From Wuchereria bancrofti (lineage: Eukaryota > Nematoda > Chromadorea > Rhabditida > Onchocercidae), in assembly GCA_005281725.1 (NCBI GenBank), contig SSBO01000009.1, positions 6,758,303 through 6,822,302 on the forward strand: 64,000 bases of DNA, written 5' to 3'. Under the pieces are notes generated by a model. That model ran no database searches, had not been told where the DNA came from, and worked only from the letters and a program-made list of their open reading frames with translations. Position numbers and translations under genes: made by a program. This document shows, one piece after another, positions 1-64,000 of the stretch. The stretch's first letter is position 1, and each line of letters begins with the position of its first letter.

Positions 1-1754
1 AACTTTCAGTTTCGAAGCATTTTTTGGGAACATCTGTGATGCATTGTTTTTGTGCAGCGGTTTCTGTTGAAGAAGCGATTCACGATTTGATGTTTTCTAA
101 TGAATATTTACAGAATAAGGCTTGATGATAATAGTTTATATGAAGTATTGATGGCTTCATTGTAAGATGAATTGCTGTCAAAGAAGATAAAAGTAAAAAT
201 GAACGATTACGATTGACTTTTCCAGCAAATCACCACATTTTATAGAAATGTTGTCATACTGATTATTCATGTGTTCACTATGCTGATCATTAGGTCGACT
301 ATATTCATCATTGATTCGATTGTGTAGATCACTTTGAAGAAATTTTAATCAAAAATTTACCTTTTTGTAGTTATTTATATTCTTAATGACAATAGTTTAA
401 TATGATAATGTGATGGAAATTGAGAATATTTCATTAATGTACGCAATTACACATTTAAAAATTAAAAAGAAATTTGTTGACTTAATTTGCATATTATTTA
501 ATGTGAGCAGAACGTTTCTTACCTACTAACTGCATAGCTTTTTTTTGACTTCAAAGTAGTTGAACTTGATGTACTTTTCATCTCCAACATCAATATTTAG
601 AACGGGTAAAATGAAAATTTCTCTCAAGAAAAATTATGATTTGTAGCCTCAGACGGAAGTTTTTTCTTTGTCATTAAGTTTTAAAAATTAATATCTCATT
701 AGTTTCTGTGAACACATTTCTTTTTTGCAATTAAATTTAATACCAGATTAGGAGCTTGGCCAACCCAGTCAAGTAGTTCAGATATCGGCCATAATGAAGA
801 AATTTTCTTCTTGTCGAATTTCTGAAAATTGCACTGATATTGGAAGATTTCAGACTTGTTTGTAGATATCCACTAAGACCTCTTACGAAAATAGAATGAT
901 ATCAAGACACCACAGAATCGGTCTTCGACAAAAACAAATATAATAATAATGATAACCAATAATTAATTATATAAATTCATTTTGCTCGATAATTCCAAAA
1001 TATATAATAGCACTTCAAAAAGAATATTGTTGTTTTCCGGTTCCGATTTGTCCGTGTTTTTCGGTTTACTTAATTACAGACTAATCGTCTGAGAACGCTA
1101 TCAACATGTTACTATTCACTCTCAAGTAAAGCAATTCGATACAACAAAATTTGTATGTGTTAGAGGCAGTTCTTACTCGAGTGTAATATTCTTTGCATTT
1201 ACGGCCATGCTTGCAACAAATGACTGATTCATTTGTAAAAAAAGCTATAAAAGAAGTATCGCCAAATTGACAAGATTTTTCCAATTGATTTTGCTAAATT
1301 CAAAATCAATGAAAAGAAAAATTGCATGTAAAAATGTAAGACAAAAAAGTAAAAGGTATCATTCACCAGGCTCTGCAGATGGCTGATATTCATTTAAATT
1401 AGTTCTGCTATCATAAAGCGGTCTCTGGCCTATTTCGCTTGGCGATACTGTCACTTTACGTTGCTTACGCCATTCAATCATTATATCCTCTTTCGTCATT
1501 TTTTTTTAAAAAAAAGAGAGAGAAATTTAATGAACAAATTGAAGAAGAAAGCTAATAAATCTGACAGTCTCAAAATTAAGTAAAAAAAGAAAATATGACA
1601 GTGCAACTTATATTTTGACAAGGCGCATAAGACAACAATTTTCACTCATATAAATCTTCACCTCTTCAGGCAACTCTTTAAAGCGACTACCTTCAAAATC
1701 AATAAATGAATCAATGGTGTCATCTCTTCCAGTAATAATTCTTTTATGCTTCAT
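1..1754 (-). CDS. Unidentified spliced protein, N-terminal part, runs off left edge
   Basis: I do not recognise this gene. Exons that join in phase are 1646..1754 (start MKHKRIITGRDDTIDSF), 1367..1489, 1177..1244 and 744..821. Two further candidates are 523..581 and 1..96, which is open to the window edge. Acceptors such as TTTTATAG at 1245 and TTTTCAG at 822, and donors GTGAAA, GTGAAT, GTAAGA and GTATTA, support the chain. The product starts acidic/basic with no signal peptide, then has a short Cys cluster (ICCKHGRKC) followed by WPISELLDWVGQAPNL. The candidate at 523..581 ends in phase 2 while 1..96 needs phase 0, so one small exon is missing or one of the two is wrong. Function cannot be inferred. 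Confidence 0.5.
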
Positions 1755-2870
1755 AATTTTCTAAATGGCAAGCGAGATTTTTTGGAACTTTTTCCTTGAA
1801 GTAATCAACTTAAGCACAGTAAAAATACATTTTCATAAAAAGTGAATTAATGAAATATGCGAGTGAAATATGGATGAAAAAGGAATGGTGCTAATGAAAG
1901 GTAACAATATACTTTAAAAGGCGTAACACAGGATCTTAAATTGTTTTTTTTTTTTTGGAGTAGAATCGCCAGCTATCTTACTCAGATCAAATTACTGATA
2001 AAAAAGAAGCTTGAAGAAATATTTGAGAAATAATAATATTAAAAGATTGATTTACATCCTGCAGGAGATCTGATCGTATACAATGTTGGATTATTCTAGC
2101 TGTTTGCACCACTTGCCTTCTAAAGTTATAAAGGAATTTTCCTTATACTTGCCACAAAACTATTAAATTTCAACTGCAATGCAGCGGAAAACAAAAAAAT
2201 ATCTCGAACAAACTTTTCAAAGTGAGCTTTATTATAAACTCTATCAACCCGGGCCATAAAAAATGGATTAGGTTATTTGAATCAATCAATTAGGTGATAT
2301 GACTTATCTTTCGATTAAATAATCCAAAAGCTGTAAAATGATCTAAGATCAAGTTGTTTTTAGCAGCATTTAATCGAAGAAAGTTATGTGAATTCAGACA
2401 TGTTATAATGATACTAAAATATGCAGAAATTAGTTGCAGATTATAAAGTACTTCGAATTGTTACTTATTATTTTTACAGATATTGCGTTTAAGCATTTTC
2501 AAAGTGTCGAAAAATGCAAAAAGCGTCCATAACTTATTCAATTTAATGTATAATATCAAAAAGTTTCACTAAAATGTTTGGGAAAAGACATAAATCCTCG
2601 TCTAATTTTTTTAATTTAAAATGCATTCGACGATTGGCTCACCTGACAAAAATTACGAAAGACCAATAAAAATCTTTCTCACAAGTGCAAAAAGTAAATC
2701 GGCAAGTTCATACACTTTTAATAATGCACGATAGACAAACATTTTCATATACTTTGTACAAATATGCAAAGTTATGTTTAAGTAAAAGAATATGTTATGA
2801 TTGATTACAGAAATGAAAAGAGAAAGTTCAATTCTGGACTAAAATGTGAAATTTAATTAAATTCAAATGA

Positions 2871-5800
2871 TTACGAATTGCTTTCTCTTTTCAAAGGATA
2901 AACTGGCATTGGTGGATTAAATGGAGTGGAACGCAGTGAAGATTTTTTCAGTTCATCAAGTTTCGCAGTAATCTTCTCTTGTTCTGTTGAATTCCTTTTT
3001 GATGGAATCGAGAAATTCCTCTTTACCGGGCCAATTTTCTGTTCAGCAACAAGAAAAACTGGAGGGACTAGAGAGGAATTTCGAATACTGTTCACCAATC
3101 CTGCAGGTTTCTTATCGAAATGCTGGTTGCTGTTTCGTACCGGTACAGTGAAGTCCGCTTCTTCTCCTGGCACTATGGCATTATTACTCTTCATCAAATT
3201 GTCGCATGGATTGTTTTGCCATCTCGAAAGGGTAGAATCTGCGGATATAGTAGCATCTGTTTCATTGGTTCCAAAAGGAGCGGAACTTTCTCTTACAGCA
3301 GATGAAGATTTTCTTGGTAGGAAAGTCTGAAAATAGTTTGTTTCTATAAATGTAACCTAAAACTTGAAACTTTTCCAAGAAAACGTATTTTGCTACTTAA
3401 TGCCAAAATGCCATCTTCCGAAAATAAGCTCACAACACCGATAAACTCAAGATCAGCTGTTAAAAACTTCTGATTATCAGTTGATGTTTAAGGAGATTCA
3501 GAATATTTGAAGTCCATTAATTAAGCAGAAATACAAACCTTTCTGAGCACTTCTTCTGTACTTAACTCTATTTCCGGAATTGCTTGTTCCAGAGAGATCT
3601 TCGGTACTGTTTTCTTTGATTTTGTTTTTCCAAACGTTTCGTTCACGTTAGTATCAATCATTTTTGTTTTTGTGGACGCTCTTTTAATCCCTGTCTTTTT
3701 TGATGTTGTGATTTTCACTGGATCAACTCTAGAGAAAGATTCGACTGGTTCGGTTGTTTTTGCGAGTAATTTGTTGTTTTTTTCAGTTAGAGGTGCCTTC
3801 CCTAAATTGCCAGTGGCATCGATTGAATCGTTTCCAGAATTTCCAACAATACGAGGTGGTTGTTTTTTTGCGAATGGTACTTGAAATGCACTTCCCAAAA
3901 TGGCAGGCTTCATCGGCTGAAGTTTTCCGGATTGCATTTCTGGCTTAATGACAACCGGTTTATTAACTTCTTCAGTTCTCTTCTGCGCTTCTACTTCAGC
4001 TGCAGCTGCTGCTTGACGCCTCAGTACTCTCCCTTCAATAATATTTCAGTTTCATAAGGATCAACATGATGTAATAATTGCACTTGGCATTATTCATCCC
4101 CAGAAATATTCATCCTTTTTTCCATCTACTCGGTTTCATTTTATCTGTCGACTAGTTCTAGATTTCCGACAAGAATATGGCAATAATAAAAGGTAAGATT
4201 TATGCTCAAGAAATTGAAATGTCAATATTGGGAAGAGATTCATCCTGTCGTCCTCAGAGCAAAATATATGTAACTGATAGATTCATTGATTTTTAAGTAT
4301 TCAAACATTCCTGAGCAGATCACTATGAGAAAAGGTTGAACAAGGAAAAAATAGGGAGGAGATAGGGGAAATGTATTAGCAATCCCTAAAAGGCCTGACA
4401 TTGATATTTTACAACCAATTCATATAGTTTTCTAACTACTTTTCATCTTACCAAAACATTTTTTATAATCGGAGTTTTCGCTATTAAAAAAGATTACTGA
4501 TTTCTTGATTTCTAATTAGTGCGTTTTCGATTTTATGTCGACCTTCTGGCAATCGAAGATTAATTGATACTTTTGTCAAGCCTCTATTTTGAAATACCGC
4601 ATCGATAATCTCCTTTTCAGCTGCAGTAGCAAATGTAACACCCTGAACAGCAAACATGAGAAATAATCTAAGTATTCCAAAATTCAAATATAGTAGTACC
4701 TCTATACTTTTACAATCAAATAGTCAGCATATTATAACAGGTGAAAATGTTCTTCTTTAGTTAGATAAGAACACGTGAACTAAGAAAGCAAGAAATCGGA
4801 AATTCCGAAATTAATGAACGACTCTGTTAGCATAAAGATTGATAATCTGCCTAATAAATAAGGAGATGGAAAGGAGTTCAGAGTATGAATGCTGAAAATG
4901 CATGTCTAAATGATTAGATAGTTTCGCACTCAGACCAATATATAAATGCTTTTCATATTTTCAAATTTATCCATTTACAAAGCTATTAGAGCAGTTGATA
5001 GATCAAAATTTAGATGAAAATAGCACTCAAAACAATTTGGTTGGACTTCATAAAGAAAGCATATATGATGAATATTTTTTTCAGGAAAATTCTTTTCAAA
5101 AATTACTGGTGAATGAAAAATGAACCTGGTTAACAGCTTTTACTTCTTCAAGTGTCTGATTTACTAAAGCTGCTTTAAACAAGCGCGCAAAAAAATCACC
5201 ACTAAGATAATTTGTTTCCAAATTGATAGATTTTAGTGTAGTATTGCTTGCTACCACATCAAATATAGGCTGTAATGCATATAATTGCTCTTAATTTGCA
5301 TACTTTCCAAAGTGACTTTTTCCAATTCTGATTTTATGATTTATCAAACAAACATCAAAGATTGAAAAAATGCCAAGTCAAGTCGAGAGTTATTCTATTT
5401 CACTCAATTTGATTGAAAAGGATTTTAGACACTCTTTAAATCTTGAAATAAATTACAAATTCAAAAGCCATAAAAATTTTAAACCTGCCTCACAATCGTT
5501 ATCATATAAACCCATATTGGCGAGTGCTATTTTCTCCAGATGTGTATTATTTTTTATCGCGGATAAAAGTCGTTTCAGCTGTGGAATGGGTGTACGCTGT
5601 AACATAATTATCAGCTTACTAATTTTTAGATCTTTATAAAATTAGCTTTAGACATTTAAGAATTTAATTGGTTTGTAAAAAGTGGTTTAAACAAAAGAGA
5701 GAAAAAAGTGTGTTTAAGTCTCTAAGGTGAGATTATAAGAAAGCTTTGGGTGATTTTATCGAACATTTTGGTTCAGTTATGCCACATAAATTCTTTTTCG

Positions 5801-6611
5801 AACTCTCTGAACTATAAAACTAGTAGAATTTAGAAAATCTTTAAATAAATTAAAGCAAAACCTCACTTTCATGTTGTTTAAATTAACTTGTTTCAACTTA
5901 GGATCATCCATTTGTAACTGCTGTATTGACCAATCCACATCAGTGTCGTTATCTGGCTCCATAGGCCTGGTTTGTGGAGGTAATGAAGATTTGATAGGGC
6001 CTTTATACGTACTGCAACCCATAATTTGTTCCGCTTCTTCCCAACTTATTATACGATTATCACTCATCATCTCTGTAAATGAACAAATAGTTTTCGGCAA
6101 ACAATATACTGTTCCATCTCCCAATTATTCCAACAAAAAAATAAAATTGGCTAAAATAATATGGAAGATAAGGAAGCAGAGCTATAGCACAAACATCACT
6201 TAAGTATGCATGGAACAGTAAAGAAAATTTTTTTCCGAAGACTTGAATTAAACCAACTCCAACCAAATTCAGTTCTCGATGAATTGCTCAAATTCAGTTA
6301 ATCTATCAAAAAAATCAGGTGGAAAAATTTTTAGTTGAAGAAAAAAGACAAAAGTCTCCTAGCAAAAATCATTTGTGAAAGAAGTCATGTCATTCACCTA
6401 CTAGATAGTTCACTTTGCTATATATTAGTGACTTTCGAAAAGTTAACATTGAATGATTCGACGGCATAAAGTAATTTTCAGTTTCATCAAAAATAAACAA
6501 TTTACTCAATAATTCTTTCACTTCATCGTTCTGTTCTTGCTCTCCAAGGGCTTGAATTGCATCCATTAAATCGGCATCCGTCATCATATCGTTTCGTTGA
6601 GACATCGTCAT
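2871..6611 (-). CDS. Tropomodulin/leiomodin-family actin pointed-end protein with long C-terminal extension
   Basis: Exons: 6398..6611, 5867..6072, 5489..5596, 5126..5269, 4498..4642, about 3539..4026 and 2871..3326 (about 586 aa). Residues from about 110 form the tropomodulin leucine-rich-repeat cap. Recognisable pieces are LKQVNLNNMKRTPIPQLKRL, LKSINLETNYLSGDFFARLF and the final LRR exon ending ENALIRNQEI. This family caps actin pointed ends with tropomyosin. Canonical tropomodulins are about 360 aa; here an Ala/Glu/Lys/Ser-rich tail of about 310 residues follows, giving leiomodin-like size and ending in the Pro-rich NPPMPVYPLKRESNS. The N-terminal 70 residues (MTMSQRNDMMTDADLMDAIQ) are not an obvious canonical tropomyosin-binding region. 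The intron after 5489 appears to use a GC donor. The acceptor at about 4026 is weak, so the junction to the tail is the least certain. C. elegans has two tropomodulin genes and I cannot say which is the orthologue. Confidence 0.85.
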
Positions 6612-9033
6612 ATTTACACTATAAAATTATTTTCTAAGGATATGGAAGTATTAAATTGTTCGCAACATTTCCGAGCAATTTCTAGTTTTTAGAATATTTT
6701 ACAAAAATTGCTGTTATGATTTACAGCTGAGACATATCGGGAAATAGTGCATTAATAAAACATTACATATCACCAAACAAGTTGTGGTAAACAACCATTT
6801 CCTATGTTGCACAACCATATTTTGGCTAAATGTTTGAGGGAATGAATATAAGCACAAATGCGCCTTAGCAACTTGTACTGTTATTTGGTGCAATAGATAT
6901 CCAAAAACTATTTAATGTAACATCTAAACTGAGATGAGCAGGTTTGGTAGATCTAAACATGTCAAAAGTCATTAATATTCTAATGAAAGTCTGTTAAGCT
7001 TGACGATCTTGCTGAAAATTTCAGTATTTTTTGTTTTGTTTATTGATATTGCAGATTAAGATAATTATCAAGAAAATGCTTCCATAATTCTCATATTTTT
7101 TATAGATGGTAAAGTCACCTCTATTAAAAATCAGAACTTTATGAAAACTGTTGCAAATAACAATTAATTCACCGATTCCTGTATGTTTTTTATCAGTTAT
7201 TAATCATAAATTTAATAAAATATTTCTAATGAAAAATAATGCAAGAACTGACCAATGAACAGAAATGTTTTCAATGAAAAGGTAGAAAAAAGATGTCCAG
7301 TGTAGAGAAGCAGAAGACAGCTTTTCATCCAGCTTCAAACAGTGCTACCTATCATGCTCCTTGGCTAATGTCGGTAAATTGGACGATCCTTAAGAACGAT
7401 CCTTACTTAGGAAAAGTTTTTTAATTGTACTGCTCAATGGTATACAACATAGTTCGATGAATAAGCAGTGAAATATGTATCGATGGATGTTAGGGACAGT
7501 GTTTGTCTATCTGACTGAAATCGATACCTGAACCAGAAAGTTTAAAGACAACAATATGAAAGCTAAAAAGCTAGAGGTGGAAGAAGCAGACTGGGACAAT
7601 AGGATAAGGTTCATGTTGAACACTTTGTTTTCTAGAAAACGAATAAACTCTAGTGGGCATGACGTGTCGTGCAAATGCACTTCTTCAAGTTAAGAAATAT
7701 ATCTGAAGTTATCTAATACGCCAGTGAACTTGTGGCATAAAATCATCTGTTAAACTTTTATTCCAAGTGTACAATTTTGCATGTATTGTATACAAATCTG
7801 AATGGTTTAAGATAATATATCTTAAAATTTAAGATAATATAATTTACAAACAGACACTTTGTTTACTAGATACCTTTCATTTGCATATCATTAGTACAAG
7901 AGAGAATAATGATACTAAAATCTTCACTTCGATAGATTACTCTGGCTGAATAAGTTTTTTGCCTTGCTACCGACCTGTCTTCCTTCGCATTTTAAAGGCA
8001 AATTTGTAGTTAATATGACTTTGAAATGTGCTTAAACATTAAAGTAAAGGGATTACTTAGAACAAAAAAAATGCAGAACAATTATATTTACATATAAAAA
8101 TGAAATATTCCCTTAATTCAAATGCTACTTATCGTCGAAATCTTGAGTGAAAGAATCCACCGATTCGAAAGAATATTTCTGTGAAAGAATATTTCTGATA
8201 TTCATATAATCTTTTTTATTAAAAAAGATTAGGTAACTCTAAGTTTGAAAAAAAAAAGCCTTAACCAAGATATTATAGGAACAGGCATGGTATTTATTTT
8301 GTCTCTGATAACGAATTATCGATCAGTTGTGTTTATACAAAGATTAATAATTGAGATTTAATGGAACGAAAGACAAGAGTGATATTTTTAACACTTGCAT
8401 TACCAGAAAGTGCACAAAACTAGGTCGGGATAAGGGAAATGTTTTTAATTTGACAATTTGTCCTCAAACAGACTTGACAAAGGAATTAAGTAATTGACCA
8501 GCAAGTAATTGATTATTATATACTGTAATGCGAAATTAAGTGCATCCCTCTAGAGGATACAATGTTTCCTCATCTCAAGAGTTTCGACAGTTCTTACTGC
8601 TAATTGTATTAGAAACCACAACTTTATATGTTCATTTTCCTAATGAACCTTCTTGTTATCATCTTTCTATTCCATATTGGTAAGATTAATCTCTTAAACA
8701 TGATCAGTACGAAACTAAAAATCTTGATCAGTTTATCAATGTCAGCTGCAATAAGCACGGGCTAAATGATTAAACATGCATAATTGGCAAAACATAATTT
8801 AGTTTGGAAAATTACCAAATATTAAAGATTAGCATTCAGACAACGCTGTAAAAGACACTTCTCGTAGCGAAGACTTTTTCCGCCCTACCTTCTTCTTCTC
8901 GCGTCTTGAAGACTCTTGCTTTTGTTTTAAATTATTTCGTTATTAATGCAGTTATAGGATAGACACTGTAGTAGAACAGCCAAAGTAGCTCACTTGATCA
9001 CTTGATAGGCCGGTATTGTCAACGAACAGTTCG
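6612..9033. other. Intergenic region between divergent genes
   Basis: No exon chain was found on either strand. It separates tropomodulin (minus) from the small membrane-protein gene (plus). A short tandem duplication of a 16-bp unit beginning GAAAGAATATTTCTG lies around 8168-8199, and a small A/T palindrome around 8209-8230. The last 170 bases are richer in C/T and CpG (for example TTCTCGCGTCTTG near 8895) and may be promoter for the gene at 9034. Confidence 0.4.
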
Positions 9034-9693
9034 ATGATATCAATTTTTCGCAATAAAATAATTCAAATGTTGAAAATGACCATGCCTATCTTCGAATATC
9101 TGAAAAGCCAATGGAGAATTCATTCGTTGAGTTCAACGCATCAATTAGAGAAAGTCGCGGTATTTATTATCATAAGCCTTCTTATCCTATTGTACATAGG
9201 CAAACTTCACTGTAAAAGATTCAAAGTAAGAACTTAGTTATGAATTAACCAGCAGTGAATGTATTTCAACAAAACAAATAAATGAGTCTGGGTGAGGCAC
9301 ATGTTGCGGTAATGCTTTTTCAACTGACATACAGTCACTGGGTTTAAATCCGGTTGAAATACAAGTGTATGTTATGCAAAATTTGTGTATGGTAGTTTGA
9401 GGTATGTACTGTTGACAGTGTTATGAAACTAAAGTGAAGGGAGTTCAGCGAAAGACGAAAACTTGGAGCGTTCTGCTGAATTGGAGTCGCTTTTCTGAAT
9501 AGATGGTTGCTTACCTCTACTTACTACTTCCTCCACATTTCATTTTATTAATTTTGGGATTTCTGGAAAAGTTTGAAAGAAGTACAAAGATATATACATG
9601 AACAATGATTTCTTCGACTTCTACTCGCAGATAATGAATTGCTGCCCCAAGACAAAGAAGCCGTTAAGAAAAATTTTGTTATTTGAAGATTAA
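9034..9693 (+). CDS. Small single-pass membrane protein (two exons)
   Basis: Exon 1 is 9034..9225 and ends at a strong donor (TTCAAA|GTAAGA). Exon 2 is 9631..9693 after CTACTCGCAG and continues in phase 0 to a TAA stop. The 84-residue product has a charged/amphipathic N-terminal half, one strongly hydrophobic segment (VAVFIIISLLILLYIG, about residues 41-56) and a short basic Cys-containing tail (IMNCCPKTKKPLRKILLFED). An acceptor-like AACAG at 9028-9030 just before the ATG could be a trans-splice site. I do not recognise the family. Support is the matched donor, acceptor and phase plus the clear transmembrane segment; chance remains possible at this length. Confidence 0.5.
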
Positions 9694-12065
9694 CTGTTAA
9701 ATGCATTCAAATCAAACAAAATTGAATGTACGGTTAATTAATCAATGGATTGCACAAATTTCTCTCTGAACAAACCTAATTACTGAATTTCAGTTGTTTA
9801 ATGAAGATGTGTAAACCATCTCTTGGACTTTTTGCCGCAAGGCAAAGCGTAAACTAAGCGGAAAACGAAATTTGATAAATGAAATTAACAATTATTATAA
9901 ACAGCTTCGGTTCTTTTTATCATAAAGGATGAAATGTCTAGAAAAAAAGCTGTAACATTAAATTGCTTCTATCGTCAACACAAAGCGAAAACATTCACTA
10001 AAGAATACTCCTTAGAACAAGATGGACCAGATGCTTTTAAAAGAATTGACTAACCTACACGTAAACATTAATTAAACACGAATTAAACAAACAAACGATT
10101 TAGGTCAGGCAACTTACCCTTATTATCAAATAGTTTAACATCGAAGTTCATTATGATAATTTGTATATGTGCAATACGGAACCAAAGTCGCTTCTATGTG
10201 CAAACTTCTTCTGTTCAGTTTGTTTTGCATCAATTTAGAAAAATGCTAATGTATTCAAAATACATCGTCGAATACTTTTTATTTGTATTGCTGAAGAAGC
10301 TTAGCAGAAAAGAAACGAAAGTAGAGGGACTGGTAAACAAAAGTAAGGGATATCACTGAAGTAGCTGGTTTATGATACATGATCTGAAAATTTTCAAAAA
10401 CTTCGTGAGTTTACTGAAGAAGAAAACCATTTAGAACAGCATTCTTCAGCTCCGTTAGTGTAAAAAGAAAAATGGAAACTAAAACTGTTTTCCATCAACT
10501 AGAACAAAGTAAAAACGAAAAAATTAAGCAATCAAAATTGAAGTTGATGGCATAATTTCAGTAGATAATTTCAGTTCAGTAAAATCATTGAGAAAGAAAG
10601 TAAGACAGACGACGAGATAAGTTATGGACAGCTGTAAAAATACAAAAAATAATTAGAATAGACTCAATTAGAAAAGCTAGTGAAATTAAAAAAGGCATGA
10701 AGCTGAGGAGAAAACAAACTCAAAAAACAAGGAAAAAAGAGCGAAGGATGCTTTTAAAATGTCCACAAACCACTGGCAAGAAGAGAAGCCATTGCTTCCA
10801 CATCTAAGTGATGAAATGAATGAAGGTGAAGGTGATCCAGCTATGCCGTATCGCACAACTCGAACCCCACCCTCTTCGCTGTTTCCCGTTTAGTCTCGAA
10901 AATTCACTTTACAACAATTCACCTTAAGTACTCTTGATCTCTCGTTCTGAACACAATGAATACTATAAAACCAACAAGAAGTTCAGCATACTAACTTCAT
11001 TAGTTGATCGTTATTGCTATTCAACTCAAAATCTTTTTTCCCTGAACAGTCAGATTTTCAATTCTCCTTCCGGACTTGAAAATTTCAGGAAGGAAGTTGG
11101 CAGGAGAAATTGCTCTCTAACCTATCTTCCACTCTTTTACTCCTCACTCCCACTTACAAAGCACAAAAATTTTCGTTTACGATGAAAAAATGAAATCAAA
11201 TCCAGAAATATATGTGGAATATATTGAAGATCTCTTCATTCACTTCTTTTTTTGCATTATTTTATAATCTTGGAGCTACAGCATTCCTTCTCGAACATAA
11301 GACCAAAAATTTTTCGCAACTTCCAAAGCCAAAATCAACCAGTGATGTTTGCTTTGCTGTGTGTTGTAAATGCAACGGTAAAGTCCGTTGGTAGATTTAC
11401 ATATGTTAAAAATTTTACATTGAAGTAATACTGCGCAGTAAACATTTCAATCCTGTCTATGTACTCATCTCAAACTGCACTCTTCCACAAATATTCATAT
11501 ATCACGCAGACCCACTAATGTATGTGTTCAAAAGTCGAAGATAATTGCAGAGTCAATGGAAACCTTCAAGGTTACAGTAAAATCTAAGTCAACATGAAAG
11601 GATATGATCAACAAATAGATTATTCATTGCAAAATTTCCGGATGATTATAAACTGGCTCTCAAGAGATTGACGTTCTTCATACTATACTCCTTTGAATGC
11701 TTCAACGATGTAATCATTCATTAACAGAAGAAAAATTTTAATTTCCATTATTGAAATTTCCAGGCTGATGAAATCTCTTCGTTACAAACAAGCAATAAAA
11801 TTTCTCCTGGAAACTAATGTCTAATACTTAAATGATGTAGAAATCGAGAAAAAACATGTCAATAGTGTTATCAATTTCCTAACAATGGAACTGTATTTTG
11901 CACACACAATGTCTTTGTCACCACTAATTTCAGTCACTTCACCACATCATATTTTTCGATGGTTACTTACAATACCAGGATTTTGGATGCAAAAATCACA
12001 AGAAAAATACCTTTACATTATAATGATAAACACATTGTAATTAAAATTTCTTTAAAAACTTTCTC
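9694..12065. other. Intergenic region without a supported gene
   Basis: About 2.4 kb downstream of the small membrane-protein gene and of the kinase gene, which converge here. Short open frames exist (for example 10153-10359 and 10934-11185), but none shows a recognisable protein or a consistent splice chain. It contains one copy of a 39-bp dispersed repeat at 10914-10952. Confidence 0.4.
10914..10952 (+). repeat. 39-bp dispersed repeat, copy 1
   Basis: The stretch beginning ACAATTCACCTTAAGTACT and ending CTGAAC recurs at 20855-20893 in the same orientation with 2 mismatches over 39 bp. The flanks do not match, so this is a short interspersed element or conserved site rather than a local tandem duplication. 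Confidence 0.7.
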
Positions 12066-15000
12066 TCAGCAACCTTGCACTTTGTCAAATCCGGCTTCCC
12101 AATCATAGGGAAATTCTTGCACCTGTAGCATCGATATTGCTTTCCTCATTAGCTAAAAAAAATTTGCAATAAAACTAGTCGGATAAAACAGCTTTCGAGC
12201 GATTCATTTCTTTTTTTTCTAATAACTTTAAATTCGATGAAGGTAATCTCTCTTCTCTTCTGGGTTACATCTTGTTGTTGAGGCACTTTTAAAACTATAT
12301 TTTATTGAAAAGAGAAATTCAAGGTTAATGTCCTTCAACAGATTTAATATCTCATAAATATACCAACCTTGTAAATTTTTTCATAATTTGGATTATCGTA
12401 AAACCGTAAGCTATCAATGTAATGTAAAATTTCGACATATTCTCGCGGACAACCACCCATAAGCTCCTGTAGACCCATTTCAAAACGACATCGCTCCTAC
12501 AACATGAAGCATTAGGCATATTGATAAATTCAGCTGATATTATAATTAGATAAGAATGAAGCTAAGCTCATGCAATGCGTAATTTAAAGGGTTCAATCAC
12601 CACAAAAGACATAAAATAATGAAAAATAAGGAGTGTATAAATCTCTTTAGTCTATTTATGTTTTATATCTTATCAATATTATGCATGGGATTACCCTCTC
12701 GCGAAGAAATCCAATTTTTATCAGAATTCAATCTCTGAATTTAGGAAAATCTGGTGTTTACTTCAAAATCTAGTCACTAGTTTGGATATATTTCAACGAT
12801 GTAAAGATGATCACTGAAGCTTTTTCCCTATTTTCGCTTATTTTTTAAAATGCACAAGTGCTGATGAGTATAATACTTTAAACATTGCTACTTCATCCTT
12901 TTTATCGTCTAACGAACGCCACGGAAGTGCACCACGTGTAATTTCAATTTGCTGATAGAGCCACGATTCAATATCATCTTTGCGACATGTTTCACGTCGT
13001 ATATGGCACGATAATGATGCGTATCGAATCGTACCACGAAATCCAGCTATCTGTATAATTCAAATTTATACGATTCTCAATGGTCAACTGATTAATTTAT
13101 AGAGATTGATAGCGCACAAATATGCACTAGACATGCATGCAAATGACATACATTTTCTCAATTTCCTCAAATTTTCCTCAAAGACGAATTTATTGCACTT
13201 CTAGCTATATATACATATTAATGGACAGTGAATAACTAGCTTTATTCAAAATGTTTCTTGGAAAATCATTTAATTGTGCATATCATTATCATTTTAGATG
13301 TTAACACTTCACTTCTTCATATTTGCCATCAATCACAATGCAATGCAGCACTAGTTACAGCAACTTGCATGGAAACTTGAAAATGATACCAAAAAGTGTC
13401 GAAAGTCTTAATCAGTTTAACATAATGAAATAGAACAGATAAACCAATTAAATATAACGTTTATCATATCCTTAAGTAAATGAAATTCCCTGCAAATCAA
13501 GCAAGAAGGTCACGTTAGGCTTAGACTTAGGCCTATTGATTTCACAAGACGAACAACAACTATCGTCTTCGACTACTTTATTTTCTTTTTCTTTTGCAGC
13601 ACATTCACACGCTTTAAATTCTAACAATTGATAGATACAACAAAAATAAAAGCCTATTAAAATATTGCGTAGATGATTCCCGCTATGACTCATAAACTAC
13701 TTTTTGTTAATTCTGTATAAATTTAAGCATTTTCATTGGAAGATTTAGTAAATGATATCTCAGAAATGCTTCTTTTTGCTCCATCAGTTGTTCTTTTTAG
13801 CTGGAATTACATTTCTAATATATGGTAATGTGATATGGAGGAATGCTAAGATTTGCTTGCATAATTATCAATTTGATTTGCTCGGGGGCCATTGCTGGAC
13901 TATCCGCGTGAAGAATTGATATTGATCCAGGGTTTACTGCCCTAAGGAAAGTAAAAGCTTCCGCTCCACGCAGCTCACCAACTACTATCCTATCTGGCCT
14001 TAAACGTAAGCATGCTTCTTTATACAAACACATGTCATGTAATGTATTTAGCCTCGTCTCATCGCTATTTCTTCTTCTGTCCCCATTCTTCCCATTAGAG
14101 TATTATCCAATATTTCTTTCTTTCTTTTCTTCTTCAATTAAAACTTTAGTCATTTTAGTGTCGATAAAGCCAGGAGCATGTAATTTACTGTTATATTGCG
14201 ACTTGCAACTTCTTTTCCTATATAATTATTGAGGAAGACTTTGCCTAATAATACTGATAAAAAAATAATTGTTTGTACTTGCAATACTGACTACTGAAGT
14301 CTTTATTTCTTCTACAAGGATTGTCTCATCACGAAATTTCATGCTGTATGTCTGATAAAGATGGCTTGGAGTAGTTTTGAACCTTGAATTTGGCTTTCAC
14401 ATATCAAAAGCTATTTCACAAACCTTTCTCGGAGGTCGGAACCGTCCATGTTCATCTAAATAGCTTCGGCACATCCCAAAGTCCAATATGTAAATTCGTC
14501 GTAAATTATCAAGTTTTCCACGACCCGTTGCGTAATTACTTGGTTTAATATCACTGAAATATTAATTATACTATCATTTTGCTCATGTCTGAGCATCTAA
14601 GTGATGGAGACTTGAGAAACCTGATTTCCTTATGTGATAATGATAACTGTAAATAACAGAAATTCTTGCTCGTTCTAGAAATTCAGTTATAAAATATTCG
14701 TTTATTAAAAAAAAAAAAAAAAAATTGAACGTTAAACAAGAAATAGTGCTATGAAAAGAATATTTGTCGTACGGTAGGACTAATTTTGGGATTAAACTAT
14801 TTTCACACTAGGCTTCAAGTTTTTCGAAAATGCAGAGCGGAAGACCGATGCAAAAATCCAATAGCGTGAAGTTCTTCAATTGCTTCCAAACACTGAATTC
14901 CAACAGATAGTGCACAACCCATGGAAAATTTTTGCCCGGGTAACTCTTTCCTTATATCCTTCAAATAGGGATGTCGGATATATGATGAATTAGGAATAGC

Positions 15001-15880
15001 AAAGAATCTCTTCCCGTAAAGAATATTGTTTACTACGAATAATTAATATAAAGAGGTAATCAATATAATCAATTAATTAATATGAATAAGTTGGGATATA
15101 GTTGGCAGTATATTGCCAGTCTAGCTGATTAACTTTAAAATCAATTATAAATCAGATATAGTTTTGAATGATTGCCAGTGAAGGATTGTAATTAAGTTTT
15201 ATCAATATTACTGTTATCCGCGATACCTCAGAGACCGGAGAGCTATCTCTTCTAGTTTTGTAGACATACCTGTAAACAAGGTCCAAGTAGTGTCATCACC
15301 AGATATAAGCATTTTTTATAGATGCCTGTATCTTCGCATATACAGAAATGCTTACTTTTTCGTTCATTCGCTAATTTAAGCACATAAACTTCCATTTTTA
15401 ACAACTATAATCATTCATGCTATCAAGAGAAAGAGAGAGAGAGAGAGAAGCCAAAGTATATTATCCTATCAACAATAATGTGCATTGTGAATATTCCACT
15501 ATTTTTGCAAACATAATCTGGACGTGATGATATGCTAAAAGTTCAGAAATGTACTACAGTTCCGTTCACAGAAATATATATATATAAGCAGTAAACGTCG
15601 CCAGAAATCTATCTCATCTTTTTCTAAAGCTAACAAGCTTACTTTAACTTTCTCCTTTAAACTTTCTGTTTTTAGTGCATAAATTTCGTTTCCCCTTGAT
15701 ACCTGCAAAGTAAAATTGCTCTAATTTGAGGAATTGTGAAGTAAACAATCACAAGAAAGAATGTCGATGAATTTTCATAGCAACCTTATAGACTGATCCA
15801 AAACCGCCCTCGCCAAGTTTTTCAACAACAGTCCATTGATCGATCTTCTCACCTGATTGCAACCTAATAATGTCCGCCAT
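12066..15880 (-). CDS. Casein kinase 1 / tau-tubulin kinase-like protein kinase
   Basis: Eight exons join in phase: 15785..15880, 15643..15702, 15270..15404, 14846..14958, 14424..14553, 12892..13050, 12368..12496, 12066..12152, giving 302 aa, essentially a bare catalytic domain. Visible motifs: glycine loop GEGGFGSVYK, ATP-binding Lys in YALKTE, LLKMEVYVLK, KHFCICEDTG, CLEAIEELHAIGFLHRDIKP with catalytic HRD, ILDFGM (DFG), and FRGTIRYASL of the activation/P+1 region. The C-terminus carries the TTBK-type YDWE. All catalytic residues are present, so it should be an active Ser/Thr kinase. This family is greatly expanded in nematodes, often with germline or sperm expression (family knowledge, not seen here). 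Intron 5 (13051-14423) is the largest and contains Wolbachia-like remnants in the same orientation. The gene is head-to-head with asparaginyl-tRNA synthetase, 519 bp apart. Confidence 0.92.
13472..13693 (-). other. 73-codon ORF just downstream of virB11 remnant; possible next operon gene or unrelated
   Basis: An ATG-started frame (MSHSGNHLRNILIGFYFCC) begins 29 bases after the stop of the virB11 remnant, on the same strand. In Wolbachia virD4 follows virB11, so the start could be the 5' end of a transferred virD4. The later part is Cys/Lys/Glu-rich (EDDSCCSSCEINRPK) and does not look like VirD4 to me. It also ends at an acceptor-like TTGATTTGCAG, so it may be chance intron sequence. Confidence 0.3.
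13723..14042 (-). pseudogene. virB11: Wolbachia-like virB11 (type IV secretion ATPase) C-terminal remnant in kinase intron
   Basis: The frame at 13815-14033 reads EACLRLRPDRIVVGELRG, then AEAFTFLRAVN, PGSIS and LHADSPAM. These are the Asp-box and His-box region of VirB11, the hexameric ATPase that powers type IV secretion and is encoded in the Wolbachia virB8-D4 operon. Where the family has Thr-Gly-His before PGS, three residues are missing. After PPYHITIY the frame stops, but the C-terminus continues in other frames: YIRNVI in one, and RTTDGAKRSISEISFTKSS to a TAA at 13723 in another. Thus at least two frameshifts and deletions separate pieces of one ancestral gene. The N-terminal half with Walker A is absent. 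It lies wholly inside intron 5 of the kinase gene, in the same direction. This is a dead insertion of bacterial origin, not a functioning gene. Confidence 0.87.
14060..14216 (-). pseudogene. fabG: Wolbachia-like fabG (3-oxoacyl-ACP reductase) C-terminal remnant
   Basis: Directly upstream of the virB11 remnant on the same strand, three shifted frames spell consecutive parts of a FabG-type short-chain dehydrogenase: KEVASRNITVN (14183-14216), APGFIDTKMTKVL (about 14140-14178) and ILDNTLMGRMGTEEEIAM (about 14060-14113). In the family this is the segment after the catalytic Tyr-x-x-x-Lys helix, running into the substrate-binding APG..DT and MGR.G.PEE region. Frameshifts lie between the pieces, the catalytic half is missing or unrecognisable, and homology stops at EEIAM, where virB11-like sequence takes over within about 30 bases. 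Bacterial origin is inferred from the match and from its position beside virB11. Confidence 0.75.
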
Positions 15881-16399
15881 CCGATCGTCTGCATGAAGAT
15901 ATAGTAAATAATGAAGAACTTTGCTGGAATGACTTTTTCTTTATTATTTTATTGTGGAGAGAAACATTATCAGTAATATGTAAATTTAATGAATTATTAA
16001 TTATAGCGTATGTTCTTGGAATGATACAACTTAACTCATACTATATATTTTGTTCCAACCTCAATACTATTGTTACATCCTGTATTGAAGAGATTGCAAT
16101 TTGCGTAGCATGCAACTTGGTCTCCCGCAATAAAAATAACATGGGATGTTGGTTGGTCTGTGTAGGGAAGATATATTTGTACATGTGACCTTTTGGTAGC
16201 TGTAAATTAAGTCGATCTGAGATATTAGGAAGGAAGAATGATCTGTTGCTAAAAAATTTGTAATGATAAGGCAGTTCATTGAAATGAGCAGTTCTCTTTG
16301 AATCATTGCGTAACGATGTTAACATTTGTTATTGCCTTTAAATGATTAGTTATTTAAATATGCTATTTTTAAGGCAGTTAATAGAGGAAGGTTGATGTA
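15881..16399. promoter_or_regulatory. Bidirectional intergenic region between kinase and asparaginyl-tRNA synthetase
   Basis: The two start codons face away from each other across 519 bp, so this interval must hold both promoters (inference from geometry). No TATA box or trans-splice acceptor can be assigned confidently. Overlapping open frames on both strands (16041-16325) have no recognisable protein content. Confidence 0.45.
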
Positions 16400-20449
<4,050 letters not shown>

Positions 20450-20675
20450 ATATCATTTGGAAACTTACTTTCTCGTGATTAAGTGAAAAGAAAGACAATG
20501 ACACCTTGAATTGTTAAAGTCTTTGTACCGTTTTCTGCTTCTCACTGATTGTGATGAGCTGTGCTGTTGAAAAATATTTCATATAAATTATATAAGTCAT
20601 TGCAGAAGTTGATTTTGTTGTTATCACTAATTTTTTTTTAGCTTTTGTTTTTTTTTGCTTTTTTTTTTATAATGT

Positions 20676-20681
20676 AATAAA
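20676..20681 (+). terminator. Polyadenylation signal AATAAA of asparaginyl-tRNA synthetase
   Basis: A canonical AATAAA lies 227 bases after the stop codon, preceded by T-rich tracts, on the coding strand. Confidence 0.6.
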
Positions 20682-20854
20682 CATATTACAGTAACTTGTG
20701 CCGTTATATGCTTGTATAATTCATCTAGTTCCTCCAGCATATATGTATCAGAAATGATGGATATTGCACAAATAGGAAAACAAACCTTTAACGATGTCAT
20801 TCTTACAACTAATAATCATTAAGGTGATCTAATAATTGTTGAGATGACATTAAT

Positions 20855-20893
20855 ACAATTCACCTTAAGTACTTTTGATCTCTCGTCCTGAAC
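20855..20893 (+). repeat. 39-bp dispersed repeat, copy 2
   Basis: Same sequence as 10914-10952 with 2 mismatches (ACAATTCACCTTAAGTACT to CTGAAC). This copy sits 110 bp upstream of the ARMT1 start codon. Confidence 0.7.
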
Positions 20894-21002
20894 TAGTTTT
20901 TGGATCTCGAAAGGTTCTTATAGGTGTCCCTCATAACGGTCATTGTAAAATTGTTCCAGAATTGTTTTCATAAGAATAGCTCCAGTTTTTCTCACTTCAA
21001 TA

Positions 21003-24000
21003 ATGCCACCGGTTCCAAGTATTCCTCCTGCTTTAACTGGTAGCAAGGAAGGGTATGTTTTTATAGCCTTTTCAATTTTTTATTTGAAGTGAAGTTCTCA
21101 TATGATTCTGGCTTCATTCCATTAAATATTGCTGACCAGAAATCCTCTTGTAGCATTATCTTAGGTTCTCTAGCTTATTTGTTTAAAAAGATTTCTTAAC
21201 ATTTCTGAGATGATGATGGTTCCTGCTTTGAGGACATTCGCATTTTTAACGGTTCGCGATCGTTGGCCGAAGATATTGGGTAAAATTGTGGACCAAGTGC
21301 ATCGGTATCGACATGCTCATATTGCTGTTCATGGCGAGGTTGTTTAACTTTTTATTTCCTTAGTATTCATGCTTAATGGAATTATTAGCAAGGTTACCTG
21401 ACATATATGACCTTTTTAATTATGTTATTTTCTTTTTTGGAAAAGGGAACAGTACCTGCTGCAGTTATATATGGCATATGGTTCCTTAAAAAGTTAGTAG
21501 AAATTATTCTTATGTGTTCTTTTTTATCACCTTTATATAATGTTTATTTGCAAAGCACCGTTATCGAAGAACGACATAAAATGTGCATGTTGGGAAAATT
21601 TTTAGTATTTTGTGCTTGTTGCTGTTATTGTTGTAATTTCATAATATCGACAATAGCTTTATTGGTCTTCTGCAATTTCGTATCGTATCACGCATATAAA
21701 ATAATAGAAGGAAATGAACGAGCTGAATATGAAATTATACCAATAAGTCACTGAATGTTCGCCAAGTTGTCTACCTTCTCTCCATCAACGTTTGTTGAAA
21801 GTGAACTGAGTGTGTGTTCAGACCAACCGAGTCAAAGCTTGTAGTATCCAAAAACTGAGCTCAGGCAAAGGTTTCAACTTCTTACATAGTGCAAATGGCT
21901 TGCAACAAAGCGCACATCATTACAGTGAGTAAACAGCTGTCATAAAGTTGAAACAGTTTTATGTTTGTCTAAGGAATATTTAAATAAGACAGTTTTTAAT
22001 CTGCAAATTCTATTTTATGCATTTAATACAAAATTTGATTATGTTTCGACTTATTAAAAGTATTTCGGTTTTCTGACATACGTTGATTACTCTTCACATA
22101 GTGTTGGTTGATTTACAACATTACATCATTTACTCAAATGAGTGACTGTTAAACTGAAAAATATAATATTTTGAAGATATAATATGAAAGATATAATATC
22201 TATAATATTTTGACATTACAAGTAGATTTGGTTTATAACAACGAAAATTAGAATTTACAACTTTTTAAGAATCGAATATAAGTTTGACTCTTGAGTTGGA
22301 AAACCTGAGCAATAAACTTTTGACAGATTGTAATATCCTAGATAAGGCACATAAATACAACATTTGGTTATGTTTCGACTTATTAGAAGTATTTCGGTTT
22401 TCTAACATACGTTGATTACATTTTTCGGCATCGCTCTCACATGTATTCAATATCCTTATTTTAATCTCCTTATGATTTAGTTTATGATAAGGCATGAAGT
22501 ACTTGTGTACTTATGCCTATGAGGGAATCGCGGATAGATTTTTAGAATTTCAGGAAACAGGGAACATATGAGTCCAATTACTTTGACCGGAGGAATAGAT
22601 GTGATTTCAACTTTTCTAGATTGCGTTGTACATTAACAAAGGCTAGGTAGATACCTTCACTGTCGGACAGGTATCAAGTTAAAAGCCAAACGGTGAAAAC
22701 CAAATCAGCCTTTGATCACTGTAAAGAAAGAAAGGGTATATATTTATATAGTTCTGTTAAAGCGATAAAGAAAGTTTAGCAGGAATGAAATTATACCTGG
22801 AAATCGGAATTACATTTTGAGAGCAACTAGAGTTGTTGGTATTCTTTCATACTCATGCATGTTCTATATTATGTACTCACTAAACAACTATCAAACTTTT
22901 TTATTGTTTGATTTGAATATAATTTTGTTTCAATTATTAGTGGAAAAGTTATGACTCAAAAAATTGTCTCTCTATGTATGTTCTCACTCAACCCTGCATC
23001 AAATTTGGTATGCAGTTGCCTCCTATTTGAATTTTACTACAGTTTTTTTTTTAATATGACTGTTTTAAGTTTCTGTTATATTATATTCTTATTTCAGGTG
23101 GGCGAGAAAGATATTAAGTGGATCCTCAGTCAACTGTCTGAGTTATCTTATCTTGTCTCCACGGACAAACCATTACAAGATCTTAGTGACCATGGAGAAA
23201 ACGTTAGTATTTGGAATGAAGAATTGAGAGAATTGCGAATCAAGGTGCTTTTATAAAGTCTGTATAGCTACAAAATATTTTTCATTTCATTATTTTATTA
23301 CCCATTAATTTTATCTCTCGTTCCAAGAACTGCTTTTTTTTTTACTTTAAAGTTTTTTTTTTCCATAATTCTGACTCAGTGCGTAAGAGTTAACAAATAA
23401 TGTTACTTGCAAGCGACCTGGAAAGCACGATAAGAATAGAACACCTGATATTATTTTATGAGGTACAGGACCGTTTATGAAATGCTGAACTACAATTTGC
23501 AAAATCTAGTTCTAGAAAATAATACTTAGTAGATTGTATTTTACCTTTTACTCATAGAATGGATTAGAGAACAAACAGATATGTCATTTCAGAAAGGTAC
23601 AGAACAAGTGACTTGGTATCGTTGTGATTGGTTGTTTGCTGAATGTTTTTTATATAGGCAAATAATGAGTTTGTTTTTAAAAACAACAACACTAAAACAA
23701 TTTGATCCATTCGCATCACAAAAACAAAGCTCTTTTATTGGTTGGTGAGTATTTTATTTTATTTTTGCTTGTCATAAGCAGTATTCTCGTATTATGCAAT
23801 CGTACCGTTATCGAGTTTTGGTGAGTGGGCAGTTGCACGTTTTATAGAATGATCAAGTTCTAGTCATTTCGTATAAAAAGACTGATGCAGTTTCTATAAC
23901 ATATATAATTAATTTCAGCATTGATACGATTAGTATACTTGCAAAACGTATGGAAGAAATGGCATCAGAAACAGCAAAAGTTGATTATGACGTAATTTCT

Positions 24001-25680
24001 TATTTTTTCCAGGTATAGCTTTGGTATCAAAACTAAAAACCTTGAAATTTAAAATCTCACTTTTCAAGTTGAATTTTTTTTTTCATGCAGTTGTGTTTAT
24101 GGGGAAATACATGTGATTTATCGCTTTCGTGTGGTGAACGCGTTGCGTCGTTGCCCCTTTTGGATATGGTTGACCATCTGGCCGATAAAATCTTATGTAA
24201 TCAGCTTAGTGAAATTGATCGTATTTTAAGGTAATTCATTAGTATGCGAGAGATTTTCACATTATTAATTTTTAAGTTTTCACATTAGCAATAAATCGGA
24301 GTTTTTGGGAATTATCTTATTTTTCACCATACTTTTTCTTTTGGAAAACGATGAGCTTCAGAAATGGTGAAGTGGAACGTGTAGATATAGTTCTTGATAA
24401 TTCTGGTCTCGAACTTTTCGCTGATTTAGCAGTTGCAGAATTATTAATTAGCAAGTGCGGTGTAAAGAATGTTGTTTTTCACGGAAAGGTTCGTGCTTTC
24501 ATAAAGTTTTTACTGGTAAATTGGAAAAATTGAGAATTCTGCACAACATGAGCACTTTTTATGAATTCTGGGTCATTAATTTGTCTTTTGTTCTAGCAGT
24601 TTTTTTTTTGCGCTTCTTCATATCTGTTAAAAAATCATGAAATCGTAAAACTTATAAACTCCTGGTTTAAAGATATCATTGACTTTAACTCAAAAAATGA
24701 GGCTATCCCGCTTAATCATCTAAACAGCGGAATCACTCTTCCATTGTTTTTATTCATATTGTCATTATTATTCCGGATTAGACTTAACAAATTTTCACAG
24801 TAATTATATATATATATATAAATTTTTGTTTGCAGAGTATGCCATGGTTTGTGTCGGACGTTACCAGTATCGATTTCAACTGGACAGTCGAAATGCTAAT
24901 TGCTAATTCGGACTATTTGTTGAAAAATTTTGGTGTGAAATGTTCACAGAGATTATCTGATGTATGATTCTTCGATCTTGCATATTTGTATTACATTCTC
25001 CTAGTGTTTCTTAAACAAAATATATGGAGCAAACTGGTAATAATATTTTGGCTTTGCTTTAATCTCTGTTAAAAATACTTAATCTCTGTTAAAAACTGGA
25101 GAAGAGAAAAATCTCAAAATTACAATTCCGATCCTTTTTTAGGGTGAATTTGTTTTCCAAAGTCATTATTTCTGGACTCTTCCATATCCATATTACTTAA
25201 TGGCTGAGAAGGCTCCAGATCTTCACAATGAATTATCGCAATCGTCATTAATCATTTTTAAAGGTGATTATAACTACAGAAAGTTGGTTAGCGATCTAGA
25301 ATGGCCACAGGATACTCCTTTCAAAGTAATTCTTTTTGTTAATTTCTTTATTCTTCAATATGTTAATAAGGTGGACAAAAGTATTTGTTAGAAGATTGGC
25401 CACTGCATGTCAGGGAGATTAATAAAAGTCAGTAGTGAAGATATCGACACATATTTGCTGATTATTCCCAACATGAAATCATCTTTGTGTCTCAGTCATG
25501 TAATTTCAGATAGCTTTACGAGGTTTCGGTCCAGCACCAATTTTGGTGCTTCGTACTATAAAAGCAGAAACGGTGGCAGGACTAAGTTCAAATGTGATTG
25601 ACGATTTACGGAAGAAATATGGTAGCAATAAGATTTGGATGACAACGGGAGAATATGCTGTTGCACAGTTCGCGAGATGA
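21003..25680 (+). CDS. ARMT1: ARMT1-like DUF89 damage-control phosphatase / acidic-residue methyltransferase
   Basis: Ten exons join in phase: 21003..21052, 21233..21338, 23098..23244, 23593..23744, 23919..24012, 24091..24230, 24362..24488, 24836..24961, 25143..25325, 25510..25680, giving 431 aa versus about 440 in vertebrates. Family-defining segments: GTFAFLTVRDRWPKIL, YRCDWLFAECFLYRQI, LWGNTCDLSLSCGE, the metal-site VLDNSGLELFADL, MPWFVSDVTSIDFNW, HYFWTLPYPYYLMAE, IIFKGDYNYRKLVSDLEWP, GFGPAPILVLRTIKAE and the terminal WMTTGEYAVAQFAR. DUF89 proteins are metal-dependent phosphatases acting on reactive phosphometabolites; human ARMT1 was also reported to methylate acidic residues of PCNA. The first splice (GG|G) keeps the length equal to human ARMT1 between LTG and FAFLTV. 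The C-terminus is a few residues shorter than in vertebrates. Intron 2 (21339-23097) is long and contains another ORF and a direct repeat. Confidence 0.95.
21407..21754 (+). CDS. 115-codon membrane-protein ORF inside ARMT1 intron 2
   Basis: An ATG-started frame with no stop for 115 codons, on the same strand as ARMT1. It has at least two strongly hydrophobic stretches: VEIILMCSFLSPLYNVYL, and a Cys-rich one, FLVFCACCCYCCNFIIST running into IALLVFCNFVSYHAY. The hydrophilic tail ends YEIIPISH. It is unusually long for AT-rich intron sequence. It could be a nested one-exon gene, or a terminal alternative exon of ARMT1: an acceptor-like GGAAAAG precedes GGAACAGTA in the frame that ARMT1 exon 2 leaves (phase 0), which would give a truncated, membrane-anchored ARMT1 N-terminus. 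I do not recognise the family. Confidence 0.5.
   Translation: MTFLIMLFSFLEKGTVPAAVIYGIWFLKKLVEIILMCSFLSPLYNVYLQSTVIEERHKMCMLGKFLVFCACCCYCCNFIISTIALLVFCNFVSYHAYKIIEGNERAEYEIIPISH
22027..22090 (+). repeat. 64-bp direct repeat, copy A
   Basis: Matches 22356-22419 at 60 of 64 positions, including TATGTTTCGACTTATTA and CATACGTTGATTAC, spaced 329 bp apart in ARMT1 intron 2. Confidence 0.75.
22356..22419 (+). repeat. 64-bp direct repeat, copy B
   Basis: Second copy of the repeat at 22027-22090, 4 mismatches. Both copies end in CATACGTTGATTAC. Confidence 0.75.
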
Positions 25681-27615
25681 TTCCTTCTTTTCTGTCATTA
25701 TCACTTCATAGTTCTTTAATCAGTTCAGAGCTCCAGCAAATCCTAATAAGAGCCTTTGGTTTTGGTTTCTGTATTCTATTGGATTGAACTAGACTAAATG
25801 TAGTTAGCAAAGATTTACAAGGAGACAAAAAATTATTAAAATTAGGAATTAATTGAAAAATACCGGGAAATTTTAAAATTTCAATTCCTGCTAGCGTGAA
25901 TCAAATTACTTTAGAAAAAAAGAGTTAGGCTTCAATTTATTAGTACATATTGGGCAGTTCCTTAACGTGGTTTCAATTAATATACCCACTATATCTCTGG
26001 AACTCAATTCCCAGTACTTGAAAGTTCTTACTTGCAGAATTTTGTTTGCTTAAATACCATTTAACATCTTTCTCAAATTTCATTAAACTGCAATGTGGTT
26101 ATTGAATAAATTATACGCAGTCTCTTTATTCGCGGTGACGTTAGTCAATGCAAAAAGGACAAGGAGGAACAATTTGAAGATGGTTTGAATCAACTTTAGA
26201 ATATGATATATTCTATATGAGAGGAAGCATCTCTGGAAATCTTTCGATAAAAATTGATCACCACAGTTTGTCGATGGAGTAAATATGGCACCTGCGCAAG
26301 AATAAGTGTGCTAACCTCTCAGAAGAGGCAAGTGACTCCTCACCAAAAGTAACTTTTGTTTGTGGCAAATCATGCAGAATGTTATGTGGACTGCAATCTC
26401 TCTACTACAAAATTTTGGCTTTGAAACAAGAAATATATGGAGAAAGGGACTTACTTCAGAATGACATTAAAATTTATTAAAAAATTACACACAAGTATAA
26501 AGAGCGCAAAGGTGTGTGAATTTAGATCGGTTTGTGCAAAAATTCCACAAATCTACAAATACCCATCTTTTCTCCAGTAGTCGTTTTCCGGTCCATTTCT
26601 TTGTTGATAAGCTTCACCGGCTCATTCTATCATACTAGTGTTATTTTCAGAAAGAAAAAATGACTGATTGGGTTGATCTTTCGCCTCTTCTTGTTAGAGC
26701 CCATTTTGTTTGTAATTATGTTTGAGCAAACTACTAAAGAAGGTGATAGCATCATTAACTGTAAACAGTGTTATCAATTCATTCGCGGAACTATGAAGTA
26801 ACATTGAAGTCATTCCGTCTTTTTCCATTTTCCTTTTTTATTAATATTTTCAGTAAAATTTAAGGTTATTAGTGCCTTAATCAATTTCATAAGACAGTAG
26901 GGGAAAGATTAGTAGTACCCAATAAGCATGCAATTTTTGTCAGTGTTAAAAATAAATTGACCTGAATTGTTAAGTTTTGATCAGTGTATTTTAGTTTTTT
27001 GAAAACAACAAAAAAAAGTTTGATCAGGTTTAGTGGTCAAATTTCCGATAGCTCCAAACATGATGATAATCTGTCGAAAGCATATAGTGGTTATTAAAGA
27101 ACAAATAGATTACTACTGGCCATGTTATCAAAAAAGAAGCACAATTTATACATAGTTTCAGTGATGATTAAAAAAAAAAAAGCATTTGTAATCTGTCATA
27201 TAATATCAGATAAATTATGTGTAATTTATTTACGTCTCTCAGCTGTCAGTGTCATAAGAAACCAGTGTTTCTTTATTAATGTACTTCATAGATTCATCAT
27301 ATTTCTTCAGTATTTGGTGATTTTGTAAGTGATAGAAGTGTACCATATTTATGGAAAAATTAATTCATCCATTTACAATTCATTTCTTAGGTTGAAATAA
27401 AATTTAGTTCAATTATTGCTTTTACTTCATGACATTAGTTGTTGACAGGGGAAGTGTCATTTAATATGCATGCTTGCAAGGATTAGCCCAATGCGTCAAT
27501 ATTTCTTTTCAGCGTTTTTTTCTTTCTTTTAGAAAAAAGAGGTACATTAAAATGGGATGTGGAAAAGAGAAGAAAAGAAGAATGAATGGCGAGAGTGGAA
27601 AAAGTGTGGAGAAAG

Positions 27616-27642
27616 GATGATGATGATGATGATGATGATGAT
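27616..27642 (+). repeat. (GAT)9 trinucleotide microsatellite
   Basis: Nine uninterrupted GAT units; a run of Asp or His codons on either strand is a by-product. Confidence 0.85.
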
Positions 27643-28066
27643 AATTATCACTTCCTGAGGCTGATAAAACGGTTTTGGCTATTGAGCAGAGTTTGCAAAG
27701 GAAGCTACAGTCGAACACTCATTAATTTAACCTCTTCAGCTGACGATGAAAAGAGGACTGCTCAAAATCTCTCATTTCTTCAATTCACAGTTTTTTTCTC
27801 CTTCTTTTCTCTTCCCCTACTATTATTTTCTCTTAATTTCTAGGAAGGCATTTCTTTTTCCGTATTTTTGTACATGCATTCCTTGCTTCTACTATATAAC
27901 TCTGAATGTTCTGCTACTAACAATTTGCATGCTTCCAGTCAATGATGTATACCAAAGAGATCAAAAAACTGATAAGTACTTTCTTGTCAAATCAAAATAA
28001 TCTTACACCTTTAAATAATTTCAAAATCAAGACGAAGTAATGTAATGTGATACATTCGTTCATCCA

Positions 28067-28291
28067 CTAACGAAATTCATTAATTGCAAGTATTGTTTTC
28101 TTTCTCAAATCAGTAACTAAGTTTTCAATGACTTCATCTAATTGGTCATTTCCTGGGTTATACAATTTAATACACTTCGTTAATTTAAATAACGATAACA
28201 AAAGTAATGCTATCATTTTAGCACTGCATTGATTTGCAGATTCGTTAGCCATCAGACATAACTTTCCCTCCCAAAGTTTTTCTAAAGACAT
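28067..28291 (-). CDS. Small hypothetical protein ORF, 74 aa
   Basis: ATG to TAG frame on the minus strand, with a good acceptor-like CACTTTTAG two bases before the ATG that could serve trans-splicing. The product has a Cys-containing start (KLWEGKLCLMANESANQC), a leucine-rich hydrophobic segment (MIALLLLSLFKLTKC) and an amphipathic charged tail (QLDEVIENLVTDLRKKTI). Composition is more protein-like than most frames here, but no family is recognised and no second exon was found. Confidence 0.3.
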   Translation of the reverse strand: MSLEKLWEGKLCLMANESANQCSAKMIALLLLSLFKLTKCIKLYNPGNDQLDEVIENLVTDLRKKTILAINEFR

Positions 28292-28347
28292 TCTAAAAGT
28301 GCGACAAGTTAGGAAAGCCTGTTCTGCTGTCGCAATTTTACATTATC

Positions 28348-28403
28348 TGTGTGTGTGTATGTGTGTACGTATGTGTGTCTGTGTGTGTGTGTATGTATGT
28401 ATG
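28348..28403 (+). repeat. Imperfect (GT)n microsatellite
   Basis: GT/TG repeats interrupted by TATG and TACG units over about 56 bp, in the intergenic region before the ELM2-SANT gene. Confidence 0.85.
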
Positions 28404-29835
28404 ATAACTGAAACGTTATGATCTGTGACCTTTTCCAATTTCACATTCTCCTGATTACACCCATTTACCATTTAAAGTCATTTTCTGATTTAACATCTCT
28501 CAAAATAATCATCACAACATTGTTATTTGTTCACTTTATCAGTGATGGTTTACAACTAATTAGGAATGTAAAAAGTTATCCTTCGATTAAGAGGTTTTTT
28601 ATTTTTCTGGTTTTTTATGCCAGGAATCAATGGCAAATAAATTTGCTTTAAAATAATCAATGGAGAACTTTTCATGGTTTTCAATTTACTTCCTCCTTGG
28701 TAATTTCTTGATAATTAAATCCTTTTTTGTCACTGAAATAAATTTAACAATTTAAAAATCGGTTTCTGATTTCCATATATGGATGTCATTGATTAAGCAT
28801 AAATCAAACTATAAACTTTCTTAAGGTAAACAATTTGGATACATTTTTGACTGATCCGAAATAGCTTTGTGCGATACATTAGCATATCCCACTGCCTAGA
28901 CTGACTGATAATTTTTCCAATGATGTCATCTAAAATCAAACTTGGAATATAAACCTGCCTCATGAAAATTAAATTATCCTTTCTATAGAAAATCTATTTA
29001 CTTAACTAGCTTTTTGTGTTGAAATTTACTAAAAAATGTAATTCTTAACGTTCTCCATTTTCATCAAGTATTTAATTAAATTTCATCAAATCCTTTATAT
29101 TTATAAATTCTTGCTTGAACAGAACATAGGAATGGTAGCTTAAAAGAAGGGACGCTACCGACAACTTTTAGTCTAGCTAGAATGAAAATACTCTAACTAA
29201 AATGATATTTTCATTATCTCAACTAACTGTTTTTTTATGAAAAGTATTCAACTCACCATCATCTCTATGCTACCTTTTAATTATTATTGTTATTATGATG
29301 ATGAAAACTCGAAGGAAATTTCACACAGTACTACTTTAGTATCCACTGCACACTTAAAAGTTCATATGTAGCTTTCCTTTCTTTCCTGCAGAAATATTAT
29401 CCATTTTTAACAAATAATTAATTTAAAAAATTGATAATTTATTAATTATTATTATTATTATTATTATGATAATTAAGTCTTGAATTTGTATTTCAGTTCA
29501 TAACACATTTATTTAAATGCTTGAATCTTGATTTTGCTTTTTTAACGTTTTTTAACGAAACTTTTTTGCTCATTGTCACTCAACTATAAAACAATAATCT
29601 TCTACACTTCTCTTCATTTTCCTTTTGCTCCTTCTTTCCTCACTTTTTTGACTTTTTCTTACAGAATGACTACAAAATTATTTCAAAATCTTGAGACTGG
29701 TTAAAAATTAATGAAATGCAAAACCTCCTGTAAAGTTGTAGTAATTTCAGTTAAATTAAATTAAATTGTACCATTATTAAAGCTCCATTTGCTTTCGCTC
29801 CTGGCATTTTTCATTATCAGTTATTGATATTATAG

Positions 29836-32800
29836 ATAAATGTCAAGTGGATGAAATGTTTTATAATACGGAAATGAACACCATTTATGGTGATAAATTG
29901 GATAATTCGTTCAGTGATGGCTCATCCTCAGAATCTCATGATATTCATCCCATGAATCCCACCAATGTTATGTTCAAAGAACAACTTCAAAGCAATCAGG
30001 TGGTTCCATTATTTGATTTACTACTATCTTACTGTTCCTTTATCACTTCATCTCCTTACTTATGAAGAAGGAGAAAATAGAGCTGTTGATCAACTACATA
30101 ATTCTATTTCATCTCCAAAAGGCATGATTAAACTTGTCCTTTAGAAGGAGAAAATAAGAAGAACGATGCTTGAACGAATTTTTTATTAAATTGATAAATG
30201 ATTTTAGAATTATTTGTCCTTCGCATGATGTCCGGACTTCATCCCGCCGTATATGTTTAGATCGATGTAATAACATTGTAGAAGGATTTTAAAGCTTTAT
30301 TTTTTTTCAAGTATATACTCAAAAAACCTAATAATTAGTATAAAATTCTTCTTGAGTAGTAGAATAAGAGAAAAATATCACTTTTGTGCATGAATGAAAC
30401 TAGAATACATCTCAATAGTGACCTTTTTTGTAAGTAATAGTTAACTGAACTGCTCATATGGAAGTAATGGACTGAGCTTCATAAAACGAAATCTTCATGA
30501 ATCTGTAAATTTGGCTGTTCGCGAAGACTTTTCATTAAAATAATATCAGTATTAAAGAGCAATGATAAAATGATGTTGTGTAGAAATGCTGCGCAATGAT
30601 AAGTACTACTACACTTTAGCACTCATTTTTGCATGCCAACTGTTCTCTGTTTCTTTACAAAATCAAAAATCCTAAATATCGACGCTTGACATGTCTTTAG
30701 TTTATACAGATGTGCAACTTCGTGCTAGCCTGTTTACTGGCACTTACACGATTAATCACTACTTTAGCTGCTAAAGTAGTGATTAATCCTATGGAAGAAG
30801 TGAAAATATCGCGTAAGCTTATCAGCCATATGGTTTAACTTATAATCGTATTAGTTGTACCAACTATAAATCCTGCATCAGAATATAGCATGGCTTGACA
30901 CTGAGTGCTGTTGATCGACTGGATGTAAAGATTATTACCTGTTCTATTTAACAGGTATAGGAACTACAATATTCATATTACATATTCCTGTCTCATTTTA
31001 CAAATCTTTCAATTGAACTTCTAAAGTCAATTTATTCTTTTGTTCTCCTCTTCACTGCTAAAATTATTTCTATTTGCAAGTAATATCAATATTTTTCTAG
31101 CAATTATTGGAAGGTCATTGGTTGATCTTTGATTTTCTTCCACGATTATTGTTCAATTCAAAATATTTCATTGTTTTTCTAACTTTCATATATCTTTCTT
31201 TTTTCTACTTTTCAGTGCAAATATTTGACCTGTTTTGTATCTAACTGTTTCATCTTCAGACACTTCATATACCTGATCAAAGTAATGATTTTAGATTCAT
31301 TGTATGCTAGATTTTTGAAAAGTTAGAAATAAACTGCTTATGATTTTGTTATGACTACACTAGATTAATATGTGAACATAACGCAACATGAAAAAACTGC
31401 CTCTCAATAAAATTCGAAATTCTCAGGTTTGAAATATATAAGCTTAAATTGTTAATGAAAAAAGAAAAGTAATCGATATGCTAGTAATTTAATTTTGTTG
31501 CAAAGCATAAAATGGCCGAAGTCGATACAATCAGCCCTAGTTTGCGATATCGATATCATTGGGCTTCACATCAATAGAAAGTTGATTTCATTCAAAAAGC
31601 TTTTCATATTCATGATATGAATATTCATTTTTCCAGTATTTCTTTTCAAAGACTTTGATTATCAAAGTTTCAGTGTTTGATTAAAATCTTTCTATTTCAC
31701 TCTAAAATAGAATTTCAACTTTTGCTAGGTGTTACTATAATTTTTTGAAGCAAATTGTTTATTTTTAACAAGTTTTTTAGAAATCACTTGGTTAGGAAGA
31801 TATCCTTAATTTCTTCCATCTAAATATTTGAAGCGTTTACATTTTATTCTATTCTTTTACATTTTCTTAATTTCATACTATCTTATTTCCGTTCCAGTCC
31901 TTCCTTTTTGGGTGACCCAACAGTGATATTTAGATATTTATAGCAAAGACGGATATCAGATCCATTTTTTGCAGATCAATGAAATGGTACCATTGCTGTC
32001 GTTAATGACCGCTCTCATCGCTAACTCTGCTAAAGCACTTTCAACCACTCTGTATCAATAGCTTTTGCTACTTCTGCTCTTTATTCTCTTAACTGCTCTT
32101 CCCCTCCTTCTTCCTCTGTCTCCGTTATGCCGCATTCTTTCATCAGATATTTTTTCAACCTCTCCAAATCGTGGGAGTATGTCCAACTGCATGCAACTCT
32201 TTCTCTAATTTCAATTTTAATCTGTGTCGAGTCGTCTCTCTTTCCTGCAAGATTTTCTCGATCCATACAATGTTGTATTCTTCAAATATGATCGCGTGTA
32301 ATTCACCTATCTGTTTTTTTCACCACCTGCCAGAGGGGAGAGAGGGTAATCACGGAATCTTTCCCATTTCCCATGGCTCATGGATTCTCACCTTATCTTA
32401 TCTACTTTTTGTCATATTTTTCCTTTTTACATTCAAAGTAGAAAAAAAAAATGTTCTTTTTACTTATTTATTCTCCTTTGCGCCTTTTATCATTCATCCT
32501 TAATTATCCAACTGCACCGCACCGAAAGACCTTTGCAAAGGACCATTAATATTGGGTAAGTGGACGATAGTCTTTCTAAAAATAAGCCTTCTCTTCCAAT
32601 CCTCTCTACCCTCACTCGTCGCAATGTCTAATCCTTCCCTTTTTTGCTGTAATCTCTCCCCAAAGAGAAATCCTCTTGCCAAATTTCAATTGCTGTCATT
32701 GAGATGATCGCTTGTTCGTTTGTAAACATTCCGTTCTTTTTTCTGCACTTGCAGCAGCAGATGACATCTCTTCACTCATTTTTCTATCTCATTTTTGCAA

Positions 32801-35800
32801 GCGCCACATTTTGGACTTCTTATGCCCTTTTGCATCTCTCTCTTCCTCTCTCTTCGTCTACCCATTGCTCTCCATCTTTAATTTAAATATGTGAATAATA
32901 TTACGAGAAGCATTTGCAATCATCCGATAATCACCAAAACTTAAGCTTAATCATATTTAAATTGAACAGGAGGACTATGAGCTAAGTTTAAAGTGTATAT
33001 TCTCCGACAAGTTACGATGTCCAGTTTTAGTCTAAATTGAAATAACTCTATTCTACTTTTGTAATTAGGGCTATCCTAAAGTCATCTCGGAAATATTGAA
33101 GTAACTGTAGTCAGTTATTTTAATTAGAAATTACTACTAAACTGTCAAGCTATTTGTCTGTCTCAGTTCGTAACAAATCGTTCTCTTAATGTTAACAGTA
33201 GCATTTGACATCTCACTATAATTCAGTCATCTTGGCAATGGATTGCTTAGAAATGTAACGATAATGACCTTTATTTTGTCGCTTGTAACTAATCATTTGA
33301 CGAATGACTGGCTTGATACCTCATTTTGCTCGCCTTTTCGACAATATAAAAATTACTGGTAAAAATTAAAAAAATATTTAAATATCTATAACCTTTCTGC
33401 TTTCATTACATCCATCCCATCAACCTCTACTTTCAAGTACTTTGCTACTTTCTTTCTGCTCTCCGACAGCTATGATTACGACGATTAAGAGAACACTGTT
33501 AAAAAACAAGTTTTCAAAAGACATTGTTCATTTTTAGAGTTCATCATGCTGAATTTCTTTTTTTCCAGAAAAAAGTAATTCCTTTTTTATTCCCTTTTGC
33601 TTATTCCTTATTCTCCTTATTCACTTTTTTAAAAAACTTTTCTAAAAAAAGTAATTTTTCATTGTTTTAGGAAACCAATTAAATCATGCATTCAAAATTC
33701 CTAAAATAAATCAATCGTCGTACTGTTTAGATGGAACCAATTACTCGGTTTTTAATTTCAATTCAGTCGATTTTTTCAAGTACGATTCAGTAAAAATGAT
33801 GAAAATTCAGTTCTCACGATGCGGAAAAAAGTGAAAAAATGGAAAGAAAAATGGTGAAAGCACTTTTTTCCCTGTCATGCATTAGCTGTGCAAATGGGGC
33901 GTGCTTTGAATGTCTAGGCTTATGGCAATATTTTATTAGCACCAGAATTTTTTTAGACTGAAAAGTATGAAGCAATGAAATTGTTTTGAACAAAAGTACA
34001 AATTCATACGAATACGATGTTGTAAACAAACGAAAAGCTATACGAAAAAACTTCTAATAGATTCTGACGCAAATATTTTGGATGACACCACGAACAGAAA
34101 AATATCCATCGAATTTGTTAGCAGCATTCCAAATGAAAAACTTTGTTATCGAATCCCCCCGGCTCTTACTGTTTAAAAATTCTTGGATTTCAAGTAAAGT
34201 TAGTAAGATTGGCATGAACATCTTCACATTAATCAAAGTAATAGATCAAGCTTGTTTTCGACAAACAAAAATGTTTTCAAATCGATGGGAAGCCGCAAAA
34301 ACATCTTCACTTAGTGTTCTGTTAACTAATCACTTATCATTGTATATTGTTACTGATAAGGCGTAATTACTGTAATCTATATACTTCATATATTCTAGTG
34401 AAAACTTTACCTCTGGTTCTTCTGAAATATTTACGGCTCAGAGATGTATTCCTAAAAAGTGCATTCTAAATCCTTCTTATTTCAAAATATATTAAAGGTA
34501 TGACAATGGCGTTATTGATAATTTTAAGTTGCTTAGATGAAAATAAAATTAAAAAGTAGCTAGGCAGCAATGAGACAAGTATTTCTCTGCTCGACCTTTG
34601 ATCGTCAACATTAATAAAAATCGTTTGCAGCAAAAATGAGCACTTTTATTTTTTGTTTTTCTCGTTCATTTGACAATATTTCTGACTCACTGACTGCTAC
34701 TTCACTCCTCATTCATTTAAACTTTTCAAAGGACTGCACTCTTTCATTTCTTTCTTTTCTTATCTCACTTTCTTTTCTTGCGAAAAAATTCATAAATTCG
34801 AAAATATCTTTAAAAAAAAACTAATACTCAAATATAGGTTAAAAAAAGGACTTATAAGAAATCTTTCTTAAAGAGACTTAAGGCATCGTAAACCAGATTT
34901 GATATTTGTGTTTAAGAAATGATAATATCAGCTGGATTTTGAAAGCTTTAAATATTGTCTGATAATTCTGAATATGTGTATCTGTTGTATATTGAATAAA
35001 ATTAAGTAATTAGCATTTTATTACATATCTTTACGGCAGCTCTGAGCATTCCTGTGAACATTAAAATGTATTTCTGAAACTTCTTCTAGTCTTTAAACAA
35101 AGTATAAAATAGCGAAAAAAATATATGCAGCTATGAAATTGTACATAATTATTAAAATGGCATATAGTTGAGCGATTTCATTTATAGATAAATCAAGGAA
35201 CTTACCACGATATTTATAATTGTGATATCGGATCCACACATGGTACTTTTCAAATGTCTTATGGAGAACTTAGAGGAACATTTGCTCCAGGACCCTCAAC
35301 TATTGTTTCTGTAAGTTGTTTTAATTAATTATCTTGACCATGACGAAATTATATTTCACCAGAACAACGAGTTAATTTAGGAAATGCAGAAGACAAATAA
35401 GCCCATTTATTCTTTCTTTCCCTTTTCTTCAACCTTTGTAACATTCTTTTCCTAGATTCTTTTAAATGGAATCCTTCGTAAATTAAAAAGAATCACTACC
35501 TTAGCACAAATTCAATAAGAAGTAAAGCTAAAATTATATTTGTTGTCGAACAAGTGAAAAAAAGTGCAAAGAAAAAGTTGCCTTAAGCAATTTGCATAGG
35601 TACATACAGAATAAAACTATCGGGTAAAGTAGCATGCGAGATGAAACCATTGGGAAGGTATGAAGCTAGTGGGTAAAATGCATAAATTTGAATCAGTAAG
35701 TGTGGGTATGAAACTAGTGCACAAATATTTTTTTCTCGTACAGTAACCTTATAACAGTGATATATTTCGCCTAGTAAGTTATTTTTGAAATAAATAAATA

Positions 35801-38800
35801 ACTTAGTGCTATGAAAGGACACGGTATCATTGTATTGATTTAGTGTTTTTTGATTTCTTACAGTTTTGTACTTACATCTCCATGTTTTTGACAGATCAGT
35901 TTTCTGCTTTTTTCCAAGAAATTTTCTTAATATTTCCTCAAATGATTCAAATTTTATTTTTAATGAAGAACGGAAGTCGTTAACAAATAACTTTTCTTGG
36001 GAGAGAAATTCACTACTGCGTGATTAACTGAAATCTCATTACAAGTTTTTAGCAGTTGGCCATGATTGGATTACTCTCATATACTAAAGAATTTTATGTA
36101 AAGGACATCGGTCGAGTAATCATTGAGTAGGTACTTACTTGTATCTTAGCATTTTCATGTACAGAATCCATCAGTGACAATCATTAACCAATCATTAAAT
36201 CGGTAGTGACACATTCTTGAACTCCTCATCTGGTGTGTGGTATATCGTAGCTTTCCATGTAGTTTGATGATAAACTGTGATAATCAGTAAATATTTTGGT
36301 GATAAAAAAACAAGTTGTCTATTTTATATACTTGTCAATGACGTATGAAGAGAATGAATTGTGTACTTTTTGACAATATTTCCAGCTGTCGCCTTTCTAT
36401 ATTTTTCCCTTTTGTAGATTTTTTCTTAATGATTCTCAAGGAGAGTTTGTACATTTTCTTTCCATTGGATATTGAATATTTTCGAAGAACGGAAGGCAGA
36501 ATCAAATGTCGCAAATGTCAAAACAGATTTAAAATTATTATGAAAATTTCTACTTTGCATTATTAACGCATGAGCACTGAGTTTTTAATCATTTGAATTC
36601 ACTGAGATGGCAAAATGATAAGATGCAGACCAAAAATGGAAAATTTTTATGGAGAGATTTGTGTGGAGAAGAAAATTGGTCTGATTGATGATAGTTTTTC
36701 TTCATGAAATTTGTGGCGAAAATTTTGTTTTCTTTCAATAGACTTTTTCTTATTTCTTGTGCAGAACTTTGACAAACAGCTCAAAGTGCACAGTAGCACG
36801 CGTCACTTTTATAGCATTTTTTTTTTCCTTTTTAAGTTTCATGAGGTTTTTGTAAATTCTTTCAGATAAGAATGATACCATTTAGCTTGGGTAGAAATAA
36901 ACCTGGTGATGAAATTCAATGTTTTCGTAATTATTAGAAAAGAAAAATTAACTTTTCGCTGCTACAATAATTTCTCGTTCCAGAAATTTGCTAGGATTTC
37001 TTTTTCTAAGTGAAAGAGATTCAGAGTGTGGGAAAAGAAAAGAGGTAAAATCTAAAAAAAAAATTTTCAGGTTGATTAAATGTTTGAAATTTAGTTGATT
37101 TACTTATAAGTTTCATTTTAGGATATGTTGAAGCAAAATGGTGGTGAGATACTGGGACCATTGGAGATTGATGTCTCAGAAATGGCTACTACTACTTCTG
37201 CATACGGCTGTGATTCCAAAAAATTGCAACGAGAAAGTCCTGAATCTTTGCGTCATAGGTGTCGTCCGTTTTATTCTTATATGGAAAAAATTTCTGATTG
37301 ATTCCCAAAAAAAGTGCCTTTCAGATTACTGTATACTTTTATTAGCAATTCGTTCAGCGATAAGTTTCAAGTTTCCAAGTTTGAATGTACTGATTGGTTA
37401 GATACAATTCATCGATTACTGTAGGTTCTTATTCATCATGATTTTCACGTAATGTAAATCATAATTTAGCCCAATCAGTTTTAGATTTAAACCTAAAATA
37501 AAAAAACCTAAAATAAAAGTGTTAATAAATTAGAATTTGAAGGAAACTAATTTTACTGAAAAACTTCAAAAAAAGAAGCTAATTAAATGCATATTAGAAT
37601 GGCATTAAGTGATGGGGCGGTAATCGCAATGTCTTCGGGAGCAACACTGATATCAACTGCAATATCAAGTAGTAGTGTTGCTGGTAGTTCCAATACCGTT
37701 TGTCCAGTTCAACTGAATCGCAAGAGTAACGGAAAACCGGAGAATGCATGTCAGTTAATAACAACCACTGGTCAAAAAACGTCGATCGGATCCAGAGCTC
37801 CGTATGAGTAAGTTTAGTATCCACGTTTGTTATGAACCGAATCAAAAAACGGAATTTTCCTTGGGCAGATATTCCGAATAGATTGATAGCAGTATTAGTA
37901 TTTCAGGAAAAAGCCGAAATAGTTCCTAAATTACTCGTGTTTGTTAGCATTGAAACTCCATTTTAACCACAGATTCTTTAACTTATCTCTCAGTCCAAGT
38001 TTGTGGAAATAACTGATCAATATTGCTATCAATTTTGGAAAGGATTAGCATGTACTACTTTAGCATTCTTCGTGAGATTCCCATGGTGTATTCATTCTAG
38101 CAATGTTTCTATTAACTGCTTAATAAAAAATTTGATAGGTTTGAAGTTGTATTTTGTAGTTTAGGAAACCTGTAATAATAAACAGTGCAGTGATAGCCGT
38201 TAAAATTGAAATTTATGTAAATTGAAGTCGTTTGGAACAGTTTGTTTTTTGAAAAGTTCAAAATTACAGGACAAGAAGTGAAAGAACATTAGCGAAGGGC
38301 CGTTCGGTCAGTGTAACAACATTTGGAAATGTACATGATTGCAGTGGTGGCGGTTCTGGTAGTACAATCGCAAATGTAGCGATGTCCCTGAAGCAGTTCG
38401 CATCACAACTTCGATCACCGCGATTTTATGAACCTGTCACAAATTTGAAATGCTTTGTACCATACACACCACCACCTATGTTGAGCCCAATGAGGCGAGG
38501 CTCGGGGCTATTTTGGAAGATTTCGCAGAATTCATCACCATCAAAGGTATTTGTTTATTATTGTGTAGCACTCAGTTTTCTAGGATATTATTGATTTTTT
38601 GTTGCGATAAACCTATGCATCTAATTTGAATATAAAATACTTAATTCTTGAGTAAAGAGGATGCAGCTGGATTGCTAAAGCAAGGTTTGATCTTCCTTCT
38701 TTACTACAAACCTTTCCAGTAGATCTCGGACTTTATTATCCCATTGTTATGATTGAAAATTAGTTCTGAAGTTTGAAATATATAATGCTGTTGTTTGTAG

Positions 38801-41800
38801 ATTAGCATGCTACAATCATCACAAGAAAATAATTCTGACAAAGCAGGAGGTGAGAATTTTGAAGTGTCATTTTGTATTGTAATTATCTAATTTATGATAA
38901 GTTCTGATTTCTTGAAATATCACGTTCTTTTTTTATTTTTAACCTTTCCATTTTTGCTTTTTACCCGGAAATCGAGCACACTTGCATTTGCAGCTATTAT
39001 TTCAATTCAGTGCTGTACAAAACAGAAACTGTTAAATTCAAACAAATACACAAAGTCATTATAGCATTTTTGGACAGAAAACTTATAAAATTGTGGTATT
39101 TTTGGCTATATCATAATCAAAAAACGAATCATTTCGTACAATCAGAAGTGATGGATTATTATTTATACAAAATGTTCCTCTTATTGCGCGCGTAAGCAAC
39201 CTAAGCCTTGCGAAGTTCATTGTCTAAAATGCTTTGATAAATTCCATTTGGATTACAGCTAGCGATAGTCGCCACGAAATTGAAAGAGACGAGGAACCAA
39301 TTGGGAAACGTTTACGACGTTGCATTAGATCAACATTACAGTCGGTGAAGGAAGGTCCTGCAGATGAAGAGGAATCGGAAATTCGAACACCAATTCGGAA
39401 AAATGGACTATGCCATTCATCGCAGTTTTTCGATGTGTGTTTATCTTTTTTTACAAATTTCTAAAAAAGCAGTAGAAAATGAAATGCAGTTTGGTCTTTA
39501 TGTTTATAATGTTTTTTGTCCAAAGAGTTGGCTCAAAAAACGATACGCTAAAAATCATGTATTGATTGTTTCAACTTACTAAAGCGATACTAGTTGGTCT
39601 AATGAATCTTTTTTATTTGAGAAATTGGGTCCATTATTTATTGGCTTTTCTTTGTTATCCTTCTTGTTTCATGAAAAATCATTTGAATTTGCTCATATAC
39701 AATTCTTTGTAGGCCAGACTACTACATTTGGAAGCCTTACGAAAAGAATCAAATATCCTCTGGAATAATTCTAACTCATCAGGTATACCTTCTGGTGCAG
39801 CAAATTTACCTTCTCCGAGGTAAGCAACGACTTAATTTTTCAAGTTTTTCATTTTAGAAATGTATCCTTGTACAATATGTTTATGGTAGAATTAAAGAAT
39901 TCATTTTATATTTGATTTTCGGTTTATTCAAATATTGCCAGTGCAGCAAGTGGCTTTCATATTATAGCTGTAGAGTGAAAATATGCGAATGGACTGAAAA
40001 ATCAACACAAAATCCAATTATTGATATAGTCAGTTATATGTATAACATAATCAGTTTTGGAAGGTTGTAAGGTACCTGTGACTTCAGTTTCATTTAGTTA
40101 CAAATTTATGAAGAAATTTGCATTATTCGATTTCACTATTTATTGTTTACTCAGTATATTTACTATCTTTGCACCTTTTCATTGTTATTGACCGTCGAGA
40201 TAAACCATTTGGGCACATTTTCACAACAAATTTTATATGATAATGGTTGGTATCCAATTATTTCAGGAAATTATCGATTTCATCCGATGGTGATGCTCTA
40301 AGAAAGACTTCGTCATGTTCCGATTTCGGCGAAGAAATTTGCGTTGCTCCAGAATCCGATGCTGTGCCGTAAGTCATGAACTAACTTTTAAATTATATCT
40401 GTTGCTTAAACATTCGGATTTCATTCTAATTTAAATTTCAGAATTTATTTCCATCTCCGAGAGATATGATCTTGGGTTATTTTATTACTTATAGACATAT
40501 CAACTGTGGACGTGATTATCAAGTAAAGGTAAAAAAATGGGCTGATCGAGCGATAAGCGATGAAGAACGTGATGCTATACCGGATCGCGATGATGCCATT
40601 TTCGATTGTAACATTATCGATCATCTGGACGATTCTGCTGGTATTTATCTTTTTTTAATTTATAATTCGTTCATTTAAACTTAAGAAGTTGCGATTTGTT
40701 GTGGTGAAGAAAGAGAATGCTTATTGAGTCAGTCGACAGTCTCATCTTCAGAGTTTTGTTAGTATTCGTTCTTTTGTAATAACAGTACAAACAGCTGCTG
40801 ACATTTTTTTTTCAGTTGAAGCTTATGAACTGTTAGCTTATAGCAAAGCGGTACCGCGACCAGGTAGGAATAGAGAATTGGCGCTACATTTACTAATGGA
40901 AAACAAGGTTTGCATATGTTACACCGGATAATATTTTGAATATTTTTATAAAATTTTCATTATTGTTCAAGTAATTGATTATATATGCTTTTTCTCAATA
41001 TTCCCAGCATTGATACCACATTTTTTCCTTCAAATATTAATATTTTTGTTCACATACTTCTTAAGGGGAATATTCAAGAAGCTGTTTTGGATTTAATGCG
41101 GTCAGATACACTGGACTGGAGTCAATATCCAATCATTTACAATTCTATATACACTGATACAAGTTCTTGGACGCCTGAGGAAATCAGTTTCTTCCAAGAT
41201 GCCATTTACAAAGGCGAGAAAGATTTCCATCAAGTAGCATCAGATGTTGGTTTTACCTCACTTTTTCGTTAAATATACTGAGATTCCAAAAATATATTGG
41301 AATTTTATAACAACATCACGTTAAGGCATATATAATGCAAGTTTGTCTTCATGAGACTGTCTCCAGAAAGTAGGTAGGTACTTTCTGATGAATATATAAC
41401 CAATTCAAACTCAGGGTTATATAAATAGCAATTATGATATAGCAACTATCGTAAATCTCACTGTTTTCTTATTATAATTTTTTATGTCTTACTTTTTCAT
41501 ATTTCTTCTTATCATTTGTGCACATTGCAGTTGGGTAACAAAACAGTGAAGCAATGTGTGGAATTTTATTATATGTGGAAAAAAGCATGTCCTGATGACT
41601 ATCGAAAACTAAGAAATTTGCGACGTAAACGTCAATTGTTGGAAATTCAGCAACAGGTAGTTTGTTTTTTAGATCGTATTTCCCGTTGTAGTTTTTTAAA
41701 ATGATATTTCCAAACCCATCAAAATGTTTTGTTTTTCATTCTCACTGCATCAACGTTCATCTGTTAATTATCTGAACTAAAAACCTTACAAACTTCAGTT

Positions 41801-43714
41801 TTAATTTTTGTTTAAAACTTTATTTAGCTCGATTTGATGGAAAGTTACAATCTACGATCGAGCAGTCGACCAGTCGAAAGTGGAGAATTATCAGGTTCAG
41901 AAGAAGGAAGTGATTTGTCTGCAATTTCTCATGATGCCGAGTAAATCTAAATGCTTCTTTGGTTTTCATAATATGATTATTACAAATATATAATATCTTA
42001 GATCCGTAAGTAGTATATTTTAAAGTTAAAAATTTGGTTCCGGAAAGTTGTTCATATTGCTAACAGTCTGCAATTAAAAGAAATCACAGAATCAATGAAT
42101 ATGGGAAAATAGGAATGAAGCAATTTTGCGAGAGGTTGATATCGATAAATAAATATTTTTGACTTGTATTTTTTACATTAATATATAATCTCCGGAAATT
42201 ACTTCACTGATGACAGAGATATTGCAGACTTTTGGTTTTTAGCATGGTTTTGGAATTTTGATTTGATTTCAGTAAGTTAAAAAGTGGACATTCGGATAGG
42301 AATATAAGTTGTTCGGCGATACCACGAAACTACTCAGTGGCAAGATTCGGAGAACTGCCGCATTCCACCGTCCCGTCGTCCATGGTTATGGGAAATAATG
42401 ATACACCTCGATCTTTCCCCCAGGTAACACGGCAGTACATCATTCATTAAATCTCACTGTTTCAGTGTATAGTCAACCAGGCACAAGTTAGTTATGTCAG
42501 AAAGTCATCAGACTGACTGGATAAGGTCTAAACCAGTCAGTCAAATCTGAGTTCTAAAATTTTCAGTAACCAAGCAGAATCTTTGAATTAGGAAATAGTA
42601 TAATTTTCAAAGTCTTTGTAGGAAAAAAAAGACGTCTTCGGTATCAAAGCTTTGTTGATAGGCGATGTCTTTAGAAAAGTGCAACCTATCTCATTTTTGC
42701 GTTGTATCTCTTATAAGCAGTTGGAGTGCAAGCTTAGTTTCTGTTCATAATAATCGCAAAATCTTGGAGATCGCATGATTTATAAGCAGTAGCGGACACG
42801 TAAGATATTTGGTCACATTCTGTTTTCTTGCCAGCCTTTCGTCGCTTTTTTTGCAGTTGCATCGAACCCCTGTCAAAAAAGGTGCTCAACCAGCAGCTGA
42901 TGGTTTTTTCCATTGTCGCCTTTGTGATAAATACTTCGAAAAGGTAAGTTTATGTTTGTATAAAAAATGCGCGACTGTTTTGGATCCATCGTCGCATTAA
43001 GGAGATTCCAGTGGTTAGAGTTAAACTATACTTTGATAAAACTCGAGTATTGTTTCTTATGACCTATTTTTTTGGTTTTCATGATAGAATTTAAGACATT
43101 AAACAATTTTTTTTTCTTTTCAGGTGAAAAGTTTGAATGCCCACATGAAATCTCATGCAATGAAAGCTCGAGCTGAGGCGGAAGCGACACAATCACAGCT
43201 CAGTTTGCAACATCATGATAATAGCACTAAAATAACCAATGTCAACAACATTCTCGAAAAAACGATGTCAACAAAAAGTTCGCCAATGACAGATTCAATG
43301 TCATTTATCCATCATCATCATCATCATCATCATCAGAAAGAGCAACAACAAATCTTATTAAACACTGATCCACTGAAAGCCTCTGTCGAGAGACCAACTA
43401 TGCAAGTAACCAATAATTTTCCTGCTGCTTCAACTACAGCAACTATTGTTGCTTCAGAACAGCATCCATTCGGTCCGGTTATTGGGAAATCAGGAGGTGG
43501 AGGAAGGCTTGGTCAGGATCTATTTGCGCAAACATCTTTGATACCTGAGCATCATCAGTTCACCCAGAACACCCTGATGTCTGGTTCATTGGGTCTAGCA
43601 GCTCATCAAGCTCTCAATCAGTCTCTTACTGCTGCCAGCGTTCTCAATCAATTTCCACAAGCACAAGCACTGCAGTTTTTGAACAATTTGCAAAACCCAG
43701 CCATAACTCATTGA
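29836..43714 (+). CDS. saeg-1: SAEG-1/MIDEAS/TRERF1-like ELM2-SANT corepressor with C2H2 finger
   Basis: Seventeen in-phase exons (over 940 aa, start not found): 29836..29999, 35188..35310, 37122..37258, 37598..37807, 38270..38546, 38801..38849, 39259..39434, 39713..39819, 40267..40368, 40495..40640, 40816..40907, 41066..41245, 41531..41656, 41828..41940, 42273..42423, 42857..42943, 43124..43714. An ELM2 domain ([15 protein letters not shown] to [20 protein letters not shown]) is followed by a SANT domain ([20 protein letters not shown] to [12 protein letters not shown]). These two recruit class I histone deacetylases in the MiDAC complex. A C2H2 finger ([21 protein letters not shown]) is split across the last two exons. 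The ELM2-SANT-finger order matches MIDEAS/TRERF1/ZNF541 and C. elegans SAEG-1. The N-terminal third is Ser-rich and low complexity; the tail has eight consecutive His. The first recognised intron is 5.2 kb. Confidence 0.9.
30750..30788. repeat. 39-bp perfect palindrome
   Basis: Nineteen-base arms (GATTAATCACTACTTTAGC and its exact reverse complement) flank a single T. Lies in the first large intron of the ELM2-SANT gene; would form a tight hairpin. Confidence 0.9.
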
Positions 43715-46184
43715 TTTGCAAATTTTCTGAGTTCTCATTTGTTAGCTTTGTAACTGGATGGCTTTCGTTTCGTTTCTTATTTTGCTACTGGTCATTTTGC
43801 CTCTTTGATTGTTTAAATAGTCATGTAAAAGTGTAATTCCTTTCACTTTTTCAAAGTTTTTTAGAATGAAAACAGGGTCAGGTAACCCTAAACATTTTAT
43901 TATAGGTGTAGATTAATATTCTCTAGAAAAGATCTTGTAAGACAAGAATGAAAGGGGTATACTTTATGGAAATTCTGGTTAATCTCGAAACACATTTCGA
44001 TGTCTAAAAGAACGATGTAATACTGAGGTCGATTATGTTGAAAAAAACTGGTCATACGATTGTCAACGCAAAATTTTTCAACTCAAATTTCGGACGAAAA
44101 GAAAAAGTAAAAATAAAATTCTCCTGCATAGCGAGAAACAAAAATCTCAGATATTTTTGAATTTGTTGTCACTAATAAGATCTCTTCCAGAGAGAATTAA
44201 AAATTAAGTATTTATTGTACGCATAATTTTCTTTCTTTGTTCAAAAAATTCTTAGTTTCTTTTCTTAGTTTAATTCAGCTTAGAATTATGAAACATCTAA
44301 AAATTATACGACAAAAGTAAGATTTTATAGCACATAGTCTTCAATGGCAATGTAAATCAATTTCGCAATCCAAGCAATGGGGTTTCCGAGGATGCCTGTT
44401 TGAAATTACTTTTCTACTTCTAAATAAGGTATTATTAACATTTGCTAACTACATCTGTGATAATCGTCAGAACTTACTAATTAACATATATACCATATAA
44501 GGGTATGGGAGGAAAATTACACTATTACTAGTAGGAGTACCCAGCGGAAAAAGCAATCAATGGAAGGATCTAGTATTCAATTAGTTTTAACCAGAATAAT
44601 AGCATCTGCCAAATGCAATATGACTTTAACCCAAAGGTGTTCGTTGGTAACAAAACTCGATGACACAAATATACTATCTTTTTAGATTTTCAGAGACCAA
44701 TTCGTCATGTTCATTTTTAAAAATTTGTATCGAAGTTCACAGAGCGATGTATGTTACAAAGTCTTGTATTACCTAGTAACATTTGTAATATCCGTTTAAA
44801 GTAAGTCTAGTCTGTGTACCCAATTAATCCGCCTGACGGCGACAATCATTTTTATTTATATCATATTTTTCCTCTTCACAAATATTTGTTTTGTATAATA
44901 TAGCAATGATTTTGATTTAGACAAGATATTTTTTTACTTTTTGCACAGCTGCTGCTGTTTCACTGTTCATAAATTAGACTGAAGTGTGAGACACTACCAT
45001 GAGATACCAATTGACTGCTTCCATCCAAACTTTTTGCTAATGTTTACCCTCCGCACATATCTCCATATTTCGAATATAAAGTAATGTTTGTATCAAATTT
45101 TTGTTGAAATATTCTTCAATAGCATACTTCGTCGGGTTCAGATCTAATGAATGTAGCAGTATCTCAGGTTCGATTGATATCGTTTACCCGCACTTTTTCT
45201 ATTAGATCACCTCATGACTGCGCGAATCCGAATACAGTTGTTTCAAATATAGCTGAAAAAAGGTACAAGAAAAAAGAGATATGTTTGTAACAAGATAAAA
45301 GTATCATAACTTCCTGTTTAATAATTTTTCTTGAAAGTTTTCTGATTCTTTTTAAAAAAAACTAGAATTTGCCATGTTCAATACCAAATTTTTGCAATTT
45401 TACCACTGAAATGATTCTTCTAGTTGAATGAAGAACATTATTTTCTCAGCACTATTTTTATTAATTTCTGGAGAATTTGATGTAATAAATTTATGATATA
45501 TGTATCAAGTCATCTATTCACCTTTTCCTATGCAAGTTTTCAGGAACTGTGTTACCTCATCATTATTGTTAATATCTTTATAATTCGAGCTTTCCAAAAA
45601 ACTCAGAGCTTCTTTTCTTTTTCTAATCAGTCCCATTTTTTTATTCTTTTCCCCAGAATACAATCATTTTTTTTAATTGTAATGGAAACAACTAATATTT
45701 CACATAAAATTTTTTTTCCATTTTCTAACCAAATTGAAACTCTTGACAATATTTCTGCGCACTTTTTTGTTATTTTATTGTCTCTTCAATGAAATGTTTT
45801 CGTTAAAACGAGACGGATCATCGTCACACTAATCTTACACTAGTATATAATTCATAAAAATATGTCTTATTACGGGTTGGCATGAAGGCAAAACAAGTTT
45901 AAATGAATGAGAAACGAGATGAATGAAAACTTTGACTTGAACTACTTAAAGAAATAACTGTCCGCCAAATCCATTTTGATTCCTAACTGGTAGACTTTAA
46001 AATGACTATTAGGTGGATATGAAGTTGCTTTTTTTTGAGCACCGATGATTTATTGGTATTTTCATGTCGATATGTATGAAAACACTGTTCTTTCCGTAAT
46101 AATGTTTTTCATCTGAGCTAGTCATGCGCTTAAATTGAACATTCAATAGCTTAGCAGCTTATTAATAATTCTGAATAAATTTGC
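43715..46184. other. Intergenic region downstream of ELM2-SANT gene
   Basis: No complete gene was identified. Contains the orphan exon pair described separately (45123-45583), otherwise AT-rich sequence without recognisable protein. Confidence 0.4.
45123..45583 (+). CDS. Orphan exon pair, possible alternative 3' end of the ELM2-SANT gene
   Basis: The interval 45123..45262 follows an acceptor (TTCTTCAATAG) and stays open for 46 codons (TSSGSDLMNVAVSQVRLISF then TRTFSIRSPHDCANPN) up to a donor AAAAG|GTACAAG. A good acceptor, AAGTTTTCAG at 45543, continues it in phase (exon 45544..45583) with a TAA after 13 codons. The incoming phase is 0, the same phase in which the ELM2-SANT exon ending at 42943 leaves. 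It could therefore be an alternative terminus of that gene, or a fragment of an unseen one. No homology recognised. Confidence 0.35.
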
Positions 46185-46798
46185 ATAAGTTATATATTAT
46201 GTTGTAGTATATAATATAGTAATATATAATAACAATATAATAATAATATAACAATAATATTAATATAATATAATAATGCAATAATATAATATAATAATAA
46301 CAATAATATGGCACAATATAATAATAATCTAATATAATAATAAGTATAATATAATAATATAATATGAATATATAATATAATATATAGTAAAGCATATATA
46401 ATAATATAATAAGAATAGTAATATAATAATGATAATAGTAAGTAACATAATATAATACATAATAACATGTAATATGATAATAACAATATATATAGTATAA
46501 TATAGTACGTAAATATAGTACGTAATACAATGTTAGTATAATACACAATAATATATGATTTATAACTGTAATATATATTATATAACAATATTAATATAAT
46601 ACTATATTATATAAATTGTAATGATATCAAATTTATAACATAATAATGTACAACGTAATATAATATACAATAATATAATACATAACATATAATACGATAA
46701 TTTATATTAATATAATGTAATATATTTATTATAAATTATATTAAATATAATAATATAATAAAATATAATACAATATGATTATGTTATTATTATTATTA

Positions 46799-46832
<34 letters not shown>

Positions 46833-47236
46833 GTTATATTATATTAAATATTATATTACATTATACTAATATAATATATAATACTATATTATTATATTTA
46901 TTATTATTATATTACATTATATTATTAGATCATATCATATATATTATATAATATACATCACATAGTATAATTATACTTTATATTAATATATTATATTACG
47001 TTATATTATTATATATATTAATATTACTACTATTATTATATTATATATTATACTATATTATAGTATTATTACACTATATTATGATATTACACCATTATTT
47101 TATATATTATCATATTAATATTATGTTATATTATAATATATTAATATTCTTATATCAAGCTACATTATATTATAATAATATTATATTATTATATTAATTA
47201 TTTTATTTCATATTATAGCATATATTATATCACATC
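46185..47236. repeat. About 1 kb of almost pure A/T low-complexity sequence with strand switch
   Basis: Nearly only A and T, built from ATA/TAA/TAT trinucleotides with rare G or C. The plus strand is A-biased (AATATAATAATA type) up to about 46778, then becomes T-biased (TTATTATTATTA type) to the end. The two halves are thus roughly complementary and could fold back. Long open frames on the minus strand here (Tyr/Ile/Leu only) are artefacts of composition. Confidence 0.9.
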
Positions 47237-47765
47237 TGCTACATTTCAGACCTCCAAAGTCCCTGACTGTGGGAGAAAACTGATTACTCTTCAATTTCAT
47301 TTTGTACTATTTTCCATTTTTTTTTCTATTTTCTAATTATAAATATATTATAGCTTCATCATGATTAATAACAATTTGATATGGTTGTTATTTTTTATGA
47401 CCTATACGCCAATTGCATACGTTTCTGATTTTATTTGATTTTACATCAGATTTATCAAGTATTATGCAATTTACACCAAAATTTTACATGTAGATATGTG
47501 GTGTTATCTACAATTTGCATCGTCGAGAATACTCGCCAAAAAGAGACTGAAGTTTGTTGAAGTTTTTGGAGGAATAAGTGTCCTGAAAAATGAAGAATTC
47601 AGATGTTTGAATAATAAATCCAATTTTGGAATCATTTGCACTATATCTGTTAAGTTAAACCAAAGTTAAATATTTCCGAATGGTAGAGAAGAGTGAACGT
47701 TTTAGGAAAACTTTTCACTCAAGAAGAGTGAAAAGCTTTCCAAAAAGTTAAAAATAATTGCATAC

Positions 47766-50700
47766 TGATGGATCTCCAGTGATGGCAATAATTTGCTTCG
47801 TGTCAGGCGGTATATTCTCATCCTCTACAGATACCGCTTTCAGCTCTATGCCTTTATTACGGGCTGTTCGACTTGCTTCAGTCGGATTATCCTAGAAAAT
47901 GCGCATAAATTATTCATTAAAAATTGTGCAATTGGAAGCAACAGGATTTAAAAAAAAGGAACTGGAAACAATGAAGAAACTAGTTAACGGTGATGCGGTG
48001 ATAGTAGATTAAAGTGACAAAGTCAAGAAATGCGCTTTAGTTTCATGGGATATAGCAAACTAGGGAAGATGGAGAGTAGAAACGAAGATAGAAAGTAAAA
48101 TCGTATCAAGACCTGTGAATGTCCATCTGTGAAAACAATCATCATTTTTCTAGCATTCTTCCTTGCACCAAATTTTTCATTAAATTCATTGGTTGCATAA
48201 TAAATAGCTTCACCGGTACGTGTTGTACCACCATTTGATGGTGCTCGTTGCAAATCTTTGATGGCATTTTCTGCGCTGCTATGTTTACGTAAATGAAAAA
48301 GAGTACGTGCTCGTTTCGGACCCGAATAATATATTGCTGCCACCTTAAAACGATTAGGTCCTTGTTTTTCAGCACTTTCTCAGTTTTTCGTCATAGCAAG
48401 TTTGTCCCTCAAATGTCTATTCTACGTTCCAATCATAAAACTTTTCAAAATATTGAAGTATTTACTGTGGAGTGCAAACCAAGAAATTAAAAATTACCCT
48501 TTTTTAAAACTATTTCATAGTTCAAATTCTCAAGTTTATCAAGCATTAAAAGGTTGGGTTAAAACTTTGGATAATTTTAATGAAAAACGAACATGTACAG
48601 CTGTTCGGTTAAGATCTAAGGATCTGATGAGAATTGATACATAATCAATGTAAATATGGCGCTTATCTGACACTCCGCCAGAAAAATCCATCAAAAATAC
48701 AACGTCAAATAAACATCCTGTATGTAATCTTTTCCACAACAATGTTTATTTTTCATGAAATTCATTAAGTAATCTTTACTGTCGTTGCTTTATAGAGAAA
48801 AACAGTCATGTTTCTCATCATTTGTAAACTATTTCCTAGTGGATCAAATCAATGAAAGTGAAAAGTTGGGAAATTGAAACTAATTATATAGAAATAATTC
48901 TGGAAAAACCTGGTTTGACATTGACTACATTTTTAGTTGATGTAGTAGACATTACTGATAGAGAAGAAACATTGAAAGTTCTGACAGAAGATGCACCAAC
49001 GAAATGAACTGGTCGAAAAGCAAATTCAGAAAGAGTATCACCTTTTGATCTCAAATCTTGAGAGTGTTTTGCAGTTTTGGGAACATTTCTTTGCCTGCAA
49101 AAAATAATGCATGCTCTCGAAGAGGAAAGGAGTAAATATGAGCTGGATCAATAAAACAAAATGATTTGTAAGTAAACAAAAATGAAGCAGTTAATTAGAA
49201 TAACTTTAGGAAGGAAACGAATTATCTTATTACTGATAGCAGCAACTAAATATATGATACTGATTTGCAAGCTGCAACTTACCCATTTATTCGATGTTTG
49301 GTGATAGCTGTCGGTAATGAAGTTACGTTTTTCTGAATGAAGGAACTTTTCAAACCAAAGCACTCACTATACGGTCTCAGAATATTCCGCGAGTTATTTA
49401 GAAAATTCGTATTTGTTATAATATGTGATGAGTCATTGTTAACAAGAAGTAATAAGCCTTGTCTGAAATTATTATTAAAAATTGAATTAAAGATAGTCTC
49501 ATATAACCGACACTTTATTTTTATTATTAAAATTATATTTATTGATATGACTTTAAATTTTCCTGTTTTAAAACATCTGTCGGCTAAAATTGCGACCTGT
49601 AAATTGAAGCCACTGAAAATAAAGTATAGGTAATCTACATGTTATGCAGCTTTGAAGCAGTTGCAACAAAAAGTTGAACATTTGGTTTAGCGACGAGATT
49701 TGCAACGTTTTGCTTCACTTCTTCAGAATCTCTGCAAAGATAAATATGTTTTGTTTTGTTTTTGTTTAATTCTCGTCTACCCTACATTATTTTAATAATG
49801 CACATTTTAAGAAATGCATGAAAACTAAAACTTGGCTTCTTAAAAAGTCCAAAAAATATCTCTGCTAGAAAACTCTTCACAAAACAAGCCCTAGAATTTA
49901 AAAATTCCGATTATTTATTATTATTAATTTTTGTATATATTTTCTGTCCCATACATTGATCCATTCATCACAGTAAGATATTAATAAAGAAATCATTCAG
50001 TGACTGAAGAAAGAATAAGTAGATTAGAAAAAGATGGTTCAGTTGCTCTTAATTAAAATAAAAGTTTTCAAAAATTAATTAGACGACAATTTCCTTGAAT
50101 GTTTTCATCCCCATAAATCTCATTTTATTGAAAGAGGCTGGTAATTCATTTCATTTTGTGATTTATTTGGATGTATTTAGCGATCTCATTTTACTGGATG
50201 CAATGAAATTGAAATCAAACTCATATCATTGTTTAAAGCAGGAAGTTATTGGCGTATTCTTGATTTAGTCAACTTAAAGTACGAGCATTAAAACTTCATA
50301 GAACTGATCATGCAAGCTAGGCATGTATAAGCCTGCATTTTTTTCTTCGTTTCGCCTGTTTCTTCTACTTACTACCTTAACGACAGTTTTTGTAGTGTGA
50401 CTTCATTAGGTCTCAAATATATATTATTCAAATTCTTATATTTAATGTTATAATGCCAGTGATTGATGATAACACCTGTAGTAGCCATCAGTGATTATAA
50501 ATACCAGGAATAGCAAGCCAGGTCGGTGTTGAGGAAGAAATTCTTTAAGTACGACACCGAGAGCTCGCCCCGTATCTGTTGTTCCATGAATGTGAGGTAA
50601 GTTCTGGATCACTTTTTCCATATCATTGTTTGTCTGCAGTTTTAAAATAATGATAATAAAAAAGTGAAATTTAGGTGAAACTGTCAGATAAGGGCTTGAT

Positions 50701-51261
50701 TTTGAGGAAAAATAATTTGTGATCTTGATAAAACACAAAAATTTTCAGACTTATTACCTTAATTCGATCGAAAGGATATCGTAACCATTTAGAGAGGATT
50801 GTTTTGCTGCTAAATTCCAAAATCGCTATTCGATGTTCCTTTTTATCGATATCAAACTGTTTTGCTACATCACTGGCCATATTAGTCATTTGCTGAACAA
50901 TTTTCCAAAAAATTTCCACTTCAGTTTTTCAGTTATAAGTTTCTTTAATTCAATTTTTTATGAAACTATTAGTGCAATAGTCGAAAAGGTGTTATTTGTT
51001 ATTGGGAAAGAAGAAATCAGTTATGTATCTTAATATTTCTTTCTAAAAACTTTAAAGCAGAAGAATAGCATATTATCCGTTTTTATCCATGTTTGTAAAA
51101 CACTTCCCTTAATGTTTACATATTCTTATCGTTTAAACTTAGGATTCTAATCATGCAAATTGTTATCCGAAGAATTTACAAAACCTTGAACTGTTGCTTG
51201 ACACTTCCAGAACCATCCAGAACCAAAATTATATCGGCACACGGTTTGGAATACTCGATTG
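47766..51261 (-). CDS. Two-vWFA-domain protein (partial: both ends unresolved)
   Basis: Exons: 51185..51261, 50758..50892, 50476..50633, 49639..49731, 48910..49094, 48566..48717, 48113..48343, 47766..47891; phases agree. Domain 1 has an intact metal-ion-dependent adhesion site: ADIILVLDGSGSV (DxSxS), HGTTDTGRALG (Thr) and FIITDGYYRDSEEV (Asp). After a Ser/Thr-rich linker (LSEFAFRPVHFVGASSVRTF), domain 2 begins LFDVVFLMDFSGGVS, where the motif reads DFSGG, losing the second Ser, followed by SNGGTTRTGEAIYYA and KMMIVFTDGHSQ. Such proteins are usually secreted or membrane adhesion molecules. No signal peptide exon was located, and domain 2 needs more residues after ITGDPS. Translation past the donor stops after VCNYF; the true next exon may lie beyond the A/T block to the left. 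Confidence 0.85.
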
Positions 51262-53643
51262 CTTGCAATAGTAAAATAAACCAAAAACACTGTGCTGATG
51301 ACATTGTCATCTATACGAACTGTTCAATGACAAATTATTCTCTTCGTTGATTGATACAACAAAACAAAAGAAGTTATCTGGAGAGGTTTACTTTTTCGAA
51401 AAGAATGAATATCCGTTAAAAATAATTTGCAATACATATTATAACAACTAACCCTTGCTATTATTATAACATTTATGGTGGTACAAAGTGCAAATCATAT
51501 CACTATGGATTTTACAAAGAATAAATTTGGATCACTTTTATTATATTTTTAAAAATAAGACTTTACCAAACATTCTGAAATCCAAGAAAAATTAATGAAT
51601 CCCATCTCGACTATCCACGACCCGCACCATATCTAGTTCCCGTTTCGTCCTTCCGCCTTCTTCCTACTTTGAATATTAAGATACTGAAAGGAAAAAGTGA
51701 ATGAGGAGAAAAAATCGTCTTCAATTTCCTGTTCTCAAATTCTCGCACTACTATTCACTTTTCTCCTTTATATATCTAAATCCCAAGTCTTTATTAGTGA
51801 CATTTTCCCATACTTCCAACCCCTTTTCAGTATCACATTATCACTGACATCCTTTTCATTCTTTCATTTCACCGTTTTATCAATTTAAAAGCTGTTTTTC
51901 TCAGCATCCTTTAAAATCTCAGGATTGCTAAAAAAAAACTTCGGAAAATCCTTCTTATGCTATAGTGAAAAGAGGAAATTTGGTCCGTAAATTAAGCATT
52001 TTGATTGAAGATGTCTCGTATTTCTTGCATTTGTTAAATTTGCATCTTTTCTAACAGCAGTAGAATGGACACTTCAAAAAACCTGGAAATTGGGACTGGT
52101 GAAATCCGCCCTCACAAAAAATGAGAGTGAAATTAGAGCCATCGTTGCGGCTTAGTAGATTAGTAATTTAAATGGCACAACTCAAGTGAAAGGGCCTATT
52201 TTTTATAAGTCCTGTTGCGTCTAAAAACTTCCAATCAGTCGTAAGCATGCCCGAATGAAGCTGCCACTAACACTAACAGTGAACTTTCGTTATTAAAGTA
52301 AGACTAAACAAAATAACATACCGAAAACGCTGATATACAGTATATTAACTTTAATCTCATTTAATGGAACTGACATTTTTTTAAAAACATAATGGTACAC
52401 ACTTATCAACAAAGTTACCATTACTATTGAACTGCTACGATGCAGTTGAGTTCATATATGTCAATGAATTTATCATGATCATTCAGTATATTAGGGAAAA
52501 AAAACTCGTCGGTTGTAAACAAACACTGAATGTAACACCATAAACCTTCTGCAAAAGTCAGCAAAGCATTATGCACAAGAGCTTTTAATAGTACTGCTGA
52601 TTAAACTTATGAGACTTCAGCATACATTTAAAGGCGGTTAGCATTTGGAAAACATACGTACGATTATATGGAAAAAATTTACTTCAGCTAGATAGAAATT
52701 CTAATATGAATTTATAAGTTGGGAAAACGAGTCCCATAAAAACAAAGTTAAAATAAACCATTTTTTATGAAAGCGATGATATTGTGAAACCATGTGATGA
52801 AATAACGATAATTTTAATGCATTCATGCCACAATGATAACATTGTTTTTTAGTGACCACAAAGTAGGGAAGATATATTGACATGCATATACTTTTCGCAA
52901 GAACTGTAACTGGTTTTTATAACCATGGGTCAGTAACATGCTTAAAAGTAAACGATAATTAAAAATTGGTTTTCGCATTACAAGAACGGAAAAGGATGAT
53001 AAGACAGAAAAAAGGAAGGATTGAAAGGGTTCTTCATGAACCGTCTACTGAATACAGCATTTCTAAACGATAAAATATGTGATATGTGACTTGAAAAACG
53101 TCACAATTCTCACCAAATCACCATGTTAAGACTCTCCAGAAAGCTTTAAAAGACCATTGAACTTGATTAGGAAGACAGTAGAACTTATAAGCAGTTAAAA
53201 ACCAGCTACCAGTCACAGCAACAACCGTTCCCCCACCGTGTTTTCGGAATTAAAATATGGCAAGACAAATCCATCTCCAAAACAGCCGTCTCGTTAGTTT
53301 TTTTAATCTCTAATAACAGATGTTACATAAACATTTAACCAGCCGACAGTATCGAGTTTTGACAACAGGAAAAATTAAGAAAATTTTCGAAAAAAGCAAT
53401 CCAATCAGGAAGAAAAGTAAAAACAAATACAAAAACTCACATCACAGCTGAATTAATGTAAGAAGAAATCTCATGTCTTTTTAACATAAAAAAGGAGCAA
53501 CTGAAAAGTAGCTAGAAGAAAAAGGAAAATAAAAATAATATTCTTTTTACGGACGAAAAGTTGAAAAATGTATCTTTTGATTGTTTAAAAGATATATGGA
53601 ATAGATAATAGTCATAGCTGAAAGAAGAAATGTATTTCAACTT
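51262..53643. other. Intergenic or 5' region of the vWFA gene
   Basis: The first vWFA exon enters in phase 1, so a 5' exon with the start codon, probably a signal peptide, should lie here or further right. I could not identify it. No other gene was seen. Confidence 0.35.
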
Positions 53644-58101
<4,458 letters not shown>

Positions 58102-58525
58102 GATTTCACACTTAACAAAGTACCTTGTCCCTTTGGAATAAGTGTGTCTGAAAAGATAAAAGTATAAAAGTGACGTTCATAGCGAATGATTCGACGGTTT
58201 CCTCGAAAAATCTTTTATGCAATTCAGTTTGTGCCAAAATTTTTAATATTATTAACATAAAAGCAGAGATAGCTAACAATGTTTAAATATCGCATGTATA
58301 AGAAAATTTACGCTCCAGAATCAAAATTTAGTGCTTTAGAATGACAATCCAGGAATATAATTTTATTTGCTATATCAGTGCACCATATAGAACTAATAAT
58401 TAATAGTACTTGGCCAGCCAAACAAATTCAAGTAATATTTCGACATTTGCTGCAGTCAATTCCTAACTACTGATAACGAAAATTAGAACATCGAACTAAT
58501 AACTGAACGCATTGGCAGACATACA

Positions 58526-58682
58526 AGAGTGAATAAGTTATAAATTAATGCTTTTCAAGTACTTCTCGAACTATTAAACTCCTGGTCAGATTACTCTTAT
58601 TTTTAAGCACTATAATTGAAAATAAGCTGAGTCAAATGATAAAGAACAGGTATTTTTGCCATTCTAAATGGTACGCATAATT
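58526..58682 (+). repeat. Long inverted repeat, left arm (157 bp)
   Basis: Begins AGAGTGAATAAGTTATAAAT and ends GGTACGCATAATT. The reverse complement recurs at 58991-59147 with about 8 mismatches in 157 positions and no indels, separated by a 308-bp spacer. No ORF in the arms. Structure resembles a fold-back or MITE-type element. Confidence 0.9.
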
Positions 58683-58990
58683 GTCGTAGTAGAGAGTGTA
58701 CAGCCTTTTTTTATTTGTTATGCTCAGAATAGACGCCAAGAATTATCCTCTCTGGACGACTTGCAAAAACAGCTAAATTTGCTAAGGTAAAATATCATCA
58801 GTCCTTTTTATTTCTTTGCCGAACAGTATACTTCAGTTACTAGAATAAGGGATTATCCAATATGGAATTAATCCAGGATCATTCAGTTTTTTTTAAAGGT
58901 CACTAATTATTTGTTACCGACAGTACTGAACTTTCGGAGATGATTAAGTACAGCGTAAAGAGATAATCGCACCACATTTATGCTGAGGGA

Positions 58991-59147
58991 AATTATGCGT
59001 ACCATTTAGAATGGCAAAAACACCTATTCTTTATCATTTGACTCAGCTAATTTTCAATTATATTGCTTAAAAGTAAGAGTGATCTGATCAGGAGTTTAAT
59101 AGTTCAAGAAGTACTTGAAAAGCATTAATTTATAACTTATTCACTCT
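58991..59147 (-). repeat. Long inverted repeat, right arm (157 bp)
   Basis: Reverse-complement partner of 58526-58682, about 95 % identical. Just outside this arm lies TACTACGA, whose reverse complement TCGTAGTA also occurs just inside the left arm (58684-58691). No clear target-site duplication is visible. Confidence 0.9.
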
Positions 59148-59479
59148 ACTACGATAAGTGGGATGCTTAGAAATATAAGTCACTGAGCAGGACAGATTCT
59201 AACCAGGAATAGAACGGAATACTTTGACGATTGATGATGGCGATCTGAGCTTAGAAAAGCTTGATGAAAAAAAGGCCATAGTTGATACACTTAATTGATA
59301 CACAACTAACTTATCGTTATAATATCTGTTTTACTGAAGTGCTATATGTAGAGAATGTTATTTACCTTCTATTCGAACTCAAACACACGAAAATTACAAG
59401 AAACTAGAAAAAGACATAATTCATTCTTAATCCCATACACGAAATAGATTACTCCACTTGAGAAGAAGTCGAGAGTGTC

Positions 59480-59720
59480 GATCACATGTAACTTCATAAA
59501 GTCTAATTCGTCTTAAGCATTAATAAGACTTTCTCACTCCACACATGCCTATTACACGCAACACGTCTACACCACACAACTTGCCAATCTACGTCATCCA
59601 CAACTATCGCTACGCGACAGTTCATATCTCGCATTATGCAACTTCTCCGTCTCACAGCGTTGATGACAAAAATGAGACGCTGTTTGCATGGCTCTGTCGA
59701 GTACTCTGTCTCTTGTAAAG
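59480..59720. promoter_or_regulatory. GC- and CpG-richer promoter-like block with inverted CGTCTCA motifs
   Basis: In a window that is otherwise strongly AT-rich, this stretch is rich in C and CpG. It contains CCGTCTCACAGCGT at 59647-59660 and ATGAGACGCTGT at 59672-59683: paired inverted CGTCTCA/TGAGACG plus ACAGCGT/ACGCTGT. A CTGCGTCTC-type motif is known to be enriched upstream of broadly expressed C. elegans genes. It lies 1.4 kb upstream of the rab-1 start and may be its promoter (inference). Confidence 0.4.
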
Positions 59721-59959
59721 TATTTCAACCGTATTTCATAAGACAAAATAAATAACACATAATAATAAACATATTTTCAGATCTATAAATGATCAATTTG
59801 TGAAACAAATTCACCTGTAAGTCATTTACTTCCGAAAGTAGTCTTTATCATTTTATTAGGAAATTGTATGTCAGAGTAATAATTTGCAAATAATTTAGTA
59901 AAATCCATTTAGTAAATACCCAATCTTTACCCAATAACCTGAACTGACATTGAATGTGT

Positions 59960-60077
59960 GTTATTTGTATCCTAAATATTTCTGAAGTAAATTTCATTTA
60001 GAAATCGATCTTTCGTATTACAGAAAGATCGATTTCTAAATGAAATTTACTTCAGAAATATTTAGGATACAAATAAC
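59960..60077. repeat. Perfect inverted repeat, 55-bp arms, 8-bp loop
   Basis: Left arm 59960-60014 starts GTTATTTGTATCCTAAATAT; right arm 60023-60077 is its exact reverse complement with no mismatch. Loop GTATTACA at 60015-60022. Fully complementary arms imply a very recent origin, a hairpin RNA locus or an assembly fold-back artefact. Confidence 0.95.
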
Positions 60078-63000
60078 ATCGATCTAACCTGTAAATACAA
60101 TAATTCTTTAATGATAATTTAATGTATTTTGATATCTTGCAAATCTGCATAGCAATTCAAGTCAGCAGAGAAAAAATGATGTTTGTGAAATGATGTGAAG
60201 AAGTGAGATAAGTTAAAATAAGAAGTGCTCTAAGACTCCGGATTCCATCAGGTTTAGTAGACCAGTGAAGTGTCTTTCGAACAATTTTGGTTATCCAACA
60301 TTTCTATGTGATGTAATGAAACAATAGATAGTGATAGCAACAAATTCGAAGCATTTTATCATTTCCCAGATATTCTGCCAATATTTGTTGTAATATCAGA
60401 TATTAACCGGTTGTGCAGGATCTGACAATCCGATTGAAATCTTGTCCTTAATAGCTATTGTGTTTCTGTTGCAGATTCAAAAGCCTTTTGGCAGATGATG
60501 AACATACAACGCCCATTTACTAATTCTTGCTATTAACATGAAGCCAGTAGCCGATGTATATATTCTCTTAAGGGAAGTCCCTTAATGGTCCAGGTGTGAA
60601 ATCAGATGCTAATATCCAAACATCCATCACGTGAAAGAAAAAATACATTAAAATTGAAGAAAAAACTTTCCTATACTACTGCAAGTACCAAAGCAATTAT
60701 GGTCATCCACAAGATACTTCATGACATAGAAACTGCCTGAACAATGTGGTGACAATGATACGAACAATTTAGTATAACCAATGGTGATAAAGAAATCTCT
60801 GACAAGACTTGATGTCATCCTAAAATAATGCATGAAAACAGTTGCCAATTTTTTCCCCACATTTTATTCATTCAAACATCAAACGTATGAAATTCCGGAA
60901 CGTAAATTAGGCAAGAACAATACATTGAAAAAAGTGATGTTAAAACAGAAACAGTAACTGTTATGCGAAATATAGAATAAGTTATGCAATTTTTTTCCTG
61001 GTGGAATATTACAGAAGTGGAAAAAGAAGGAAAAAAGGAATTTAAAAAACGTACTGACCACATATTTGGTTGAATTCATATAAATACCCATAAACTTCAG
61101 CACTGATGACAAACTATTACAGAAAATGATTCCTAAGTGTTTCTCATGAAATTTATTTTGCAGATACCTTCTATACTTATTTATAATCCAACATAATTTA
61201 CATACCGTACAACTAAGAAAAGACATTGGGACTTCTTTTTTCAAGAAATCATTCAGTCGCACACAGTCCACAAACGAATTTAGTATTTCACAACTGTAGA
61301 GTGATCGAAACTTTTAGTTTTTCAAATTTCAGAGAAAATTGAAACGAAAGAGCACAAAAACCCTCAAATCAGAATATGTAAAAGCACGAGTTCCACTTCC
61401 AGCAGAGGAAAAGTATCGACATGTCCGGGAATTTCAATTAAACTGACTGTTGCTGAATGAATACAAGAAATTTCATTTCTTCCATTTACTCCTAAGAGAA
61501 TTCACAAAATTGTGGTTCCAAAAAGCGACATATGTCCTGATGAATGGATCATCCGGCTTTTTTAGTCTAGAAATGTAAATTTTTGGATGTTCCAGTGCTA
61601 AAAAACATTTCAGAGACCCAAAGTTCGGCTTCTCACAAGTTACCTGAACGACAGACACAGAATAGCTAAACCCGCAAAAATCCAATGTCATTAAGAAGCT
61701 GGAAAGAAACATTTGAAAAACGAATTCCAACTGTAAACCAATCCGGTTAACAGAATATGTAATCCAGAGGCATGCGTTGCGAACAAAGAACTTCGATAGA
61801 ATAAGATACAAAGAGAAAATAGTGCATAAGACATTGGAGAATTTTCTGGAGTGAAAAAAATTTCAACTTTCGCATAAAATTCCGAAGAATGATCGATACA
61901 GTCAGCTAAACAAAAGAAAACATAATGATGAGAATTCAGATGCGGAAGGAATCACACTGAACATTTTAATTAAAAAAACCAATTCTTAAAAATACTAAGC
62001 CCTCAAAGTACTAAGAATGCACGAGATGCATTGACACGCGGTAAACACCTGTCATAAAAGAATCAATGTGTTACAGTCAGAAGTCAGAAGAATAAAACCG
62101 AAACAGGAGAGATAAGAGAAGTGAAAAAAAAAAACCGAAATTCATGGAATGTGTTCATTCCGACACGTTTAGAAAACAAATATTTTTTTTTTTTTATTGG
62201 ACTGAAAAAGAAATGTCTTCTTTTAGCTACCGATTGATCTCTATCGACCTGAAACATAAAAGGGACAAATAAAATATGTATCTGAGTTTCGAAGTTAATT
62301 TCCAAATAAATAAGTACTGCATTGGAATGAATGTGAGAAATCGGACGAATTTAGCGTACAGCAGAATATTTAAACTTTGTACATATTCCTCCACACAAGT
62401 GATAAACAAAGTGCAATTCCTTAAAGCATAGAATAACCTTCTCTTTAGATGCTACCTGACTTCGAATTATTTTACTTATACCTTCTTTAGCGTTATCTCC
62501 AGCCTCTTTCCCAACAGCTCGAAGATACAGTAAAAGTAAAAATATACTTAAAATGGAAAATGAAACATAGAAACGAGACTAGAGATTCTGATGGATGACA
62601 AAAGCAGATCCATAAAATAGTGCATAAAGAAGGTAAGATGAAAGTGTGCAGTATGCTGGTCACAGAATGATGGTGATGATATGACAAGCCAGATAACAAC
62701 CGCTGAAAGATCCTAGGGGAAAAATACCATTATATATATATGTAGTGAAACTACCTAAGTTCAGTCAAAATATTTTTGAAACTGATGATAAATCATTCCA
62801 ATATCGAATAACTGCTCTTAAGAAGAGTTATTCGATAAGTGAAGAAAGAGAATGTGATAAAGAAGTTGAAATACTGCAACAGCAACAGCAGTGCTTCAGT
62901 TTCCGGCCGAAACCGAAACTTCTAATTCCGGCAAAATAGAAGGTACAAAACTAAAAACCCATAATGTTTGAAGTTGCACTTACCTACAGAATTTCATTGA

Positions 63001-64000
63001 ACAAATTAACTTATTCACTTGCTAGAAAAAGTGATGACAGTCTAGTCATATAGCAGAGAAATAGTTGAAATCTATTTAAGCAATGACACAGATCTATTTA
63101 GCTAACGGATAGACTTGGCAACAAGAGTGCTCAGCAAGCCCAGATCCGGAATTCATTTTAGCCCTCAATGTAAATCCATTGCAAAAACCACAACAATTAC
63201 GATCGAAATGATCGTTTTCATAATGATAAGACGGAATGTATCGAAATTCCAGTCACTGAAGGTGATAAGCCATACTGTTTGCCTGTTTCTGCAGATAAAA
63301 ACCCGAATATGACACAGACAGAGACGAAAATTTACTTCATCCAAATAAGAAGAGGAAGAGATATTAGACTGATAAAAAATTGAGACTACAAGAAGCAAAA
63401 TGAAGAATAAGCTTTAAAACTGCCTCTACTTTGGATGGAATTATATGACAATTAAAATTGTGCAATTCAAGTCCGTCCAATTGATTTTGATAAAAACTGA
63501 TAAACGTAAAGCCTATTAATTTTTCATACAAATAAAGATCTCATAAATTAATAAACGCACCTATGACAATATTATTGTCATACACTTAATCGTGTGTGAC
63601 AACGAGGCTAAGAGAGTTACACCTACCAAGAATACAAAAATATACGTCCCATCTCTATCCCACATCTGCTGTGTACAAAGAAAAGAATCACCTTTCAAAA
63701 AGATGTAAAGAAGACAGTTGACCTTTACTACCTAATTCTCATTCGCCAACCAAAATTAATAAAGCCCATTTTTTTATAAAGTGAGAAAGCAATATTCAGT
63801 AACTATAAGCACTTAGTCTTCTTTGATTTTGCAAAAATTTTTTGAAAACATCTAACGACAAAAATAGTTCCTAAATCCTATGAAACTTTTTCCCCGCATA
63901 TTACTTCAATATTTCACATATGTATCGTTTTGAAAGACTTTTACTCCAGAGAACTAAAAGAAGTATGAGGGTAATAGCTCCATCATGTCAGTAATGATAA
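60078..64000. other. Right-hand intergenic region, no supported gene
   Basis: Several long frames exist (60879-61271 minus, 130 codons; 61473-61811 minus, 112 codons) but their Phe/Cys/Ser-rich translations look like AT-rich non-coding sequence and match nothing I know. One plus-strand frame at 62747-62939 is more protein-like (see findings). Confidence 0.35.
62747..62939 (+). other. Possible terminal exon with Gln tract
   Basis: Follows an acceptor-like ATATATATGTAG and reads KLPKFSQNIFETDDKSFQYR, then a charged stretch, ILQQQQQCFSF and RPKPKLLIPAK before TAG. The charged, low-Phe composition looks coding, but there is no in-frame ATG at its start and no partner exon was found. It contains a 12-bp inverted repeat (TATCGAATAACT / AGTTATTCGATA). 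Confidence 0.25.

Follow-up and report, generated by a model that had tools for sequence, protein, structure and literature searches.

How remnants of two bacterial genes came to lie against each other inside an intron of a nematode gene, and whether they arrived there together, is the question raised by this locus. The window, by which we mean the whole stretch of 64,000 nucleotides of Wuchereria bancrofti DNA analysed here, carries on its minus strand the remains of a FabG-type reductase gene followed head to tail by those of virB11. Our protein and DNA comparisons identify 14228-13653 (-) as a nuclear insertion of Wolbachia DNA (NUWT) within an intron of a tau-tubulin-kinase-like gene. Very probably it is a degraded NUWT in which a 3′ piece of fabG is joined directly to a virB11-virD4 junction, with the two fragments likely end-joined in the germline nucleus. 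The features of the locus are collected in Table 1.

Table 1. Kinase intron and Wolbachia-derived segments, in window coordinates
Feature	Position	Strand	Basis
Kinase exon before the intron, start approximate	14424..14552	-	
Host intron holding the insert, 1,373 bp	13051..14423	-	GT..AG edges; kinases of named nematodes share the exon join RPPRK-IAGFRG
fabG 3′ piece, Wolbachia, truncated and frameshifted	14064..14228	-	Matched at DNA level in 37 of 44 genomes; NCBIfam on the intact comparator
fabG resumed past a deletion of ~20 bp	14026..14058	-	Collinear alignment to G438 fabG; short matches at fabG in four genomes
fabG/virB11 join, ~6 bp belonging to neither match	14020..14025	-	Ends of both alignments
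virB11 3′ part up to the stop codon	13723..14019	-	81% DNA match to G438 and G449
virB11-virD4 spacer	13694..13722	-	Alignment with Wolbachia-type genomes
virD4 start, start codon 13693-13691	13653..13693	-	Alignment, with DNA match to 13653 or 13652; VirD4 by NCBIfam (intact comparator)
Candidate further virD4	13617..13652	-	Weak alignment of a stretch within 13652-13560
Kinase exon after the intron, end approximate	12877..13050	-	

The host gene is well defined on both sides of the insert. An earlier note on this DNA had given 14424 as the last base of one kinase exon and 13050 as the start of the next, and both edges stand, as the GT..AG dinucleotides and nematode kinase proteins agree on them. 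At the level of the assembly, exons of a single kinase gene flank the insert on both sides within a 12.7-Mb contig. The approximately spliced kinase has one mismatch to a W. bancrofti protein, at a junction that was set by eye (100% identity when rounded), and is 99% identical to Brugia malayi Bm9989 and 87-90% identical to proteins of Onchocerca flexuosa, Litomosoides sigmodontis and Thelazia. Five kinase sites differ between W. bancrofti and B. malayi, and the window agrees with W. bancrofti at all five. The SspI repeat primer of W. bancrofti, however, had no match at up to 1 mismatch, which speaks against this host unless the assembly lacks the satellite; the Loa loa primer LLMF72 (up to 1 mismatch) and the Brugia HhaI primer (up to 3) had none either. 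The insert runs in the same direction as the kinase, which calls for no special explanation. One W. bancrofti gene model, P0154, contains a predicted extra exon taken from the intron at about 14292-14393 (-) of the window, just upstream of the NUWT.

Both pieces find their nearest relatives among Wolbachia genes and not among nematode genes, at the protein as well as the DNA level, which bears out the Wolbachia origin first proposed from the sequence. Identities above 78% in the full-order protein search are all to genomes of one cluster (G423-G463), several of them Wolbachia. The fabG piece matches 38 of the 44 genomes searched at E ≤ 0.01, with 37 of these matches extending over about 150-166 bases, and its best match is to the Wolbachia of Litomosoides brasiliensis (G438; 84.8-86% DNA identity, best E 1.4e-45). 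The virB11-virD4 piece reaches ~81% DNA identity (best E 1.1e-105) and was matched in 27 of 28 further genomes, G441 being without a match. E values this low lie well outside what chance would give, and the head-to-tail arrangement of the two remnants on the minus strand is as originally described. The identities FabG, VirB11 and VirD4 are those assigned by NCBIfam to the intact comparators in G438, and a T2SSE domain falls within the open piece at 13818-14060.

The extent of the insert differs somewhat from the 13694-14216 at first proposed. Its true span runs from 14228 to at least 13653 and takes in the start of virD4. A weak virD4 alignment within 13652-13560 has a score that was reached by 48 of 1000 shuffles, and extension upstream of 14228 is unsupported, as 437 of 1000 shuffles reach its score. 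A search of 13040-14440 against 12 genomes returned no third Wolbachia piece elsewhere in the intron, with three short matches only (E 0.03-0.04). The open frame at 13475-13696 has no NCBIfam or Pfam match at E 0.01 and no relative among viral contigs.

The boundary between the two pieces could be placed almost to the base. First-pass matches leave 44 bp between fabG and virB11, and these have no match of their own at E 0.05 in 12 genomes; filler DNA at the join was nevertheless rejected, because the 44 bp are mostly fabG lying past a deletion. In a short-word search, parts of them fall within fabG of four genomes, and the collinear alignment, made to the fabG of G438 only, gives 14058-14026 a score of 21 that none of 2000 shuffles equalled (top shuffle 15). 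With most of the 44 bp thus assigned to fabG beyond a deletion of ~20 bp, the change from fabG to virB11 takes place within about 6 bp. The abrupt switch that the earlier note described is therefore upheld, though its estimate of about 30 bp proves too wide. On these alignments, the insert is a direct two-piece fusion of fabG to virB11.

Such a fusion does not reflect the gene order of Wolbachia. Our distance table covers 27 single-contig Wolbachia-type genomes with matches to both genes and leaves aside multi-contig assemblies as well as G453, which is apparently single-contig and has no fabG match. In all 27 genomes fabG and virB11 are non-adjacent, at distances of 20.6-773 kb, and in 16 of them they lie on opposite strands. 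In G438 the two genes are on separate contigs. The gene after fabG in the L. brasiliensis Wolbachia is a TrbC/VirB2 pilin gene (L044 1845-2186 (+), Pfam E 1.1e-13), so that fabG in this genome adjoins a secretion gene, though not virB11. Because the two genes are far apart in every one of the 27 genomes, the insert is a mosaic. The doubt first voiced over whether fabG and virB11 are neighbours in Wolbachia was thus justified by the gene-order check, and the same separation supports the suggestion that rearrangement took place before or during integration.

Both remnants are truncated and frameshifted, as was noted at the outset, in contrast to the intact frame under selection expected of a functional transferred gene. 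Relative to G438, virB11 has lost 9, 2 and 11 bp in separate deletions and gained 3 bp in an insertion. Its private changes, meaning those absent from all 38 comparison rows, are spread 4:6:3 over codon positions 1:2:3, and the comparison rows' own private changes in virB11 are distributed 20:9:52 (38 rows; Fisher p 0.007 for the third position versus the other two). The codon counts and the virB11-virD4 tree share these 38 rows, from which G424 and the second match in G463 were left out. In fabG, private changes are distributed 3:7:4 against 30 rows. This spread over codon positions, together with the indels and frameshifts, substantiates the proposed decay in the nucleus. The two pieces look to be of similar age and to have evolved without coding constraint.

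Taken together, our observations are consistent with a simple route of entry. Fragments of Wolbachia DNA would have been present in a germline cell, and would have been joined together and inserted at a break in the chromosome within the intron, presumably by non-homologous end joining, so that both pieces entered in a single event. The insert would then have drifted, leaving with the spliced intron and having neither function nor effect. The donor in this scheme would be a supergroup D Wolbachia, as W. bancrofti carries today.

The alternative that survives best, although we regard it as unlikely, is that two NUWTs were inserted separately, one later than the other, at adjoining points of this intron. 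NUWTs are numerous, with a survey of 22 filarial species reporting 24-247 regions in hosts infected with supergroup D, among them W. bancrofti (PMC12693587), and the genome has another virB11-virD4 NUWT. However, the two pieces meet within about 6 bp and in the same orientation, and they have decayed to a similar degree. Among sites that are invariant in the comparison rows, 10/152 have changed in virB11 and 9/93 in fabG, as would be expected of one event.

The other virB11-virD4 NUWT lies on contig C12 (L002 1496-1732; G000:C12 about 7652781-7653017) and covers the same junction as the window insert. It adjoins a host gene that reads by eye as a short-chain dehydrogenase, its virD4 part reaches further than that of the window insert, and no fabG piece was matched at L002. 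The two copies are identical at 183 of 229 shared sites (79.9%), and the C12 copy is up to 80.6% identical to live genomes, with no indels against G438. Being as far from the window copy as from live genomes, and free of indels, the C12 copy is probably an independent insertion. The two copies may nevertheless share common descent, given that they group together at 90/83 in the virB11-virD4 tree and that six sites have changed in both. Of 226 common sites, 12 are private in each copy, with 3 sites showing the same private change and 3 different ones; by our own arithmetic, roughly 1.4 doubly hit sites would be expected by chance.

A second alternative, which we consider quite improbable, is that the donor was an earlier Wolbachia, from a supergroup different from that of the present symbiont, in which case the pieces record a replaced infection. 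The choice depends on the nearest relatives of the two pieces, and the DNA-level comparison was made against genomes other than wWb and wBm. Among the compared genomes, G438 and G449 appear to be nearest and nearly tied. In the first-pass BLAST lists G438 alone heads the fabG list (84.8%) and shares the top place with G449 in the virB11-virD4 list (81.3%), and in the tree alignments it is G449 that has the highest identity for both pieces (84% and 85%), which together with the weakness of the trees would suit a replaced infection. The window and C12 copies group with G438 in the virB11-virD4 tree at support of only 81/57, and the fabG tree, built from 30 of the 37 genomes with a long match, branches without resolution. 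Against a replacement, the genomes that we take to represent supergroups C and J (G428, G437 and G436) are more distant, at 76-77% for virB11-virD4 and 79-81% for fabG. Supergroup replacement is reported for several filariae, but according to the same source the clade of Brugia and Wuchereria showed no NUWTs of supergroup C (PMC12693587). The L. brasiliensis and B. malayi Wolbachia are both listed under supergroup D (PMC12693587), and for one protein of the L. brasiliensis endosymbiont that of the B. malayi endosymbiont is next closest (88%). The preferred donor, then, is likely a supergroup D Wolbachia; the trees do not themselves fix the supergroup, and this assignment is helped by the reported commonness of supergroup D NUWTs in Brugia and W. 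bancrofti (PMC12693587).

The earlier note had also raised the prospect that the insert is fossil evidence of a lost infection, should the host now lack Wolbachia. This idea was not borne out. W. bancrofti is reported to carry Wolbachia (PMC3849323), and a Wolbachia genome from this species is listed under supergroup D (PMC12693587). With a live symbiont in the host, the insert is probably no fossil of this kind. The assembly has five COX1-family matches, none of them an intact bacterial cox1; this says little on infection, as nuclear assemblies may omit the contigs of a symbiont. One of the five, L106 (G000:C5:460375-460554), is a short cox1-family piece that by eye resembles bacterial CtaD and is probably another NUWT. 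The others are mitochondrial-type cox1 pieces, on contig C12 (L102, L104 and L105) and contig C76 (L103), and L102, of 1,116 bases, is interrupted by TGA only, as in a young nuclear mitochondrial copy. Elsewhere in the window, 46001-47000 is of low complexity with a GC content of 13.7%, and its chance open frames are rich in Tyr, Ile and Leu.

It is tempting to speculate further, though we hold it to be a long shot, that the insert might be shared by Wuchereria and Brugia, which would make the join a datable Wolbachia marker, and that a new alternative exon of the kinase might have arisen from the lengthened intron, in which case the exon predicted in P0154 would be its trace. Hardly credible is that an error of assembly, or contaminating symbiont DNA, put these fragments into the intron: unlike the DNA of a live symbiont, the insert no longer has intact reading frames, and it differs by about 19% from the nearest compared genome. 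A recorded 60-aa protein identical to a frame in the window, from a contig no longer than 1,325 bp, is a weak further point against such an error.

The degraded, two-piece NUWT that we favour is an ordinary example of its kind, as two-piece and intronic NUWTs are already documented. The catalogue for filariae holds 7,906 matches in about 5,000 regions (PMC12693587), and with thousands of such matches on record the insert alone changes no view of the symbiosis. The main text of that study makes no mention of 'intron', 'virB11', 'fabG', 'mosaic' or 'chimeric'; among the publications listed by literature searches on NUWTs with introns or W. bancrofti, no title names this locus, which may still be listed within them. 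The insert nonetheless provides a clear example, resolved to the base, in which fused fragments of a symbiont's DNA have entered a worm chromosome. Scoring the presence or absence of its unique fabG/virB11 join could help to date the association between worm and Wolbachia. Like the NUWTs reported for B. malayi (PMC3849323) and for 22 filarial nematodes (PMC12693587), the insert is Wolbachia DNA that has decayed within the nuclear genome of a filaria, and it differs from them as described in these sources in consisting of two pieces joined within about 6 bp in one intron. The complex or mosaic numts and nupts of PMC6215612, a paper whose title names end joining, are likewise made up of several non-adjacent fragments, but there the donor is an organelle, whereas here it is a bacterial symbiont.
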